Below, piece by piece: positions 1 to 64,000 of a stretch of DNA of 64,000 nucleotides (positions within the stretch are counted from its first letter, which is position 1; every line of letters begins with the position of its first letter). Both the position numbers and the translations under genes were made by a program. The notes below the pieces were generated by a model. The model saw only the letters and a program-made list of their open reading frames with translations, was not told where the DNA came from and ran no database searches. This stretch comes from Oceanobacillus senegalensis (GTDB lineage Bacteria > Bacillota > Bacilli > Bacillales > Amphibacillaceae), in contig NZ_LT839648.1 of assembly GCF_900176885.1 (NCBI RefSeq), positions 2,708,834 to 2,772,833 of the forward strand. The letters are read 5' to 3'.

Positions 1-251
1 CTGTAAGTGACAGCCGAAGCCGTCTTTCAAACTCTCCATCATGCGATGAAAAGTATTATCCGGTATTAGCTCACGTTTCCGCAAGTTATCCCAATCTTAC
101 AGGCAGGTTGCCCACGTGTTACTCACCCGTCCGCCGCTCGTTCCACTAACGTCACCCCCGAAGGGGATCAGTTAGCTTCCCGCGCTCGACTTGCATGTAT
201 TAGGCACGCCGCCAGCGTTCGTCCTGAGCCAAGATCAAACTCTCCAAAAAA
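1..251 (-). rRNA. 16S ribosomal RNA, 5' portion (runs off the left edge)
   Basis: Read on the minus strand, this is the start of 16S rRNA: the GGAGAGTTTGATC...GGCTCAGGACGAACGC leader, the GGCGGCGTGCCTAATACATG block and the GGACGGGTGAGTAACACGTG block are all present. The mature 5' end is placed near 251 by analogy with Bacillus. About 250 bases are visible and the rest lies left of position 1. The V1 region (GTCGAGCGCGGGAAGC...) resembles Oceanobacillus and relatives. One base differs from most 16S genes in the universal forward primer site: GATCTTGGCTCAG instead of GATCCTGGCTCAG. Confidence 0.97.
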
Positions 252-449
252 GTTTGATTTGCGATTAACACCAATTAATCACAATTTAAATTCTTAGCTT
301 CAAAAATTGATACAGGGTTTAGAAATTATCATTTATCAGATTACCTGATATCCAACCTCTATTACCACTGACATCTGTTTCATACTGGTTGTTTTATTCA
401 GTTTTCAAAGAGCAAATTTATTTAACGCTTTCTTACAGCGACAATTAAT

Positions 450-479
450 AATATATCACACGAAACATTAAGTTGTCAA
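450..479 (-). promoter_or_regulatory. rRNA operon promoter P2
   Basis: On the minus strand there is TTGACA at 479-474, an 18-base spacer and TATATT at 455-450, about 200 bases upstream of the 16S start. The leader between promoter and gene contains the GCTCTTTGAAAACTGAA sequence typical of Bacillus rRNA leaders, which holds the boxA-like antitermination signal. Confidence 0.7.
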
Positions 480-540
480 CATGTAATTTTTAATTTTTTG
501 TCGTCAATTAAATTCATTATGTCTTTTAACGACAGGAAAT

Positions 541-569
541 ACTTTAACACGGTTACGAAATGATGTCAA
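541..569 (-). promoter_or_regulatory. rRNA operon promoter P1
   Basis: On the minus strand TTGACA (569-564), a 17-base spacer and TAAAGT (546-541) form a second promoter about 90 bases upstream of P2. Tandem sigma-A promoters are usual for Bacillus rRNA operons. A 12-base inverted repeat (546-557 with 619-630) overlaps the -10 region of this promoter. Confidence 0.6.
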
Positions 570-661
570 TATTTTTCTTTATTTTCATTATCAACCTATA
601 ATAAAGTTGCTTTCAATTTCCGTAACCGTGTTTATCATATGCCATTTACCTAAAGGTGTTA

Positions 662-1534
662 CTAAAAATCACTAATTTTATACTTACGTTGAAACACTCC
701 TGTTCCTTTCGTTTCCTCTAAAACAGAAAGAATAAATTCCTTTTCTTCCAAATAGGATATGATTGCCGAAAGATCCAAAGTATATGGTTCTATTTCCGAA
801 ACATTCTTTAGTTCTGCATAAGACCATGGTTCATCCCTTGTTCTCATAATCTCTAAGAAATGCTCAGCAGATACTGCTGCACGATTATTAATTACATAGT
901 CCATTGCGAGAATCATTAATTCAATTCGTTTTTTGATTTCTTCTCTGCTTTCAATAAATTCTTCATATAATTTATATATCTCTAAATCTATATTCTTTAC
1001 TTGATTCCATACGGTTACTTCCGGATAAAAACCTTTTTCAATAACTGCTAATCTAGCAAGGTAGTGAAGGGAGTACAGGATTTTACTATTTGCATCCTTA
1101 TAATTCCCAGATGAAAAGAGTTCCTTTGCTTCATTATAACTTTTTACTAATTTGCCAAACTCAATAGCTTTTCGTAAATTACGTTTTTGAGTTGGAAATG
1201 CTCTTAGTTCCTCCTTTAGATTATTAATATACTCATTCCTATCAAAAACAATCTTTCCATTAATTATCCATTCAACAGCTCTCCGATATGTACTTGTATC
1301 AATCCATTCCAATAATGTATCTTCTCTTACAATATGTAAAGCTGCTGTTTCACTTGCACTTTCGTAGTGCTTAACAAACCATGCTTGTTTTGCTTCTTTC
1401 ACGATGATTAATAAAATCATATCAAAATCATCCGTTAGCGGGCTGTTCGGGTTTATTTTTTCTAATGTAAGGATTCCTAAGGTGTTTATATCACTAGCAC
1501 GCTCCTGATAAATCGGTCTTAGGAAATTTTCCAT
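662..1534 (-). CDS. ygxA: YgxA-like nucleotidyltransferase-fold protein
   Basis: This 290-residue protein matches Bacillus YgxA in length and in its rRNA-ygxA-ygzB-perR neighbourhood. YgxA is annotated as nucleotidyltransferase-like, with an N-terminal substrate-binding-like fold followed by helices; its biological role is not established. An in-frame ATG exists at 1555, but GGAGG sits 8 bases before the ATG at 1534, and the protein then starts MENFLRPIYQE as expected for the family. It is read toward the rRNA operon. No membrane segment is visible. Family identity is good by synteny and sequence style; function is unknown. Confidence 0.82.
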   Translation of the reverse strand: MENFLRPIYQERASDINTLGILTLEKINPNSPLTDDFDMILLIIVKEAKQAWFVKHYESASETAALHIVREDTLLEWIDTSTYRRAVEWIINGKIVFDRNEYINNLKEELRAFPTQKRNLRKAIEFGKLVKSYNEAKELFSSGNYKDANSKILYSLHYLARLAVIEKGFYPEVTVWNQVKNIDLEIYKLYEEFIESREEIKKRIELMILAMDYVINNRAAVSAEHFLEIMRTRDEPWSYAELKNVSEIEPYTLDLSAIISYLEEKEFILSVLEETKGTGVFQRKYKISDF

Positions 1535-1777
1535 CCTATTTTCCTCCACTCCCATAATTTCTAATTGCCAATTTAGATTTTACAACCATTATATTCTATC
1601 ACTAAAAGCAAACAAAATTAATATTTGTTATTATATTTCGTTATATTTATGCGAATTCCTTTTTCAAAATGAAATTCGCAAATAATATGCTATACTAGAC
1701 CATGAGGAAAAGCGAATCCAAATTCGATATTAGTGAAATAATAACACTTTTCGGGTGACTATCATAGGAGGAAAACC

Positions 1778-2152
1778 ATGGCAGAACCAAGATTAGTCTA
1801 TTCCAGCAAAATAAACAAAATTAGATCCTTTGCATTGATATTAATTTTCGTTGGGATTCTACTTATGTATGGTGGAATAATGGTTAAAAACATAGAATGG
1901 TTAATGCTAATCTTCTTTTTAATAGGAGTACTAGCCATTGTATTTAGTTGTATTGTTTATGTATGGATAGGTACGTTATCGTTACGAGCTGTATCGGTTG
2001 TCTGTCCAAATTGTGAAAAGCCTACAAAAATGCTTGGACGTGTAGACGCATGCATGCACTGTAAGCAACCATTAACGATGGATAAAGATTTAGAAGGAAA
2101 AGAATTTGACGAGAAATATAATTCTCCACGATACAAAAAAAAGAAATCATAA
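1778..2152 (+). CDS. ygzB: YgzB family membrane protein with zinc ribbon
   Basis: This 124-residue protein has two hydrophobic segments (about residues 17-36 and 41-64) followed by a cytosolic zinc-ribbon-like module with CPNC (C76, C79) and CMHC (C92, C95), and a lysine-rich tail. It is the YgzB (UPF0295) family, found next to perR in Bacillus. AGGAGG lies 7 bases before the ATG. It is convergent with perR, sharing a bidirectional terminator. The role is unknown; the ribbon suggests nucleic-acid or protein contact, which is inference. Confidence 0.85.
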   Translation: MAEPRLVYSSKINKIRSFALILIFVGILLMYGGIMVKNIEWLMLIFFLIGVLAIVFSCIVYVWIGTLSLRAVSVVCPNCEKPTKMLGRVDACMHCKQPLTMDKDLEGKEFDEKYNSPRYKKKKS

Positions 2153-2191
2153 AAAAATCCAAATGTGACTTTTCACATTTGGATTTTTTTT
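2151..2191. terminator. Bidirectional terminator between ygzB and perR
   Basis: A 10-base perfect stem (ATCCAAATGTGA paired with TCACATTTGGAT, loop CTTT) is flanked by A-run and T-run, so it can stop transcription from both converging genes. Confidence 0.85.
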
Positions 2192-2300
2192 ATAAACGAT
2201 GTACGGTGGATGTTGTCATTAAAATTTCATCATTTTTCTTTTCATATTATATTAGACAAAATAACACTATCTGTATATAAAATTGCTTTGTCATGATAGG

Positions 2301-2741
2301 TTAATGCTTTTGCGTTACTTTTTGGCAATCTTCACATAAACCATATATTTCTAGACGGTGATGACTAACATCAAATCCTGTTACTTGTTCTGCTAAAGCT
2401 TCAACCTCATCCAATGATGGATAATGAAAGTCAACGATTTTCCCACAGTCATTACAAATAACATGATAATGATCCGTTGTATTGCAATCAAACCGACTAG
2501 AAGAATCACCATAGGTCAGTTCCCGTACTAAACCAACTTCACGTAGCACACGCAAATTATTATAGACGGTTGCAACACTCATATTTGGAAATTTCCCTTC
2601 CAATGCTTTATAAATTTCATCCGCTGTGGGATGTATCATTGCATTTAAAAGATACTCAAGTACCGCATGACGCTGTGGAGTAATACGGACGCCTGATTCT
2701 TTTAATGTATCAATCGCCTCTTGTAATCGTTTATCAGACAA
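2301..2741 (-). CDS. perR: PerR, peroxide-sensing Fur-family repressor
   Basis: With a TTG start at 2741 the protein has 146 residues and its numbering coincides with B. subtilis PerR. The regulatory Fe/Mn ligands fall at H37, D85, H91, H93 and D104, and the structural zinc cysteines at C96, C99, C136 and C139. In the family, H37 and H91 are the residues oxidised by metal-catalysed chemistry, which releases the repressor. The start is chosen because GAGGTGG lies 6 bases before the TTG; the ATG at 2747 is directly abutting the Shine-Dalgarno and an upstream TTG at 2762 would overlap it. A PerR-box-like site lies upstream (2796-2810), indicating autoregulation. zosA at 29.3 kb is a likely target. 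Confidence 0.96.
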
Positions 2742-2795
2742 AGTCATCCACCTCACTTTCAATATATAAATGCCTATCTTATAATATTAATTAAT

Positions 2796-2810
2796 TTATA
2801 ATCTTTATAA
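2796..2810. promoter_or_regulatory. PerR box upstream of perR
   Basis: TTATAATCTTTATAA matches the PerR consensus TTATAATNATTATAA at all but one of the defined positions. It lies 55 bases upstream of the perR start, fitting the known autoregulation of perR. Confidence 0.7.
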
Positions 2811-3009
2811 TCAGTTTACTCCTCCAAATAGTCTTCTGTCAATATAAGTAACTTAGTTATAGTAATAAAGCATGATGTGAAACCAACTATATCTCAGATT
2901 AAAGGAAAGGAATCCACTCACTGATTATATATCCACTAAATCTAAATATCCATTTCTTACTATCTCATAGTTCCCCATTTATATACGATATATGATGGTA
3001 GATAAACTT

Positions 3010-3570
3010 TTATACATCCGTTTTAAGTACTCGTTCTTCCCCACCTAGACATTTATTTACATAACGAGCTGCAACGAATAAAAAGTCCGATAAGCGGTTT
3101 AAATATTGTCGAACATTTGGATTATCCAGTTCATCTCCAAGCCCAACTACTGTTCGTTCTGCTCGCCTTACAACCGTTCTCGCTGTATGAAGGGCACTTG
3201 AACCCTTATTCCCTGACGGTAAGATGAAATTTTTTAGCGGTTCCAAATGACTATCCCATTCATCAATCTTAGCTTCTAATTCATCGATATGCTTCTGCTT
3301 TAACTTCCAGTTAACCTCTTTTCCTTTAGGGGTGGATAATTCTGCACCTACATGGAACATAACTGTTTGTACTCGATGCATCACTTCCAGAAAATCTGCT
3401 TTTCCATCCCATGATTCCTCTTCAATATAGCTTAAAGCAAGACCAATAAAGGAATTCGCTTCATCACAGGTACCATACGCTTCTACACGCATATGGTTTT
3501 TGGGTACACGATCCCCATAAACCAATGAAGTCAGTCCCTTATCCCCTGAACGAGTATATATTCTTGCCAT
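3010..3570 (-). CDS. yvqK: PduO-type ATP:cob(I)alamin adenosyltransferase
   Basis: The 186-residue protein begins with the PduO signature (IYTRSGDKGLTSL) that binds ATP and carries the later helix motif RTVVRRAERTVV. The enzyme transfers the adenosyl group of ATP to corrin cobalt, making coenzyme B12 for enzymes such as ribonucleotide reductase class II, methylmalonyl-CoA mutase or diol dehydratase; none of these lies in the window. It is the second gene of an operon: the upstream dehydrogenase stop (TAA) is separated from its ATG by one base. GGGGG lies before the start. Confidence 0.93.
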   Translation of the reverse strand: MARIYTRSGDKGLTSLVYGDRVPKNHMRVEAYGTCDEANSFIGLALSYIEEESWDGKADFLEVMHRVQTVMFHVGAELSTPKGKEVNWKLKQKHIDELEAKIDEWDSHLEPLKNFILPSGNKGSSALHTARTVVRRAERTVVGLGDELDNPNVRQYLNRLSDFLFVAARYVNKCLGGEERVLKTDV

Positions 3571-3571
3571 A

Positions 3572-4519
3572 TTAATACCCCCTTGATAAATTAATTTGAT
3601 TAATATAACAATCTTTTCCTTCTATAAAACAATTCAAATTGTCTTCAAAAACTGCTAATGCACGCTTAACATATTCGGGAGAAACTCCAGAAAAATGTGG
3701 TGTAATCGTTATGTTCTCTTCCTTCCAAAATGGATGACTTTCCGGTAACGGCTCTTCTTTCACAACATCTAAGATAGCATGAGAAATTTCCTGTTTTCGT
3801 ATTGCAGTTAATAAATCATCCTCAACAACCGCATCGCCTCTTCCCATATTTAAGAAGACCGCTCCATTTTTCATTTTTTTAAATTGTTCCCAAGCATAGA
3901 TATCTTTTGTTTCACCAGTACTAGGCAATACAGATACAATAAAATCAGCCTTTGGTAAGACCTCATTTAGCATGTCCATCGAATAATTTTCATCGAAAAA
4001 TTCAAGTGTTCTACCAGTTTTAGAAACTCCAATTGTATGCATTCGGAATGCTTTAGCTAATCTTGCAACTTCACTACCAATGGCTCCAGTCCCTACAATA
4101 ATCATAGTCTTATTTGATATTTCATTTATCCGGACTGATTTATCCCAAACCTGTTTTTCTTCATTTCGAATAACTTCCTTAGCCTGTCGATATACTTGAA
4201 GGAGCATGGAAATGGCATACTCAGACATCTGTATCCCATGAATTCCACGTGCATTGGTTACTATAATATTTCTATTCTGCAGTACATCAAATGGCAAGCC
4301 ATCAATCCCCGCTGAAAGAATTTGAATCCATTTTAATTTTGACGCACTTGCTAAAAGAGCTTCATCCACATCATCCCCAAAAGTTACATATACTTCAGCT
4401 TCACCGATATGTTGTTTCACTTCTTGAGCTGAATCACAGAAAACAAATGATTGATTAGGAAAGCTAGTCTGTAATTTATCCTGATGCTTTTTAGAAACCT
4501 TCGCAGAAAAAACTATCAT
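3572..4519 (-). CDS. D-2-hydroxyacid dehydrogenase family oxidoreductase
   Basis: A 315-residue NAD(P)-dependent dehydrogenase of the D-isomer 2-hydroxyacid family. The Rossmann motif GTGAIGSEVARLAKAF is in the middle, followed by the catalytic arginine (NMGRGDAV), glutamate (KEEPLPESH) and histidine (ITPHFSG) in family order. The family reduces or oxidises 2-keto/2-hydroxy acids (glyoxylate, phosphoglycerate and others); the substrate cannot be read from sequence. GGAGG is 8 bases before the ATG at 4519, so the upstream in-frame ATG at 4534 is rejected. It forms an operon with the downstream cobalamin adenosyltransferase, without an evident metabolic link. Confidence 0.88.
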   Translation of the reverse strand: MIVFSAKVSKKHQDKLQTSFPNQSFVFCDSAQEVKQHIGEAEVYVTFGDDVDEALLASASKLKWIQILSAGIDGLPFDVLQNRNIIVTNARGIHGIQMSEYAISMLLQVYRQAKEVIRNEEKQVWDKSVRINEISNKTMIIVGTGAIGSEVARLAKAFRMHTIGVSKTGRTLEFFDENYSMDMLNEVLPKADFIVSVLPSTGETKDIYAWEQFKKMKNGAVFLNMGRGDAVVEDDLLTAIRKQEISHAILDVVKEEPLPESHPFWKEENITITPHFSGVSPEYVKRALAVFEDNLNCFIEGKDCYINQINLSRGY

Positions 4520-4617
4520 TTTTATATCCTCCATAAACTTCTATTTCTCTTTATTGTACCTAAAACTATAAAAATTGGGAATTTATTTTATTCAAGTCAA
4601 ACAGCATCCGATAATAA

Positions 4618-4735
4618 TTATATCGTAGGTTAAAGGGCGGTAATACCCACACCTCAAAAATGGAGGAAAAATGAATCCTTTTAGGACCCTAAAAGCCCGA
4701 TTCGTTTAGTCCTACTGAACATAGGTCTTAGGAAG
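4618..4735 (-). repeat. Dispersed structured intergenic element, copy 1
   Basis: Read on the minus strand, this carries the shared core CCTCCATTTTTGAGG and the tail TATTACCGCCCTTTAACC, also seen (with changes) near 20.1, 55.2 and 61.4 kb. The left half is more rearranged than in the other copies. It lies between bcp and the dehydrogenase gene, in their orientation. Confidence 0.6.
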
Positions 4736-4752
4736 GTTTTCCAACGACACAT

Positions 4753-4786
4753 AAAAAAAGAGAAGCAACCAAACCGTCACTTCTCC
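4753..4786 (-). terminator. Terminator of bcp
   Basis: On the minus strand GAGAAG...CTTCTC forms the stem, extended by a few imperfect pairs, and is followed by seven T residues, just after the bcp stop. Confidence 0.75.
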
Positions 4787-4799
4787 CTTTATTCTATAA

Positions 4800-5267
4800 T
4801 TATAAATTCTCCTTTATGAAAGTTAAGGCATCTTCTACATGTCCATCGACTTTTACTTTACGGTACTCTTTTTGCAGTACTCCTTCTTTATCAAGAATAA
4901 AAGTAGATCGCTCAATGCCGTAGTATTCTTTTCCAAAATTTTTCTTCAATTTCCATACACCGTAATCTTCCGCTAATTTGTGCTCTTCATCTGCTAATAG
5001 CTGAAATGGTAAGTCATGTTTAGCAATAAACTTCTGATGTCTTTCTACAGGATCTGGACTCACACCGATAATTACAGCATCCAATTCCCCAAAGCTTTCA
5101 TGTTTATCACGGAAATCACAAGCTTCTGTCGTACAGCCTGGTGTCATATCTTTTGGATAAAAATAAAGGACAACATTTTTTCCGCGAAAATCAGAAAGAC
5201 TTACATTTTCCCCATCTTGATTTGGTAGTGTAAAATCTTCTACTTGTTTGCCTACTTCTATTGTCAC
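4800..5267 (-). CDS. bcp: Thiol peroxidase, BCP/PrxQ type
   Basis: A 155-residue peroxiredoxin of the BCP (YgaF) type. The peroxidatic cysteine C45 lies in PKDMTPGCTTEAC, with the resolving cysteine C50 five residues later, the classic BCP spacing. It reduces hydrogen peroxide and organic or lipid hydroperoxides in the cytosol, using thioredoxin. The GTG at 5267 is chosen because GGAGGG sits 7 bases upstream; the earlier GTG at 5282 overlaps that ribosome binding site. It sits near perR but has no evident PerR box. Confidence 0.95.
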   Translation of the reverse strand: MTIEVGKQVEDFTLPNQDGENVSLSDFRGKNVVLYFYPKDMTPGCTTEACDFRDKHESFGELDAVIIGVSPDPVERHQKFIAKHDLPFQLLADEEHKLAEDYGVWKLKKNFGKEYYGIERSTFILDKEGVLQKEYRKVKVDGHVEDALTFIKENL

Positions 5268-5322
5268 AGTTAATCCCTCCACTAAATTGTTATCATCACT
5301 ATATCACAGAGAAACGGGTAAT

Positions 5323-5760
5323 TCATTTTTCCCGGCTCTTCTCTTTCGTTTGAATTAATTTCATGACAAAGGCAGTTGGTAAGATATACCCAATTAATGC
5401 CTCTGTCACGGCAATGAACCGACCAATCCCAATGGGGGTAATATCTCCATAGCCAATCGTTAGTAAGGTTACACCACTAAAGTAAATCGAATGAATGATT
5501 GACCCTAATACACTAACCTGCCTCAATTCCCCGTTTTCTACTAAAATAATCCCTTGAAATGACAAAATGAAATATATTAAACCGAACCCTAGAATGACAA
5601 TAATAAAAATAATCCATAAAGCAATAAAAAGTTCTGTTGAAAACCGTGTTCCCCCAACTTCTAGATTCACGTTTAAAATCTTTACTTTTATAAATTCCAG
5701 TAAACTCATAAAGATGACAAAGCAAATAAGAACAAAGATTACCCATGGAATAAGAAACAT
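5323..5760 (-). CDS. Small two-pore-helix potassium channel (no RCK domain)
   Basis: A 145-residue membrane protein with three or four hydrophobic segments (about residues 2-22, 44-68 and 112-135) and a pore loop holding the selectivity filter TIGYGD (101-106). That filter is diagnostic of potassium channels. The two transmembrane helices around the pore form the Ion_trans_2 module; the C-terminal RCK ligand-gating domain of larger bacterial channels is absent, as the protein stops soon after the last helix. GGAGC precedes the ATG. Selectivity for K+ is inferred from the filter; what gates it is unknown. Confidence 0.85.
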   Translation of the reverse strand: MFLIPWVIFVLICFVIFMSLLEFIKVKILNVNLEVGGTRFSTELFIALWIIFIIVILGFGLIYFILSFQGIILVENGELRQVSVLGSIIHSIYFSGVTLLTIGYGDITPIGIGRFIAVTEALIGYILPTAFVMKLIQTKEKSREK

Positions 5761-5945
5761 ATTTCACTGCTCCTTTTATTTCTCAGTAATACATAATATA
5801 TGCGAATGAAGGTGCTAGCTTGTCTACTTTTATAAAAAAGCTACACAGAAACAAAAAATTCATCTCTTTCGTTTTTGTCACCATTTTTTGGTATAGTTAG
5901 GAATGGAAACCATTTAGTGGTTGCACTATTAGGGGAGGAATATCA

Positions 5946-7235
5946 ATGAATTTCACAAAATCTGAAGAACTACATCAAGAAGCCCTAGAGCATATTGTTG
6001 GGGGAGTAAACTCTCCATCGCGTGCATATAAAGCTGTTGGCGGTGGAGCACCTGTGTACATGGAACGTGGCGAGGGTGCTTACTTTTATGATGTAGATGG
6101 TAATAAATATATTGATTATTTAGCAGCATATGGACCGATTATTACTGGGCATGCCCATCCTCATATAGCAAAAGCAATTACAAATGCAGCAAACACGGGA
6201 GTCCTTTTTGGTACACCAACTAAATTGGAAAATCAATTTGCCAAAATGTTAAAGGATGCCATCCCATCTTTAGAAAAGGTTCGCTTTAATAATTCAGGTA
6301 CAGAGGCAGTGATGACAACCATTCGTGTTGCACGTGCTTATACAGGTCGGACTAAAATCATGAAGTTTGCTGGATGCTACCATGGACATTTCGATGCAGT
6401 GTTAGTTGAAGCCGGATCGGGACCTTCTACATTGGGAACTCCAGATTCAGCAGGTGTCCCTTCAACAACAGCCAAGGATGTGATTACCGTTCCGTTCAAT
6501 GATTTAGACGCACTAAAGGTGGCATTAGAAAAATGGGGAGATGACATTGCAGCTGTTTTAGTAGAACCTATTGTTGGGAACTTTGGTATTGTAGAACCGC
6601 ATGAAGGATTCTTACAAGGAGTTAATGACCTAGCCCATAAAGCTGGTGCTTTAGTGATTTATGATGAAATCATCACTGCCTTTCGTTTTACATATGGAAG
6701 CGCTCAACAGTTATACGGAGTGGAGCCCGATATGACAGCAATGGGTAAAATAATCGGTGGAGGGCTTCCAATCGGTGCCTATGGTGGTCGTAAAGATATC
6801 ATGGAACATGTTGCACCGCTAGGACCTGCCTACCAAGCAGGTACAATGTCCGGAAATCCAGCATCCATGGCATCAGGTATAGCCTGCCTAGAAGTTTTAG
6901 GACAAGAAGGTGTCTATGAAAAATTAGAAGAACTTGGAGCACGTCTAGAAAAGGGAATCTTAGAAAAAGCAAAAGAACACAACATTCGAATTACCGTAAA
7001 TCGTTTACGCGGTGCATTAACAGTATTCTTTGGTGTCGACAAAGTAACCAATTATGCGGAAGCGGATGCAAGTGATGGAGAAGCATTCGCCAAATTCTTC
7101 AAGCTTATGCTTGATGAAGGAATTAACCTTGCCCCATCCAAATATGAAGCATGGTTCCTAACCATAGAACATACCGAAAAAGACATCGACCAAACCATCG
7201 AAGCAGTAGGACGGGCATTCTCAAAAATGGCTTAA
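5946..7235 (+). CDS. hemL: Glutamate-1-semialdehyde 2,1-aminomutase
   Basis: A 429-residue class III PLP enzyme. The PLP lysine is K268 in [16 protein letters not shown], the [15 protein letters not shown] region (here NNSGTEAV) binds phosphate, and the mutase hallmark YHGHFD is at about 145-150. It converts glutamate-1-semialdehyde to 5-aminolevulinate, the second step of C5 haem synthesis. It stands alone, next to bcp and an ABC exporter, in the position of B. subtilis gsaB (the second hemL paralogue) rather than in a hem operon, so a hemL in hemAXCDBL may exist elsewhere. GGGGAGG lies 8 bases before the ATG. Confidence 0.94.
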
Positions 7236-7389
7236 TGGTAACTTCGATGTAAGATATCGTCGTGATTAATAGGATGTCGGGTTCACATCGAGAATACCGG
7301 GAATCACGCTTATCAGGTTTCACATATCATTTCAGAAGTTCCAACCGCACCCTAATAAATTTTGGCATTCAAATCACCAAATTTTAATT

Positions 7390-7427
7390 AAAAAATGCTC
7401 CCCCAACTAATGGCGGAGCATTTTTTT
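7390..7427. terminator. Bidirectional terminator, hemL / ABC exporter
   Basis: AAATGCTCC pairs with GGAGCATTT, flanked by an A-run and a T-run, between two converging genes. Confidence 0.8.
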
Positions 7428-9198
7428 AATTCTTCACTACCTCTTTTGTATTATCTAAGTTCTGAACCTGATATAAACTGTAATAACTACCTTGCTTTTG
7501 CATGAGTTCATCATGTGTTCCTATTTCTGTAATTTCTCCATTTTCTATAACCACGATGCGATCTGCATGGGTAATTGTTGCCAATCGATGTGCAACAACA
7601 AAAGTTGTTCGATCAGAAGCAAGTTTTTCCATCGTTTCCTGAATTAAATGTTCACTTTCTAAATCTAATGCAGAAGTTGCCTCATCAAAAATTAAGATAG
7701 GAGGATTTTTAAGAAAAACCCGGGCAATAGCTATACGCTGCTTTTGTCCTCCAGATAGCTTTACACCACGCTCACCTACAAGGGTATCATAGCCATTTGA
7801 TAACCCTTGGATAAAATCATGTGCATTCGCCGCCTTAGCAGCAGCAACCACCTCTTCATCCGTTGCATTTGGATTTCCCATGCGTATATTTACAGCAATT
7901 GATTCACTGAATAAAATATTATCTTGTAATACCATACCGATATTATTTCTTAAACTTCTCGCATTAACATCACGAATATCGATACCATCTACTTTTATCG
8001 AACCTTGAGTCACATCATAGAAACGTGGAATTAAGCTGACTATCGTAGACTTTCCTCCACCACTCATACCTACAAAGGCTATGGTTTCTCCTTTTTCCAC
8101 TTTTAAATTGATATTTTTCAATACATTGTCCTCATCCTCTTCATAGCGGAATGAAACATTTTTAATCTCAATATTACCTTCTACACGGCCAAGCTCTCTG
8201 GCATTTACTTTATCCTTTACATCATATTTTTCATTCATAAATTCCATGACACGGTCAATGGAGGCAATGGCCTGCACAAGAGTTGTTGATGAATTAATCA
8301 ATCGGCGTAATGGGCTATACACCCTTTCCATATAGCCGACAAAAGCTACAAGTGTACCAATACTTAAGTTGCCACTAATCACTTGGTAGCCACCAAAGGC
8401 TACTACTAAAAGTGGTGCAAGGTCTGTTATTGTATTTGTTACCGCAAACGTTTTTGCATTCCAATCCACATGCTTCATTGCACGATGCAAAAACTCATCA
8501 TTACGTTTACCGAATTGACTTTGTTCATATTCCTCCAGTGCAAAACTTCTTGTAACCGGTATTCCTTGTACTCGTTCATGAAGATGACCTTGAACCTCTG
8601 CCAACGCCTGAGATCTCTCCCGTGTTAAACGACGTAATTTCCCATAAAAATATTTGATGGAGAAACCAAATAAAGGAAATAGAATAATAGAAACAATTGT
8701 CATACCAACATCCATTGTAAGCATGATACCAATAGCAATAAATATTGTTATCAAATCTAGCCAAACATTCATTAATCCTGTTATCACGAAATTCTTCGTC
8801 TGTTCGACATCATTTATCACCCGGGAAATAATTTCCCCGGTTTTTGTCTGAGAATAGAATTTCAAACTAAGCTTTTGAATGTGATCAAACAGCCTATCCC
8901 TTATATCGTAAAGGACTTTATTCCCCACCCATTGTGCCAAATATTGTCGAACGTATTCGATAGGTGGACGTAATACAAGAAATACAACAAAAGCAATTCC
9001 CATAATCCATGCAAGTTCCGTTGTTTTTTCTGCATTTGTCATATCCCCTGCAGCAATAATATCATCAATTACATATTTCAGGATTAAGGGCATTAATAAT
9101 GGAATACCAAATTTGATAATACCAACAATAATTGTCCAAAATATTTTCCATTTATATGGTTTTACAAACTGCAAATACTGCTTTACAGAACTCATCAT
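7426..9198 (-). CDS. ygaD: ABC exporter half-transporter (YgaD-like), fused membrane and ATPase domains
   Basis: A 590-residue half-exporter. Residues about 1-310 hold six membrane helices (ABC transmembrane type 1), and 335-575 the nucleotide-binding domain with Walker A (GMSGGGKST), Q-loop, signature LSGGQKQR and Walker B leading to DEATSALD. Such proteins act as homodimers or heterodimers exporting lipids, peptides or drugs across the membrane. By position (between ygaC and hemL) and length it corresponds to B. subtilis YgaD, whose substrate is not known. Either of two adjacent ATGs could be the start; AAGGAAG lies upstream of both. Confidence 0.9.
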
Positions 9199-9276
9199 TT
9201 ATCTTCCTTTTAAAAAGTTATTTAATAAGAAAAGCCCTGCTACATTGGTGTAACAAGGATTTCATTCCTATTAGCT

Positions 9277-9804
9277 TTATCGATATGTTAAAAATCTTTC
9301 ATACCAATTATCAACAAATTCAGGGGAAAAAGGACCTTTTCGTTGGCGGACCCACCTTAGTAAGTAATCCACATTGTTATGTAAAATCCGATCTAAAACA
9401 ATGGGGTAATTCATTACTTGTTTATGTTCTTCATATTCATCCTCATCTAAGAGGTCATAGGTCATGTCTGGATAAACTTTAACATCTAAATCATAATCAA
9501 TATATTTTAATGCTTCCTCATCATATACGAAAGGTGAACTAATATTACAGTAATAGTAGATCCCATCATTGCGAATCATCCCGATGATATTAAACCAATA
9601 TTTAGCATGAAAATAACAGATTGCGGGCTCTCTTGTAATCCAAGTGCGGCCGTCACTTTCCAATACCGGTGTTTTATCGTTGGCACCGATTACTATAGAC
9701 TCTGTTCCTTTTAACACTAAGCTGTTCTGCCATATTCTATGTAGTTGCCCATTATGTTTATAACTATGAATTTGTATTTTTGTTCCTGCTTTTGGAGCAA
9801 CCAT
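9277..9804 (-). CDS. ygaC: DUF402 protein (YgaC/UPF0374 family)
   Basis: A 175-residue DUF402 protein of the YgaC family (UPF0374). The family has a beta-barrel-like fold; some DUF402 members are nucleoside tri/diphosphate phosphatases, so a nucleotide phosphatase activity is possible but unproved for this copy. Conserved acidic clusters typical of the fold are visible ([11 protein letters not shown] and [10 protein letters not shown] near residues 110-130). It keeps its B. subtilis place between the ABC exporter and sspE. GGGAG lies 6 bases before the ATG. Confidence 0.85.
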
Positions 9805-9894
9805 CTTATCTCCCTTTCTAATTGTTCCATGATACCTTTCATCTATTATATAGACAATACGCCTAAATATAAAGTGATTGCATTTCTAATTGAA

Positions 9895-9928
9895 AAAGAA
9901 CCTCCTAACAAGATAGTTAGGAGGTTCT
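9895..9928. terminator. Terminator of sspE
   Basis: A 9-base perfect stem (CCTCCTAAC with GTTAGGAGG) continues into AAGAA/TTCTT and is followed on the minus strand by a T-run. Confidence 0.85.
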
Positions 9929-9954
9929 TTCAAAGCAAAGTAAATATGAAATAT

Positions 9955-10323
9955 TTACTTTTTGTTAGCTTGAGATTGTTGGTTTTGTTTTCTTACTTCT
10001 TGAGCATTTGTCTCAGAAGCAAATTCAGTACCGAATTGGCCTGAACCTTTTGCTGCTTGTTGGTTCTGTTTTCTTACTTCCGCAGCGTTAGTTTCAGAAG
10101 CGAATTCAGTACCAAATTGTCCAGCACCTTGAGCAGCCTGTTGATTTTGTTGTTGCACCTTGTTAGCTTGAGATTGTTGGTTCTGTTTTCTTACTTCCTG
10201 AGCATTTGTTTCAGAAGCAAATTCAGTACCAAATTGTCCAGCACCTTGAGCAGCCTGTTGGTTTTGCTGTTTTACATGCTGAACGTTAGTACCAGAAGCT
10301 GTTTTTTTAGGATTTTTTGCCAT
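9955..10323 (-). CDS. sspE: Gamma-type small acid-soluble spore protein SspE
   Basis: A 122-residue, Gln/Asn-rich protein with three near-identical blocks, each containing QFGTEFASETNA followed by EVRKQNQQ. This is the gamma-type SASP, the amino-acid store of the spore core, cleaved by the Gpr protease at the TEFASE sites during germination. It does not coat DNA as alpha/beta SASPs do. The ATG at 10323 is preceded by GGAGGTGAT; an in-frame upstream ATG at 10416 would add 31 untypical residues and is rejected. B. subtilis SspE has two such blocks plus a partial; here there are three. Expected forespore (sigma-G) control; I could not place the promoter with confidence. Confidence 0.95.
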   Translation of the reverse strand: MAKNPKKTASGTNVQHVKQQNQQAAQGAGQFGTEFASETNAQEVRKQNQQSQANKVQQQNQQAAQGAGQFGTEFASETNAAEVRKQNQQAAKGSGQFGTEFASETNAQEVRKQNQQSQANKK

Positions 10324-10508
10324 TGATATCACCTCCGCACTAATTAATTTGTCCAGGAATAAGATTGTTATCCAATGAAAATGATTGTAAAAAAATGGAT
10401 TTTTAACCTTCCCCATCTTACAGGTTTGGTAATAAGTCCCTAGAGATAAATTGTGAAAAATACATAACTTAGTAAAGAGTCAGTATTTCTCATAATGGAG
10501 GAAAAACG

Positions 10509-10679
10509 ATGGATACACTAAGAGATTTTTCTGAGCTTTCCATGATGAGTAAAACAAAGTGGAAAGATGAGGAATTAGAATATTATCAACAATCCTTATC
10601 ACAAGTACTACCATATATAAATGCGGAGGGTTTAAGCATTTTGCATGAAATAAACGAAGAATTACACAGCAGAAATTAA
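10509..10679 (+). CDS. Small hypothetical protein (56 residues)
   Basis: ATGGATACACTAAG opens a 56-codon frame with GGAGG 7 bases upstream and a strong terminator immediately after its stop. The product is acidic and helical-looking with no membrane segment or cysteine (starts MDTLRDFSELSM, ends NEELHSRN). It lies between sspE and mutY, where B. subtilis has other small genes, but I do not recognise it. The ribosome binding site plus private terminator support a real gene; function is unknown. Confidence 0.6.
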   Translation: MDTLRDFSELSMMSKTKWKDEELEYYQQSLSQVLPYINAEGLSILHEINEELHSRN

Positions 10680-10708
10680 GAAAAGGCTCCCAACCTGGAG
10701 CCTTTTCT
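10680..10708. terminator. Bidirectional terminator after the 56-residue gene and mutY
   Basis: AAAAGGCTCC and GGAGCCTTTT form a 10-base stem with loop CAACCT, between converging genes. Confidence 0.85.
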
Positions 10709-11777
10709 ATTCTAAAAAATTTATCATTTTCTGATGGGAAACAGGAAATGGAAATTCTTCTATTTCCTCCTTGCTTACAAGTTTCAAACGTTCATCCTTC
10801 AATTCCGTAACATCTGTTTCAGCTTCAAATATATCTAAATCCCACTTCAAATGGGAAAACACATGATTTAAGCTGCCTTGCTTGTCTTTCACTCGAATAG
10901 AAATCCCGTATTCCTTCCGCATATAATCAACTACCCCATCCAAACCTACTTCCTTCATATGAATCATGGGGAACTGCCACAAGTTTGCTAAGAGACCTGA
11001 ATCCGGTCGTTTTTCAATGATATATGAACCCGCTTTATTCTTTATTTGTAATACAATATAAGGAATAACTTTTTGCTTTTTCGTTTTTTTCTTTATTGGA
11101 AGCTTCTCCTCTACTCCATCTGCAAAGGCCCTGCAATATTCTTGAACGGGGCATAGGAGACATGCCGGTGATTTAGGTGTACAAATTGTCGCACCTAAGT
11201 CCATAATAGCTTGGTTAAAGGATGACGGGTCCTTCTCTGAGATAATCTCACGAATAATAGACTCCATTTTCTTTTTCGTTTTTGCTTGAGAAATATCGTC
11301 CTCTAACTTCAATACACGAGAGAAAACTCTCATAACATTCCCGTCCACAGCTGGTTCTGGTTGGTTGTAGGCAATGGATAAAATAGCCCCTCTCGTATAG
11401 GGACCGACCCCTTTTAATTTGCCCAATTCCTCTTTAGTATCAGGAACCTTTGCATCATAAGATTCCACAACTTCTTTTACAGCCGCTTGCAAATTCCTCG
11501 CACGTGAATAATATCCTAGGCCCTCCCATACTTTTAATACTTCCTGTTCTTCTGCTTCAGCTAGGTCATAAAGAGTTGGGAATTTTTCCAAAAAACGATA
11601 AAAATATGGAATAACAGTGTCTACCTTCGTTTGCTGTAGCATGATTTCAGAAACCCATACTTTATATGGATCCTGACTTTGTCGCCAAGGCAAATCCCGT
11701 TTATTTTCATAATACCAATCGAGTAAATCATGTTGAAAATCAAAACTGTTAAAGTTTTTTAATATTTGTGTTAACAT
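10707..11777 (-). CDS. mutY: A/G-specific adenine DNA glycosylase MutY
   Basis: A 356-residue glycosylase that removes adenine mispaired with 8-oxoguanine. The N-terminal helix-hairpin-helix domain has the catalytic Glu in EIMLQQTKVD, the hairpin KGVGPYTRGA and the catalytic Asp in AVDGNVMRV. The [4Fe-4S] cluster motif CTPKSPACLLCPVQEYC is next, then a C-terminal NUDIX-like 8-oxoG recognition domain. GGAAG lies 7 bases before the ATG at 11777; the upstream in-frame ATG at 11801 lies before that site. It is B. subtilis yfhQ by position and adjoins yfhP divergently. Confidence 0.96.
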   Translation of the reverse strand: MLTQILKNFNSFDFQHDLLDWYYENKRDLPWRQSQDPYKVWVSEIMLQQTKVDTVIPYFYRFLEKFPTLYDLAEAEEQEVLKVWEGLGYYSRARNLQAAVKEVVESYDAKVPDTKEELGKLKGVGPYTRGAILSIAYNQPEPAVDGNVMRVFSRVLKLEDDISQAKTKKKMESIIREIISEKDPSSFNQAIMDLGATICTPKSPACLLCPVQEYCRAFADGVEEKLPIKKKTKKQKVIPYIVLQIKNKAGSYIIEKRPDSGLLANLWQFPMIHMKEVGLDGVVDYMRKEYGISIRVKDKQGSLNHVFSHLKWDLDIFEAETDVTELKDERLKLVSKEEIEEFPFPVSHQKMINFLE

Positions 11778-11811
11778 ACTTGCACTTCCTTTGTGGTACA
11801 ATAATAACAGA

Positions 11812-11935
11812 AGCTTAAGCTCCCTTGCAGGCTATGAGTAATAACGTCCTGTCGCAACGTTCTTAAAAAGAAGTTTCGTCGGGCCAAGGATTTAAACGTG
11901 AACTTTCCTTAATAAGAATGATCGACAGCCACAAT
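11812..11935. repeat. Imperfect-palindrome intergenic block
   Basis: The segment between mutY and yfhP holds several nested inverted repeats, e.g. AAGGA...TCCTT (about 11898-11922), TTCTTAAAAAGAA and CCTGTCG...CGTCGGG. It looks like a dispersed Bacillaceae intergenic repeat or structured RNA, but I find only this copy in the window, so the call rests on internal symmetry alone. Confidence 0.3.
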
Positions 11936-12043
11936 TTATTTAAGTTCTATGCTAAAATAAATATTTAAAATTACGTTCAAACTACATAATAGAACAATTC
12001 CACTAAATGTTCCTACTTTAAAATCCGAGGAGGACCTTAAAAT

Positions 12044-13030
12044 ATGGATACTGGAACACATATTGTAATGGGTGTTGCACTTGGAGGGTTAGCAACTATA
12101 GACCCTGTTGTGCAAAATGACCCAGCCCTTTTTCAAGCTGTATTAATTGGTACCATTGTAGGTTCTCATGCGCCAGACTTTGATACCATCTTTAAGCTAA
12201 AAAATAATGCTACCTATATACGTCACCATCGTGGCGCTTCACATTCCATTCCAGCCATCATCCTATGGGGGTTTCTTGTATCTGGAATCATTTTCATGTT
12301 TGTACCAGAAGTTAACTACCTTCATCTATGGCTTTGGACATTCTTGGCTGTCATCATCCATGTATTTGTTGATCTATTCAATGCATACGGTACTCAAGCA
12401 TTTCGCCCATTTACAAGTAGATGGATTGCCCACGGTTTCATCAATACTTTTGATCCATACATTTTTATGTTGAATGTGGGTGGAATTGGTGCATGGGTAT
12501 TGGGTGCAGACCCGAGGTATACATGGTTAGCTATCTATACTGTAATTGTTTTATATTACATCAAACGCTATATGGATAAAAGGGAAATTGTCAAAAAAAT
12601 TAAAGACTTCATTCCTGAAACCGTACAAATTGCAACCTCTCCAACTATTAAACAAAATTATTGGCGTGTTGCCATCACAACAGAGGAAATGTTTTACGTA
12701 GCTACAGTTGAAAATGGGCATATCGAGATTGTAGATGAGTTCTCTAAAGTTCCACTACCAGAATCTCCTATCATAGAAAAAGCACTGACCGACAAAAACG
12801 TTGATTCATTTCTAAACTTTTCTCCTGTTTATCGCTGGGAAATTAACGAATATGATGATTATACCGAGGTTAGGTTTATCGATTTACGATACCGTTCAAA
12901 AGAATATTACCCTTTTGTTGCTGTGGTTCAAATCGATTCAACTATGGAAATTATCAGCTCCTACACGGGTTGGATTTTCTCAGAACATAAACTACAGAAC
13001 AAATTACTTATTGAAGATAATCCGGTTTAA
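12044..13030 (+). CDS. yfhP: YfhP-type membrane-bound metal-dependent hydrolase (DUF457/LexA-binding-like family)
   Basis: A 328-residue membrane protein. The first 180 residues hold four or five hydrophobic segments and the conserved His/Asp motifs of the YdjM/YfhP family: THIVMG near the start, SHAPDFDT about residues 45-52 and HHRGASHS about 64-71. The rest is soluble. The family is annotated as inner-membrane metal-dependent hydrolases from these motifs; the substrate is unknown, and in B. subtilis YfhP has been studied as a membrane-associated regulator, so alternatives remain. GAGGAGGACC precedes the ATG. Position next to mutY is conserved. Confidence 0.87.
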   Translation: MDTGTHIVMGVALGGLATIDPVVQNDPALFQAVLIGTIVGSHAPDFDTIFKLKNNATYIRHHRGASHSIPAIILWGFLVSGIIFMFVPEVNYLHLWLWTFLAVIIHVFVDLFNAYGTQAFRPFTSRWIAHGFINTFDPYIFMLNVGGIGAWVLGADPRYTWLAIYTVIVLYYIKRYMDKREIVKKIKDFIPETVQIATSPTIKQNYWRVAITTEEMFYVATVENGHIEIVDEFSKVPLPESPIIEKALTDKNVDSFLNFSPVYRWEINEYDDYTEVRFIDLRYRSKEYYPFVAVVQIDSTMEIISSYTGWIFSEHKLQNKLLIEDNPV

Positions 13031-13050
13031 TCCATAAAGTAACCCATATG

Positions 13051-13080
13051 AAAACAGCAGGCCTTCACCTGCTGTTTTTT
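13051..13080. terminator. Bidirectional terminator yfhP/yfhH
   Basis: AAAACAGCAGG and CCTGCTGTTTTTT form an 11-base stem with a 6-base loop between converging genes. Confidence 0.85.
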
Positions 13081-13417
13081 AAGCACTTGCTACTTTTTTA
13101 CCTAATAAGGAAATTGGTAATGCTTCTTCCTTTTCATATGTTTCGCCTAATAGGTTAATACGATGACCCCAAGCAAATACACCATTCAAATAATCAATTT
13201 TAAATGTATATCCAGGCTCCATTTTTAATTCATATACCTCATCAGATAAAAAGTCATCTGGATTCATCGTATATGCCATGGCAACTTGCATTTTTCTCTC
13301 ATTAATTTGTACCTCTGATATATTTCCTAATTGCTCCGCCTTTTGAGCTTTTTCCTTCAGTGAAGCAATTTCTCTATATAATTCTTCAACCGAATAATCA
13401 CTGTATCGATAATTCAT
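13079..13417 (-). CDS. yfhH: YfhH family protein (DUF1811)
   Basis: A 112-residue protein of the DUF1811/YfhH family: an N-terminal helical hairpin (about residues 8-48, YSVEELYREIASLKEK) followed by a small beta domain (WGHRINLLGE about 88-97). No catalytic motif is known. The ATG at 13417 has GGGAG 7 bases upstream, so the in-frame ATG at 13444 is rejected. It stays beside recX/yfhP as in B. subtilis. Function unknown. Confidence 0.85.
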   Translation of the reverse strand: MNYRYSDYSVEELYREIASLKEKAQKAEQLGNISEVQINERKMQVAMAYTMNPDDFLSDEVYELKMEPGYTFKIDYLNGVFAWGHRINLLGETYEKEEALPISLLGKKVASA

Positions 13418-13610
13418 GTGTATACTCCCTCCCTCCTTTATCATTTTACATTTTATTTCTACTTTAGGACAATAGAAATGGTAGATTTATTTTAAAGTAT
13501 CTTACTATGCATGGTACTTCGCATTCTATCTATATTGCGTCCGAAACTTTTGTAAAACAGCTACTAAAAGCTCATACTAAAAACTAGAATCAAATTAGAG
13601 GAGGTAATCT

Positions 13611-14270
13611 ATGCCTACTATAGCTATTACTGGAGCTGGGAGTGGTCTTGGTGAGGCCTTGTCCTATCATTATGCGAAGAACGGATATAAAGTTTATTTG
13701 TTAGGTAGAAGTGATTCAAAATTACAATTGGTGAAAGTTAAAATTATAAAAGTAGGAGGAGATGCAGAGGTTATTCCTTGCGATGTTCGGGAACCGGCTT
13801 CTGTCAGTATTGCATTTGAGCAAATACCTCAACTAGATGTTTTCATTAATAGTGCTGGAATAGGTGTTTTTGGTCCGATTGAAGACTATCGCATCGATGA
13901 AATTGAAAATATATTAGACACGAATGTAAAAGGTAGCATCCTTACAGTTCAGTCGGCCCTTCCACTAATCAAGGAAAGCAATGGACGAATTCTTACCGTT
14001 ATTTCAACCGCAGGATTACGCGGAAAAGTGAACGAATCTATTTATGTGGCGAGTAAGTTTGCTGTACGTGGGTTTACCGAGAGTTTACAGAAGGAACTAG
14101 AGGATGCACCTGTCTCACTCACGGCTGTATACATGGGTGGCATGAATACACCATTTTGGAACAACTCTAATCATATTAAAGATCTTTCTAAACTAAAGGA
14201 ACCTAAAACTGTCGCTGAACAGATTTTTAATGAAGATGACGGTAGAGCAGAAATATACGTGGATAGATAA
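13611..14270 (+). CDS. Short-chain dehydrogenase/reductase
   Basis: A 219-residue classical SDR. The cofactor motif TGAGSGLGEA is at residues 7-16, NSAG is about residue 83-86, and the catalytic YxxxK (YVASK) is near residue 145, with the catalytic serine in VISTAG before it. It is a little shorter than most SDRs (about 245). Substrate cannot be inferred. GGAGG lies 8 bases before the ATG. It sits between yfhH and recX, a place not occupied by this gene in B. subtilis, so it may be a lineage-specific insertion. Confidence 0.88.
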   Translation: MPTIAITGAGSGLGEALSYHYAKNGYKVYLLGRSDSKLQLVKVKIIKVGGDAEVIPCDVREPASVSIAFEQIPQLDVFINSAGIGVFGPIEDYRIDEIENILDTNVKGSILTVQSALPLIKESNGRILTVISTAGLRGKVNESIYVASKFAVRGFTESLQKELEDAPVSLTAVYMGGMNTPFWNNSNHIKDLSKLKEPKTVAEQIFNEDDGRAEIYVDR

Positions 14271-14274
14271 GTAA

Positions 14275-14313
14275 TAAAAACAGCATTCCATCCATTGTTG
14301 AATGCTGTTTTTA
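14275..14313. terminator. Bidirectional terminator, SDR gene / recX
   Basis: AAAAACAGCATTC pairs with GAATGCTGTTTTT around an 11-base loop, between converging genes. Confidence 0.85.
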
Positions 14314-14314
14314 T

Positions 14315-15133
14315 CTATTCAGTTCCTTCCACAAATTCATCTAAATAACGATTAATTAATTCCATCGTAAATCCTTTACGGTAAAGCCCCTCCTTTAATT
14401 TGTTTTTCAACATATATCCTTCATGTTTCCGAGCATGCTTTCGTAATAGCTTATCCCCCTGATAAACTACGGCCTCCCACTCCATATCTTCATTTTTTTC
14501 TTCTTTCATTTCCGATAAAACGTCTGTGATTATGGCTTGATTAAACCCCTTTTGTAGTATATTAGCTTGGATCTTTTGAATTTGTTTCTGAAAGGAATCC
14601 TTATTACTCTTCTGCAATTTTTTCTCAATTAACTTCGAAATTTTTTCATATTGAACTTCATAGGGATACTCTTCCACAGCATGACTCGCAATAAGACTAG
14701 CTACACCCTTATCCATTAACTCCTTTTTAATAAGGAGGGGGCCTTTGTACGAAGTATTCATTCGAGTACGAACAAACATTTCTGCAAATAGCTTATCATC
14801 TAATAATTTTTCCTTTATTAAACGTTCGATAATGATATCAATATGATCTGGCTCAACCTCTTTTTTCACGAGGTAGTCATTCATTTCCTTTTTTGTTCGC
14901 ATTCTGTAACTTAGATAATTAATTGCCAATGAATACGACTTTTGGATTGTATCTTTTTCAATTAAAGTTTCGATTAGCGAATCATCCAGCTCAAGACCTT
15001 TTCGTAGTTGAAACTCAACCAGAATGGCTTCATCCACACTGAACCCATACACTTCTGTTTGTCCTTCACTTAAATAGATATTATAGCGATCCTTTCGTTT
15101 CTTTTGCGTGGTAATTCGGGTAATTTTCCTCAA
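14315..15133 (-). CDS. recX: Regulatory protein RecX
   Basis: A 272-residue RecX, modulator of RecA filaments in recombination and the SOS response. The body is three-helix repeats, with the diagnostic ALNYLSYRMRTKKEM-like segment about residue 90-105 (here INYLSYRMRT) and YKGPLLIKKEL further on. The TTG at 15133 gives MRKITRITTQ, which aligns with the B. subtilis start MPFITKISTQ, and GGGGAG lies 8 bases upstream; the ATG at 15157 precedes that site. It is yfhG by position. Confidence 0.94.
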   Translation of the reverse strand: MRKITRITTQKKRKDRYNIYLSEGQTEVYGFSVDEAILVEFQLRKGLELDDSLIETLIEKDTIQKSYSLAINYLSYRMRTKKEMNDYLVKKEVEPDHIDIIIERLIKEKLLDDKLFAEMFVRTRMNTSYKGPLLIKKELMDKGVASLIASHAVEEYPYEVQYEKISKLIEKKLQKSNKDSFQKQIQKIQANILQKGFNQAIITDVLSEMKEEKNEDMEWEAVVYQGDKLLRKHARKHEGYMLKNKLKEGLYRKGFTMELINRYLDEFVEGTE

Positions 15134-15340
15134 ACCGTCCACTCCCCTTTTGTTCATTTTATCATGGGATATATACTCAAGCGAAGAATGAAAATACTTA
15201 GTATAAATGTAAAAATGAACTTACAAAAATTTCAAGGAAAATTAAACAAAAAAACATTTTCATTTTTAAAAAAACATTGTAAAATGAGTGTATCAAATAA
15301 CGAAAGAAGATGAATTTGAATATAATGGTTGTGTTAAAAA

Positions 15341-15556
15341 AGATTATTACTTAGCTATGATTTTTTAACCCATGCAAGTTACAATTACGAAGTAAATAGG
15401 GAAGGCAAATGGTGCGCCACCAGTATTTACTGGTTCTAGTGGGTTCGATTCCCACCCCGAATTTTTGTTGAACTCTAAATGAAAATTCGAGGGTGGGTCA
15501 CTCACTACCGGCATGGTCTTTTTGCTGTGTTTTAGATACCCACCTGGAATGAGGAG
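15341..15556 (+). ncRNA. Structured leader with a tRNA-like module (degenerate tRNA or switch)
   Basis: Between recX and the acetyltransferase, positions 15395-15462 can be laid out as a tRNA: acceptor 5 of 7 pairs (15395-15401 with 15456-15462), D arm GGC/GCC with TGGT in its loop (15404-15418), anticodon-like arm ACCAG/CTGGT with a 6-base loop (15419-15434), a 4-base variable loop and a perfect T arm GTGGG-TTCGATT-CCCAC (15439-15455). The anticodon loop is one base short and CCA is not encoded. The T-arm 3' strand also begins a 15-pair hairpin (15451-15465 with 15482-15497, one bulge), whose 3' strand GGTGGGT can instead pair with ACCCACC (15538-15544) beside the ribosome binding site. Confidence 0.5.
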
Positions 15557-15566
15557 GGTATTTTTT

Positions 15567-16124
15567 ATGTTAAAAATTCGTGACTTACATGAAGTACCAG
15601 TATTATTTGACTTAATGATTCACCCTGAAGTGTTTCCCTATGTACGGCATAAAGCGAATACATTGGATGAATATTATTTTGTAACAAAAAAAACAATGGA
15701 AGCAGAAGATAACGCAAAGTTAATTTCACGTACCATTCTAGATGAATACCACCATCCTATTGGGACAATCAATCTATTTGATATTGAAGAAAATCATGGA
15801 TTCTTAGCAACCTGGATTGGAAAGCCTTACTTCGGCAAAGGCTATAACAAACAAGCAAAAGAGGAATTTTTCAACGAATTATTTTTTTCAAAAGGGATTG
15901 ATGGTATCTTCATGAAAGTAAGAAAAACCAATGCCCGTTCCTTAAAAGCAGCACAGAAATTACCATATGTTTCCATTGCTAATGAGTCATATATCAATGT
16001 ATATCAAAAAATTAATGCATCTGATGATATCTTTAATTTATTTGTCATTACAAAAGAACACTATACAGCGTATCAACAATTCGCCACAGTTGAAGCAGCC
16101 TCCGGCGGTGAAGAAGTTTCCTAA
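15567..16124 (+). CDS. GNAT-family N-acetyltransferase
   Basis: A 185-residue protein of the RimJ/RimL-like GNAT group. It opens MLKIRDLHEVPVL and carries the acetyl-CoA binding region around WIGKPYFGKGYNKQAKEE (about residues 87-104), followed by the typical VRKTNARSLKAAQKL strand-helix. The acceptor (ribosomal protein, small amine or antibiotic) cannot be told. GAGGAGGG sits 9 bases before the ATG at 15567; the in-frame ATG at 15513 lies inside the structured leader and is rejected. The leader may control it (see the ncRNA entry). Confidence 0.85.
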   Translation: MLKIRDLHEVPVLFDLMIHPEVFPYVRHKANTLDEYYFVTKKTMEAEDNAKLISRTILDEYHHPIGTINLFDIEENHGFLATWIGKPYFGKGYNKQAKEEFFNELFFSKGIDGIFMKVRKTNARSLKAAQKLPYVSIANESYINVYQKINASDDIFNLFVITKEHYTAYQQFATVEAASGGEEVS

Positions 16125-16259
16125 TAGGAAGTTCCTTTCGCTGAAGTTTTAAAGATTTATAAAATTGAACCAAAAATACCGACTATTTAAACTACGGAAA
16201 AATATGTATATTGCCCTCGTCCAAGGAGAAGCTAGAAAATAAAAAGCGAGGGATGCTTA

Positions 16260-16388
16260 ATGGTTAAATACAATCCACAACATCGTGATAAGGTATTAAA
16301 CAAAACACAGGAAGTACTTTATCAAAAGGAATTCAAACGTGCTAATCGAATTTATAACGAACTCTCCCAAAAAGGAAACCGAAGCTAA
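16260..16388 (+). CDS. YfhE-like small protein (42 residues)
   Basis: A 42-codon frame (MVKYNPQHRDKV...) with GCGAGGG about 7 bases upstream and a terminator overlapping its stop. The stretch TQEVLYQKEFKRANR resembles the core of the YfhE family of small Bacillus proteins, and yfhE lies close to recX in B. subtilis, which agrees with the place here. The match is from memory of the family, not from alignment. The product is basic and soluble; its role is unknown. Confidence 0.55.
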   Translation: MVKYNPQHRDKVLNKTQEVLYQKEFKRANRIYNELSQKGNRS

Positions 16389-16406
16389 CATGCTTCGGTT
16401 TTCCAC
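16375..16406 (+). terminator. Terminator after the YfhE-like gene
   Basis: AAACCGAAGC and GCTTCGGTTT form a 10-base stem around TAACAT; the stem includes the stop codon and is followed by T residues. Confidence 0.8.
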
Positions 16407-16426
16407 TTTTCTACTACTCCAATCCT

Positions 16427-16556
16427 TTATCCACAGTATTTATCCACAAAATCATCAAAATTGTTAATAATTACATTAGAGTCTGCAAATTCAGTAAAAA
16501 GATATCCACAAACAATGTTTATAAGTTACTTTTCTGTCTGTTAATTCTGTTGATAA
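16427..16556. promoter_or_regulatory. Cluster of four DnaA-box-like sites
   Basis: Two perfect DnaA boxes (TTATCCACA at 16427-16435 and 16440-16448) lie 13 bases apart on the plus strand. A one-mismatch box (ATATCCACA, 16502-16510) follows, and TTATCAACA lies on the minus strand at 16556-16548. B. subtilis has several such clusters away from oriC where DnaA binds and tempers initiation or regulates neighbours. Nothing else of an origin is present: no dnaA, no dnaN and no unwinding element. Confidence 0.6.
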
Positions 16557-16611
16557 GTGGAACAAACCGACATATTTTCCAAAAAAATACAACAACCACC
16601 TATAGTCAATT

Positions 16612-16656
16612 TATCATTCTATCTGTTATACTATATATATAACAGATAGAATGATA
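16612..16656. promoter_or_regulatory. 45-base palindromic operator over the GntR promoter
   Basis: Perfect 19-base arms (16612-16630 and 16638-16656; TATCATTCTATCTGTTATA and its complement) flank a 7-base centre. An extended -10 (TGTTATACT, 16625-16632... ending at 16632) lies inside the left arm, so a bound dimer or tetramer would block transcription. The GntR gene starts 25 bases downstream, which suggests autoregulation. Confidence 0.75.
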
Positions 16657-16680
16657 ATACCTAGGGAGGTGAAAAAATAA

Positions 16681-17076
16681 TTGTTTATACAATTAGATTT
16701 AGAATCAACAGAACCAATATACATTCAATTACAGCATCAAATCATTGAAGGAATTGCCACTAATAAACTAAAGCCAGGAGATCCCTTACCTTCTGTTCGT
16801 TCATTAGCAGCTGATATAGGAATTAATCTTCATACGGTTAATAAGGCATATAAACAATTAAAGCAAGATGGGTTTATTCTTATTCATAGACAAAAGGGAG
16901 TTGTCATCAATCCTGAAGGGGTACCGAAAGCGGATGAAGGTTATAAAAAGGAGATACAATCTAAACTAAGACCATACATTGCTAACGCTATCTGTCGGGG
17001 AATTTCAGAAAAAGAATTTGTTAAGCTTTGTAAAGATATTTATCAAGATTTTAATAAGGAAGGTGAAGCAACGTGA
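16681..17076 (+). CDS. GntR-family regulator, YtrA/YhcF type
   Basis: A 131-residue regulator with an N-terminal winged helix (about residues 12-75; LPSVRSLAADIGINLHTV is the recognition region) and a short C-terminal helical dimer part (85-130) in place of a ligand domain. This is the YtrA subfamily, whose members usually repress their own operon with a transporter or membrane protein. It starts with TTG; GGAGGTG lies 8 bases upstream. A 45-base perfect palindrome covers its promoter. The next gene overlaps its stop by four bases, so the two are co-translated. Confidence 0.88.
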   Translation: MFIQLDLESTEPIYIQLQHQIIEGIATNKLKPGDPLPSVRSLAADIGINLHTVNKAYKQLKQDGFILIHRQKGVVINPEGVPKADEGYKKEIQSKLRPYIANAICRGISEKEFVKLCKDIYQDFNKEGEAT

Positions 17077-18182
17077 ATACACTTATGCTTATACTATTTT
17101 CCATTGTTCTATTACCAATTTACTCCATAACTATTTTTATCCCCTACTGGACAAGGAAAACAGAAAGCTTTGGTGTTTCTATTCCAGAGCAGATTTACCA
17201 TACACCACAATTAAAAAAAATACGCCAACGTTATACCATTTTCACTGTAATAAGCAGTTTTATTGTTACCATCCTCTTTTTTACGATAGGTAGCATACTT
17301 ATACAAAATGAAGAAATCTTAAGTCTATTGTTTGGTGTTCTTATCATTCTATATCTTCTAATCAGCTTTGTTATCTACATGAACTTTCATTTAGAAATGA
17401 AACAAATGAAAGCAGAGAAAAATTGGAATCAAGAAAAATCACAGAAGGTAATAATTCAGCTAGGTTTCCGCGAACATAACCTAACTCATTCCCATTTATG
17501 GTTCCTTGCACCTATTTTGATTGCAATCTTATTAATAATCGTCACCTTTCATTCGTATAATCTCATACCGAATCAAATTCCGACGCAGTATAACTTCAGT
17601 GGTGACGTAACAAATTGGGCTGAAAAGTCGTATAGAAATGTATTGCTCCACCCAGTCATGTTAATTTATATGTCATTTTTATTCTTATTTATCAATATAA
17701 CGATTAGTAAGTCAAAACAACAAATAGATCCGAACAATCCAGAAGCATCCATCCAAAAAACTGTCATATTTAGAAGAAGATGGTCTATGTTTACAATTGT
17801 TTCAAACTATGTCTTAACCATTTTGTTTACAATAATGCAGTTATCCCTTATCTACCCTATTAATCGAAGTGGAATATCTATTTTATCATTACTTACAGCT
17901 GCTATTATCGTATTCGGCGCCATCGTCCTTTCCATTACAACAGGTCAAGGTGGTAGTCGTCTGAAACAATTTCAGGATATGGAAGGGAATCTGATAAACC
18001 GAGATGATGATCAATATTGGAAATTAGGTCAATTTTACTTTAATAAAAATGACCCATCCTTATTTTTGGAAAAACGCTTCGGTATCGGCTGGACGATTAA
18101 TTTGGCTAGACCTTTATCATGGATTATCTTGCTAACTATCATTGGTCTTGCCATTGCATTACCAATCGTGTTTGGTGTTTAA
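17073..18182 (+). CDS. DUF1648-containing multi-span membrane protein
   Basis: A 369-residue membrane protein with about eight hydrophobic segments. The DUF1648 signature (NQIPTQYNFSGDVTNWAEKS, about 166-185) lies just after the fourth segment, and a C-terminal DUF5808-like part (WKLGQFYFNKNDPSLF..., about 307-325) follows. DUF1648 also occurs in SdpI-type immunity proteins; here it is paired with a GntR regulator, a common arrangement in Bacilli. The start is GTG at 17073, overlapping the regulator's TGA. Function is unknown: envelope stress or bacteriocin protection is a guess from the family. Confidence 0.82.
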   Translation: MNTLMLILFSIVLLPIYSITIFIPYWTRKTESFGVSIPEQIYHTPQLKKIRQRYTIFTVISSFIVTILFFTIGSILIQNEEILSLLFGVLIILYLLISFVIYMNFHLEMKQMKAEKNWNQEKSQKVIIQLGFREHNLTHSHLWFLAPILIAILLIIVTFHSYNLIPNQIPTQYNFSGDVTNWAEKSYRNVLLHPVMLIYMSFLFLFINITISKSKQQIDPNNPEASIQKTVIFRRRWSMFTIVSNYVLTILFTIMQLSLIYPINRSGISILSLLTAAIIVFGAIVLSITTGQGGSRLKQFQDMEGNLINRDDDQYWKLGQFYFNKNDPSLFLEKRFGIGWTINLARPLSWIILLTIIGLAIALPIVFGV

Positions 18183-18370
18183 AATCTTCCTTTCCCCCTA
18201 ACATAACGAAGTAAATCACATTGATATGCTATCTTGATGAAAAAAATATATATCAATAAATATTACTAAGATGTATAATAAAGGTAAACAGAATTACATT
18301 TAACCTCACTATGTTACCAACAAAATATATTACAAATGTATGGAATTTCACAAAATGGGAGGGGTTACGT

Positions 18371-18613
18371 ATGATTTGGACTGGAACCATAATCATTTCC
18401 ATTACGCTCATTATTGCATTAATTGCGACAATCAATATCCTTAAAAGAGAGGAAAATAAAGCTAATGAACGAGGCGGAGATGCAGCTGAGGAGTTAAAAC
18501 GATCACATGAGTATGAAACAAAATCATTATCTTCCAACATTAAAAATCTACTCTGGATTTATGCTGTTGTAATTATTTTATCTATCATAGCATTGGCATT
18601 TTACATTTTTTAA
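18371..18613 (+). CDS. Small hypothetical membrane protein
   Basis: An 80-residue protein with hydrophobic segments at about residues 3-22 and 61-80 and a charged middle (KREENKANERGGD). GGGAGGGG lies 7 bases before the ATG at 18371, so the upstream in-frame ATG at 18311 is rejected. A strong terminator follows at 18670. I do not recognise the family. Confidence 0.65.
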   Translation: MIWTGTIIISITLIIALIATINILKREENKANERGGDAAEELKRSHEYETKSLSSNIKNLLWIYAVVIILSIIALAFYIF

Positions 18614-18669
18614 CTATCATTTCCTTATCCTTGGACTTTATTCTGGTATTTTATCTAATAATGAAAAGA

Positions 18670-18698
18670 AAAACGACTCGGAGGAGTCGTTTTTTTCT
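18670..18698 (+). terminator. Terminator after the 80-residue membrane protein
   Basis: ACGACTC and GAGTCGT form the stem around GGAG, preceded by A residues and followed by seven T residues. Confidence 0.85.
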
Positions 18699-18714
18699 TT
18701 CATTATTTACTTTT

Positions 18715-19020
18715 AAAAAGGCTATTTTCTAAAAGATTGTTGCTTTTTGCAAAAATAGATAGAATGCGTAGTAATGTTGCGCACGTTGATTTCCGCTTCG
18801 GAGGATTCAGACACGTGCTGTTCCCACAAGGCAAGGAAGGCATCGAGAGCGATACATCTTCGTAAGAAAAAGCGGTCTACTTTTTCAAGGAATCAACTTC
18901 CCTTCGCTCAAACCAACCACTTTATAAGAGAATAAATTTCATAAAATTCTGGTCAGATATTAAGCGTAGTGTATTTCCGTAGCGATCTTAGAGCACTATT
19001 AATCTTCGTCATGTACTGCG
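18715..19020. repeat. Decayed dispersed repeats in a gene-free stretch
   Basis: This gene-free stretch holds fragments of two Bacillaceae-type intergenic repeats. One is bounded by GTTGATTTCC (about 18788) and its partner GGAATCAAC (about 18889). The other shares the 18-base stretch TAGTGTATTTCCGTAGCG (about 18966-18983) with the larger palindrome at 28.7 kb. No open frame with a ribosome binding site is present. Confidence 0.6.
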
Positions 19021-19127
19021 CATTTTTCTTCAAATGCCAAGTAAAAAAACAACAAAATATACAAGAAGATCCTTTAAAAAATACGCTCATAGGAAATATC
19101 ATTATCATTCATCTAAAAGGTGTTTCT

Positions 19128-19985
19128 TTAGGCAGATTTTCTTATTATATTTTCTAGAGGACTACGATCAGGAAAGACATAATAATCCTTTCCATCCGTG
19201 CTAATCACTACATCTCCATACACCGCTGTCGAATAAATATTTGCATTTACTCGGTTAAGGTTATTAATCACCCGCCCCACTGGATGACCAAAATTATTAT
19301 CGATGCCATATGATAATAAGGCCGTCTCTGGGTTTACTTCTTTTATAAACTCATAAGATGTACTCGTATCTGATCCATGATGTCCTATTTTAATAATTTC
19401 TGATTCTAAGTCATATTTCTCGATTAATTTTTCTTCCTGGGCCATTTTGGCATCACCCATTAGTAAAAAGTCCACTTCCCCATAGCTTACCTTTAAAACA
19501 ATGGATGATCCATTATTTGACTTGTTATGATAATCATTTAAAACTTTAATTTTTAACGATGGGTCAATCGTAATTTCCTGATTTGTATCTGCTATATTTG
19601 TTGGAATATCCTGCTTACGAATCTCTGAAACATATTTTAAAAAGGACTTGGTTAAATGAATTTTTCCGGTATCTAGAATTTGTTTAATATTAAAGGATTT
19701 CATTACTTTAGAAAGACCACCGATGTGGTCATAGTCTGGGTGTGTTGCGATTAATAAATCAATGTCTTTTACTTTCTGTTTTCTTAAGTACTGTACTACC
19801 TTTTTGCCAGCATTTGGCGGACCTCCATCAATTAATATGTTTTTTCCTAAGGGGGTTTCAATGAATATGCTATCCCCCTGTCCAACATCAATAAAATGAA
19901 CATCCATGCCTGAATTCACATCTGCTGAAACATGGACTGGTACTACTAATAATATGATGGTAATTACAATTTGTAATTTCTTCAT
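19128..19985 (-). CDS. Secreted ComEC/Rec2-like metallo-beta-lactamase-fold hydrolase
   Basis: A 285-residue protein with an N-terminal signal segment (residues 1-20, MKKLQIVITIILLVVPVHVS) and a metallo-beta-lactamase fold. The metal motif THPDYDHIGG is near residue 75-84, followed by LMGDA and GHHGSDTS. It resembles the soluble C-terminal domain of ComEC (a presumed nuclease in DNA uptake) but has none of the channel segments. Such stand-alone secreted forms occur in Bacilli; a nuclease role is inference. The ATG at 19985 has AGGGTGG upstream, and the upstream in-frame ATG at 20093 lacks a site. Confidence 0.86.
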   Translation of the reverse strand: MKKLQIVITIILLVVPVHVSADVNSGMDVHFIDVGQGDSIFIETPLGKNILIDGGPPNAGKKVVQYLRKQKVKDIDLLIATHPDYDHIGGLSKVMKSFNIKQILDTGKIHLTKSFLKYVSEIRKQDIPTNIADTNQEITIDPSLKIKVLNDYHNKSNNGSSIVLKVSYGEVDFLLMGDAKMAQEEKLIEKYDLESEIIKIGHHGSDTSTSYEFIKEVNPETALLSYGIDNNFGHPVGRVINNLNRVNANIYSTAVYGDVVISTDGKDYYVFPDRSPLENIIRKSA

Positions 19986-20112
19986 AAATCCACCCTTTTT
20001 TTGTAGGAAAGATAAAGTAAATCTCCAATAAGTGAAGGGGTTCTTTTTCCCCCACTGAAACAAAAGAACAAAGGCTAAAATCGCAACGTCCATTGCAACG
20101 CCTCCTGAGATC

Positions 20113-20222
20113 TATTTCCTGTAACCCCGATCAAATCAGGATTTTAGGGGCAGTTTATCCCCACCTAAAAGGCTTCGTTTTTCTCCTTTTTCGAAGGGGA
20201 TAAGCCCCTTAGCCAGGGATAA
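20113..20222 (+). repeat. Dispersed structured intergenic element, copy 2
   Basis: It carries AGGGGC (20146-20151) paired with GCCCCT (20204-20209), and TATCCCC (20156-20162) paired with GGGGATA (20196-20202), around CACCTAAAAGGCTTCG and TCTCC. The order matches the 55.2 kb copy, but both helices differ in sequence while keeping pairing. The remaining gap to the MFS gene (20223-20444) is AT-rich with no clear gene. Confidence 0.6.
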
Positions 20223-20444
20223 AATGTATAAGAAAATGATAAGATTAGTTTGGCTCCAAATAATGATTATTATGTTTGTTCTATTCAATTGTTATTAAAT
20301 TGTAAACAAGTAATGAACTGTACAGATACAGATTTATTATGAAGTTAAATAATTTCTAAAATTTGTACTACCTTATTATTTGCGCTAAACTTTTTATATC
20401 AGTTATAAAACTTAAAAGATTTATAGAAATGTTGGGGGATAATT

Positions 20445-21644
20445 ATGGGGGTAGAAAATGTACAGGCTACAACCAAAGAAAAAGTAAGCGTTCTATTAAT
20501 TATAGGAGTATTATTATTTGCTTCTACCTTACGTGCACCTATAACAGCCGTCGGTTCTTTAGTTCCTGTCATTCGTGATAGTTTAGGAATAAGTAATGCA
20601 GTTGTTGGGATCATTACGACATTACCACTTCTTGCTTTTGCATTTGTTTCACCAATTGCACCTAAAATAGCCAATCGCTTAGGAATGGAAAAAACCATTT
20701 ATCTATCCATGATGGTACTCACAATTGGGATGATAGTACGGTCAGTTACTGGCATTGGAACATTATTTATTGGTACTGCCATGATAGGAATTGCAATATC
20801 TTTTGGGAATGTTCTCTTACCAGGCTTTGTAAAAATGAGTTTCCCATTAAAAATTGGCTTAATGACTGGACTCTACGGAGTTTTTATGAACATATTTGGT
20901 GCACTAGCATCAGGATTAAGTGTACCTATTTCAAACATTGGAAATTTGGGTTGGCAGGGTGCTCTTTTAGTATGGGCCATTTTAATCATCGTCGCCCTCT
21001 GCTTTTGGTATCCACAACTTAAACAACCTATAGAATTACCAAAAATAGAACAAAATAGAAGAAAAACGAGTATGTGGACTTCTTTTACAGCTTGGCAAGT
21101 AACTTTTTTTATGGGGCTACAATCCCTCATGTTTTATACAATGATGACATGGCTACCAGAAATATTACAAACAAATGAATATTCATCCAGTGAAGCAGGA
21201 TGGATGCTATCACTTATGCAGTTCTCACTTATCCCTCTAACATTTATCATGCCGATTATTGCTGATAAAATGAAGAATCAAAAACTATTAGGTGCTTTGA
21301 CAGGAGTTATTTTTATTTGTGGTGTAGTGGGGTTGCTAAGTAATCATCCAGGATTAACTACTCTTTCCGTGATGTTAATAGGAGCAGGATGTGGTAGTGG
21401 ATTTAGCTTATCCATGATCTTTTTTTCTTTAAGAACAAAGGATGGATATCAAGCCTCCGAACTGTCAGGTATGGCCCAATCGTTTGGATACTTACTAGCT
21501 TCCTTGGGACCAGTCGTTTTTGGTGGTTTACACGACTATACTAATAGTTGGATTCCTCCTTTGCTTATGCTTCTACTCGTTTCCCTTATTGTACTCATTG
21601 CTGGGTTCCTTGCTGGTAGAAGCAATATCATAAAAGAAAGATAG
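20445..21644 (+). CDS. MFS transporter, CynX/NimT family
   Basis: A 399-residue, twelve-segment major facilitator of the CynX/NimT (YeaN, YycB) group. The family opening RAPITAVGSLVPVIR is at about residues 32-46 and the halves are joined by a short loop near residue 195-215. Members export or import cyanate, 2-nitroimidazole or other small organic compounds; the substrate here is unknown. GGGGGA lies before the ATG. It is followed by a bidirectional terminator shared with clpE. Confidence 0.87.
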   Translation: MGVENVQATTKEKVSVLLIIGVLLFASTLRAPITAVGSLVPVIRDSLGISNAVVGIITTLPLLAFAFVSPIAPKIANRLGMEKTIYLSMMVLTIGMIVRSVTGIGTLFIGTAMIGIAISFGNVLLPGFVKMSFPLKIGLMTGLYGVFMNIFGALASGLSVPISNIGNLGWQGALLVWAILIIVALCFWYPQLKQPIELPKIEQNRRKTSMWTSFTAWQVTFFMGLQSLMFYTMMTWLPEILQTNEYSSSEAGWMLSLMQFSLIPLTFIMPIIADKMKNQKLLGALTGVIFICGVVGLLSNHPGLTTLSVMLIGAGCGSGFSLSMIFFSLRTKDGYQASELSGMAQSFGYLLASLGPVVFGGLHDYTNSWIPPLLMLLLVSLIVLIAGFLAGRSNIIKER

Positions 21645-21650
21645 CCAATA

Positions 21651-21682
21651 AAGAACCCCACTGGTAGACCAGTGGGGTTCTT
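21651..21682. terminator. Bidirectional terminator MFS gene / clpE
   Basis: AAGAACCCCACTGG and CCAGTGGGGTTCTT make a 14-base perfect stem with loop TAGA. Confidence 0.9.
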
Positions 21683-21690
21683 ATCAAATG

Positions 21691-23829
21691 CTATACATTT
21701 TTAACAACTATTTCACCATCATCAAGCCCTACTTTTACATTGTCTACATTTTCTTCTTCCAAGATTAAGTCAGTTAGTTGATCCTCAATCTTGTCTTGAA
21801 TTACTCTGCGTAAAGGTCTTGCACCAAAACGTGCGTCATAACCTAGTTTTACTAATTCACGTTTTGCTTCTTCGGTGATAGTAATGTTAATGTTATTTTC
21901 TTCAATGGTTTCTTCTAAATCTGTAAGCATCAAATCTACAATTTCTAACAAGTTATCCTCTGTTAATTCATTGAAGTTAATGATGGCATCAAAACGGTTT
22001 AAGAACTCAGGTTTAAAGTAGTTACTTAGGTTTTCTAATGTTGAAACAGATTCATGCGTATCTCTGTTAAAACCTACATTTACCTGTTTTACACCTGTAC
22101 CGGCATTACTTGTCATGATGATTACTGAATCTTTAAAGCTTACAGTACGGCCTTGAGAATCCGTTAAATGCCCATCTTCCATAATTTGTAGGAACATATT
22201 TTGAGCATCTGGATGAGCTTTTTCAATTTCATCAAGCAAGATGATGGAATAAGGATTGTGACGGACTTTTTCTGTCAATTGACCTGCTTCTTCATGTCCA
22301 ACATATCCTGGTGGTGAACCAATAATTTTAGAAATCGAGTGTTTTTCCATGTACTCACTCATATCAAGACGAATGAATGAATCACGAGTTCCGAATAACT
22401 CTTCTGCTAGAGCTTTCGTAAGTTCTGTTTTACCTACCCCAGTTGGACCTACAAATAGGAAGGAACCAATAGGTCGGTATTTCGATTTTAATCCAGCTCT
22501 GCTTCGACGAATCGCTTTTGCAACCTTCTGTACTGCTTCTTCCTGTCCAATAACTTTACCACTTAAATTGGCAGCAAGATTTTTCATTTTTTGTTGTTCG
22601 TCGCTTTGCATTTTTGTAACAGGGATTCCTGTCTTTTCTTCAACAATTAGTTGAATATCTGATATATCTACATGAAGGATTTTCTCTTTATCGTCGGCTT
22701 TTTCAAGTTGTTTTTGTAGTTGAATTTCTTGATAGCGTAAGTTAGCAGCTCGCTCGTAGTCTTCTTTTTCCGCTGCTTCTTGTTTTTCCTTAATAATTTC
22801 ATCTAAACGATTCTTAATGGATGATGCATCACGTTGTGCATTTTTCAAATTTAATCGTGAACCGACCTCATCCATCAAATCAATGGCTTTATCTGGTAAG
22901 AATCGATCTTGAATATAGCGATTAGATAAAGTTACAAATGCTCGAATTACTTCATCAGAATAACTGACTTCATGGAACTTTTCATAACGGTCCTTAATAC
23001 CATTTAAGATTTTCACAGCATCTTCAACAGATGGTTCTTTCACGATAATTGGTTGGAAACGACGTTCTAGTGCCGCATCTTTTTCAATTTGACGGTACTC
23101 TTTTAATGTTGTCGCACCAATTAATTGCATTTCTCCACGTGCCAGTGCTGGTTTCAAGATATTACCCGCATCCATTTGTGAGCTTTCTGCAGTTCCTGCG
23201 CCAACTAGAAGATGAATTTCATCTACGAAGACAATGACATCGTCACGCATTTTGATTTCTTCAATTAGTTTTTTCATACGTTCTTCAAATTGTCCGCGGA
23301 TTCCTGTATTAGCAACTAATGAAGCAACATCTAAAATATAGATTTCTTTGTTCATTAGCTTAGAAGGTACATTACCCTCTATAATTTTTACAGCTAAACC
23401 TTCCGCAATAGCTGTTTTACCTACACCTGGTTCACCAATTAGTACAGGATTATTTTTATTTCTACGGTTTAATGTTTCAATCACACGTTTTATTTCAATA
23501 TCTCTTCCAATTACAGGGTCAATCTCCCCTGCTCTTGCTGAATCTGTTAAGTTTTTACCTAATTGATCGAGTAAACCATCACGTTTATTCGATTGTCTTG
23601 TTTGCGTTCTAGTATTTCCTTTTGATGCACCACTATTTTGATAGAATTGGTTAGAAAATGCTTCAGAATTGCCAAATGGGAAACCAGAGAAGAAGCCAGA
23701 TTGATTTAGCATTTGACTTTGGATTTCTTGGAAACAAGTATCACATAAATGCATTTCCATTTTTTGATTATTCATTTGCATTGCAGCGTTTATATTAGCT
23801 TCATTTACACCACATTTTTGACAAAGCAT
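21691..23829 (-). CDS. clpE: ClpE, ATP-dependent Clp protease ATPase subunit
   Basis: A 712-residue class I Hsp100 ATPase. It starts with the ClpE-specific zinc finger (MLCQKCG...LCDTC, residues 1-35) and lacks the long N domain of ClpC. AAA module 1 carries Walker [10 protein letters not shown]; a UVR/coiled-coil linker follows (about 345-380, [20 protein letters not shown]); AAA module 2 carries GPTGVGKTE. ClpE unfolds aggregated or tagged proteins for ClpP after heat shock. The ATG at 23829 is chosen over 23835 because GGAGG is 7 bases from it and it aligns with B. subtilis MRCQ. The promoter is embedded in CtsR boxes. Confidence 0.96.
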
Positions 23830-23918
23830 TTTCATTCCTCCTTAAATATTTACCTTTTATATATTACATTTAAAATGCTACTTTTTCTTAAATAAAGGTT
23901 AAAGATTTGTTATTTGAC

Positions 23919-23973
23919 TTTGACTATCTTTGACCTTTAACTTCATTATACTCTGACCTTCTTTGACTTTCAA
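23919..23973 (-). promoter_or_regulatory. clpE promoter with CtsR operators
   Basis: On the minus strand TTGAAA (23973-23968), a 17-base spacer and TATAAT (23950-23945) form a strong sigma-A promoter. One CtsR direct repeat (AGTCAAAGAAGGTCAGA) fills the spacer and a second (GGTCAAAGATAGTCAAA, 23935-23919) covers the start region, with another half-site beyond. Both match the CtsR heptad pattern GGTCAAA-N3-GGTCAAA closely. Confidence 0.85.
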
Positions 23974-24116
23974 GTGTTTTGGTAAAATTTCTTTAAGTTA
24001 TTTTCTATCTATTCTATCTCCATGCTTGATATGAAAGGTCTAACTTATGTTAGATTGGTGACTTTTTTCATTGTTAGAACCCGTAAAGGTCAAAATCCCT
24101 TAAACTGCAAGAAAAC

Positions 24117-24148
24117 AAAAGGAGACAGATATGCTCTGCCTCCTTTTC
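24117..24148 (-). terminator. Terminator of pdaA
   Basis: AAAAGGAG-CAGA pairs with TCTG-CTCCTTTT around a short loop, just after the pdaA stop. Confidence 0.8.
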
Positions 24149-24168
24149 AATATAATTAATGCACACTT

Positions 24169-24966
24169 CTAAAGCTCCAAAAAGTCTTTTGGAAGCGTAT
24201 TTTTAAGTAATAAATGGTCTAGACTCTTAAATTCATATCCTTTTCGCTTTAAATCTTGAATAATTCGTTCCAACGCTTGGGCATTGTCTGAGGAAACAGC
24301 ATGAAGCAATATAATTGCCCCAGGATGCATTTGTTTCATAGTTTGATCATAAGCATAACGCCATCCTTTTTGATCGCCCGTGTTCCAATCTTTAAACGTT
24401 AAGGACCAAAACACATGAGTTAACCCTAACTCATTGGCCCACTGTAATGTGCGTTCACTGAACATACCCCGAGGTGGTCTTAAAAATTTAATTTCCTCCT
24501 GGTCCGTATATTCAGCAACAACTTCTTCCAGAGACTCCAATTCTTTTTTCATGGATTCCTTGTTTACAACGGTTAAATCAGGGTGGTGATACGAATGATT
24601 TCCTATTATATGTCCTTCATCAACCATTCGCTTAACTAAATCAGGTTGACTTGTCACATAATGTCCTGTGACAAAAAAGGTTGCTGGAACATTTTCTTTT
24701 TTAAGTACGTCTAAAATTTCATCTGTATACCCTTCTTCATAGCCATTATCAAATGTTAAATAAATGACTTTATCTCCAGAAAGGTCCGCATAATAAGCCC
24801 CATACTTATCAAGCATCCCTTGATACTCTCCAATGTCTGGAACCTTATGTTCATCATTTTTTTTGAATCCCCACCCATACCCATTTGCTGCCGTATGAAC
24901 AGGGTTCATCAATGCAAACAAAAAAGTAAGAGTAATGAGGAATGCTGTGTAAATACACTTTTGCAT
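24169..24966 (-). CDS. pdaA: PdaA-type peptidoglycan N-acetylmuramic acid deacetylase
   Basis: A 265-residue polysaccharide deacetylase with a signal peptide (residues 1-27) then the CE4 NodB domain: TFDNGYE (motif 1, here with Asn in place of the usual second Asp, as in PdaA), HSYHHPDL (motif 2), RPPRG (motif 3) and ILLHAVS (motif 5). PdaA removes the acetyl group from muramic acid so muramic delta-lactam of spore cortex can form, which germination lytic enzymes need. The neighbour yfkD and yfkF keep B. subtilis order. Forespore control is expected from the family; no promoter was assigned. Confidence 0.93.
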   Translation of the reverse strand: MQKCIYTAFLITLTFLFALMNPVHTAANGYGWGFKKNDEHKVPDIGEYQGMLDKYGAYYADLSGDKVIYLTFDNGYEEGYTDEILDVLKKENVPATFFVTGHYVTSQPDLVKRMVDEGHIIGNHSYHHPDLTVVNKESMKKELESLEEVVAEYTDQEEIKFLRPPRGMFSERTLQWANELGLTHVFWSLTFKDWNTGDQKGWRYAYDQTMKQMHPGAIILLHAVSSDNAQALERIIQDLKRKGYEFKSLDHLLLKNTLPKDFLEL

Positions 24967-25041
24967 AACACACCCACCTTTTCTCTTACTTTTCCCGTAA
25001 CATAAACAATTATTCCATTTTCTCTAACTATCTATTATAAA

Positions 25042-26355
25042 TTATAGTACTATCGCCGCTATCCAACCAAAAATAAACAATGGTATATTAAAATGGATAA
25101 AGGTCGGGACAACGGTATCCCAAATATGGTTATGTCTTCCATCCGCATTTAGTCCTGCAGTTGGGCCAAGTGTGCTATCGGATGCTGGTGATCCTGCATC
25201 ACCTAGTGCACCTGCTGTACCAATTAAAGCAATCGTTGCTAATGGGGAAAATCCTGCAGCCACACAAATAGGAACATACAATGTTGCAAGAATAGGTATT
25301 GTTCCAAAGGATGAACCAATACCTAGGGTAATTATTAAACCAACAAGTAACAAGATAAATGCTATCATTACTTTATTATCTCCTAAAATGCCAGAAGATA
25401 CTTCGACTAAAGACGTAACTGCCCCTGTATCTTGGAGGACTTTGGCATAACCTGCCGCAGATAGCATAACAAATGCAATCATACCCATCATTTTTATTCC
25501 CTCTGTCATCACATCATCCACTTTATGGAATGGAACAACAACAAATAAGAACATAAATAGTAAACCAGTTAATGCACCTAAAATTAGGTTTCCAGTTATA
25601 ATCTGTACAACAAAAGCAGCAATAATCGCTACAATCGTTAAAAAGTGTTTTTTATTAAATGTTACATTCTTTGGTTCCTGTTCCACTTCATCTTCCACTA
25701 AACTATCAACATCAGACGCTACTTCACTGCTGTCCTTACGATACGTTATAAAAACGGCAATAAGCAGTCCAACGATCATACCAGAACCTGGAACAATCAT
25801 TGCTCGTGCAATGTCATTCATGGACACAGTCAACCCACTTTGTTGCACCGCATCAAAAATCGTCTCGTGGAAAATAAGTCCAAAACCAGCCGGAATAAGA
25901 ATATATGGAGCCTTCAATCCAAAAGTTAATGAAACAGCTACTGCTCGACGATCCAAACGCATTTGATCAAATAATTTTAATAAAGGCGGTATAAGAATTG
26001 GAATAAATGCGATATGAACCGGGACTAAGTTTTGTGATAAAGATGCTACACCAGCAATAGCTAAAAGTAACATCGTTTTCTTCCCTGTCAAAATTTTAAT
26101 TAAATAATTAACTAATATAGAGGTAATTTGTGAATAGCTAATGGTTACAGCAAAAGCCCCAAGCAGAATATAACTTAACGCTGTACTAGATTGGTCCCCC
26201 ATTCCACTTACAAATAAATCTACTGACTTAGTCAGAGATAATCCTGACATTAATCCAGCAACAAGTGCTGCACCAATGATGGCTAATATAACGTTCACAC
26301 GTAGTAAACTAAGTATTAACATAACGAGTACCGAAACAACGACAATCCATTCCAT
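25042..26355 (-). CDS. yuiF: NhaC/YuiF-family sodium:proton antiporter or amino-acid transporter
   Basis: A 437-residue membrane protein with about ten to eleven hydrophobic segments, of the Na+/H+ antiporter family close to B. subtilis YuiF. The block LSQNLVPVHIAFIPILIPPL (about residues 107-126) and the duplicated ALIGTAGALGDAGSPASDST (about 377-396) are family hallmarks. YuiF-like proteins are annotated as antiporters but some transport histidine or related amino acids, so the substrate is uncertain. Transcribed alone, with GGGAGAGGG before the ATG. It breaks the pdaA-yfkD synteny of B. subtilis. Confidence 0.85.
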   Translation of the reverse strand: MEWIVVVSVLVMLILSLLRVNVILAIIGAALVAGLMSGLSLTKSVDLFVSGMGDQSSTALSYILLGAFAVTISYSQITSILVNYLIKILTGKKTMLLLAIAGVASLSQNLVPVHIAFIPILIPPLLKLFDQMRLDRRAVAVSLTFGLKAPYILIPAGFGLIFHETIFDAVQQSGLTVSMNDIARAMIVPGSGMIVGLLIAVFITYRKDSSEVASDVDSLVEDEVEQEPKNVTFNKKHFLTIVAIIAAFVVQIITGNLILGALTGLLFMFLFVVVPFHKVDDVMTEGIKMMGMIAFVMLSAAGYAKVLQDTGAVTSLVEVSSGILGDNKVMIAFILLLVGLIITLGIGSSFGTIPILATLYVPICVAAGFSPLATIALIGTAGALGDAGSPASDSTLGPTAGLNADGRHNHIWDTVVPTFIHFNIPLFIFGWIAAIVL

Positions 26356-26500
26356 AATCGCTTTCCCTCTCCCTATTTTATTTTTCTATTTGTTTTTCTA
26401 TTTCATTCCGTTTTAATACTTCATCATGATAAAGTATTAAAGAATTTTAATCAACCCTTTTATAAAGAGATAGAACAATAAGAAAATTAAGCCATAAAAT

Positions 26501-26536
26501 AACCCCGAATGATTAATGAACTCATTCAGGGTTTCC
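26501..26536 (-). terminator. Terminator of yfkD
   Basis: ACCC-GAATGA and TCATTC-GGGT pair imperfectly around a loop directly downstream of the yfkD stop; T residues follow on the minus strand only weakly. Confidence 0.55.
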
Positions 26537-26538
26537 TT

Positions 26539-27345
26539 TTATTTTACTTGGAAAGAGAAAGAAACATGGTCTTGGATAGGAATCCAACCACCGATTCCTT
26601 GTTTTGTAACATTTTTAATAACCAAAGATTTGCTTCCACCTTTTAATTCAATGAATACTTCTCCAAACGTTACTTGTCCTTTTTCATTTACTGCTGGAGC
26701 ATATGCTTGCAATGTTCCATACTTTTCTACAGGAATATTATAGGAATTATCTTTCTTTGTATTTTTCCCAATGACAGTTTGATAAGAAAGTGGTAACTTT
26801 GTCTTCTCTTTTGCAACTAGCAACATCATTTTCTTCACATCATCTGGATTTTTAATTTTATTTGTTAAAGCACCTTTGATTTCTTTTTTCTCTTGCTGAA
26901 TATAGCGCATTTCCTGATTACTCTCACCACTAAGATTATTTAGTTCATTCATATTGATTTTTTGATATTCCCAGTTAATATTAGTTTCTAGTGACTCATA
27001 GTTCAATGGCCAACGTCCCAAATAGACCATTCCTCGATAACCAATTGCTATTGGAGATGGTTTAAGCGTTGTTTCATTCAGCATTTTAATTAAGTCTGGA
27101 TTTTCTATTGGTATTTTAACCTCTTCAATCAACTCTTTTGTTAATTCACTTGGCTCAATAACCTCTTGGTCTTCCGTAGAATTAGGGTAGGTATTTTCCT
27201 TCGCTATATCTAATACGTGACTAGGTATTTCAAATGGATTCTCTTGTTTCTTCTCCTCTTTTTTATCATCTTCCTTAGCAAAGCCGGTTATAGGGAATAC
27301 GAGGGCAATAAAGCAGGCAATTAATGCAATTGTTAAACGTTTCAT
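26539..27345 (-). CDS. yfkD: YfkD-like secreted protein
   Basis: A 268-residue protein with a cleavable signal peptide (residues 1-23, ending FAKE) then a charged linker (EDDKKEEKKQEN) and a conserved YfkD-family domain to the C-terminus. There is no lipobox cysteine. YfkD is a Bacillus family of unknown function; its neighbours in B. subtilis are pdaA and yfkF, as here. It is divergent from yfkF, with about 190 bases between them. Confidence 0.85.
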   Translation of the reverse strand: MKRLTIALIACFIALVFPITGFAKEDDKKEEKKQENPFEIPSHVLDIAKENTYPNSTEDQEVIEPSELTKELIEEVKIPIENPDLIKMLNETTLKPSPIAIGYRGMVYLGRWPLNYESLETNINWEYQKINMNELNNLSGESNQEMRYIQQEKKEIKGALTNKIKNPDDVKKMMLLVAKEKTKLPLSYQTVIGKNTKKDNSYNIPVEKYGTLQAYAPAVNEKGQVTFGEVFIELKGGSKSLVIKNVTKQGIGGWIPIQDHVSFSFQVK

Positions 27346-27533
27346 GATTTCCCATTCCTTTCTATATTCATCCAGCTTGAGTACCTATCTACCCTTATAA
27401 TAGGCACTGGCTTTAGTTTCTAGTTTTTTCTATGGTATAAAAAATATACATCGTTAAAGGGAATTCCATTTGCTATTTATAACAGAAGCATTTAGATTAA
27501 TTTTAGTATGTATTTAAAATGGAGGATATCACC

Positions 27534-28700
27534 ATGGTTTCAGCTAATACACGTTTTTGGATTTTAATATTGCTTGTAACGATTTCAGGCTTTTCTCAAG
27601 GAATGTTATTACCACTTCTTTCAATTATTCTTGAGCAAAATAATATTTCCTCATCAGTTAATGGATTACATGCAACAGGAATATATATTGGTGTTCTTTT
27701 AGCATCACCTTTCATGGAAAAACCTTTACAGAAATTTGGGTTTAAACCAGTTATTTTAGTAGGTGGATTACTTGTCATTATTTCCATGGTGTTATTCCCA
27801 TTTTGGCAAGCTTTGTGGTTTTGGTTTATTTTACGAGTAACGATTGGTATCGGGGACCAAATGCTTCATTTTGGAACCCAAACCTGGATTACAACCACAA
27901 CTCCAAAAGAAATAAGAGGAAGACGAGTTGCTTATTATGGAATGTTTTTCGGATTAGGGTTTGCCATTGGTCCATTAATGACAAGACTTCTATCGATTAG
28001 TGAATCGGCACCATTTATCGTTTCCGCTTTATTAAGCTTAATCGTTTGGTCCACGATGCTTTTTGTTCGAAATGAAACACCAGCGCAAGATCCTCAAGCA
28101 ACTACCGTACAATCCACTACGAATTCTCTTGGCCGTTTTTGGGAAACGGGAAAAGTCGCTTGGGTTGCACTACTTCCAGCTTTTGGATATGGATTTTTAG
28201 AAGCGACTTTACATAGTATCTTCCCCATCTATGGGCTAAGAATTGGTCACAATGTGAGTATTATTGCGCTAATTATTCCATGCTTTGCAGCAGGAAGCTT
28301 AATCACACAAATCCCATTAGGTATCCTTAGTGATAAAATCGGTAGAAGAAAAACCCTCCTTTTTGTATTGTCTGGAGGAGTCTTAAGTTTTATGCTCGCT
28401 GCGGCATTTGAAAGTTCTGTTTTTATTCTTTTCTTTACATTTATACTTGCAGGAATGTTAGTTGGATCTCTTTATTCCATGGGCATTTCCTATATGACAG
28501 ATCTCTTACCTACCCCACTGCTCCCAGCTGGGAATCTAATGATAAGTATTGTTTTTAGTATCGGAAGTATTAGTGGTCCATTTTTAGGTGGAGTATTTGT
28601 AGATATTTTTCCTCACGTTTCGTTTTTCTATTTAATTGTCTGTGTTTTATTTATTGTTACTGCAGCAATTTATTTTAAAAGAGAACCTAGTAAAACCTAA
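27534..28700 (+). CDS. yfkF: MFS transporter YfkF
   Basis: A 388-residue, twelve-segment drug/metabolite major facilitator matching YfkF. The motif A loop GRRKTLLFVLSG lies between segments 8 and 9 and the family start is VSANTRFWILILLV. The ATG at 27534 is chosen: GGAGG (27521-27525) sits 8 bases before it, and the upstream in-frame ATG at 27519 overlaps that site. Substrate unknown; efflux is likely. Confidence 0.88.
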   Translation: MVSANTRFWILILLVTISGFSQGMLLPLLSIILEQNNISSSVNGLHATGIYIGVLLASPFMEKPLQKFGFKPVILVGGLLVIISMVLFPFWQALWFWFILRVTIGIGDQMLHFGTQTWITTTTPKEIRGRRVAYYGMFFGLGFAIGPLMTRLLSISESAPFIVSALLSLIVWSTMLFVRNETPAQDPQATTVQSTTNSLGRFWETGKVAWVALLPAFGYGFLEATLHSIFPIYGLRIGHNVSIIALIIPCFAAGSLITQIPLGILSDKIGRRKTLLFVLSGGVLSFMLAAAFESSVFILFFTFILAGMLVGSLYSMGISYMTDLLPTPLLPAGNLMISIVFSIGSISGPFLGGVFVDIFPHVSFFYLIVCVLFIVTAAIYFKREPSKT

Positions 28701-28704
28701 AAAG

Positions 28705-28985
28705 AGTCTGGGACATAACTAAAGTGTTTAGCCCAAATCCGAACATTGCATCTTACTAGCGAAGGAAATACACGGAGACTCCTACGGCAAGAAAAGCCTA
28801 GGTGAGACTACGAAGAGCGATAGCTCGAAGTAGGCTCAGCAGCGGCCTAAGGTGCGGGTAGTGTATTTCCGTAGCGGATTATATGCACGACCATGTTCGG
28901 ATTTCACATTGATATAAACACTTTTGTCACGTCCTCATTTTCTCAAATATAAGAATGCTGCAATTAGCTTCTCTCTGTCCCAACC
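28705..28985. repeat. Large imperfect inverted repeat
   Basis: A 280-base palindrome-like element follows yfkF. Pairs include AAAGTGTTTA (28721-28730) with TAAACACTTT (28915-28924), AAATCCGAACAT (28735-28746) with ATGTTCGGATTT (28893-28904), GGAAATACAC with GTGTATTTCC, and the outer GGGACA with TGTCCC. A fragment of the same family lies at 18.97 kb. This is a family of Bacillaceae intergenic repeats; no frame is coded. Confidence 0.75.
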
Positions 28986-29174
28986 ACTATTTAACCAGAT
29001 TCTTTTATTCCCTTCCATACTTGGTCATCTAATACCACTTTCTTTTCATTTTCTGCTTCATTTCTATCATTAAAACCTTCTTTCAATTATATAAATTCTA
29101 AATTAACTAAAATTTATTGCTGTAATTGTATTGACAACAATTAATATAATGATAAAATAACAATACATATTATA

Positions 29175-29189
29175 TTATAATAATTATAA
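29175..29189. promoter_or_regulatory. Consensus PerR box upstream of zosA
   Basis: TTATAATAATTATAA is an exact match to the PerR consensus TTATAATNATTATAA, 100 bases upstream of the zosA start. Confidence 0.85.
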
Positions 29190-29250
29190 ACAAGGGCGTT
29201 TCAGCTAAATATAATAAAGGTTTTATGAAATAACTATTGTTTTATGTGAA

Positions 29251-29265
29251 TGATTATTATTCTCA
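29251..29265. promoter_or_regulatory. Fur/PerR-like box next to the zosA ribosome binding site
   Basis: TGATTATTATTCTCA matches the Fur 7-1-7 consensus TGATAATNATTATCA at 12 of 14 defined positions. It lies about 10 bases before the ribosome binding site, downstream of the PerR box. Which Fur-family protein would bind is open. Confidence 0.4.
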
Positions 29266-29288
29266 ATTAGATGGAGGTATTGATAATA

Positions 29289-31223
29289 ATGATGACAGAA
29301 TCAAACGCGTTGCAAAGTCCTAAATCCAATGCGTCCCCTTCCTTAGATAGTAAAAGCTTCACAAGCAGAGTAAAAGAACACTTAGAGTTAATCGCCGCAT
29401 TGCTTAGTGGATTCCTTATTTTAATTACCTGGTCACTAGAAAGCACCCTTTCCGAGCCCATGTGGGTTATTCTACACATTATCGCCTTTACCATTGGTGG
29501 CTATGCGAAGGCAAAGGAAGGGATTACAGAGACCATTCAATCCAAACGTTTAAATGTAGAAATGCTAATGATTTTTGCCGCTATTGGTTCAGTTTCCATC
29601 GGATATTGGACAGAAGGTGCAATTCTAATTTTTATTTTTGCTTTATCAGGTGCTTTAGAAACATACTCTATGAATAAAAGTAATAAAGCCATTTCTTCTT
29701 TAATGGAACTCCAACCTGAGGAAGCAATTCGAATAGAAAATGGTCAGGAAAAAGTTGTTCCAGTTTCCTCTCTAAAAATCAATGATTCCATTCTTGTACG
29801 AGCAGGAGAACGGATCCCTGCTGATGGATTAATTAAAAAGGGATCAAGTGCCATCGATGAGAGTGCCATAACAGGTGAATCCATGCCTATTAATAAATTT
29901 GATTCCAATGAGGTATATGCTGGAACGGTTGCGTTGGATGGAACATTAACCATCGAAATCACAACCAAGCCAACTGAAACCCTATTCCAAAAAATAATTA
30001 ATATGGTACAGAATGCACAAGAAGAAAAGTCTCCCTCCCAACTATTTATCGAACGCTTTGAAGGAACATACGTAAATATTGTATTAATTTCTGTTGCTGT
30101 TATGATGTTTTTACCTTATTTAGCTTTTGGTTGGTCATTATCAGATAGTATTTACCGTGCAATGGTTTTATTAGTGGTTGCATCTCCATGCGCACTAGTC
30201 GCATCAATAACACCAGCAACCCTTTCAGCAATTTCAAACGCAGCAAGAAAAGGAATTCTATTTAAAGGGGGAGTTCACGCGGAAAATCTAAATCATGTTA
30301 AAGCCATCGCATTTGATAAAACCGGAACATTAACAAATGGAAAGCCCAAAGTAACGGATGCGTATTTTGACCCTAGTTATGATGAGGAGGAAATTCGTGC
30401 CATAGTTGGTTCCATCGAAAAAGAATCAACCCACCCCCTCGCAAAAGCACTCACAGAATATAGTTTCAAGAATTATACAAATAAAACCGTAGAAGTTAAA
30501 CAAATGAAAAATATTAGTGGTAAGGGAGTTACTGCTATCGTAAATAATCAAAATTGGCAAATAGGAAAACCAGAATTAGTAGGTAAGGAAAAAGCAAACC
30601 AATTTCTAAATGGAATTGCACCTAAGCTAGCTGAACAAGGAAAGACCATTGTGCTTGCAAAGGTGGACGGTCAAATTGTTGCTGTTTTTGCTTTAAAAGA
30701 TACCATTCGAAATACGACAAAAAAAGCAATTAGCCAGCTAAAAGATGATGGTATCTATACTATTATGCTTACAGGAGATAATGATCTTACTGCCAAAGCT
30801 GTTGCCGATGAAGCAGGGATAGATTCTTACATCGCCAATTGCCTTCCACAGGAAAAAGTAAATCATGTGAAGGCATTACGAGACAAATACAGCAATATTG
30901 CAATGATTGGTGATGGTATAAATGATGCACCCGCACTCGCTACAGCAAACGTAGGGATAGCTATGGGCGAAGGAACTGACGTTGCTTTAGAAACTTCTGA
31001 TATTGTACTTATGAAAAATGACTTAGCTAAACTAACCGATACCATTGCCCTTTCTAGTCGCATGAATCGAATTATAAAACAAAATATTGTATTTTCCCTA
31101 AGTGTTATCTTTATTCTTATTCTTACAAACTACCTGCAAGTACTAGATCTTCCGCTAGGAGTTATTGGACACGAAGGAAGCACGATATTAGTCATCTTGA
31201 ATGGACTACGATTATTAAAATAA
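29289..31223 (+). CDS. zosA: ZosA-type P1B ATPase for zinc or another divalent metal
   Basis: A 644-residue P-type ATPase. Membrane segments come early; the metal-path motif is SPC (ASPCALVAS about residue 298), the phosphorylation site DKTGTLT about residue 345, the ATP-binding HP motif is ESTHPLAKAL, and GDGINDAP precedes the last segments. No N-terminal heavy-metal domain is present. In B. subtilis, PerR-controlled ZosA imports zinc under peroxide stress; here an exact PerR box precedes it. The ATG at 29289 follows GGAGG by about 12 bases; the upstream in-frame ATG (29271) overlaps that site. Direction of transport is inferred from the orthologue. Confidence 0.92.
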   Translation: MMTESNALQSPKSNASPSLDSKSFTSRVKEHLELIAALLSGFLILITWSLESTLSEPMWVILHIIAFTIGGYAKAKEGITETIQSKRLNVEMLMIFAAIGSVSIGYWTEGAILIFIFALSGALETYSMNKSNKAISSLMELQPEEAIRIENGQEKVVPVSSLKINDSILVRAGERIPADGLIKKGSSAIDESAITGESMPINKFDSNEVYAGTVALDGTLTIEITTKPTETLFQKIINMVQNAQEEKSPSQLFIERFEGTYVNIVLISVAVMMFLPYLAFGWSLSDSIYRAMVLLVVASPCALVASITPATLSAISNAARKGILFKGGVHAENLNHVKAIAFDKTGTLTNGKPKVTDAYFDPSYDEEEIRAIVGSIEKESTHPLAKALTEYSFKNYTNKTVEVKQMKNISGKGVTAIVNNQNWQIGKPELVGKEKANQFLNGIAPKLAEQGKTIVLAKVDGQIVAVFALKDTIRNTTKKAISQLKDDGIYTIMLTGDNDLTAKAVADEAGIDSYIANCLPQEKVNHVKALRDKYSNIAMIGDGINDAPALATANVGIAMGEGTDVALETSDIVLMKNDLAKLTDTIALSSRMNRIIKQNIVFSLSVIFILILTNYLQVLDLPLGVIGHEGSTILVILNGLRLLK

Positions 31224-31225
31224 GC

Positions 31226-31261
31226 AAAAAAATCGCTCAGACATTCTGAGCGATTTTTTTG
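31226..31261 (+). terminator. Terminator of zosA
   Basis: AAAAAATCGCTCAG and CTGAGCGATTTTTT form a long stem around ACATT, followed by T residues. Confidence 0.9.
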
Positions 31262-31299
31262 CTTAATTTACTTATGGGAATAGAGTCTAACTATAGTAC

Positions 31300-32121
31300 T
31301 TACTTTCCCCACTTATATTGATTAATCAATGAATTCACAATTCCACCAAGTATGATGATGATCCCGAACAAATAAAACCAAATCATTAAAATGATAATCG
31401 CACCCAGGCTTCCATACTTCACTGAATAGTTTGCGAACGTTGTAACGTAGAAGGAAAATCCAAATGAAACAACCTGCCATGCAATGGTACCTAATATACT
31501 TCCCCAAACCGCATCTCTAAAATATACATGTTTATTTGGGGCTAGTTTGTACAAAAACAGTAATACGATAAAAAAGATAATAGTAGATATCACCCAACGG
31601 AGGGTTTCCCAAACATTAAGGAAGTTTTCCGATAATCCAAAAAAAGCAAAAATATTTTCTCCTATAATCCTACCGAATACAGGGAGCAAGAGGGCAACAA
31701 CAATTACTAAAACCATTGCAATCGTTAAAACGACAGCAAGTAACCTGGTGACAATAAAAGAGCGATTTTCATCAATGTTATAAGCTCGGTTAAATGCTTT
31801 TATAATCGCATTAATCGCATTTGAAGCTGCCCACAATGTACCAATTATCCCAATCGACAATAAGCCTCCACTATTTTGATTTAAAAGTTGCTCTAAATTG
31901 TTATGGATTAAGGTCATTACTTCTTTTGGTGCATAATGGTCAATGATATCTGTAATCATACCTTCGTTAATCGGTAAATATCCAATAAGATTAAGAAGAA
32001 ATAATAAGAACGGGAAAAGTGATAGCAAGAAAAAATATGCTAATTGTGCGGCAAGTCCAAATGCATCTACATCATCTATTCGTTTGAAAAGTTGCTTACC
32101 GATTGCAATCAGATTTCCCAT
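31300..32121 (-). CDS. yfkH: YihY/BrkB family membrane protein (YfkH)
   Basis: A 273-residue membrane protein with six hydrophobic segments, of the YihY/virulence factor BrkB family. The conserved DAFGLAAQLAYFFLLSLFPF opening (about residues 15-34) is present. The family is not a ribonuclease as once thought; its role is unknown. The ATG at 32121 follows GGAG by eight bases. It is read after yfkI, across an internal terminator. Confidence 0.86.
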   Translation of the reverse strand: MGNLIAIGKQLFKRIDDVDAFGLAAQLAYFFLLSLFPFLLFLLNLIGYLPINEGMITDIIDHYAPKEVMTLIHNNLEQLLNQNSGGLLSIGIIGTLWAASNAINAIIKAFNRAYNIDENRSFIVTRLLAVVLTIAMVLVIVVALLLPVFGRIIGENIFAFFGLSENFLNVWETLRWVISTIIFFIVLLFLYKLAPNKHVYFRDAVWGSILGTIAWQVVSFGFSFYVTTFANYSVKYGSLGAIIILMIWFYLFGIIIILGGIVNSLINQYKWGK

Positions 32122-32141
32122 CAAATTCTCTCCTATAATTT

Positions 32142-32169
32142 AAAAAATCGGCCATAAGCCGATTTTTTT
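32142..32169 (-). terminator. Terminator between yfkI and yfkH
   Basis: AAAAATCGGC and GCCGATTTTT form a 10-base stem around CATAA, downstream of yfkI and upstream of yfkH, so yfkJ-yfkI may be transcribed apart from yfkH. Confidence 0.8.
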
Positions 32170-32192
32170 ACTGTTGTTTACCCACTATTAAT

Positions 32193-32483
32193 TTATTCTT
32201 TGGTACTATTTTTATTCGTAAATTTATCAATCGTTGTTTCAACTTGTTCCAATGCATTAATTGCATTATCCGCTCCACTTGCAACTGTTTCATTTAAACG
32301 ATCCACCGTATTACGAACCGCCACAATTGCCTCTGATGGATGTTGTATATAATATGTAGAGCCAGATTTTGCTGATTCTAAGGTTGATTTTGCATAATCC
32401 CTAGTGTCCTTATCCAAAAGGGAGACAATTGTCCCTACTGTAGCTCCAATTACCATTCCTGAAATTAATCTGCGTTTGCCCAT
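32193..32483 (-). CDS. yfkI: YtxH-like protein YfkI
   Basis: A 96-residue protein with an N-terminal glycine-rich hydrophobic segment (LISGMVIGATVGTIVSLL) followed by a coiled-coil-like amphipathic stretch, typical of the YtxH/YfkI type. ATGs at 32489 and 32483 are both possible; GGAG is placed best for 32483. It lies directly after yfkJ. Role unknown, with envelope stress suggested for YtxH-like proteins. Confidence 0.78.
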   Translation of the reverse strand: MGKRRLISGMVIGATVGTIVSLLDKDTRDYAKSTLESAKSGSTYYIQHPSEAIVAVRNTVDRLNETVASGADNAINALEQVETTIDKFTNKNSTKE

Positions 32484-32498
32484 TTTCATTCTCTCCTT

Positions 32499-32975
32499 TT
32501 AGCTATGTAAGTGTTCCTTCTTAATTTGTTTTAATAATTGGAAACATCCCTCAGAAACTAGTTGATACGTATAATCAAAATTCCCAGTAAAATATGGATC
32601 TGGTACCTCATCTTCCTTCGGGTCTTCCACATAATCCATTAATTTTGCAATGACCGCTTCATTATTACTTTGATTACGAATACGTTTTAGTCCTTCTATA
32701 TTTTGGTCATCCATTGCAATAATATAATCAAAATCATTCCAATCTTTTTCGGTAACTTTTCTTGCGACCATGCCTTCATAAGATATGTTTTGTCTATTTA
32801 ATACCTCTCTCGTTCCTCGATGAGGCGGATTCCCTATATGCCAATCTCCTAACCCACCCGAATCCACTTCAATTTTACCAGATAAATTTTCTTTCCTTAC
32901 CATATCCCTGAAAATTGCCTCTGCCATTGGGGACCTACAAATATTTCCTAGACACACAAATAAAATTCGTATCAC
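32499..32975 (-). CDS. yfkJ: Low-molecular-weight protein-tyrosine phosphatase YfkJ
   Basis: A 158-residue LMW-PTP. The catalytic P-loop C-X5-R is CLGNICR (C8-R14), followed by the family serine, and the general-acid loop DPYFTG is near residue 128. It hydrolyses phosphotyrosine; in B. subtilis YfkJ is linked to stress resistance. The GTG at 32975 is preferred because AGGTGA lies 5 bases upstream and the product then begins MIRILFVCLGN; the GTG at 32984 overlaps that site. Confidence 0.93.
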   Translation of the reverse strand: MIRILFVCLGNICRSPMAEAIFRDMVRKENLSGKIEVDSGGLGDWHIGNPPHRGTREVLNRQNISYEGMVARKVTEKDWNDFDYIIAMDDQNIEGLKRIRNQSNNEAVIAKLMDYVEDPKEDEVPDPYFTGNFDYTYQLVSEGCFQLLKQIKKEHLHS

Positions 32976-33255
32976 TTGAATCACCTATCATTCGTTTACT
33001 CCTATTATAAGCAATTTATACATGGATTAGCAAAGATTAATACATAATATGACATTTATATCCATCTTTCTATTATATGTTTAAAATCACCATGAATAAA
33101 TAAAAATATTATTATAATTTTCAAATTTCACTTGACTTTTAGTCCTATTTTACTGAATATTATATAATATAGGAATATTTACATCCAGAACATCAGCTTT
33201 GTGAAATCCTTATGCTGCATCAAAAAAAACTGAAATCACAAAGGGGGAAGTAATA

Positions 33256-34620
33256 ATGCAAGAAATCATCAGTGCAATAAGTGGATTTGTTTGGGGGCCA
33301 CCAACATTAATATTGATTGTTGGAACAGGTTTGTATCTTACATTTCGGCTTGGTTTTCTACAATTTAAAACCATGCCGTATGCCTTAAAACTGGCCTTTA
33401 GTCCAAAAAGACAGGATAAAGAATCTAAAGGTGATATCAGTCATTATGAAGCATTATCAACCGCTATGGCAGCAACGGTCGGAACAGGGAACATCGTTGG
33501 GGTAGCAACGGCAGTTATTCTTGGTGGGCCTGGTGCGGTATTTTGGATGTGGATTACAGCTCTTGTTGGTATGGCTACGAAATATTCAGAAGCTCTCTTA
33601 GCTGTTAAATATCGTGTCACTAACTCAAGAGGGGAAATGTCTGGTGGGCCAATGTACTACCTTGAAAAAGGACTAGGACAAAAGTGGCTCGGAGTTCTAT
33701 TTGCTATTTTCGGTTCCGTTGCAGCATTTGGAATTGGAAACATGGTTCAATCTAAAGCAGTATCTGATGCATTAGCAGGTTCCTTTAGTATCCCACATTG
33801 GGTAACAGGAATTGTATTAACCATATTAGCTGCACTCGTTATTCTAGGTGGAATCAAAAGTATCGGTAAAGTAACAGCATTGCTAGTTCCATTTATGGCC
33901 TTATTTTATATTATTGCGGGTCTTATTATCATGGTAATGAATATAGACATTATTCCTGCAGCTCTAGGATTAATCTTTACTGATGCGTTTACAGCAAACG
34001 CTGTAGGTGGTGGTATATTAGGTACCGTAATTCGTTATGGGGTTGCACGTGGAGTATTCTCCAATGAAGCAGGTCTAGGTTCTGCCCCAATTGCCGCTGC
34101 AGCAGCTAAAACCGATTATCCTGGACGTCAGGCGCTTGTATCTATGACCCAGGTTTTAATTGATACAATCATCGTATGTTCTATCACTGGAATTACAATA
34201 GTAATGGCAAATATGTATTCTTCCGGGGATGTCGCTGGTGGAAACCTTACTGCTGTTTCCTTCTCTCATTTCCTAGGAGATATCGGTGGAATCATGGTAA
34301 CTATCGCAATCGTTCTATTTGCCTTTTCAACCCTAGTTGGCTGGTCTTACTATGGTGAGAAATGTTTCTCTTACTTATTTTCAGATAAAGCTATTCCATA
34401 TTATCGTGTAGTTTTTGTTGTTGCCATCATGTATGGGGCAATGGAAGAACTTAGCATAGTATGGGGTATCTCTGATATTATGAATGCTCTCATGGCAATC
34501 CCTAACTTAATTGGCCTCTTAGGGCTATCAGGTGTCGTTGTCTATGAAACAAAGAAATTCTTGAAGGTTGCAAAAGAAGAAAAAGAACAAGAAAAAGCAA
34601 AAAAGGCGGAATCTGCATAG
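33256..34620 (+). CDS. Sodium:alanine/glycine symporter (AgcS family)
   Basis: A 454-residue, ten- to eleven-segment carrier of the AGCS (DAACS-like alanine) family. The signature GTGNIVGVATAVILGGPGAV is at about residues 78-97. Family members import alanine or glycine with sodium; some carry glutamine. A glutaminase lies 1 kb away on the other strand, so glutamine is a possibility, but it is not established. GGGGGAAG precedes the ATG and a good terminator follows. Confidence 0.9.
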   Translation: MQEIISAISGFVWGPPTLILIVGTGLYLTFRLGFLQFKTMPYALKLAFSPKRQDKESKGDISHYEALSTAMAATVGTGNIVGVATAVILGGPGAVFWMWITALVGMATKYSEALLAVKYRVTNSRGEMSGGPMYYLEKGLGQKWLGVLFAIFGSVAAFGIGNMVQSKAVSDALAGSFSIPHWVTGIVLTILAALVILGGIKSIGKVTALLVPFMALFYIIAGLIIMVMNIDIIPAALGLIFTDAFTANAVGGGILGTVIRYGVARGVFSNEAGLGSAPIAAAAAKTDYPGRQALVSMTQVLIDTIIVCSITGITIVMANMYSSGDVAGGNLTAVSFSHFLGDIGGIMVTIAIVLFAFSTLVGWSYYGEKCFSYLFSDKAIPYYRVVFVVAIMYGAMEELSIVWGISDIMNALMAIPNLIGLLGLSGVVVYETKKFLKVAKEEKEQEKAKKAESA

Positions 34621-34626
34621 TAATAG

Positions 34627-34661
34627 AAAAAAGTGCTCTCAAGGATGGGAGCACTTTTTAT
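34627..34661 (+). terminator. Terminator of the alanine symporter gene
   Basis: AAAAAGTGCTC and GAGCACTTTTT pair with an inner mismatch around AAGGATG. Confidence 0.85.
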
Positions 34662-34712
34662 TGTTTGAATAGACGGCTATAAAGTAAGAAGAGTGCATGC
34701 CCTCTCCTTCCA

Positions 34713-35378
34713 TCACGCAATTGGTTTGATACACATCTCATCATTATTCTTTGCAGCATTTACATGAGATGCAACACTATACGCCTTCATATCCTCTACG
34801 TCAATGGCATTTAAAAATTGACTTGCTTCTTCAGGTTGAAGCTTAGTTGGTCGAATCCATTCATTTTCCTTATCTTTAGGTAAAATAATTGGCATACGGT
34901 GATGAATCTCTTGCATGAATGGATTTGCTTCCTTTGTTAGAATAGTACATGTGAATAGAGTATTCTCCCCTTGTACCCATTTATCCCAAAGGCCTGCAAA
35001 CGCAAATAATTTACGATTTTTCATCTGGATGCGTTTTGGTTGCTTGGTATCTCCCATTTTCTGCCATTCATAGAAACTATCAGCGACAACTAAGCAACGT
35101 TTCTGTGCCATTAATCGTTTGAAACTTGGTTTCTCATGGGCTGTCTCACTTCTGGCATTAATCATTTTATAACCAATCTTTTCATCTTTTGCCCATGAAG
35201 GGACTAATCCCCAACGTAAATAACCTGCTCTTTTTTCTCTTCCATCATGAATGATTGCTAAAACTTGTTGGCCAGGAGCGATGTTATAACTCGGATGATA
35301 GGAATCAATTGGCTGGTCTAATTCAAATTCCTCTAAAATCTCTAGTTCATCTGCTAATAATGTGTATCTGCCACACAA
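34713..35378 (-). CDS. SRAP-domain abasic-site binding protein (YedK/HMCES family)
   Basis: A 221-residue SRAP protein. Start codon TTG gives MCGRYTL, and after methionine removal Cys2 is the residue that forms a thiazolidine bond with abasic sites in single-stranded DNA. Other conserved residues are in NARSETA, DSFYEWQ and HHRMP. The family protects DNA from strand breaks at abasic sites during replication; no SOS box was identified upstream. GGAG lies about 9 bases before the start. Confidence 0.92.
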   Translation of the reverse strand: MCGRYTLLADELEILEEFELDQPIDSYHPSYNIAPGQQVLAIIHDGREKRAGYLRWGLVPSWAKDEKIGYKMINARSETAHEKPSFKRLMAQKRCLVVADSFYEWQKMGDTKQPKRIQMKNRKLFAFAGLWDKWVQGENTLFTCTILTKEANPFMQEIHHRMPIILPKDKENEWIRPTKLQPEEASQFLNAIDVEDMKAYSVASHVNAAKNNDEMCIKPIA

Positions 35379-35402
35379 TTTCCTTCACTCCTTTAACAGT
35401 TA

Positions 35403-35425
35403 GTTCAAAAAGTCCGGTAAAAGTA
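35403..35425. repeat. Short dispersed repeat, copy 1
   Basis: GTTCAAAAAGTCCGGTAAAA recurs with one change at 37054 (GTTCAAAAAGTCAGGTAAAA), both between genes. A remnant of a larger intergenic repeat family is likely. Confidence 0.5.
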
Positions 35426-35430
35426 ACACT

Positions 35431-36426
35431 TTAAAATATACTTAGATCCCATTGCTTAGCTATATGCCTAAGCAAACGGATTCCTGCAATACTGTTTCCC
35501 TGCTTATCTAATGCTGGTCCATAAACCCCGATACCACACCCTTCTAAGAATGGAAAATCTCCTTCCCGAAATCTTGGTGGTGCTATTGCCACAATACCAC
35601 CTGAAACACCACTCTTAGCCGGAATACCAACATAAGCAGCAAATTTACCAGAGGCATTATACATTCCACAAGTAAGCATTAATGACTTCGCAAGGCGGGC
35701 AACTTGACGAGGAATAATCTCTAACCCTGTTTTCGGATCCTCCCCATCATTAGCCAACACCATACCTAATGTTGCCAGATCATTTATCGATATCTCAATC
35801 GAACATTGCTTAAAATAAGTTTCTAATGTCAATTCAAGATCAGACTCTAAATATTCCAATTCTAGTAAATAGTATCCAATCGCTCTATTCCTAATCGATG
35901 TTTTTCTTTCTGATTCATAAACCTCTTCATTCAACGAAGGACGATATCCTAAAATTTGCTCAAATAAATGTAACAATGGATTGAGCTTTTCGTTAGATGT
36001 TTTTCCATTTAGCATAGAGGTAATGGTAATTGCACCTGCATTAACAAATGGATTAAAGGGTTTTTTTACTTGCCTCATTTCCAGATGCATAATCGAATTA
36101 AATGCTTCCCCCGTAGGCTCCACATCAACTCGGTCCAATATATAGGAAACTCCCCTTTGCATACATGCTACAATAAATGTAAACACTTTGGAAATACTTT
36201 GAATGGTGAATGGAATCCCAACATCACCAGATTCAATCGTTACCCCATTGTTTCCAATAATAGAAATTCCTAGATGATGCTGATTCGCTTCCTGAAGTAT
36301 CGGTATGTATGAGGCAACCTCCCCCTCTTTCGTATGCTTTCTATAAAATTTCACCCAGTCATCTACATAATTTTGAAGCCATTGTTCATTTGAATTAATA
36401 TTTTGATTTGCTGCACCCTGTACCAA
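35431..36426 (-). CDS. glsA: Glutaminase A
   Basis: A glutaminase of the GlsA serine-dependent fold (about 331 residues). The catalytic SxxK lies in TIQSISKVF (about residue 80), and the tyrosine and serine motifs NAGAITITSM and SGVSGGIVAI follow. It turns glutamine into glutamate and ammonia. The start is uncertain: a GTG at 36435 lies within GAGGTGG, and a TTG at 36426 has that site 5 bases upstream, so the TTG is chosen. The length is slightly longer than the usual 309. Confidence 0.9.
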   Translation of the reverse strand: MVQGAANQNINSNEQWLQNYVDDWVKFYRKHTKEGEVASYIPILQEANQHHLGISIIGNNGVTIESGDVGIPFTIQSISKVFTFIVACMQRGVSYILDRVDVEPTGEAFNSIMHLEMRQVKKPFNPFVNAGAITITSMLNGKTSNEKLNPLLHLFEQILGYRPSLNEEVYESERKTSIRNRAIGYYLLELEYLESDLELTLETYFKQCSIEISINDLATLGMVLANDGEDPKTGLEIIPRQVARLAKSLMLTCGMYNASGKFAAYVGIPAKSGVSGGIVAIAPPRFREGDFPFLEGCGIGVYGPALDKQGNSIAGIRLLRHIAKQWDLSIF

Positions 36427-36483
36427 AATAACCACCTCACATGGTAGTTTGTGTATTTTTACAGGAAAATAACAAGAAAAGTC

Positions 36484-36514
36484 AAAAGAGATAACCTCTC
36501 ACGATTATCTCTTT
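36484..36514 (-). terminator. Terminator after the small decayed gene upstream of glsA
   Basis: AAAGAGATAA pairs with TTATCTCTTT around an 8-base loop on the minus strand; it overlaps the 36505 stop codon. Confidence 0.6.
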
Positions 36515-36817
36515 AAAACGTGTACCATTTTGTTAGGTTCATATGGATAGCGTAAAACTTTTGGTAAGCTTCCTTCAACCATTTTTTGGGTTTTCAACGC
36601 TAACTCGGTGCTTTTCAGTGTTTGATATTCTTCTAGATAAATTGGCTCAAATATGTACATTTGTATTTGTATATTCAATGATTTTTTTAGATACTTAACT
36701 TGGTTGTTCAAATAAATCTTTAATTGGTATTTGTCGCTTTTTTTTGAAGCTCAAATACCGTGCCTACAACTTGAATAACAGCTTAGATGTATGTTCTAAT
36801 TATGTGTATCAAGTCAT
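36505..36817 (-). pseudogene. Decayed small gene of unknown type
   Basis: On the minus strand a strong AAAGGAGGAGC site precedes an ATG at 36817, but that frame meets a stop at its third codon. The longest open frame downstream (68 residues, ending 36505, then a terminator) has no ribosome binding site. Segments in three frames look protein-like (QVVGTVFEL, then KKRQIPIKDLFEQPS, then YLKKSLNIQIQMYIFEPIYL), as if one short gene carries two frame changes and a nonsense codon. I do not recognise it. Confidence 0.4.
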
Positions 36818-37053
36818 GCTCCTCCTTTAACCCTTTCACAACTCATTATACTATCGAACTACAAAAAAGGACAAAAGTTAAATAGATAACTAGCTTTTTT
36901 CCTACATAGTATTACAAAAACATTTTTAAAGTGACAGTTTATTACAAAATAATGATATTTTGTAAACAAAATGTTACTTGATTTAACGATTATTTCTGGT
37001 TTACTTATATATATAGCCTTTTAATGGGGAAGAATTTATTTTTTACAGGCTGT

Positions 37054-37075
37054 TCAAAAAGTCAGGTAAAATGAC
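37054..37075. repeat. Short dispersed repeat, copy 2
   Basis: GTTCAAAAAGTCAGGTAAAA, one base different from the copy at 35403. The surrounding 36.82-37.12 kb is AT-rich and shows no gene. Confidence 0.5.
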
Positions 37076-37123
37076 CTACTTTTTAAAAACATTATATTAG
37101 GAAATTTATATCATAACGGAATT

Positions 37124-37149
37124 ACCCCCAAAAACCGTTACCCCGAAAA
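37124..37149 (+). promoter_or_regulatory. Sigma-I-type promoter of mreBH
   Basis: ACCCCC (37124-37129), a 14-base spacer and CGAAAA (37144-37149) match the sigma-I signature (ACCCCC / CGAA). B. subtilis mreBH is a known sigma-I gene, so the match fits. The transcript would have a leader of about 145 bases. Confidence 0.65.
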
Positions 37150-37300
37150 GAATTTCTTTAATGACAATACCCTATCTTAACAGTAAAATATAAATAATTA
37201 TTTATATATGCTTTTAATTCACCTTTCTAACCCACTTAAATCAGATGAATTAAATCCTATATATTTTTATTAGAAAATGACAGCAATGGAGGATTAAATC

Positions 37301-38308
37301 ATGTTTTCAAATGCAGAGATCGGAATTGATTTAGGAACTGCAAATATTCTTATATATACCAAATCAAAGGGAATCGTCTTAAACGAACCATCCGTAGTAG
37401 CAATTGACATAAATACAAAACAAGTTGTAGCAGTAGGTGCTGAAGCAAAAGAAATGATTGGTAAAACACCACAAAATATAATACCCATCCGCCCATTAAG
37501 GGATGGCGTTATTGCTGATTATGACGTCACAGCTCAATTGCTAAAATCATTATTAAAAAAAGTAAGCAAAAAGGCTGGTATTTCTACAAGGAAGCCAACT
37601 GTTGTAGTTTGTACACCTTCTGGCAGTACATCTGTAGAGCGACGTGCAATTCATAATGCCGTAAGTAGTTATGGAGCAAAGAATGTCCATCTAATTGAAG
37701 AACCTGTCGCAGCTGCAATCGGATCTGATTTACCAGTGGATGAACCGATTGCTAACGTGGTAGTTGATATTGGTGGAGGAACATCAGAGGTTGGGATTAT
37801 TTCCTTTGGTGGTGTTGTTGCATGCAATTCCGTCCGTGTAGCAGGAGATCGCTTAGATGAAGAAATTATTCAGCATATTCGAAAGAACTATAATGTTTTA
37901 ATCGGAGAACGCACCGCAGAATCTATTAAAATGGAAGTTGGATATGCGCATCCTAATCACGAAGAAAAAAAAATGGAAGTACGCGGTCGTGATATGGTTA
38001 CAGGGTTACCAAAAACAGTAACTATTACTTCTATGGAAATTTATCATGCTATTAAAGAATCCCTTGAGCAAATATTAGATGCAATTCGTCTAACACTGGA
38101 ACAATGTCCACCAGAATTAAGTGGCGATATCGTGGACAATGGAATTGTTCTCACTGGTGGAGGAGCTCTTTTAAATGGAATAAAGGAGTGGTTATCCACT
38201 GAAATTAATGTACCAGTCCATATCGCACCTAACCCATTAGAATCTGTTGCAATTGGAACTGGACGGGCTCTAAAAATGATTACGAAATTACAAAAGGCAG
38301 CTAAATAA
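37301..38308 (+). CDS. mreBH: MreBH, rod-shape actin homologue
   Basis: A 335-residue bacterial actin. The phosphate 1 motif GIDLGTANI is at residues 8-16, the connect and phosphate 2 motifs [13 protein letters not shown] are at about 158-170, and the adenosine motif [14 protein letters not shown] near residue 284. Among the Bacillus paralogues it most resembles MreBH, whose N-terminus is [23 protein letters not shown]. MreBH directs LytE to the lateral wall and is under sigma-I; a sigma-I-type promoter lies upstream. GGAGG lies before the ATG. Confidence 0.9.
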
Positions 38309-38402
38309 TAAAGGAAACTTACCCATGCATTATTACAATGTGTGGGTTTCCTCAAAATATAGTATAATATTCTAAAAAATAATTTTTAATAGATAGAAAA
38401 CG

Positions 38403-38431
38403 TTTACAAAATTAAAAATATAGTTTATAAT
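38403..38431 (+). promoter_or_regulatory. Sigma-A promoter of the CoA-transferase leader
   Basis: TTTACA (38403-38408), a 17-base spacer and TATAAT (38426-38431) form a good promoter about 205 bases upstream of the CoA-transferase gene. Confidence 0.7.
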
Positions 38432-38437
38432 ATAAAT

Positions 38438-38602
38438 CAATAAATCATTAAGGATTTTCTTATACAATCCTTAAACCTACTAATAAGTTACTGCCTAATC
38501 TGTTCGCATTCCTTTTCCAGGTCTGTTCCAACAGATATAAGCCAGTTCAATGTAATTTACAGAATATCTGTAATTTATTTGAACTGGCATTTTTTTATTT
38601 TA
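38438..38602 (+). ncRNA. Attenuator-like leader before the CoA-transferase gene
   Basis: The leader has a 9-base hairpin (TTAAGGATT 38448-38456 with AATCCTTAA 38466-38474), a second hairpin TCTGTT/AACAGA (38522-38527 with 38530-38535), and an intrinsic terminator GCCAGTTCAA (38541-38550) with TTGAACTGGC (38579-38588) then a T-run. The strand AACAGATAT (38530-38538) can pair in three ways: with ATCTGTT (38498-38504), with 38522-38527, or with ATATCTGT (38564-38571) inside the terminator loop. The last excludes the terminator. This is a switch-like arrangement; the ligand or factor is unknown. Confidence 0.5.
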
Positions 38603-38638
38603 TATAGTCGTTAAATAACAATAAAAAGAGGTGAACGT

Positions 38639-39796
38639 ATGCCTGGAGCACTTGAAAAAATTCGTATTCTTGATCTTTCAAGAGTATTGGCTGGTCCCTA
38701 TTGTACAATGATTCTTGGTGATTTAGGAGCTGAGGTTATAAAAGTAGAAGCTCCTGGAGGTAGTGATGAGACTAGGAAATGGGGCCCCCCTTTTCAGAAT
38801 GATGTCAGTGCCTATTACCTTAGTGCTAATCGCAATAAAAAAAGCATTACCGTGGATCTAAAATCTGATAATGGAATTAACACAATTAAGGAACTCGCAC
38901 AAAACAGTGATGTTGTAATAAACAATTTTAAAACAGGAACGATGGAGCGGTTCGGAATTGGTTATGACACTCTTTCCCAGCTAAATCCTCAGCTTGTATA
39001 CTGTTCAATTACTGGCTTTGGTGAAACAGGTCCATATAAAGATATGCCTGGTTACGATTTTATCATTCAAGCGATGAGTGGATTAATGAGCATAACTGGA
39101 GACGAACAGTCCGGCCCCCAAAAACTTGGTGTTGCTATCACTGATGTCTTAACCGGTTTGTATGCTTGTATTGGCATTCAAGCTGCCTTACTAGAGCGGA
39201 CGCAATCAGGTAAAGGGCAAAAGCTTGATATTTCTTTATATGACTCCGCCGTTAGTTCACTCGTGAATATTGGAAGCAATTATTTAACGTCTGGACAAAT
39301 ACCTAAACGTCTTGGAAACGAACATGCCAACATCGTCCCCTACCAAACGTTTCCAACAGCTGATGGAGAAATAGTCATTGCGGTAGGTAATGATAACCAG
39401 TTCCATAAGCTATGCCAGATTATTGGAAGGTCTTATCTAAGTAAAGATCAACGTTTTTCTACCAACCCCGAACGAGTAAAGCATCGAGAAGTATTAGTCC
39501 CACAATTACAGAAGGCTTTTTTATCCAAGCCAAGTGCTTATTGGCAAAAGAAATGCCAAAAAAATAAGATACCCTGCGGTCCCATACAAAATATAAAGGA
39601 AGTCACTCAAGATCCTCAGCTACGAGCAAGGGACATGTTTATTGATTTCCATCATCCAACAGCCGGTGCTATTAAAATGATTGGAAGTCCACTCAAACTG
39701 TCACGAACACCTATAACAGTGAGGCATCACCCACCAAATGCCGGTGAACATAACCATGAATTTATTACTAATAAGGATAGCGAGGAGAGGATATAA
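38639..39796 (+). CDS. Class III (CaiB/BaiF) CoA-transferase, likely glutarate-using
   Basis: A 385-residue family III CoA-transferase. The catalytic aspartate falls at D169 (VAITDVLTGLY), the same number as in formyl-CoA:oxalate CoA-transferase, and the opening DLSRVLAGPYCTMILGDLGA is the nucleotide-binding region. Members move CoA between carboxylic acids. The next gene is a glutaryl-CoA-dehydrogenase-like enzyme whose start codon overlaps this stop by one base (TAATG), so a succinyl-CoA:glutarate CoA-transferase role is the best guess; oxalate or carnitine specificity is not excluded. GAGGTG precedes the ATG, downstream of an attenuator-like leader. Confidence 0.88.
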   Translation: MPGALEKIRILDLSRVLAGPYCTMILGDLGAEVIKVEAPGGSDETRKWGPPFQNDVSAYYLSANRNKKSITVDLKSDNGINTIKELAQNSDVVINNFKTGTMERFGIGYDTLSQLNPQLVYCSITGFGETGPYKDMPGYDFIIQAMSGLMSITGDEQSGPQKLGVAITDVLTGLYACIGIQAALLERTQSGKGQKLDISLYDSAVSSLVNIGSNYLTSGQIPKRLGNEHANIVPYQTFPTADGEIVIAVGNDNQFHKLCQIIGRSYLSKDQRFSTNPERVKHREVLVPQLQKAFLSKPSAYWQKKCQKNKIPCGPIQNIKEVTQDPQLRARDMFIDFHHPTAGAIKMIGSPLKLSRTPITVRHHPPNAGEHNHEFITNKDSEERI

Positions 39797-40992
39797 TGAA
39801 TTTTGAGTTTACAGAGGAACAAGAATTACTACGCAAGACGGTTAGAGAGTTTGTAGATAAGGAAATTATGCCTTATATGACGAAATGGGACCGGGAAGGA
39901 AAATTTGATCCTAATATTTATAAACGATTGAGAGATCTAGGACTAATGGGGGTCTGCATTCCTGAAACCTATGGCGGAGCTGGAATGGATTATAATTCAC
40001 TCGCCATCGTATGTGAAGAGTTAGAGCGTGGAGATACCGCTTTTCGAACCGCAGTTTCTGTCCATACTGGATTAAATAGTATGACCTTACTCCAATGGGG
40101 AACAGAGGGACAAAAACAAAAATATCTAAAACCCCAAGCAGAAGGGGAAAAACTCGGTGCATTCGGTCTAACGGAGCCAGGAGCCGGATCTGATGTTGTG
40201 GCATTACAAACAACGGCTGTAAAGGATGGAGATTTTTATCGCTTAAATGGCCAAAAAACCTGGATTTCTCTATGCGATGTTGCTGATCATTTTATCGTAT
40301 TTGCCTACACCGGCGACCGTTCTGAAAAACATAGAGGAATTTCTGCGTTTATCGTAGAACGCACATGGGATGGCTTTTCATCAAAGGCTATCAAAGGAAA
40401 GCATGGCATACGTTCTGGTAATACTGGAGAATTATTTTTTGATGATGTGAAGGTCCCTAAAGAAAATCTTCTAGGTAAAGAAGGGGAAGGTTTTAAAATT
40501 GCCATGTCTGCTCTAGATAATGGGCGCTTTACCGTGGCAGCCGGCGCTGTTGGTCAAATCATGGCCTGCCTGGAAGCAAGCGTAAAATATTGTGAGGAGC
40601 GTAAAACTTTCGGAAAGGAAATTGGCAAACATCAGCTGGTTCAACAAATGATTGCCAAAATGGAAGCTGGACTACAAATGAGTCGTCTACTCGTTTATCG
40701 TGCGGGGGAGTTAAAAAATCAAGGCAAACGGAATACGAGAGAAACCTCCCTTGCAAAGTGGCAGGCATGTGATTTTGCCAACAAGTCCGCAGATGATGCT
40801 GTGCAAATCCATGGTGCGTACGGCTATTCCGATGAATATCCAGTCGAACGCTATTTACGTAATTCGAAGGCCCCAGTTATTTACGAAGGAACACGTGAGA
40901 TTCATACCATCATGCAGGCTGAATATGTATTAGGCTACCGAAAAGATAAACCTTTGAATCGAATGTTGCCCGCTTGGGAATCGGATGATTAA
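39796..40992 (+). CDS. Glutaryl-CoA dehydrogenase-like acyl-CoA dehydrogenase
   Basis: A 398-residue acyl-CoA dehydrogenase. The catalytic base is E364 in YEGTREIH (matches E370 of human glutaryl-CoA dehydrogenase), and the segment FRTAVSVH puts R84 and S88 at the places of R94 and S98, which bind the distal glutaryl carboxylate in that enzyme. FAD motifs LTEPGAGSDV (about 125-134) and KTWIS are typical. It would oxidise and decarboxylate glutaryl-CoA to crotonyl-CoA using ETF. It is translationally coupled to the CoA-transferase. Short-chain acyl-CoA dehydrogenases usually lack the Arg/Ser pair, so the glutaryl assignment is fairly strong but not tested. Confidence 0.88.
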   Translation: MNFEFTEEQELLRKTVREFVDKEIMPYMTKWDREGKFDPNIYKRLRDLGLMGVCIPETYGGAGMDYNSLAIVCEELERGDTAFRTAVSVHTGLNSMTLLQWGTEGQKQKYLKPQAEGEKLGAFGLTEPGAGSDVVALQTTAVKDGDFYRLNGQKTWISLCDVADHFIVFAYTGDRSEKHRGISAFIVERTWDGFSSKAIKGKHGIRSGNTGELFFDDVKVPKENLLGKEGEGFKIAMSALDNGRFTVAAGAVGQIMACLEASVKYCEERKTFGKEIGKHQLVQQMIAKMEAGLQMSRLLVYRAGELKNQGKRNTRETSLAKWQACDFANKSADDAVQIHGAYGYSDEYPVERYLRNSKAPVIYEGTREIHTIMQAEYVLGYRKDKPLNRMLPAWESDD

Positions 40993-41005
40993 ATAGAATA
41001 TATAG

Positions 41006-41042
41006 AAAAAGGACCTACCATTTATGGATGGCAGGTCCTTTT
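41006..41042. terminator. Bidirectional terminator
   Basis: AAAAGGACCT-CCAT and ATGG-AGGTCCTTTT pair with one mismatch, between converging genes. Confidence 0.85.
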
Positions 41043-41114
41043 GGTTAGGTTGTGAATCTTGTTAAATATTAGATATCGGGCTTGAGATACTCTTATCGGC
41101 TTTCCTCTCATCTT

Positions 41115-41432
41115 TTAGCTTCCTTCTCCAACATACCCCTCATATTGTTTCTGCAAATCCTTCAATGCGGATACTAACGCATTCCCCGCTTTTCCTAAAT
41201 AATGCCGTTTCACTATCTGAATAGGTGCCTCAATCCCCTCTTGAAGACTGTGTCCTCTAAGCAATCGTTGAACAAAATCACGACCATGTTCCGTTGCTAG
41301 TGTACAATTTGCGGCGACAATTACACCATACTTTTTATCAATTTCGGCTGTGATGGTTAACGTATCATAGATGCTTTTTGCTGCCATTCCTGATGGGAGT
41401 CTAGCATGCCCTGCAATGAATACTGTTTTCAT
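41115..41432 (-). CDS. DUF3870 domain protein
   Basis: A 105-residue DUF3870 protein. The fold is small alpha/beta, with the conserved GHARLPSGM at about residues 8-16 and CTLATEHGRDFVQRLLRG about 43-60. Function is unknown; as last gene of a lysine-type catabolic cluster it may be an accessory (regulatory or metabolite-binding) protein, which is inference from context. AAGGGAT precedes the ATG. It ends near the converging acyl-CoA dehydrogenase. Confidence 0.8.
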   Translation of the reverse strand: MKTVFIAGHARLPSGMAAKSIYDTLTITAEIDKKYGVIVAANCTLATEHGRDFVQRLLRGHSLQEGIEAPIQIVKRHYLGKAGNALVSALKDLQKQYEGYVGEGS

Positions 41433-41464
41433 TTTATTCAGATCCCTTCAACTAGTTTACTAAT

Positions 41465-42610
41465 TTACGATTTCTCCTCTATGACTACTCCCCGTTTGGC
41501 CATTTCCTTGATATACGTATTACCCGGAACAATTTTCTCTGGTGGGAAAACGCCTCTATCTATTATAACACCGCTACCTATCATTTGAGCAACAACTGAT
41601 ATCGTATTAGCAGTTGCACGTGCCATTGCCGTTACTTTCGTTGTTCTATCTTTGTAGGTTACCATTTCAAATGGATAGGTTGCTGATTTACCGTCCAACA
41701 CACCAGAAACAATAACACGTAAAAGCACGACATCATCCTTATCCCCTAACTCAACAATCGGATCAAGCACTTTTAAAAAAACTTCTCTTGGATTAATCTT
41801 TTTTCCATTAACATTCACATCATAATCCTTACGAGTTAAATTTAAATCAACGAGTAATTTAAATTTCTCTGCATGACCCGGATATCGTATCGTTTTGTAT
41901 TCTAATTCCTCTAGAGAGGGATACGAAAGAGATAGTGTAGATGTCCCTCCTGATGTATGAAAAGCTTCCAATGGAGCGAATCTCTCAAAATGAACCTCTT
42001 CTATTTCCGATAATGACGGGATTTCCTGTTTCATTCCATCCCTAATAATCAATGCAGAATCCGTATAATGGTCAAACACCCCTTCCATAGAAAAAACATG
42101 ATTATATTCAAATGGAGGAGTTGGCCGTAAAGGGATTCCTCCAACATATAATTTTATTGATTTTACACTATCTAGTTTACTAGCACCATAGCCTGATAAT
42201 ATATTTATCATGCCTGGTGCCACCCCAAGATCCGGTATCAAAGTAACTCCAGCTTTCTTCGCATCATCATCCAGATCAAGCACCTTATCTGTTATATGAC
42301 CAATATGCCCCCCTAAATCCACTGAATGAACTCCAACACGAATCGCCGACTTCGCTACCACCTCATTAAAGGAATAAAATAAGGCATTAATAATAACGTC
42401 AAACTTTTTCATGAAGCTTTCTAACTCTTGTCTTTTACTTGCATCTACCCGAAAGGCTTGCAGCTTAGAAGATTGCAAGGAATTACATACCGCTACCGCT
42501 CTATCCATATCCACATCAGCTAAGCCAACAGCCGTAACCCCTTTACTTTCCACTAAATCACGAGCTGCTTCCTTTCCCATTAAACCAGAACCTAAAACAC
42601 CTACTTTCAT
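41465..42610 (-). CDS. L-lysine 6-dehydrogenase-like saccharopine dehydrogenase family enzyme
   Basis: A 381-residue enzyme of the saccharopine dehydrogenase family. It begins [18 protein letters not shown] (NAD-binding turn at residues 6-11) and carries [20 protein letters not shown] and [20 protein letters not shown] in the middle. Length and these segments resemble the L-lysine 6-dehydrogenase of Geobacillus stearothermophilus, which oxidises lysine to allysine with NAD. That similarity is from memory and was not aligned. The ATG at 42610 has GGAGGG 7 bases upstream; the ORF extends 32 codons further without a site. Its neighbours suit lysine breakdown. An amino-acid imine reductase role is an alternative. 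Confidence 0.86.
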
Positions 42611-42719
42611 TTTTATCCCTCCAGTATTACTAGTGTTGTCTTTTATCGGAGAATGAGGGGCGGTAATCCATGAACATCTATTTGGAATATTGTAGCTAAA
42701 GAACAAATCTAAAAATATG

Positions 42720-44213
42720 CTACTCTACATCAATCTGCGCTCGCTGTAATTTTCCACTATAGTCCACATATATTGCCTTCCACTCTGTAAATACATCCAA
42801 CGCCTGAACACCAGAGTCACGATGCCCGTTTCCTGTTCCTTTTGTTCCACCAAATGGCAGGTGAATCTCCGCTCCAGTTGTACCAGCATTTACATAAACA
42901 ATCCCTGTATCTAAATCACGTTGGGCTTGAAAAACACGATTGACATCTCGAGTAAAAATAGAGCTTGATAGACCATAAGATACGCCATTATTAACTTCAA
43001 TCGCCTCTTCAAAGCTTTGAACAGGAATAAGTGAGACAACTGGTCCAAATATTTCTTCTTGTGCAATGCGCATCGTTGGCTCTACATCTGTAAATAAAGT
43101 TGGTATGAAAAAGTTTCCACCCATATAATCCGTTCCAGATAACTCATATCCACCTTCGAGCAATGTAGCTCCTTCTTTTTTACCAATCTCAATATAATCT
43201 TTTATCTTCTCTAGCCCTACTTTATTTATAATTGGACCAACCTTAATCGTTTCATTTAATCCATTTCCTATGGTTAGATGCTGCATTTGCTGAAGTAGTT
43301 TTTCCTCTAGTTTTTCTTTTACTGCCTCATGCACAATAACACGGCTACATGCGGTACAACGCTGCCCACTAGTTCCAAAGGCACTCCATAAAATCCCTTC
43401 AACCGCTAAATCTATATCCGCATCATCCATCACAATGACAGCATTTTTCCCTCCCATCTCTAAGGAGACCTTTTTCAACTTTCTGCCACAGTCTGCTGCA
43501 ATATTCCGACCAATGTCATTAGATCCAGTAAAGGAAATCACACGAATATCATCATGATGTACCATCGCGTTTCCAACCATTTGACCGCTACCAAATACAA
43601 CATTTATGACTCCATTAGGTAACCCCGCTTCCTCAAAAATCTTCGCCAATTCGTACGCCATGATTGGTGTTTCTGTTGCAGGTTTCCAAATTACAGCATT
43701 ACCCGCTACAATCGCAGGAAATGACTTCCATGTCGCAATAGCAATCGGAAAATTCCATGGGGTGATAATCCCAACAACCCCAACTGGTGCTCGCTGGCTC
43801 ATAGCAAATTTATTATTTAGTTCAGCAGGTGTCGTCTGGCCAAATAAGCGTCTACCTTCTCCAGCCATATAAAATGCCATATCAATCCCTTCTTGCACTT
43901 CACCTCTAGCCTCTTCCAGCACCTTTCCATTTTCCATCGTAAGTAACTGGGACAACCGTTCTTTTCTTTCCTTTAACAATGTTCCCACCTGGTACAAAAT
44001 TTCTGCTCGCTGTGGTGCCGGAACTAGTGCCCATTCCTTTTGCGCCTTTTTCGCTGCTGCCACTGCATCATCTACACTGCCTGCATCAGAGAGCGGTACG
44101 TCAACAATCTCCTCACCTGTAGCTGGATTTATAACAGCAGTCGACTTCCTAACATCTACCCATTTTCCATCTATAAAATTAGATAACTTCGTTGTATCCA
44201 ATGAAACGGCCAT
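42720..44213 (-). CDS. NAD(P)-dependent aldehyde dehydrogenase
   Basis: A 497-residue class I/II-like aldehyde dehydrogenase. Catalytic Cys C286 (GQRCTA), general base E252 (LEMGGKN) and the cofactor asparagine N154 (TPWNFP) are in place. In this cluster it fits oxidation of allysine (2-aminoadipate semialdehyde) to 2-aminoadipate and perhaps glutarate semialdehyde to glutarate; the sequence does not fix the substrate. It lies 24 bases after the ThDP enzyme gene stop, in the same direction. GGGGGA precedes the ATG. Confidence 0.92.
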
Positions 44214-44236
44214 GGAATAATCCCCCTTTGAAACTA

Positions 44237-45868
44237 CTAATTTCCCTTTTGAATTTGTTCAATTGTCCTTGAAACTGATATTTGCTCCTTCCCTGTCATT
44301 ATTTCAATGACAGCCAGTTTCTCTTTACCTAAGACTTGATTGAGTGTTTTTTCAAATCCTTCTGGAGTTGATACCTGGTAACCCGTTACTCCCATACTTT
44401 CTGCTAATTCCTTAAATGATACAGCTCCTAAATCTGTGGCAATCACCTTCCCCGGATAATGCATTTCCTGATGCATACGGATGGTACCATACATATTATT
44501 GTTAAAAACAAGACATATGATAGGAATTTCAAACCTTACTGCTGTTTCTAATTCCATTACAGTCATCATAAAACCACCATCTCCGGATAAGGAAATGATA
44601 GATTTATCAGGAAAAGCTAATTTAGCTCCAAGTGCTGCAGGCATCCCATAACCCATTGCACCTGATGTTGGTCCAATATACGTATGTTTTTGGGTAAAGG
44701 AATAATAGGCATGAAGCCATCCAGCAAAATTTCCAGCATCGTTTGTTAATAAACTATCATCCGGTAACTTTTTCTGTAATAGATCAATGACATGCTTATT
44801 AATCGGGTCATCTGTAGATACTTTTAATTTACTAGCCTCCTCATAAGCATTTCTTCTCCTCTTCGCCCATGTTTTCCATGTTCTGTTGACATAAATATTT
44901 TCTAATAACAGCAACGCTTGCTCTATATCAGCAACAATGCCAACATCAGGAGCACTTACTTTTCCTAAGGTCCCATCATGGATGTCAATGTGAATCAGTT
45001 TCTTATCTGGAGGAAGGATGGAATAGTTTTGTGTCGTCACCTCGGATAACCTAGTTCCTAACGCCAAAATAGTATCCGCTTCATAAACAGTCTCTTGAAT
45101 ATTCGGATGAGTACCTAAACCAAGATGACCAACATACAATGGATGATTATTTGGGAAAATATCATGACGCCGAAAAGAGGTCATAACGGGAATTCCCCAT
45201 TTTTCAGCACAAACCTTTAAATTATCCTCCGCCTGCGCACTTTTCACCCCACCACCAGCAATGATTAACGGTCTTTTCGCATGGGATAATACCTTTTCAA
45301 CACTTTCTATTTCCGTTTCGGATGGAGCAGGTTTTGGTCGTGGAGTTACAGGACCAAAGCTTATTTCTACTTCTTCATTCAATACATCTTCAGGCAAGGA
45401 AATAACTACCGGTCCGGGTCTTCCTGATTGAGCAATTCGAAAAGCACGTTGAACAATTTCTGCAGTTCGTGTTGGATCATTTAATTCCATTGTCCATTTT
45501 GCCATGTGCTCGAAATGCCTATCTAAATCAATCTCCTGAAATCCTTCTCTCCCCTTAACTTCTCTTTTCACCTGACCTAAAAAGACCACCATTGGAGTGG
45601 AATCCTGATACGCGGTATGAATGGCAATCGCAGCATTACTCCCACCAACAGCCCTTGTTGCAAATACAACGCCAGGCTGAAAGGATGCCTTAGCATAACC
45701 TTCTGCCATAAAACCAGCGCCACTTTCATGCCTTGTCGAGATCACCTGTATCGAGTCCTCGTCATATAGAGCATCAAGTACTGACAAATAACTTTCTCCT
45801 GGGACACAGAAGACGTAACGAATAGATTCTAGTTTCATGCATTCCACAATGGCAGAGGCGGCAGTCAT
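44237..45868 (-). CDS. ThDP-dependent decarboxylase/synthase (acetolactate-synthase-like)
   Basis: A 543-residue ThDP enzyme of the acetolactate synthase/2-keto acid decarboxylase superfamily. The catalytic glutamate is E48 (RHESGAGFMAEG), and the ThDP-Mg motif GDG...NNN is in the third domain (SGDGGFMMTVMEL to VFNNNMYG). The ATG at 45868 is used: GGAAGGAG is about 5 bases upstream, and the start reads MTAASAIVECMK as in relatives; the ORF's first ATG at 45895 overlaps the aminotransferase stop. It may decarboxylate 2-oxoadipate in the presumed lysine route, but acetolactate-like or other 2-keto acid activity is possible. Confidence 0.9.
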   Translation of the reverse strand: MTAASAIVECMKLESIRYVFCVPGESYLSVLDALYDEDSIQVISTRHESGAGFMAEGYAKASFQPGVVFATRAVGGSNAAIAIHTAYQDSTPMVVFLGQVKREVKGREGFQEIDLDRHFEHMAKWTMELNDPTRTAEIVQRAFRIAQSGRPGPVVISLPEDVLNEEVEISFGPVTPRPKPAPSETEIESVEKVLSHAKRPLIIAGGGVKSAQAEDNLKVCAEKWGIPVMTSFRRHDIFPNNHPLYVGHLGLGTHPNIQETVYEADTILALGTRLSEVTTQNYSILPPDKKLIHIDIHDGTLGKVSAPDVGIVADIEQALLLLENIYVNRTWKTWAKRRRNAYEEASKLKVSTDDPINKHVIDLLQKKLPDDSLLTNDAGNFAGWLHAYYSFTQKHTYIGPTSGAMGYGMPAALGAKLAFPDKSIISLSGDGGFMMTVMELETAVRFEIPIICLVFNNNMYGTIRMHQEMHYPGKVIATDLGAVSFKELAESMGVTGYQVSTPEGFEKTLNQVLGKEKLAVIEIMTGKEQISVSRTIEQIQKGN

Positions 45869-45891
45869 TGTTCTCCTTCCTACATATCTAT

Positions 45892-47067
45892 TCATATTTC
45901 ATCCACCTCATTCATTTTCCATAGCTTAAGTCTTCGGATTACTTCATCTAGGCGATTTAAGGTAACAGTTAACGCAATACGAACATACCCCTCTCCTTTT
46001 TCCCCAAAGGCAATTCCCGGTGTCACCATAACCCCTGTATTATCAAGCAATTCGTTTGCGAACCCCATTGAAGTGTAACCAGCTGGAACTTTTACCCATA
46101 AAAAAAAGGTACCTCTAGGCTTTTGTGTAGAAAAACCTAACTTCTGTAAAGCGGCATAGAGTTTTTCGATTCGTTTCTCATAAATACGATTGTTTTCTTG
46201 TACCGTTTGAAAATTACTCTCTAGCGCTACTTGAGCTGCTTTTTGAATGGCTAAAAACTGACTTGTATCTATATTGCTTTTTAAGGTTGCTAAAGATTGA
46301 ATGAGATCCTTATTACCAGCCACATAACCAATCCTCCAGCCAGACATATTAAAACTTTTCGATAAGGAACCAAATTCAATTGCATATTCCTTGGCATTAG
46401 GTACTTCCAGGATGCTTGGAGCTTTATAGTCTTTACATGTAACCAATTGATAGGCAGCATCATTAGTGATGACAATTGAATGTTTTTTTGCGAGTGTTAT
46501 AGCTTTATGGAAGGTATTTACATCAATCGTTGCAGTTGTGGGGTTATTTGGATAGTTTAGAAGCATTAACTTTGCCTCATCGGCATCATCTGTAGAAATG
46601 TTGTCAAAAAGTGGTTCATAATTCTTATTTAAAGGCAAATCAATCTTTTTGCCACCTGCTAAGTAAATTCCAGTTTCATAAACGGGATAAGAAGGATTCG
46701 CAATCAACACCTTATCACCAGGATTAATGACCGCCTGAATAAGGTTTACGATCCCCTCCTTACTGCCAATGAGTGCTAGAACTTCCTTTTCAGGGTCTAG
46801 TGAAACTCCATATTGATTTTTATAGAAAGAGGCTACTGCCCTCCTATATTCCAAGCTTCCACTATATGTGGAATACCGATGATTATTTGAATCCTTCACC
46901 GCTTCAGACAATGCCTGACAAATAAAATCTGGAGTCGGTAAATCCGGTGCACCGATCCCTAGATCAATCACATCGACACCTTTAGCTTCAAGTTGTTTTT
47001 TCTTTTGCTGAAACACGGAAAATAAGTAAGCTGGTAAATCTCTTACTTTATTGGAAGCAAACTGCAT
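45892..47067 (-). CDS. Class I/II pyridoxal-phosphate aminotransferase
   Basis: A 391-residue fold-type I aminotransferase. The PLP lysine is K237 (SLSKSFNMSGWRIG), the cofactor aspartate region is NYPNNPTTA/TNDAAYQ (about 171-207), and the phosphate arginine is R245 in the GWRIG motif. Similar enzymes act on aspartate, LL-diaminopimelate or 2-aminoadipate. It is the first gene of the minus-strand operon; its TGA overlaps an in-frame ATG of the ThDP gene frame. In the presumed pathway it would convert 2-aminoadipate to 2-oxoadipate. GAGGGGGAT precedes the ATG. Confidence 0.91.
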   Translation of the reverse strand: MQFASNKVRDLPAYLFSVFQQKKKQLEAKGVDVIDLGIGAPDLPTPDFICQALSEAVKDSNNHRYSTYSGSLEYRRAVASFYKNQYGVSLDPEKEVLALIGSKEGIVNLIQAVINPGDKVLIANPSYPVYETGIYLAGGKKIDLPLNKNYEPLFDNISTDDADEAKLMLLNYPNNPTTATIDVNTFHKAITLAKKHSIVITNDAAYQLVTCKDYKAPSILEVPNAKEYAIEFGSLSKSFNMSGWRIGYVAGNKDLIQSLATLKSNIDTSQFLAIQKAAQVALESNFQTVQENNRIYEKRIEKLYAALQKLGFSTQKPRGTFFLWVKVPAGYTSMGFANELLDNTGVMVTPGIAFGEKGEGYVRIALTVTLNRLDEVIRRLKLWKMNEVDEI

Positions 47068-47338
47068 TTCCCATCCCCCTCTTTTTAGACTGTTTTCTTT
47101 CGTATCTTGTTATTTTTTTGTGTCGGTGTAAACTTTTTAGATAACAGCCTTGCCTTGAGTAAAACCAATTCTATCGAGTGAACATACGTATACACTACAT
47201 TTTATTCAGCAAATGACAAAATATAATCTTAAAGTAAACCTAAAAATACGATAAAATATATTTAGTTTTTAATAGGAAATGCATATGTTATACTTATGGA
47301 ATTGATATCATCAAGAAATTCAAGAAGGGATTTATTTT

Positions 47339-48682
47339 ATGCAACGTAAAAAACAACAATGGTCTTCGAAAATTGGATTTATCCTATCCTCAGCAGGGGC
47401 TGCCATCGGTCTTGGTGCTATATGGAAGTTCCCATATATGACTGGTATGAATGGTGGGGGGGCATTTTTCTTACTCTTTATCGCGTTTACCGTGATTATT
47501 GGCCTGCCAATTTTAATTGCAGAATTTATTATTGGTAGAGGAGCTGGTAAGGAAGCAGTTAAGGCTTATAAAACCCTTGCACCGAAAAGCATCTCTTCCA
47601 TGATTGGTTATTGGGGAGTAATTGGTGCATTTCTATTAATGTCCTTCTATAGCGTGGTTGGTGGATGGGTACTCCTATACAGTGCTTTATCCATACCGGG
47701 CATTATCATTCGAGAAGGTGCTAATTATCCAGATCTTTTTGCACAAATTACTGGAAGCCCTTGGATTACGATTCTAGGGTTAGCTCTATTTCTTCTTATA
47801 AATATAATCGTCGTTTCTTTTGGAATTCAGAATGGAATAGAGAAGGCAAGCAAGATTTTAATGCCACTGCTCTTTATCTTTTTTATTGTATTGGTTGGTC
47901 GTGCTGTTACATTTGAAGGAGCCATAGAAGGAATTCGCTTCTTCCTACAACCAGATTTCTCAAAATTAAATGCAGAGAACGTATTGTATGCCTTGGGACA
48001 ATCCTTCTTTTCCCTAGCCGTTGGAATTTCGGTTATGGTTACGTACAGTTCCTACCTAGGAAAAGATATTAGTCTTCCGGCATCAGCTAGTTCAGTTTCC
48101 ATCATGAATATCTTTGTTTCCCTATTAGCTGGCCTTGCCATTTTCCCAGTCGTATTTGCATTTGGTCTTGAACCAGCACAGGGTCCAGGATTATTGTTCA
48201 TTGTCCTACCAGAGGCATTTAGCAGTATGCCATTTGGTGAAGTGTTCTTGAGTCTGTTTTTATTATTATTCTTGTTTGCTGTATTAACTTCATCCTTTAG
48301 CATGTTGGAGATTATTACAGCCGCATTTTCCAATAACAAAAACCGTTCTCGTAAGAAAGTAGCAAGCGTTGCTGGACTACTAGTATTCATAGCGGGGATT
48401 CCTGCCGCATTATCATCTAACATACTATCCGACTTTACAATTTTTGGTAAAACCGTATTTGATGCAACTGACTTTCTAGTAAGTAATATTATGCTCCCTG
48501 CTGGATGCTTGTTTATCGCTCTGTTCATTGGCTTTAAAATGGATAAAGCTTTGGTTAAACAGGAATTCACCTTAGGAAATCACTTAAATGGTGGGATATA
48601 TAATATGTGGTACCAGATCATGCGATGGCTTGTTCCAGTTACCATTATTATCGTATTCCTATCTACTTTAGGGGTTGTGTAA
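47339..48682 (+). CDS. NSS-family sodium:amino-acid symporter
   Basis: A 447-residue neurotransmitter:sodium symporter relative with about eleven to twelve hydrophobic segments. The first helix carries the sodium/substrate motif SAGAAIGLGAIWKFPYM (about residues 15-31), in which the usual Asn after GLG is Ala. Bacterial members import tryptophan, tyrosine or other amino acids with sodium. It is divergent from the catabolic operon at 47.07 kb, so it probably brings in that operon's substrate, which may be lysine; the Ala change and the substrate are open. AGAAGGG precedes the ATG. Confidence 0.9.
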   Translation: MQRKKQQWSSKIGFILSSAGAAIGLGAIWKFPYMTGMNGGGAFFLLFIAFTVIIGLPILIAEFIIGRGAGKEAVKAYKTLAPKSISSMIGYWGVIGAFLLMSFYSVVGGWVLLYSALSIPGIIIREGANYPDLFAQITGSPWITILGLALFLLINIIVVSFGIQNGIEKASKILMPLLFIFFIVLVGRAVTFEGAIEGIRFFLQPDFSKLNAENVLYALGQSFFSLAVGISVMVTYSSYLGKDISLPASASSVSIMNIFVSLLAGLAIFPVVFAFGLEPAQGPGLLFIVLPEAFSSMPFGEVFLSLFLLLFLFAVLTSSFSMLEIITAAFSNNKNRSRKKVASVAGLLVFIAGIPAALSSNILSDFTIFGKTVFDATDFLVSNIMLPAGCLFIALFIGFKMDKALVKQEFTLGNHLNGGIYNMWYQIMRWLVPVTIIIVFLSTLGVV

Positions 48683-48791
48683 ATATTACTAAAATTTAGG
48701 ACTTGAAAATTTTTATTGTCAACAAGCTAACTTCCTACATTTCATAAAGGTCTAACACTCTGTTTATATTTTTTATACCGGTGTTACATGT

Positions 48792-48828
48792 AAAATTCCA
48801 CAACCTAGGTAAGGTTGTGGAATTTTTA
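48792..48828 (+). terminator. Terminator of the NSS transporter gene
   Basis: AAATTCCACAACCT and AGGTTGTGGAATTT form a 14-base stem around AGGTA... with a T-run. Confidence 0.85.
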
Positions 48829-48935
48829 TCGGTTTAATCCCTACTGCTCATAATACGTATCAAATTATCAATTTTTTTAGTATATAGATATAAAAATTGG
48901 TAAAGTAATGGTTGTTGTAATTCAACTGTGTCATA

Positions 48936-49100
48936 ATGATCATCAAGGAAATGATTAATAGGGACGGTATTCAGGGAATTATTTTAGGCTGTACAGAACT
49001 CCCTATGTTAATCAAAAATGAGGATTTATATATCCATTCATTAAATACAGCAGAAATTCATATTAATAAAATTATCGATACAATTTTTAACGAAGAATAA
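48936..49100 (+). pseudogene. Remnant of an aspartate/glutamate racemase gene
   Basis: The 54-residue frame reads as the C-terminal end of an Asp/Glu racemase: GIILGCTELPMLIK contains the catalytic GCTE cysteine motif, followed by the usual HxxKI helix. An in-frame stop lies six codons upstream (48918) and no ribosome binding site is present, so only a fragment remains. The rest of 48.83-49.16 kb is AT-rich without a gene. Confidence 0.7.
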
Positions 49101-49156
49101 TCTCATTCTTCAATTAGGTCCATAGTTATTCTTATTTCGTTTTATAATTAATTGGA

Positions 49157-49218
49157 ACAAAAAAGAACTGCACCAAAATTGCTGGACGCAATTACAACAA
49201 TCAGAGGTGCAGTTTTTG
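49157..49218 (-). terminator. Long hairpin after the 222-residue gene
   Basis: AACTGCACC pairs with GGTGCAGTT across a 31-base loop that has its own inner hairpin (ATTGC/GCAAT), and a T-run follows on the minus strand. Confidence 0.55.
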
Positions 49219-49240
49219 TATGTTCATTTTCTCTACTACA

Positions 49241-49909
49241 TTAATCTTCATCAAACTGATAGAGCAATTCGTATTTTGTTTCATCAAGTAGTTCTGCCAC
49301 ATGGATACGTATACCATGTCCAAAGACAACCTCATCTTCTGTCATTGCAACAATCATGGCCTTTGTTTCATTTTGTACATCAAGATAAATATCACCAACA
49401 ACTGGTTTTAGTGTATCATCGTTTTCTGCTAAGTAAGAAATTGATTCATCCTGTAATTGCTGCTCCTCGGGTACAAGCGACTTATCATAATACGCAATTT
49501 CCTGACTCGCTTCTGATTTGCCTGGTACCATCACAACGTACTCGTGATGTTTAACACCATTATCCCGAGTTGTTACAACATTGCCATCCTCGACGCTTTC
49601 TACCTTTTCGATTTCATTAAGCGAATAATGATCTAAAAAGTCTGGTGCTGGCTTAACAATTAAAATGTAATCACCTGGATTTGGTTTCGCATTACGATCG
49701 ATTGTATACCGCTTTCCATAAAAAATAAATGTATCATTATGCTGTGGTTTATAAAGTTGTATTTCACTCGCTTGTGTTAAAACCTGTTGCATATCCTTTA
49801 AACGATATAAGTGAATCGAACGTTTAAACATTGGTTTCACGGAATACACTTTATGCAATTCATTCTTATAGAAAACAAATTGACCTTTCCTTACTTGAAA
49901 TAGTTTCAT
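49241..49909 (-). CDS. Conserved hypothetical protein
   Basis: A 222-residue protein rich in beta-like stretches and charged residues, with no membrane segment, signal peptide or cysteine. Three similar modules of about 60-70 residues seem to follow one another (starting KGQFVFYKN, KPNPGDYILI and KPVVGDIYLD), each a short barrel-like segment. I do not recognise the family. AGGAGGAG lies 5 bases before the ATG. It sits apart from both neighbours. Confidence 0.65.
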   Translation of the reverse strand: MKLFQVRKGQFVFYKNELHKVYSVKPMFKRSIHLYRLKDMQQVLTQASEIQLYKPQHNDTFIFYGKRYTIDRNAKPNPGDYILIVKPAPDFLDHYSLNEIEKVESVEDGNVVTTRDNGVKHHEYVVMVPGKSEASQEIAYYDKSLVPEEQQLQDESISYLAENDDTLKPVVGDIYLDVQNETKAMIVAMTEDEVVFGHGIRIHVAELLDETKYELLYQFDED

Positions 49910-50101
49910 AATGCTCCTCCTATTCGTTTCATATAATCGATTAATAGTATCAAAAGTAATAATTGCAAAATTCTACTAGTACCAGGCGAATTACGACTTC
50001 CTCCATCATATTGCCATAAACCGAAAAGTGAGTAAGCCGCCTCAAGACAATCTTAGTTTATTTTCCACTAAAATCAGGAAAATAAACATGGTTATAGAGA
50101 T

Positions 50102-51985
50102 TTAGCCATTTTCTATTTCTTCAACTAATAAGGATAGCTCTTCCCATCGCTCCATTTTTGCTTCAAGCTCTGTTTCCACCTTTTGCTGGTCTTTATATAA
50201 ATCCTGTACTTTTTCTGCGTTACTTCCCGCTTCAACAATTGCTGTTTGAATGTTTTCGATGCTCGATTCAAGCTCGGTAATCTCATCTTCAATCGTTTCC
50301 CATTCTTTCCTCTCCATATAAGATAGGCGTTTCTTTTGGTTCTTCGGTTTTGGTTTTTCTTTTACCTTTTCTTGATTAGCCTGTTGACGTTTGTCTTGTT
50401 CCTTCTTCTCTAAGAATTCACTATAATTTCCAAAGAATTGACCAATCCTGCCATTCCCTTCAAACACAAATAAATGATCAACGACCCGATCTAAGAAATA
50501 GCGGTCATGAGAAACCGTAATCACGACACCTGGAAATTGTTCCAAGTATTCTTCAAGTACTCCAAGCGTTTGTGTATCTAAATCATTGGTCGGCTCATCC
50601 AAAAATAAAACATTTGGTTCTGTCATTAAAACCCTTAACAAATATAGTCTACGGCGTTCTCCACCGGACAATTTACGAATATACGTATATTGCTCGGGCC
50701 GAGAAAATAAAAATCGCTCAAGCATTTGCTCCGCTGTAATGACTTGTCCATCTTTTGTGTGAATCACCTCAGCAACTTCCTTGATATAATCAATCATCCG
50801 TAAACTATCATCCAGTTCTTCATCACCCTGTGTATAATAGCCAATTTTCACAGTTTCACCAATTTCAATTTCTCCATCATCCACTTCTAATCGGTTAGCC
50901 ATGATATTTAGTAAGGTTGACTTACCACTTCCATTTGGTCCGATAATGCCAATCCTGTCACCAGGGACAACTATGTGACTAAAGTCCTTAATCAAAGTTT
51001 TCCCTTCAAACGCCTTTGTAATATCTTTTAACTCAATGACTTTCTTTCCTAGTCTAGTGGAAGCTACTTGAAATTCTACATTCTGATTCTTGGTATCAAA
51101 CGTTTTCTCCTTCATATCATGGATGCGTTCGATTCGCGCCTTTTGCTTTGTTGAACGTGCTCTTGCTCCACGTTTTAACCATGCAAGCTCCCGTCTCAGT
51201 GTGTTCTTATGCTTTACTTCGTTACTAGCCTCCAATTCTTCACGTTCCGCCTTCTTTTCTAAAAACAATTGATAATTGCCTTCATAACTGTAAAGGTTTC
51301 CTTTATCAAGTTCAAATATTTTATTAGTTACTCGATCTAAAAAATAACGGTCATGTGTTACAAGAAGTAAGGAGCCTTTATACGTTTGTAAATACTTCTC
51401 CAGCCATTCCACCGTTTCATTATCCAAATGGTTTGTCGGCTCATCAAGAATTAATAGGTCAGCAGGCTGAATCAATGCTTTCGCAATCGCCACTCGCTTC
51501 TGCTGGCCCCCAGATAATTCCACTACTTTCTTATCAAATTCAGTTATTCCAAGCTTGGTTAACACCATTTTTGCGGTTGTATTGGCCTCCCAAGCGTCTT
51601 CTTCATCCATCTTTTGCTGCATTTTCATAAGCTTGTTTTGCGCTTCAGGCTTTTCTGGGTCTTTCTGCAACATCAATAATGCTTCCTCATATTCCCGCAT
51701 TAATTTCATATTGGCTGCTTCACCATAGTAAATTTGCTCAATGACTGTTAAATCAGGGTCGAGTTCTGGATCTTGTGCTAAATATTCAATGTGATAATCT
51801 TTCGGATGCTGGATGGTTCCCTTTTCAGCAGAATCCACACCTGCAATCACCTTTAAAAATGTTGATTTCCCAGTACCATTTACCCCGATGACACCAATAC
51901 GTTCATTTTCCGCAATGGTACATGTAATATCACGAAATAATATTTTTTCTCCATATGACTTATATAAATTTTCAATGGTTAGCAT
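50102..51985 (-). CDS. yfmR: ABC-F ATPase YfmR
   Basis: A 627-residue ABC-F protein with two soluble ATPase domains and no membrane part. Walker A motifs are GVNGTGKST (about 36-44) and GPNGSGKST (about 351-359), the signatures LSGGQQKR and LSGGERRR, and the interdomain linker 230-310. A C-terminal coiled coil (about 555-627) is the YfmR/Uup type. ABC-F proteins act on ribosomes; YfmR helps elongation at stalled, proline-rich sites in B. subtilis. GAGGAAG precedes the ATG. Confidence 0.92.
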   Translation of the reverse strand: MLTIENLYKSYGEKILFRDITCTIAENERIGVIGVNGTGKSTFLKVIAGVDSAEKGTIQHPKDYHIEYLAQDPELDPDLTVIEQIYYGEAANMKLMREYEEALLMLQKDPEKPEAQNKLMKMQQKMDEEDAWEANTTAKMVLTKLGITEFDKKVVELSGGQQKRVAIAKALIQPADLLILDEPTNHLDNETVEWLEKYLQTYKGSLLLVTHDRYFLDRVTNKIFELDKGNLYSYEGNYQLFLEKKAEREELEASNEVKHKNTLRRELAWLKRGARARSTKQKARIERIHDMKEKTFDTKNQNVEFQVASTRLGKKVIELKDITKAFEGKTLIKDFSHIVVPGDRIGIIGPNGSGKSTLLNIMANRLEVDDGEIEIGETVKIGYYTQGDEELDDSLRMIDYIKEVAEVIHTKDGQVITAEQMLERFLFSRPEQYTYIRKLSGGERRRLYLLRVLMTEPNVLFLDEPTNDLDTQTLGVLEEYLEQFPGVVITVSHDRYFLDRVVDHLFVFEGNGRIGQFFGNYSEFLEKKEQDKRQQANQEKVKEKPKPKNQKKRLSYMERKEWETIEDEITELESSIENIQTAIVEAGSNAEKVQDLYKDQQKVETELEAKMERWEELSLLVEEIENG

Positions 51986-52026
51986 AACTATCTTCCTCTT
52001 TTACTGAAAGTGTGTTTATTAGCTGA

Positions 52027-52206
52027 TTAATTCTTCCCTTTTCTTTGACGTATTGCTTCTTTCACTATACCTACTATTAAGAATAACATCCAAGAAGTAA
52101 CCAGATAGAAAATCAACTTACTACCTTGGTTCATATCATTAAAGAAGACTAACATGGCAAGCCAGATTACTGCAATCAATGCTAGTTGTCCTAATAGAAG
52201 TTTAAT
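52027..52206 (-). CDS. Small membrane protein with a possible ATT start
   Basis: A 59-codon frame with hydrophobic segments at about residues 3-22 and 31-48 and a basic tail (KEAIRQRKGKN). GGGGGAG lies 6 bases upstream of an ATT codon at 52206, and no ATG, GTG or TTG stands at a suitable distance; the next ATG is residue 18, inside the first segment. ATT starts are rare (infC). It may be a real small gene with ATT start, or a decayed one. I do not recognise it. Confidence 0.4.
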   Translation of the reverse strand: MKLLLGQLALIAVIWLAMLVFFNDMNQGSKLIFYLVTSWMLFLIVGIVKEAIRQRKGKN

Positions 52207-52348
52207 TGTAATCTCCCCCGTTTCTCCTCTTACTTTCTACTATAGTTTAGCCCAAGTTTACGACTTGGGGAAGTAACACCTTTTAAAAATTCCGATTCAT
52301 TGATAAAACTATATGGCATCATCCTTCAACTGCGAAAAACAACCAAAC

Positions 52349-52389
52349 GAAAAAGCCGAGTATGCGATGGTCTTCGCTTTACCCGACTG
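52349..52389 (-). terminator. Terminator of the rib operon
   Basis: On the minus strand GTCGGGTA-AGCG pairs imperfectly with CGCA-TACTCGGC and a T-run follows, directly after ribH. Confidence 0.6.
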
Positions 52390-52393
52390 TTTC

Positions 52394-52864
52394 TTACTGC
52401 TCCATTAATTTTATGATATTTGCCATTTCAATCGCAGTTACGGCTGCTTCGGATCCTTTATTTCCAGCTTTCGTACCAGCCCTTTCAATTGCTTGCTCAA
52501 TGGTTTCTGTTGTTAGGACACCAAATATGACTGGCTTCCCGCTTTTCACAGAAGCATTTGCAACACCTTTTGCTGCTTCATTACAAACATAATCAAAATG
52601 TGGAGTAGACCCACGAATCACTGTTCCTAAAGTAATAACCGCATCATATTTACTATTATCCGCCATTTTTCCTGCAATAAGTGGAATCTCAAATGCTCCA
52701 GGAATCCAAGCTACATCAATATTTTCCTCATTAACCCCATGTCTTTTTAATGAATCAATTGCTCCGTCTAAAAGTTTGTTTGTAATAAATTCATTAAATC
52801 GTGCCACAACGATACCAATTCTTAAATCAGTACCTACTACGTTTCCGTTCATTGTGTTTACCAT
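52394..52864 (-). CDS. ribH: 6,7-dimethyl-8-ribityllumazine synthase
   Basis: A 156-residue lumazine synthase that joins 5-amino-6-ribitylaminouracil with 3,4-dihydroxy-2-butanone-4-phosphate; it assembles into 60-mer or pentamer shells. [10 protein letters not shown] (about residues 52-61) and [18 protein letters not shown] (about 80-97, including the catalytic His) mark it. It is the last gene of the FMN-riboswitch operon. GGGGATAG precedes the ATG. Confidence 0.95.
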
Positions 52865-52894
52865 TTTTCTATCCCCTTCACTTCGCCTATTTTT

Positions 52895-53512
52895 TTAATT
52901 ATGAACAGCTATACCTTGTTTTTTTCGATAAGCAATTAAGTCTGCTACTGTTATGAAAGTTAAATCAAAATCTTTTGCCATTTTCTTTAAATCAGGCATA
53001 CGTGCCATGGTACCATCATCTTTAATAATTTCACAGATTACTCCGGATGGAAAAGCTCCACTTAGTATCGCTAAATCAACAGCTGCCTCGGTATGACCAG
53101 TACGTGTTAAAACTCCACCTTCTTTAGCAATTAGTGGAAAAACATGGCCAGGCCTTTTAAAATCCCCGGCCTTCGTCATTGGTTCTGTCATTGCTTTAAT
53201 CGTTAGAGCTCTCTCCTGTGCACTGATTCCTGTTGTTGTATCATTATGGTCAATAGAAACAGTAAAAGCAGTCCCTAGTGGATCCGTATTTTCTTTAACC
53301 ATTCGATCTAGCCCTAATCTTTCAGCAAGGTCTGGTTGTATTGGTGTACAAACTAACCCCTTAGCATGTGTAATCATAAAATTAATAACTTCGGGTGTGA
53401 TTGTTTCAGATAACGCTACTAAATCACCTTCATTTTCTCGATTTTCATCATCACTAACGATAATCGGTTTTCCTTGTTGTAAATCACGAATCGCCTCTTC
53501 GACTGTATTCAT
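52895..53512 (-). CDS. ribB: 3,4-dihydroxy-2-butanone-4-phosphate synthase, stand-alone
   Basis: A 205-residue DHBP synthase. [11 protein letters not shown] (catalytic acidic loop, about 20-30), RPGHVFPL and RTGHTEA are the family motifs. In B. subtilis and most Bacilli this domain is the N-terminal half of RibBA, fused to GTP cyclohydrolase II; here the protein stops at the interdomain point (...[12 protein letters not shown]) and ribH starts 30 bases on, so the RibA half is cleanly absent. GTP cyclohydrolase II must come from elsewhere. The ATG at 53512 follows GGAGGGG; the in-frame ATG at 53539 is rejected. Confidence 0.94.
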
Positions 53513-53525
53513 CTCCAACCCCTCC

Positions 53526-54176
53526 TTACATGAAGCCATTATTTTTCAGAAATTCTTGGTCTAATTTGCCCTCTTTTTTCGTGTACTCATTCCGAAGCAT
53601 ATTATGAACATATTTTGCGAGCATATCACATTCAATATTCACAATATCGCCCTTACCTTTTTCACCAAGGATTGTTTCCTCGACTGTATGTGGAATTAAA
53701 GAAATAATAAATACGTTTTTATCGACACCAAATAAGGTCAAGCTTGTTCCATCCACCGTTATCGAACCCTTATGAAGTAGGAATTGCGCTAATTCCTCCG
53801 GTATTTCTATATCATAATAAATTGCATTTTGGTCTTTATGTTTCTTCACAATTTCCCCTATACCATCTATGTGTCCTGAAACAAAATGTCCACCAAATCT
53901 ACCATTTGCTGCCATTGCACGCTCCAAATTCACTTTTGAACCTTGTTTAAGGTCTTGTAATGATGTCGCCTTTATCGTTTCCGGCATGGCATCCACTTGA
54001 AAATAATCGGATGAAAAATTTGTGACCGTTAAACAGATTCCATTTACAGAGATACTGTCACCAAGATGTACATCCTCTAAGATTTTCTTAGAACCGATTG
54101 TCATTTGCACTGCTTCTTCAGAAACATTTTGGATTTTCTTTACGGTACCAATTTCTTCGATTATTCCAGTAAACAT
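53526..54176 (-). CDS. ribE: Riboflavin synthase alpha subunit
   Basis: A 216-residue riboflavin synthase with two lumazine-binding repeats. It starts [10 protein letters not shown] as expected, with NGICLTV and DGTSLT as the repeat motifs and [12 protein letters not shown] in the first barrel. It dismutates two lumazine molecules to riboflavin. It is the first gene of the operon, directly after the FMN riboswitch; normally ribD stands here. GAGAGG precedes the ATG at 54176; an upstream in-frame ATG at 54230 lies in the riboswitch terminator. Confidence 0.95.
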
Positions 54177-54205
54177 ACTAATCCTCTCTTCTCTTAAAAA
54201 AATAT

Positions 54206-54240
54206 AAAAAAGCCTCCGATTTAAATCCATCGGAGGCTTG
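54206..54240 (-). terminator. Riboswitch-controlled terminator of the rib operon
   Basis: GCCTCCGAT and ATCGGAGGC form a 9-base stem with an 8-base loop, followed by a T-run, between the FMN riboswitch and ribE. Ligand binding is expected to favour it. Confidence 0.85.
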
Positions 54241-54336
54241 TTGTGTCAGAATGTAGAATTTTAGATAGTAAAGTAGAAAAGTATATACTTGTACTACAAA
54301 TCAACGCTTTTATATAAAAGCGAACTGTCCAAAATT

Positions 54337-54475
54337 CCTTCTCCCATCCAGACTTTAACTGTCGGTTCTGGATTTTCACCAGATCAGCCGCTTGGCTAAA
54401 AAGCCGCACGGGTCACGGACTTAGAAGTATTACTTCTTCACCGTCGGTAGGGAATCTCACCCTGCCCCGAAGGAA
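54337..54475 (-). ncRNA. FMN riboswitch (RFN element)
   Basis: On the minus strand all RFN landmarks are present: CCTTCGGGGCAGGGTGAGAT, TTCCCTACCGACGGT, AGTCCGTGACCCG, the GATCTGGTGAAAATCCAG part and the closing GATGGGAGAAGG. The aptamer is directly upstream of a terminator and ribE, so it controls riboflavin genes by attenuation. One or two variable loops differ in length as usual. Confidence 0.96.
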
Positions 54476-54537
54476 CTATTGTAATTTTTCTTTATTATAC
54501 ATTGTTTCGCCCAATATTTCAATAGCTTAATTTTAAT

Positions 54538-55053
54538 TTACTTCATTTTTTGCAATTCCTCTACCATTGTATCATATTCCATTGCTCCAAAAGCTTTATG
54601 ACGTATTTTCCCTTCTGAGTCAATCATAAAAGTTGTGGGAATTGGATTAATCCGATATGCGGTTGAAATAGAACCGTCCTGATCTAACCCTATTGGAAAC
54701 GTTAATCCAAATTGATTCACAAATTTTTTAACGTCATTCTTATTAATTTCCGTATCTGTTAAATTCACTGCTAGTACCACTACTTCATGATTTTCATGAA
54801 ATCTCTGCATATCCGGCATTTCTACCCGACAAGGCGGACACCATGTAGCCCAAAAATTTAGCATAACTGGCTTACCTTGTAAATCCGATAGCTTCATTTT
54901 TTCTCCATCCATTGTTTCGACTTCAAAATCTGGAGCTACATTTCCAATTTCAAGTCCAACATTACCTTCCTGATCTTCAGCCGCTAGGTTTCCAGCTATA
55001 AACACCACCAAAAAGGCTCCTAAAAATAATGGTATCCAACGAATTTTTTTCAT
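54538..55053 (-). CDS. Membrane-anchored thiol-disulfide oxidoreductase (ResA/StoA-like)
   Basis: A 171-residue TlpA-like protein with an N-terminal membrane anchor (residues 4-23) and a thioredoxin domain outside the membrane. The redox motif is WCPPC (C72, C75), with the cis-proline region NPIPTTFMID. Such proteins reduce disulfides of apocytochromes c or spore-wall enzymes. ResA and StoA cannot be told apart from the sequence alone; no cytochrome-c genes are next to it. The ATG at 55053 follows GGAGG by 8 bases; the ATG at 55068 is upstream of the site. Confidence 0.87.
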   Translation of the reverse strand: MKKIRWIPLFLGAFLVVFIAGNLAAEDQEGNVGLEIGNVAPDFEVETMDGEKMKLSDLQGKPVMLNFWATWCPPCRVEMPDMQRFHENHEVVVLAVNLTDTEINKNDVKKFVNQFGLTFPIGLDQDGSISTAYRINPIPTTFMIDSEGKIRHKAFGAMEYDTMVEELQKMK

Positions 55054-55160
55054 GTTCATTTCCTCCAAACGATAGATATCTTTATTGTTTCACAGCAACC
55101 TATGCTTCATACCATTCCCCTGCCTCATATCAGTTAATCGAATGATTTGCTATAATAGAG

Positions 55161-55276
55161 ATAAAGTGAACTTTCAATCTTTGAAGGGGGCTCTTTCATC
55201 CCCCACCTAAACTGATTCGTTTCCCTCCATTTTTGAGGATGTGGGGGTATTTCTGCCCTTAACCTGCGATAAAATA
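55161..55276 (+). repeat. Dispersed structured intergenic element, copy 3
   Basis: The clearest copy: AAGGG(GG)C (55184-55191) with GCCCTT (55255-55260), CCCCCAC (55200-55206) with GTGGGGG (55241-55247), and apical CCTC (55224-55227) with GAGG (55235-55238). It starts at ATAAAGTGAAC and ends at AACCTGCGATAAAAT, upstream of the peptidase gene and in its direction. Confidence 0.65.
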
Positions 55277-55313
55277 GTATCTATTAATAATATATTTAAA
55301 GGAGTAACTATCT

Positions 55314-56303
55314 ATGCAACTTCCAAAAGGGAATAACAATTGCATGACAGATGTAAAAGACATTCGAGTTGGACATATTACCCTATATGAAAAAATCGAT
55401 AAAGAAAATACGATATGTACCGGAGTTACAGCGATTCTGCCTCATGGAGGTAATCTATATAAAAATAAAGTTCATGCATCGAGTGCTGTTATCAATGGCT
55501 TTGGGAAGTCTACCGGACTGATTCAATTAGATGAACTTGGTCTATTAGAATCTCCCATCATGTTAACAAATACATTCAGTGTTGGTTCTGTGCAACAGGG
55601 CACGCTTCAATACATGTTAGACGAAAATAAAGATATCGGTGATAATACAAGTACAATTAACATTATTGTAGGTGAATGTAATGATGGGTATTTAAATTCT
55701 ATTCGACTACCGTCCGTAAAGCCAGAGCATGCTATTCAAGCTATAAACAAAGCCACCACAAAACCGGTAGAGGAAGGAGCTGTTGGTGCTGGAAAAGGAA
55801 TGGTGTGTTTTGGACATAAAGGGGGAATTGGAACATCCTCCCGAATTGTTACTGCTGGCGGAAAAACTTTCACAGTTGGTGTGCTTGTTCTAAGTAATTA
55901 TGGTAGTCGTGATGATGCATTATTTGCAAATCTCGGAGATAAGAAAGTAAACACGCCGGACGGTTCAATTATGATGATTATTGCAACGGATGCCCCTCTT
56001 TATGACCGTCAGTTAAAGCGACTTGCCAAACGCACTGCAGCTGGACTTGGAAGAACTGGAAGTCATATAGCCCATGGTAGCGGTGACATAGCAATTGCGT
56101 TTTCTACCGCAAACACCTATCAACATTATAGTGATTCTCCAATAGAAACGATTGCTTATATAAGGGATAGTCATCCTCTTATGAACCAGCTTTTTAAAGG
56201 GGTAGTGGAAGCAACTGAGGAAGCAATCGTTCGGTCCTTGAAAATGGCAGAAACAACTGAAGGTAGAAACGGAAGGATTGTAGAAAAGGCTCCAATAGAA
56301 TAA
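55314..56303 (+). CDS. P1-family aminopeptidase (DmpA/BapA type)
   Basis: A 329-residue P1 peptidase, family S58, which cleaves itself into two subunits. The cleavage is expected at G217-S218 (PDGSIMMII), where Ser becomes the N-terminal nucleophile; NTFSVGSVQQG, HKGGIGTSSR and ATDAPL are family motifs. Members cleave N-terminal D- or L-amino acids or beta-amino acid amides. Substrate here is unknown. GGAG precedes the ATG, and a structured repeat element lies upstream. Confidence 0.9.
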   Translation: MQLPKGNNNCMTDVKDIRVGHITLYEKIDKENTICTGVTAILPHGGNLYKNKVHASSAVINGFGKSTGLIQLDELGLLESPIMLTNTFSVGSVQQGTLQYMLDENKDIGDNTSTINIIVGECNDGYLNSIRLPSVKPEHAIQAINKATTKPVEEGAVGAGKGMVCFGHKGGIGTSSRIVTAGGKTFTVGVLVLSNYGSRDDALFANLGDKKVNTPDGSIMMIIATDAPLYDRQLKRLAKRTAAGLGRTGSHIAHGSGDIAIAFSTANTYQHYSDSPIETIAYIRDSHPLMNQLFKGVVEATEEAIVRSLKMAETTEGRNGRIVEKAPIE

Positions 56304-56319
56304 CGTATGTTAAATAATT

Positions 56320-56352
56320 TAGGAGGACCTTCCACTTTTAGTCCTCCTGAAT
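56320..56352. terminator. Hairpin between converging genes
   Basis: AGGAGGAC and GTCCTCCT pair around an 11-base loop; the T-run is weak, so only a modest terminator. Confidence 0.5.
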
Positions 56353-56357
56353 TATCA

Positions 56358-57242
56358 TTATTTAGCCTTTTTCATAAATAACTTTGGGACATCAGCGCGA
56401 AACAACATAAACTGATTTGTTCGTGGATGGTAAAAAGATAGAATTTTTGCATGCAATCCTAGTCTTCCGATTACATTCTCTTTGGATCCATATTTTTTAT
56501 CCCCAACAACCGGATGACCTAAATCCCTCATATGCACGCGGATTTGATTCTTTCTACCAGTTTCCAGCTGCATCTCTACTAATGAATAATCTTTATTTCC
56601 TTGAATTTTTTTAAAGTGTGTAATAGCTAATTGTCCATTATTTTTCAAAGAACTAGAAAACATATAATGTGTCTTCGTTTCCTTTAACCATGATTTAATG
56701 GTTCCTTTGTTCTGCTTCAACTCCCCTTCAACTAATGCCACATAAGTTCTTTCTTTTACAAGCTTCTTCCAATTATCTTGTAGCTTTCGTTTGGTCTTTT
56801 CACTTTTAGCAAACATCATCACACCAGAAGTGTCTTTATCTAACCGATGCACGATAAAAATACGATTTGCTGGGTGTTCTCTTTGAACATACTCCATTAG
56901 CTGATGATGAGCAGTTAAATTCCTCTCTTTCTCTGTAGCAATGGAAAGAAGACCTGCATCTTTATTAATAACAATAATATCCCGATCTTCGTATAAGATT
57001 GACATCCCGACCAAAACAGTTTCTTTTTTCGCCTCATTATTTTTTAGAACCGACACAGTTTGTCCAGGCTTTAAAGGATAATTATGTTTTGTTTCCATGT
57101 GTTCATCTACTGTAACCTGTCCCCTAGTCAGGATTGATTTCACCGAATTTCTACTTCGGTTGGACATAACTTTAAGTAAAAACTTTAATAGTTCGGTATT
57201 TTCATCCACTGTAAAATTTAATCTTTTGTTCTGATGAGCCAT
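56358..57242 (-). CDS. RluA-family pseudouridine synthase
   Basis: A 294-residue pseudouridine synthase. The RluA catalytic motif HRLDKDTSG holds the catalytic aspartate at about residue 137. An S4-like N-terminal part (about 20-70, LKFLLKVMSNRSRNSVKSIL) and the C-terminal ETGRKNQIRVHM and LGHPVVGDKKYG motifs follow. Targets in ribosomal or transfer RNA are not readable from sequence. GGAG precedes the ATG. Confidence 0.93.
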   Translation of the reverse strand: MAHQNKRLNFTVDENTELLKFLLKVMSNRSRNSVKSILTRGQVTVDEHMETKHNYPLKPGQTVSVLKNNEAKKETVLVGMSILYEDRDIIVINKDAGLLSIATEKERNLTAHHQLMEYVQREHPANRIFIVHRLDKDTSGVMMFAKSEKTKRKLQDNWKKLVKERTYVALVEGELKQNKGTIKSWLKETKTHYMFSSSLKNNGQLAITHFKKIQGNKDYSLVEMQLETGRKNQIRVHMRDLGHPVVGDKKYGSKENVIGRLGLHAKILSFYHPRTNQFMLFRADVPKLFMKKAK

Positions 57243-57376
57243 ATGTATTCTCCTTGTTGTTTAATTTTAATGAAAGGTTGTTCTATAAGTTTTTTTCACA
57301 AAATCTATGGGAATCTGCAGTAGAATTAACTTTCTTCTCTGTTTATCAGGTGTAATGTACGGTAAAAACCCTCAAA

Positions 57377-57431
57377 AAAATGTTAAGTACAAGCTAAATC
57401 CTTCTTTCTTTAGCTTATACTTAACATTAAA
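57377..57431 (-). terminator. Terminator after the excisionase-like gene
   Basis: GTTAAGTA-AAGCTAAA and TTTAGCTT-ACTTAAC pair around a 10-base loop, with T residues after it on the minus strand. Confidence 0.7.
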
Positions 57432-57450
57432 ATAAAACACGTAAACAAAT

Positions 57451-57681
57451 TTAATCTTCATCTTTTACATCAATGTCTTCTGGAATTGGTTCATTTAAAT
57501 ATTCTTGTATCATGATACGGTATTTTTCAACTTGCTCAAAATGGGTTGTAAATTGTTCTTGATTGATAAGGTACTGCTCACCGTCATGGACTGCACGAAT
57601 CCGTCCTTGGAGTACTAATGCAGATATTTTGGACTCTGGCATAGATAAATTTTCTGCAGTTTCCTGAATGGTTAAGTACAT
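57451..57681 (-). CDS. Excisionase-like helix-turn-helix protein
   Basis: A 76-residue protein with an N-terminal MerR/excisionase-type helix-turn-helix (MYLTIQETAENLSMPESKIS, then QGRIRAVHDGEQYLINQ) and an acidic tail (NEPIPEDIDVKDED). Family members bind DNA in excision or transcription, but no recombinase or phage gene is nearby, so a regulator is more likely. GAGGGGG lies very close to the ATG (1-2 bases), so the start is somewhat uncertain. Confidence 0.7.
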   Translation of the reverse strand: MYLTIQETAENLSMPESKISALVLQGRIRAVHDGEQYLINQEQFTTHFEQVEKYRIMIQEYLNEPIPEDIDVKDED

Positions 57682-57757
57682 TCCCCCTCAGCACCTTTCA
57701 TAAAATTTTTTTACATGAATCGGCCATCAAACCATACAGTGAAGAAATAAGCCTCAC

Positions 57758-58039
57758 TTATTGTTCTCCTAATACATCATGGTATGCTGGTGTTTCTTCC
57801 AGTTTACGTTTGACATATGGGCATAAAGGAATAATTTTTTTACCTTCTTCCCTTGCGTAAGAAACTACTTCTTCTACTAACTTCCCTGCAATTCCTTGAC
57901 CACGAAGTTCATCTGAAACATACGTATGGTCCACTACAATTTTGTCTTTTCCAGACTTGTTAAATGTTAGTTCCGCTGTAGGATCCTTAATATCGTCTCC
58001 AACGTAAAATTTTTGCTCCCCTTTGTTAATCGTAACCAC
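57758..58039 (-). CDS. GNAT-like acetyltransferase, YidJ/YjdJ type
   Basis: A 93-residue single-domain GNAT (GCN5-related, YjdJ type), about half the length of usual GNATs. The acetyl-CoA motif RGQGIAGKLVEEVVSYAREE is at about residues 46-65 and the family ending CPYVKRKLEETPAYHDVL is present. Substrate unknown. The GTG at 58039 follows GGGAGG by 7 bases; the ATG at 58054 overlaps this site. Confidence 0.8.
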   Translation of the reverse strand: MVTINKGEQKFYVGDDIKDPTAELTFNKSGKDKIVVDHTYVSDELRGQGIAGKLVEEVVSYAREEGKKIIPLCPYVKRKLEETPAYHDVLGEQ

Positions 58040-58204
58040 GTAAATTCCTCCCATTATTATAGGTTCTATATCTTATTATACCCATGTTGTCCGATAAATT
58101 GTAGTAATTACCAACCTTTATGTTAAATTCATTTGTCAAAATTTAACAATAGTTTAATGTTCAATTGTTAAAATCATAATCAGCTGAAACAAAGGGTAAC
58201 GAAA

Positions 58205-59057
58205 ATAATCTTAAAAACTTCATTAAAAACTCGACTTTTAATCCCATTCCTGTCCATAATTGTTATTGCTGTACTTGCAGTTGGCATAACTTCTTACATA
58301 CAAGCCAAAAATATGACAATGAGCACTATCAAAGATCGATTATAACGTGAAGTTGAACTCATGGGGTATATGGCTCAAAATTTGCATTTCACTTGTGTTA
58401 GAGATGAAGCCCCTATTTGATGCAACGGCTTAATATTAATATTCAATCCCAGTAAGAACAATTAGAAAAGGATGGCATAGAAGCTAAATTCTTCTATATT
58501 GTTGAGGGTGAGTATATCCCATTTACTATAAGTGAAAACCCCTCTACCCGCTATTTCCAATCGTTTAGTTCGAAAAATTCCCCATAGAGAAAGTGGCCAA
58601 CTCGCTGAAAATCTTAATGATACATCTTATACGATTTCCTTTCAGCAACACTTATGTACTAATCGTACCCAATTATTCCTTTATGGGGCAAAAATGGGAA
58701 CCATAACCATCCATATCAGTCTTATAGTATCTACCATTTTGATTATTTTATTTGTTAAAAATTTAACAAAACCATTAAAAATGTTAAAAATAAAATGGAA
58801 GAAGCTTCTTCCGTAAGTGGAAAGTTAGAGGGAACACACGGCATTCTAAATCATATAAAAAATGTTCTGCCAAACTTAGAAAAAGTATCAGAAGAGGTAT
58901 CTTCTGTTTCCCAGGAAACACTAGCTAGCACGGAAGAAATGTTAGCGAGCATTGAACACCAGCAGCAACAACCCATACCCATAAAGTCGGGTTAAAACTA
59001 TCCAATTTATCCAAATCACTATCCAATATTACCGAACAATTTCATGTAGAAAAATAA
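58205..59057 (+). pseudogene. Decayed methyl-accepting chemotaxis protein gene
   Basis: The start (AAAGGG site, then ATA for an expected ATG at 58205) leads into LKTRLLIPFLSIIVIAVLAV, an MCP first membrane segment. A stop follows at codon 45 (58342-58344) and another at 58417-58419. Parts in other frames give a second membrane segment (ISLIVSTILIILFVKNLTK) and the end of a signalling domain (SEEVSSVSQETLASTEEMLA and ITEQFHVEK). The length (about 850 bases) is half of a normal MCP, so much of the signalling domain is lost. The terminator at 59099 remains. Confidence 0.8.
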
Positions 59058-59098
59058 TGACGAGATAGAATTACATGTGTCGAATAGATATTACTTTT

Positions 59099-59137
59099 AG
59101 AAGATGGACCGGATTGAACGAGTCCATCTTTCTTTTA
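59099..59137 (+). terminator. Terminator after the chemotaxis pseudogene
   Basis: AAGATGGAC and GTCCATCTT pair around CGGATTGAACGA, followed by T residues. Confidence 0.8.
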
Positions 59138-59177
59138 GAGATAATGAAGCTTATTAAGAGGGAATTCCAGATATGAG

Positions 59178-59238
59178 ATCCTGACAATTTATCGCAGGTT
59201 AAGAGGCAATACCCCCACTAATTGGAGATTCACTTTTT
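59178..59238 (-). repeat. Dispersed structured element, internally deleted copy
   Basis: On the minus strand the ends of the element (AAAGTGAATCTCCAAT; GTGGGGGTATTGCC; TTAACCTGCGATAAA) are kept, but the central hairpin is missing. Confidence 0.5.
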
Positions 59239-59246
59239 ATCTTTAA

Positions 59247-60083
59247 CTACTGTGCAGTAATTTCCGATAAATGATACGATAATATGTTTTCTGTTATTTC
59301 CATTGGTCGTTCTTCCGTTAGCAAATGTCCGGTTTTTTTATAGGTAATTAGCTCGGCATTAGGCAAATCATTAACAAGACGTTTCCCAACTTGAAGTGGT
59401 ACTACCATATCATCTTCTCCCCAAATTAATAGGGTTGGCGTCTTAATTTTTTTAAGCTCCTCTGATGTTAAATCCCCTTCCCTATGTCGAAGTAAACGTA
59501 TGAGTGATTTACAAAAATTCTTATCCTTTAATGGTCTTTCAAACTCTTTTATATGTTCTTCGGTAATATAGGAATGATCATAAAATACGTTCCTTAATCT
59601 ATCCTGAACACTACTGTTTCTTACACTCCGTTTTACAACAAGATTAAATAAAGGGAAATAAGAAGAATAAACCAATAGGCGATTGGCACTTTTCAAATAA
59701 CCTGAACTGCATAATAAAAATAATTGCCTTATCCTCTTAGGAATTAACCTGGCCGTATATAATGCAATTTGCCCCCCCATCGAATGACCCGCAATACAAA
59801 CATTCTCAAGTTCAAAATAATCCAAACATTTCTTTACTACCATTGCATAATTCTGATAAGAGTATACAAACGATGTTGATTTCTCACTACGACCGAAACC
59901 TGGTAAATCCATAGCAACAACAGAAAAGTGCTTTTGAAGTAAAGGAATTAATTGATTGAATGTATACGTAGATGATACAAAGCCATGAATGAGCATAATA
60001 GGGGGCCTTCCATTTAGAATGTATTCACAGTATATGTTTACATCTTGTATTTTAAGGAATGTCTTCGAAAGTTCGCTTTCCAT
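59247..60083 (-). CDS. Alpha/beta hydrolase
   Basis: A 278-residue alpha/beta hydrolase. The nucleophile is S101 (GHSMGG), the oxyanion-side motif LIHGF is at 31-35, the acid is in WGEDDMVVP, and the histidine in KTGHLL. It resembles YugF/MhpC-type hydrolases or haloperoxidase-like esterases; substrate unknown. GGTGGG precedes the ATG. Transcribed alone, next to a decayed chemotaxis gene. Confidence 0.88.
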   Translation of the reverse strand: MESELSKTFLKIQDVNIYCEYILNGRPPIMLIHGFVSSTYTFNQLIPLLQKHFSVVAMDLPGFGRSEKSTSFVYSYQNYAMVVKKCLDYFELENVCIAGHSMGGQIALYTARLIPKRIRQLFLLCSSGYLKSANRLLVYSSYFPLFNLVVKRSVRNSSVQDRLRNVFYDHSYITEEHIKEFERPLKDKNFCKSLIRLLRHREGDLTSEELKKIKTPTLLIWGEDDMVVPLQVGKRLVNDLPNAELITYKKTGHLLTEERPMEITENILSYHLSEITAQ

Positions 60084-60354
60084 TTTCCCACCTCAACTAA
60101 AAAACATAATTTTAATATAGTATCTGCCTGATGAAAATTTAACATGTAAGATAAATGTAAGTTAACAAGAGATTTTATATAGTGGTCTGTAGAATAACCA
60201 TCCCTTTAGTGTCGAAGTTTTGTTATATATTATTAGGCAAGAGCCTAAAATGTGAATAAGGGAGGAAGGCCTTTTATGATAATAAATTCACGCCTGTTTT
60301 TCATAAAAAATAAGCCCCCAAAGCAGGAATACCTTGAGAAGCTTAATGTAAGGA

Positions 60355-61383
60355 TTATTGTACTTTCATTTTTAAATCTCCAGTGTTTGCCCAACCTTTT
60401 AATTTTAAAGCGTGATAGCAGGCAATGGAGATGGCTGCCGGAACAACTACCCCAATAACTACGTACATTGCTAAAACACCTATTCCTTGGTTTGCTAAGA
60501 TGTTTAATGGCGCGATAAAGGAATTTAGACCAAGTCCAGCTAATGTATAAGGTACTTGAAAATCGAATACTATAATTGCAATTGGTGCACAAATGATTGC
60601 TGATAGAAATGGTCCAATTACTAATCGTGGATTTTTAACTAGATTGGGTACTTGAACTTTTGGTGTAATGAAAGATTGTGCTATATTTGCTCCTATATCA
60701 TTTTGTCTTAATGACATTGCTGTCCATCCTGCAAATTGTGCTGTACATCCGATAAGTGCAGCTGCACTAGAAACCGGGTCAAGTTGAAGTGCTATTGCAA
60801 TTGCAGCTGATGATGCTGGTGACATTAAGAATATACTCCAAACTAGTGAAATAACCATAGACCCTATGATTGGGGAGCCTGATACTGCGTCTGCTATTTG
60901 AGCACTTAGTAACTCCAACAATGGCGTTACAACTGCAGCTACTCCAACACCAAATACTCCGCCAACAAATACTGCGGCAAATGGGATGGACATCATATCC
61001 AATTTCGTTTTACCTGTCACCCGCTTACCAACCCAAATAGCAACGACAGCTGCTAAAACGGCACTAATAGGTTGTCCAGTTGTAAGGACCCATCCCCCAT
61101 CTTCATTCACATTCAAGGCACCTGCACCGATTGTGGCCGCAGCCATCGCACTAAAAATAACTAACGTATTTCCACCTAATTGATAAGCAATACCGGCACC
61201 GATTGCTGGTGCTAGCATTAACTGTGTAGCCATACCGACTGTTGTAAAACCTTCCCAACCTGTAAATGTTCCTAGAGTTCCAATTAGAAGGCCAATACCT
61301 AATGTCACCAATACCGCATTTGCAAGCCCGACCGAAGCTTTATATGTTCTGTCTACTAGATACTCTTTTGTTGACTGTTTCAT
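60355..61383 (-). CDS. PTS sugar transporter IIC component (EIIC_2 type)
   Basis: A 342-residue membrane protein with about ten hydrophobic segments of the PTS_EIIC_2 family (PF13303-like), lacking IIA and IIB domains. The segment VFSAMAAATIGAGAL and the glycine-rich GVFGVGVAAVVTPL are in the middle. Members are stand-alone IIC-like permeases whose sugar is usually unknown. The ATG at 61383 follows AGGAGG by about 9 bases; the upstream ATG at 61407 is rejected. It lies behind a leader with a small ORF and attenuator-like hairpins, on the opposite strand from fruK. Confidence 0.85.
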   Translation of the reverse strand: MKQSTKEYLVDRTYKASVGLANAVLVTLGIGLLIGTLGTFTGWEGFTTVGMATQLMLAPAIGAGIAYQLGGNTLVIFSAMAAATIGAGALNVNEDGGWVLTTGQPISAVLAAVVAIWVGKRVTGKTKLDMMSIPFAAVFVGGVFGVGVAAVVTPLLELLSAQIADAVSGSPIIGSMVISLVWSIFLMSPASSAAIAIALQLDPVSSAAALIGCTAQFAGWTAMSLRQNDIGANIAQSFITPKVQVPNLVKNPRLVIGPFLSAIICAPIAIIVFDFQVPYTLAGLGLNSFIAPLNILANQGIGVLAMYVVIGVVVPAAISIACYHALKLKGWANTGDLKMKVQ

Positions 61384-61422
61384 CTGTTTTTGCCTCCTAA
61401 TCATCATATATCATTTCATTTT

Positions 61423-61520
61423 TATAAAGTGAACCTTCAATCAGTAGTTTCTCCCCAACCTAAAAGAATTCGTTTTTCCTCCATTTTAGAGGTGGGGTAT
61501 TACTGCCCTTAACCTGACGA
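61423..61520 (+). repeat. Dispersed structured intergenic element, copy 4
   Basis: CAGTA (61442-61446) pairs with TACTG (61501-61505), CCCC-ACC (61453-61460) with GGTGGGG (61491-61497), and CCTC with GAGG at the top. Helices differ from the 55.2 and 20.1 kb copies yet pair. It lies in the leader of the PTS IIC gene, but in the opposite direction. Confidence 0.6.
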
Positions 61521-61532
61521 TTAATTCATATA

Positions 61533-61640
61533 AATAAAAAGCCCTCCGCGTTTGGATGGGCGCTTAGCTTCTATTGATTGAGCGCCGCTTTGTTTTTTAT
61601 ATAACGCAAAGTGGACTCAAACATTTTTCCATTTTAATGG
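61533..61640 (-). ncRNA. Leader hairpins upstream of the PTS IIC gene
   Basis: On the minus strand a terminator-like hairpin GCCC-ATCC/GGA-GGGC (61561-61541) precedes a T-run. The upstream hairpin GGCGCT...AGCGCC (61586-61581 with 61564-61559) shares bases 61559-61561 with the terminator, so the two exclude each other. A third stem CTTTG/CAAAG lies above. This is attenuator-like; the signal is unknown. Confidence 0.4.
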
Positions 61641-61647
61641 ATGTGTT

Positions 61648-61710
61648 TCAGTCCCTACTACATAAGTTAATAATAATGTCGTTAATTATAGTTTGTCCCA
61701 CATAGCTCAT
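61648..61710 (-). CDS. Possible 20-residue leader peptide
   Basis: ATG at 61710, with AGAGGGGA about 8 bases upstream, opens a 20-codon frame MSYVGQTIINDIIINLCSRD ending in TGA at 61648. It lies 15-40 bases downstream of a TTGACA-N17-TAATAT promoter and before the attenuator-like hairpins. The codons show no run of one amino acid, so a simple attenuation peptide is not obvious. Low support. Confidence 0.3.
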   Translation of the reverse strand: MSYVGQTIINDIIINLCSRD

Positions 61711-61745
61711 GATGCGTTCCCCTCTCTGTTTTATAAATTGGTATT

Positions 61746-61774
61746 ATATTATTACATTTTTTTGAAAGTGTCAA
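61746..61774 (-). promoter_or_regulatory. Promoter of the PTS IIC leader
   Basis: On the minus strand TTGACA (61774-61769), a 17-base spacer and TAATAT (61751-61746) form a sigma-A promoter. Confidence 0.6.
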
Positions 61775-61794
61775 TAATTATTTTTTTCTGAAAT

Positions 61795-61810
61795 ATTGCA
61801 AGCGCTTGCG
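61795..61810. promoter_or_regulatory. Catabolite-responsive element (cre)
   Basis: TTGCAAGCGCTTGCG matches the cre consensus WTGNAANCGNWNNCW at 14 of 15 positions. It lies between the minus-strand PTS IIC leader promoter and fruK, so CcpA could act on both. Confidence 0.65.
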
Positions 61811-62008
61811 AATACAGATAATTATTGCATATCCTCTATTCCTTTCTATATATCACTAATTTGGCAATCATTTTTGTTATTATGTGTAGGTACAACATCA
61901 TTCACCTGATTGATTACACGGTAAAAGGGAATATTACAGCTATAATCAATAGAAAATTACAGCGTCTTTTTAGCATTCAAAAAAAAGAGGAAATTTGGAG
62001 GCAAGATT

Positions 62009-62929
62009 ATGATATATACAGTAACACTGAACCCATCCATCGATTATGTGGTTCAAGTATCAAAAATGCAACTTGGCAAACTAAACAAGATGGATTCGGA
62101 TTTAAAATTACCAGGTGGAAAGGGAATTAATGTTTCCCGCATTCTACGTGAATTAAATACGGAAACAATAGCGCTTGGATTTTTAGGTGGGTTTACTGGA
62201 ACATTCATTTCCAATTGGCTTGAGCGTGAAGGTGTGAAATCAGAGTTTATCCCTATTTCTGATGATACAAGAATCAACATTAAACTGAAATCAGATTTTG
62301 AAACAGAAATCAATGGTCATGGTCCTGAGATAACGGAAACGGAAGCAAAAAATTTGGTGAGTCAGCTTGATTCTATAACAGAACAAGATACCATTATTCT
62401 GTCAGGAAGCAAGCCCCCATCCTTACCAAGGGATTTTTATCAAATCATAGTGGAAAAAGTGACTCAAAAAAAGGCTTCCTTTGTGATTGATACGACAGGT
62501 CAAGATTTATTGGTATCTCTTCCATTTCAACCATTATTGGTTAAACCAAACTTAGAAGAATTGGCTGAATTGTTTAATGTATCTATACAAAACAAAGAAG
62601 AAGTTATTCCATATGGTAAAAAGCTTCTAGAACAAGGTGCCAAGCATGTTATCGTTTCGATGGCTGGAGAAGGGGCATTACTCTTTACGAAGGATGGCAT
62701 ATATCAAGGGATTAATCCTAACGGGAATGTAAAAAATTCCGTAGGTGCTGGTGATTCCATGATTGCCGGATTCATCGGTAACTACAGCAAGACAAAAGAT
62801 GCAGTTTCCGCGTTTAAAATGGGAATTGCATCTGGAAGTGCCACTGCATTTTCCAACGATCTAGCAACCAAAAAAGATATTGATAAGATTCTCAATCAAG
62901 TGGAAGTACACCATTATAATCAGAGTTGA
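62009..62929 (+). CDS. fruK: 1-phosphofructokinase
   Basis: A 306-residue PfkB-family kinase that phosphorylates fructose-1-phosphate to fructose-1,6-bisphosphate. GGKGINVSR (about 37-45) and the catalytic GAGDSMIAGF (about 246-255) are typical, and the start MIYTVTLNPSIDY is that of FruK. It precedes fruA by 71 bases. The usual first gene fruR (DeoR type) is not upstream; a cre site is. GGAGG precedes the ATG. Confidence 0.94.
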   Translation: MIYTVTLNPSIDYVVQVSKMQLGKLNKMDSDLKLPGGKGINVSRILRELNTETIALGFLGGFTGTFISNWLEREGVKSEFIPISDDTRINIKLKSDFETEINGHGPEITETEAKNLVSQLDSITEQDTIILSGSKPPSLPRDFYQIIVEKVTQKKASFVIDTTGQDLLVSLPFQPLLVKPNLEELAELFNVSIQNKEEVIPYGKKLLEQGAKHVIVSMAGEGALLFTKDGIYQGINPNGNVKNSVGAGDSMIAGFIGNYSKTKDAVSAFKMGIASGSATAFSNDLATKKDIDKILNQVEVHHYNQS

Positions 62930-62999
62930 TTTTACAAACAAAGTGAAACCTCACTGTGAAGCGGCCAGACAGATAATCACGTGATAAAGGATGATAAAC

Positions 63000-64000
63000 A
63001 TGAAAATTACCGATTTATTAAGAAAGGACATTATGATTCTCGATATGCAGGCAACGAAAAAAGAAGTTGCAATCGATGAAATGGTTTCAAAATTAGATAA
63101 GCATGGTGTCATTACGGATATAGCAGAATTCAAGGATGCCATTTTAAAACGAGAGGCCCAAACGTCCACAGGTCTTGGCGATGGGATTGCCATGCCTCAC
63201 GCCAAAAATAAAGCAGTAAAAGAGCCAGCGGTCCTCTTTGCGAAAAGCCAAAAAGGGGTAGAGTATGAATCCCTTGATGGACAACCAGCTTACCTTTTTT
63301 TCATGATTGCTGTGCCTGAAGGTGGAAATAACACCCATTTGGAAACTTTAGCAGCCCTGTCTAGACAATTAATTGATAAGGATTTTGTTGACCAGCTTAA
63401 AGAGGTCGAATCTCCTGAAGAAGTTTATGAACTATTTGCGGTGGAACAAGAAGAAGTGGCTCGAGAAGATTCGGAAGATGAAAAAGAACAAGGGTCTAAA
63501 CCTTTTGTCGTGGCTATCACTGCTTGTCCAACAGGGATTGCCCATACGTATATGGCAGAAGATGCCCTAAAGAAAAAGGCAAAGGAAATGAATGTTGACA
63601 TCCGAGTGGAAACACAAGGTTCAGAAGGTGCAAAGCACGCTTTAACAGAGGACGAAATTAGTCGTGCAGATGCTGTTATTGTCGCAGCTAGTAAAAAAGT
63701 AGATATGGATCGTTTCCATGGCAAACCAATCATCCAACGTCCAGTCAGTGATGGAATTAATAAGTCTGAGGAATTAATAACAAAGGCTGTTAATAAGGAC
63801 GCACCAATTTTCCAAAGTGTGGGCAGCGAGAAAAAAGCTGACGATATGGAGGATAAATCCAATTCAGTATGGGGGAGAATTTATAAGGATTTAATGAATG
63901 GTATATCCCACATGTTACCATTTGTTGTCGGTGGTGGTATCCTACTTGCTATTTCCTTCTTATTTGAAAGTATCTTAGGAAGTGAAAGCACAGCATTTAC
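63000..64000 (+). CDS. fruA: PTS fructose transporter subunit IIABC (cut at the window edge)
   Basis: 333 codons are visible and the frame is open at 64000. The order is IIA-IIB-IIC: phospho-histidine H67 (MPHAKN) in IIA, an acidic linker (EQEEVAREDSEDEKEQ), phospho-cysteine C176 (ACPTGIAHTYMA) in IIB, and the first IIC membrane segment (ISHMLPFVVGGGILLAISFL) near the edge. It imports and phosphorylates fructose, giving fructose-1-phosphate for fruK. Start ATG at 63000 follows AAAGGATG. Confidence 0.94.
   Translation, partial: MKITDLLRKDIMILDMQATKKEVAIDEMVSKLDKHGVITDIAEFKDAILKREAQTSTGLGDGIAMPHAKNKAVKEPAVLFAKSQKGVEYESLDGQPAYLFFMIAVPEGGNNTHLETLAALSRQLIDKDFVDQLKEVESPEEVYELFAVEQEEVAREDSEDEKEQGSKPFVVAITACPTGIAHTYMAEDALKKKAKEMNVDIRVETQGSEGAKHALTEDEISRADAVIVAASKKVDMDRFHGKPIIQRPVSDGINKSEELITKAVNKDAPIFQSVGSEKKADDMEDKSNSVWGRIYKDLMNGISHMLPFVVGGGILLAISFLFESILGSESTAF

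Follow-up and report, generated by a model that had tools for sequence, protein, structure and literature searches.

Does the gene cluster described here, part of a 64,000-nucleotide window of the Oceanobacillus senegalensis genome, take lysine to crotonyl-CoA without saccharopine, and what would control it? All eight genes that the first-pass annotation had assigned to such a locus were found where it placed them (Table 1). Apart from the symporter gene, which is divergent from AT, they form two convergent units by strand: CoAT-GCDH (+, 38639-40992) and AT-ThDP-ALDH-SDH-DUF3870 (-, 47067-41115). The hairpin between them is likely a terminator common to both units. Position 38403, given earlier as the start of the locus, is the -35 of a promoter-like site, in a consensus scan whose sites are overall no more numerous than in shuffles. 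The symporter had been counted as a pathway member, but it probably lies outside the lysine pathway: its best solved relative is 4us3, which we take to be MhsT, and six loci (L035, L041, L042, L052, L058 and L095) have it set apart from the cluster by genes that by eye are of kynurenine type. A role as lysine carrier was rejected on these two grounds.

Table 1. Features of the cluster and its leader, numbered from the first nucleotide of the window
Feature	Position	Strand	Basis
Promoter-like site TTTACA-17-TATAAT, CoA-transferase unit	38403..38431	+	Consensus scan, 11/12 positions
Conserved structured RNA element, 60 nt	38490..38549	+	CoAT leader; covariation, MAFFT alignment A3
Intrinsic terminator in CoAT leader	38541..38596	+	Sequence; leader fold z -6.0
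Class III CoA-transferase (CoAT)	38639..39796	+	Best NCBIfam NF052585, 452.8 bits; best solved relative 9br6
Acyl-CoA dehydrogenase (GCDH)	39796..40992	+	NCBIfam scores; alignment to 3mpi
Hairpin, 15 pairs	41007..41042		Between convergent units; terminator scan
DUF3870 protein, 105 aa	41115..41432	-	PF12986, 110.5 bits; AlphaFold pLDDT 88.5
Saccharopine-dehydrogenase-family enzyme (SDH)	41465..42610	-	PF16653, 146.6 bits; PF03435, 74.8 bits; best solved relative 3abi
Aldehyde dehydrogenase 1 (ALDH1)	42720..44213	-	PF00171; partners SDH or pipecolate-type oxidase genes in relatives
ThDP enzyme, acetolactate-synthase superfamily (PRK08199)	44237..45895	-	NF006052, 718.7 bits, above cut-off 539
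Class I/II aminotransferase (AT)	45892..47067	-	NF006756 (LL-diaminopimelate aminotransferase), 494.1 bits, just below cut-off 507
NSS symporter, MhsT-like	47339..48682	+	Best solved relative 4us3

The best reading of the cluster is that it probably serves the breakdown of lysine to crotonyl-CoA. With the substrates that we infer for each enzyme, lysine would be converted to allysine by a lysine 6-dehydrogenase (SDH), allysine to 2-aminoadipate by ALDH1, and 2-aminoadipate to 2-oxoadipate by AT. Decarboxylation of 2-oxoadipate by the ThDP enzyme would then give glutarate semialdehyde, which would be converted to glutarate by an SSADH-like dehydrogenase whose gene lies elsewhere in the genome; CoAT and GCDH would form glutaryl-CoA and crotonyl-CoA in turn. 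We regard this saccharopine-free route, combined with control of CoAT-GCDH by a leader RNA, as a fairly probable explanation of the whole. The locus had been put forward as a candidate complete set, but the route needs two aldehyde dehydrogenases and this cluster holds no second one. In many relatives a second, SSADH-like aldehyde dehydrogenase adjoins GCDH; its nearest match in the present genome is 53% identical and lies 1.8 Mb away.

Sequence comparison makes SDH a probable L-lysine 6-dehydrogenase. Its Pfam domains are those of the saccharopine-dehydrogenase family, and its reading frame is open to 42706, with the conserved start at the ATG at 42610. It may be orthologous to the Geobacillus enzyme: of 41 genomes searched in the Anoxybacillus flavithermus family, 27 carry an ortholog (68-73%); at E 1e-20 it is the sole copy in 26 of the 27, and a partial second copy occurs in one. 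ALDH1 is a probable allysine/piperideine-6-carboxylate dehydrogenase, with alpha-ketoglutaric semialdehyde dehydrogenase as its best NCBIfam name at a score under the cut-off. CoAT is a probable succinyl-CoA:glutarate CoA-transferase: its best family falls short of the cut-off of 750, and its best solved relative is a succinate--hydroxymethylglutarate CoA-transferase. For GCDH, the probable glutaryl-CoA dehydrogenase, the top family is acryloyl-CoA reductase at 387.9 bits, against a cut-off of 640, with glutaryl-CoA dehydrogenase NF045552 close behind (381.9 bits, below the cut-off of 470). Decarboxylating glutaryl-CoA dehydrogenases are recognized by a substrate arginine and a tyrosine before the catalytic glutamate. 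Aligned to the glutaryl-CoA dehydrogenase 3mpi, GCDH has both: the Arg of TAFRTAV is common to the two proteins, and Tyr-Glu aligns with Val-Glu of 3mpi. Tyr-Glu is common in other acyl-CoA dehydrogenases of the same listing, so only the arginine is telling.

The gene content and order of the cluster recur across genera, as the first-pass annotation had proposed to check, and the clustering is more than chance. An SDH ortholog is present in 96 of 159 genomes of the same family, and orthologs of ThDP (77 genomes), GCDH (81) and CoAT (79) occur only among these 96. Every genome with both ThDP and GCDH also has CoAT (75/75), against three of the six with GCDH alone; such tracking of ThDP by CoAT is expected if the ThDP enzyme yields free glutarate. 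The absence of both ThDP and GCDH from 13 of the 96 SDH genomes counts against the explanation as a whole. Locus L260 encodes ALDH2-AT-ThDP-ALDH1-SDH in a row—five enzymes for five steps—and in L238, L255 and L256 a run of GabT-like/ALDH/permease-ThDP-ALDH1-SDH adjoins CoAT-GCDH-DUF3870. Scattering in relatives, which would speak against a common pathway, is partial: AT-ThDP, ALDH-SDH and CoAT-GCDH are separate in some genomes, but genome-wide the family keeps them together. The ortholog co-occurrence, the recurring AT-ThDP-ALDH module and the five-gene run thus favor the saccharopine-independent route suggested earlier, minus its complete gene set and its symporter.

The central step depends on the ThDP enzyme, a candidate 2-oxoadipate decarboxylase, preceded by AT as candidate 2-aminoadipate aminotransferase. 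The ThDP enzyme has the three domains of its superfamily (PF02776, PF00205, PF02775), a GDG motif (GDGG at 438) and a glutamate in TRHESG that is presumably the catalytic one. An identity as acetolactate synthase was rejected and is barely credible: the NCBIfam score for that function reaches 410.8 bits, but stays below the cut-off of 538.35 and far below the PRK08199 score, which exceeds its own. His475 stands at the synthase Trp position, histidine replaces this tryptophan in 70 of 73 orthologs, and the synthase Gln-His pair is Asn-Phe. By eye, the genome also has a distinct synthase-like gene elsewhere, and a small-subunit-like gene comes after it.

The enzyme might instead act on another 2-oxo acid, such as 2-ketoarginine or 2-oxoglutarate, or be promiscuous, the cluster being a general module of amino-acid breakdown. 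ThDP orthologs occur without SDH in 5 of 17 cases in a class-wide sample; a single family accounts for four of these five, each an AT-ThDP pair, and in the only such locus with scanned flanks the pair has a TRAP transporter beside it. The NCBIfam model of 5-guanidino-2-oxopentanoate decarboxylase scores 305.5 bits (cut-off 500), and the AT-ThDP pair of L251, whose pocket letters are identical, has an agmatinase-type gene and an aldehyde dehydrogenase as neighbors, which gives it an arginine-like context. The pocket letters do not separate this copy, and were rejected as proof of 2-oxoadipate. We nevertheless consider a different 2-oxo acid rather improbable, as SDH is present in each of the 77 genomes of the family with ThDP, CoAT follows ThDP among GCDH genomes, and the open reading frames of the cluster include no ureohydrolase gene. 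AT adjoins ThDP in 13 of 13 loci where ThDP is >50% identical and SDH is absent; ThDP at 52-56% identity is found without AT in L235, L236, L247, L248 and L249.

The same genes can be arranged in another order. An aminotransferase, a ThDP enzyme and an aldehyde dehydrogenase make up the arginine transaminase route, and by this layout AT-ThDP-ALDH1 could attack the alpha-amino group, taking lysine through 6-amino-2-oxohexanoate and 5-aminopentanal to 5-aminovalerate, with a separate job for the SDH-type enzyme. Omega-aminotransferase genes, whose products could use 5-aminovalerate, are present in L155/L232, L240, L241 and, by eye, L100, but there is none in the cluster in this window. No pair is more conserved than ALDH1-SDH, which persists without AT-ThDP. 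Moreover, at five loci AT-ThDP-ALDH1 without SDH adjoins an FAD oxidase and a piperideine-2-carboxylate-reductase-type gene (pipecolate/D-lysine-type); such neighbors fit piperideine-6-carboxylate, not 5-aminopentanal. An alpha-amino start is therefore improbable.

The proposed entry through allysine resembles the L-lysine 6-dehydrogenase route of Geobacillus and Agrobacterium, in which a saccharopine-family NAD enzyme and a semialdehyde dehydrogenase give 2-aminoadipate; what differs here is the clustering with a ThDP enzyme and glutarate genes. The mammalian and classic bacterial route likewise passes from 2-oxoadipate to glutaryl-CoA and crotonyl-CoA, but by the 2-oxoadipate dehydrogenase complex, whereas here a putative ThDP decarboxylase and an aldehyde dehydrogenase would release free glutarate for a CoA-transferase. 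Pseudomonas HglS also splits 2-oxoadipate without the complex; it is not a ThDP enzyme, and its product is 2-hydroxyglutarate. Bacillus thermoamylovorans lysDH, according to PMC9437556, was used in Escherichia coli to make 2-aminoadipate via a semialdehyde dehydrogenase. The nearest parallel to the proposed ThDP step is the cyanobacterial pair of 2-oxoglutarate decarboxylase and SSADH, where a 2-oxo dicarboxylate is decarboxylated non-oxidatively with ThDP before a semialdehyde dehydrogenase acts (PMC10418658). The substrate of that enzyme is one carbon shorter, and its Lys471 corresponds to His475 by motif spacing only.

A conserved RNA in the CoAT leader is new with respect to the first-pass annotation. 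It consists of an outer helix (ACUGC/G-CAGU), a conserved internal loop and two more stacked helices. In A3, 88.1% of cells are paired and 12 of 17 pairs have changed on both sides, with a covariation score of 0.323 against 0.166 in shuffled alignments (0/500) and at most 0.112 in slid ones. Compensatory changes, as expected of a riboswitch or attenuator, thus support two of the three helices; the outer helix hardly varies and contains none of the 12 pairs, so covariation is silent on it. In the fitted alignment A4, 51 of 500 shuffles reach the observed count of pairs changed on both sides, and none of the 500 do so for the other measures. RNAalifold recovers the outer and middle helices unaided, and divergent matches retain the helices. 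The element itself scores 79.7 bits with cmsearch, against a model that includes this sequence. No Rfam 15 family matches it at gathering score; a known Rfam leader was rejected as its identity, with matches only far under those scores. In a term search, the main text of PMC8632094 contains neither 'glutarate' nor 'lysine'.

The 5' arm of the leader terminator, GCCAGUUCAA, doubles as the 3' strand of the outer helix, and of 58 distinct elements 44 contain this arm, as expected of mutually exclusive folds. In 55 of the 58 cases the element lies 5' of genes likely concerned with lysine, 5-aminovalerate or glutarate, 53 of them within 252 nt. Given its place 3' of mreBH and 5' of CoAT and its strong terminator fold, the hairpin might simply end mreBH transcription, with the conserved letters incidental. 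This is very improbable: by eye a separate inverted repeat lies directly 3' of mreBH, the promoter-like site intervenes, the element keeps its covarying helices, and it precedes genes where mreBH is not seen (e.g. L155, L232 and L240).

The leader RNA is best read as probably controlling the glutarate end of the route, CoAT-GCDH, either as a riboswitch or as an attenuator assisted by a protein. In transcription-attenuating riboswitches the leader is conserved and folded, and an intrinsic terminator uses its 3' strand as well; this arrangement is repeated here in an RNA outside the Rfam 15 families. We infer the direction of the switch and its signal as follows. Formation of the outer helix would make the same nucleotides unavailable to the terminator and allow transcription of the genes; in its absence, transcription would stop in the leader. 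The signal would probably be a metabolite that the lysine route shares with the 5-aminovalerate route, with glutarate as first guess, sensed directly by the RNA or via a protein such as DUF3870.

The DUF3870 gene accompanies both the SDH unit and the CoAT-GCDH genes in relatives. Antiterminators of the HutP type bind leader RNA and prevent termination, and by analogy a protein, possibly DUF3870, could do so here, the RNA then not being a metabolite aptamer. Among 62 distinct CoAT loci, DUF3870 is present in 43 of the 44 with an element anywhere in the locus and in 3 of the 18 without; the sole exception with an element is L125, and the locus that overlaps it on its contig, L238, has DUF3870. 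This association follows lineages, however, and DUF3870 also adjoins SDH where neither CoAT nor the element is present (e.g. L039, L043 and L053). In a fold search, nothing matched DUF3870 at E 0.001; the best hit was a chain of a cysteine-desulfurase/scaffold complex, and no function was drawn from the fold. We consider a purely protein-binding leader unlikely. That the RNA represents a new Bacillales riboswitch class, sensing glutarate or another common metabolite, possibly with DUF3870, and controlling lysine, 5-aminovalerate and glutarate genes together with a ThDP 2-oxoadipate-decarboxylase route, is a tentative proposal, somewhat short of an even chance. If true, it would add a candidate riboswitch class with its ligand among a handful of named metabolites, assign a job to the ThDP branch PRK08199, give DUF3870 a context, and indicate how many Bacillales take lysine to crotonyl-CoA without saccharopine or the 2-oxoadipate dehydrogenase complex. 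A glutarate sensor would be of use in strains producing nylon precursors.

Nine Halobacillus loci, L057 (genome G125) and L141 yielded no match to the element, with search filters off for five of them; the CoAT genes of these loci are orthologous nonetheless. The Halobacillus loci keep a terminator-like hairpin 5' of CoAT with neither element nor DUF3870, a further point against the protein antiterminator. L118 and L127 have a similar layout by eye, but the model did not find an element in either with filters off and they were left uncounted. The count of 58 leaves out weak matches in L174 (E 0.79) and L261 (E 0.4). It includes a weak match in L095 (14787) that overlaps another at that locus and is probably spurious; this second match was kept in A4 and model R2 and belongs to the three that lack such genes.

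All eight genes that the first-pass annotation had listed for a route from lysine through allysine, 2-aminoadipate, 2-oxoadipate, glutarate semialdehyde, glutarate and glutaryl-CoA to crotonyl-CoA are present in the window as open reading frames with family profile matches. They form two convergent units by strand, between which a terminator scan of the window places a 15-pair hairpin; the genome itself measures 4.3 Mb. Orthologs of SDH occur in 96 of 159 same-family genomes, every best match having E <= 1e-145. Those of ThDP (77 genomes, threshold E 1e-150), GCDH (81, E 1e-160) and CoAT (79, E 1e-150) all fall inside these 96 and never in the remaining 63 (Fisher 1e-27 to 1e-30 for co-occurrence with SDH, among genomes that are related and hence not independent). 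A looser CoAT threshold of E 1e-90 gave 85 genomes, six of which (G009, G082, G084, G085, G086, G089) were dropped as all their matches are 38-42% identical. The 96 genomes split into 75 with ThDP and GCDH, 2 with ThDP alone, 6 with GCDH alone and 13 with neither, and CoAT is found in 75/75 of the first group versus 3/6 of the GCDH-only genomes (Fisher 2e-4). Two of these three (G072, locus L240; G075, locus L241) have an omega-aminotransferase and a permease adjoining CoAT-GCDH-ALDH2, ALDH2 being a second, SSADH-like aldehyde dehydrogenase; L241 additionally carries HyuA/HyuB-type genes (named by eye), which we take to resemble the valerolactam hydrolase OplBA. A class-wide sample of 398 genomes contains SDH in 50 (E 1e-120), ThDP in 17 (E 1e-180) and both in 12 (Fisher 2e-8).

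Coordinates of features in the window
Feature	Position	Strand	Remark
Small-subunit rRNA gene start	1-250	-	cut at window edge
Leader RNA (element)	38490-38549	+	5' of CoAT
Terminator	38541-38596		
CoAT (CoA-transferase)	38639-39796	+	
GCDH (glutaryl-CoA-dehydrogenase-like)	39796-40992	+	
DUF3870	41115-41432	-	
SDH (saccharopine-dehydrogenase family)	41465-42610	-	
ALDH1 (aldehyde dehydrogenase)	42720-44213	-	
ThDP (ThDP enzyme)	44237-45895	-	
AT (aminotransferase)	45892-47067	-	
NSS (symporter)	47339-48682	+	
FMN riboswitch, ordinary	54332-54478	-	117.4 bits; riboflavin-type genes adjoin

Gene order was surveyed in 40 loci of relatives (36 around SDH orthologs, 4 around distant SDH paralogs) and in 80 named loci, the best 80 of at least 569 relatives. 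AT-ThDP-ALDH1-SDH is common across both sets, often with DUF3870 and a regulator that by eye is of the IclR type, and is convergent to CoAT-GCDH, which ALDH2 often accompanies. ALDH1-SDH-GCDH without AT-ThDP is common in named Sporosarcina, Planococcus, Psychrobacillus and kin; among 30 named genomes picked from the best 80 of at least 569, mostly for loci without AT-ThDP, 8 carry ThDP and 7 carry CoAT at >=59%. In one set of ThDP loci, AT adjoins ThDP in 13/13 SDH-less loci with a copy >50% identical, and three remoter copies (45-49%) of the same set are without AT. ALDH1 comes next after AT-ThDP in the SDH-less loci L170, L174, L175, L178, L179 and L180, all of which except L178 also hold an FAD oxidase of ThiO/SoxB type and an ornithine-cyclodeaminase/piperideine-2-carboxylate-reductase-type gene, as one would expect if pipecolate or D-lysine were the source of piperideine-6-carboxylate. 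The five-gene run ALDH2-AT-ThDP-ALDH1-SDH is found in L260, and in L238, L255 and L256 ThDP-ALDH1-SDH, opposite CoAT-GCDH-DUF3870, is preceded by genes for an aldehyde dehydrogenase, a permease and an aminotransferase resembling GabT; we read these layouts as AT and the second aldehyde dehydrogenase being swapped by non-homologous replacement while the ThDP step stays constant. Against this reading count the ThDP copies at 52-56% without AT (L235, L236, L247, L248, L249) and the AT-ThDP pairs in four SDH-less genomes of one family (L243-L246), one of which adjoins TRAP transporter genes.

The closest solved structure to SDH is 3abi (E 7.5e-37), which we take to be a lysine dehydrogenase; saccharopine reductases are behind (1.7e-14). 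A characterised lysine dehydrogenase exists in Geobacillus. SDH orthologs occur in 27 of 41 genomes of the Anoxybacillus flavithermus family, where, apart from one genome with a partial second copy, no other saccharopine-family member was found at E 1e-20, so the Geobacillus enzyme probably belongs to the SDH ortholog group. Of the 96 genomes with SDH, 21 carry a second saccharopine-family gene, 29-34% identical, which lies in other neighbourhoods (L065, L066, L067, L068). The PRK08199 score of ThDP exceeds the family cut-off. Where the organism's own acetolactate-synthase-like protein has Trp, 70 of 73 distinct ThDP orthologs have His, and by motif spacing this His matches Lys471 of the 2-oxoglutarate decarboxylase of Microcystis, which forms a salt bridge to the substrate in the docking of PMC10418658. 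The ThDP copy of L251, beside an agmatinase-type gene, has the same pocket letters, which are thus no proof of substrate. Its AT-ThDP pair (L251 5859-11572) also neighbours a sigma-54-type regulator (by eye), and its closely similar ThDP enzyme may serve a ketoarginine route. For GCDH, acryloyl-CoA reductase slightly outscores glutaryl-CoA dehydrogenase, both under the NCBIfam cut-off; the protein shares its Arg with the glutaryl-CoA dehydrogenase 3mpi and has Tyr before the catalytic Glu, versus Val in 3mpi. The closest solved relatives are 9br6, a succinate--hydroxymethylglutarate CoA-transferase, for CoAT and 4us3 for NSS. KynA, KynB and KynU (named by eye) intervene between the lysine cluster and an MhsT-like NSS in six loci (L035, L041, L042, L052, L058, L095), which suggests that NSS is an aromatic amino-acid carrier. 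Two aldehyde-dehydrogenase matches of equal score lie 3.7 kb apart in one genome (G000:C4:374470 and 378207), perhaps a tandem duplication. The proposed pathway is one of known enzyme kinds in a new arrangement, with one new assignment; a literature search, with most subscription journals outside it, turned up no lysine cluster that includes a ThDP 2-oxoadipate decarboxylase.

More surprising than the pathway is the leader RNA, which follows a promoter-like site at 38403 and precedes a strong terminator. A terminator-like hairpin recurs upstream of CoAT in 53/54 relatives' sequences, and the element preceding it is also visible in four relatives compared beside the window. Element sequences were gathered by loose matching to two patterns from CoAT upstream regions, a procedure that pulls the outer and middle helices towards the consensus but does not favour compensatory change. 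The resulting alignment A3 (34 sequences, MAFFT; one of 35 found excluded) backs three helices stacked on one another, with 88.1% of 578 cells paired, changes on both sides of 12/17 pairs, and a covariation of 0.323 versus 0.166 (sd 0.012) when shuffled and <=0.112 when slid, for a structure derived from these same, related sequences. RNAalifold unaided recovered the outer and middle helices; the outer one is nearly invariant and therefore supported by conservation, not covariation. Counts in the fitted alignment A4 exceed those of shuffles except for pairs changed on both sides, reached by 51/500 shuffles. No family in Rfam 15 fits the element, and its novelty is judged from Rfam 15 alone.

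Searching 87, 80 and 77 overlapping loci (3.5 Mb) with the covariance model R1 gave 28, 23 and 21 matches at E <= 1. With 52 matches, of which one is probably spurious, a second model (R2) was built; it found further elements upstream of AT in L253, L254 and L260 (E 0.02-0.09; 0.004-0.014 in a smaller search). The 75 matches listed, less 17 duplicates, leave 58 distinct elements, and the first query-list gene within 1.6 kb downstream is CoAT for 42, AT, a GabT-like aminotransferase and an omega-aminotransferase for 3 each, SDH, HyuA, a permease and GCDH for 1 each, and none for 3. Element and gene are <=252 nt apart in 53/55 cases (374 and 565 nt in the other two), and the 5' arm of the terminator lies inside 44 of the 58 elements. 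Since the loci were fetched for these genes, the enrichment speaks to placement inside loci rather than to genomes as a whole. Two of the three elements without a downstream query-list gene (L004 1183-1241, L008 1300-1358) persist with their terminators in genomes that have no GCDH or CoAT ortholog, as if left behind after CoAT/GCDH loss. A conserved terminator-like hairpin (AAGCCAGT..GGATTCATAC) stands upstream of CoAT without the element in L112, L113, L117, L128 and L057, where it may serve as a different control signal.

The outer helix and the terminator both use nucleotides 38541-38546 and are therefore mutually exclusive; a bound signal stabilising the outer helix would block the terminator and let transcription proceed. 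Glutarate semialdehyde, glutarate and glutaryl-CoA are common to the lysine route and the 5-aminovalerate/valerolactam-type loci, and glutarate is our first guess for the signal because it is a metabolite shared by both routes; lysine and 5-aminovalerate are further candidates. DUF3870, the last gene of the SDH unit in the window, is kept with SDH in the CoAT-less loci L039, L043 and L053 and adjoins CoAT-GCDH in five SDH-less loci (L230, L231, L239, L240, L241). Nine Halobacillus loci have neither the element nor DUF3870, and with filters off the element was not found in three of the nine, in L057 or in L141. Across 62 distinct CoAT loci, DUF3870 occurs in 43/44 that have the element anywhere in the locus versus 3/18 without it, an association that may reflect lineage history or DUF3870 acting in the switch.
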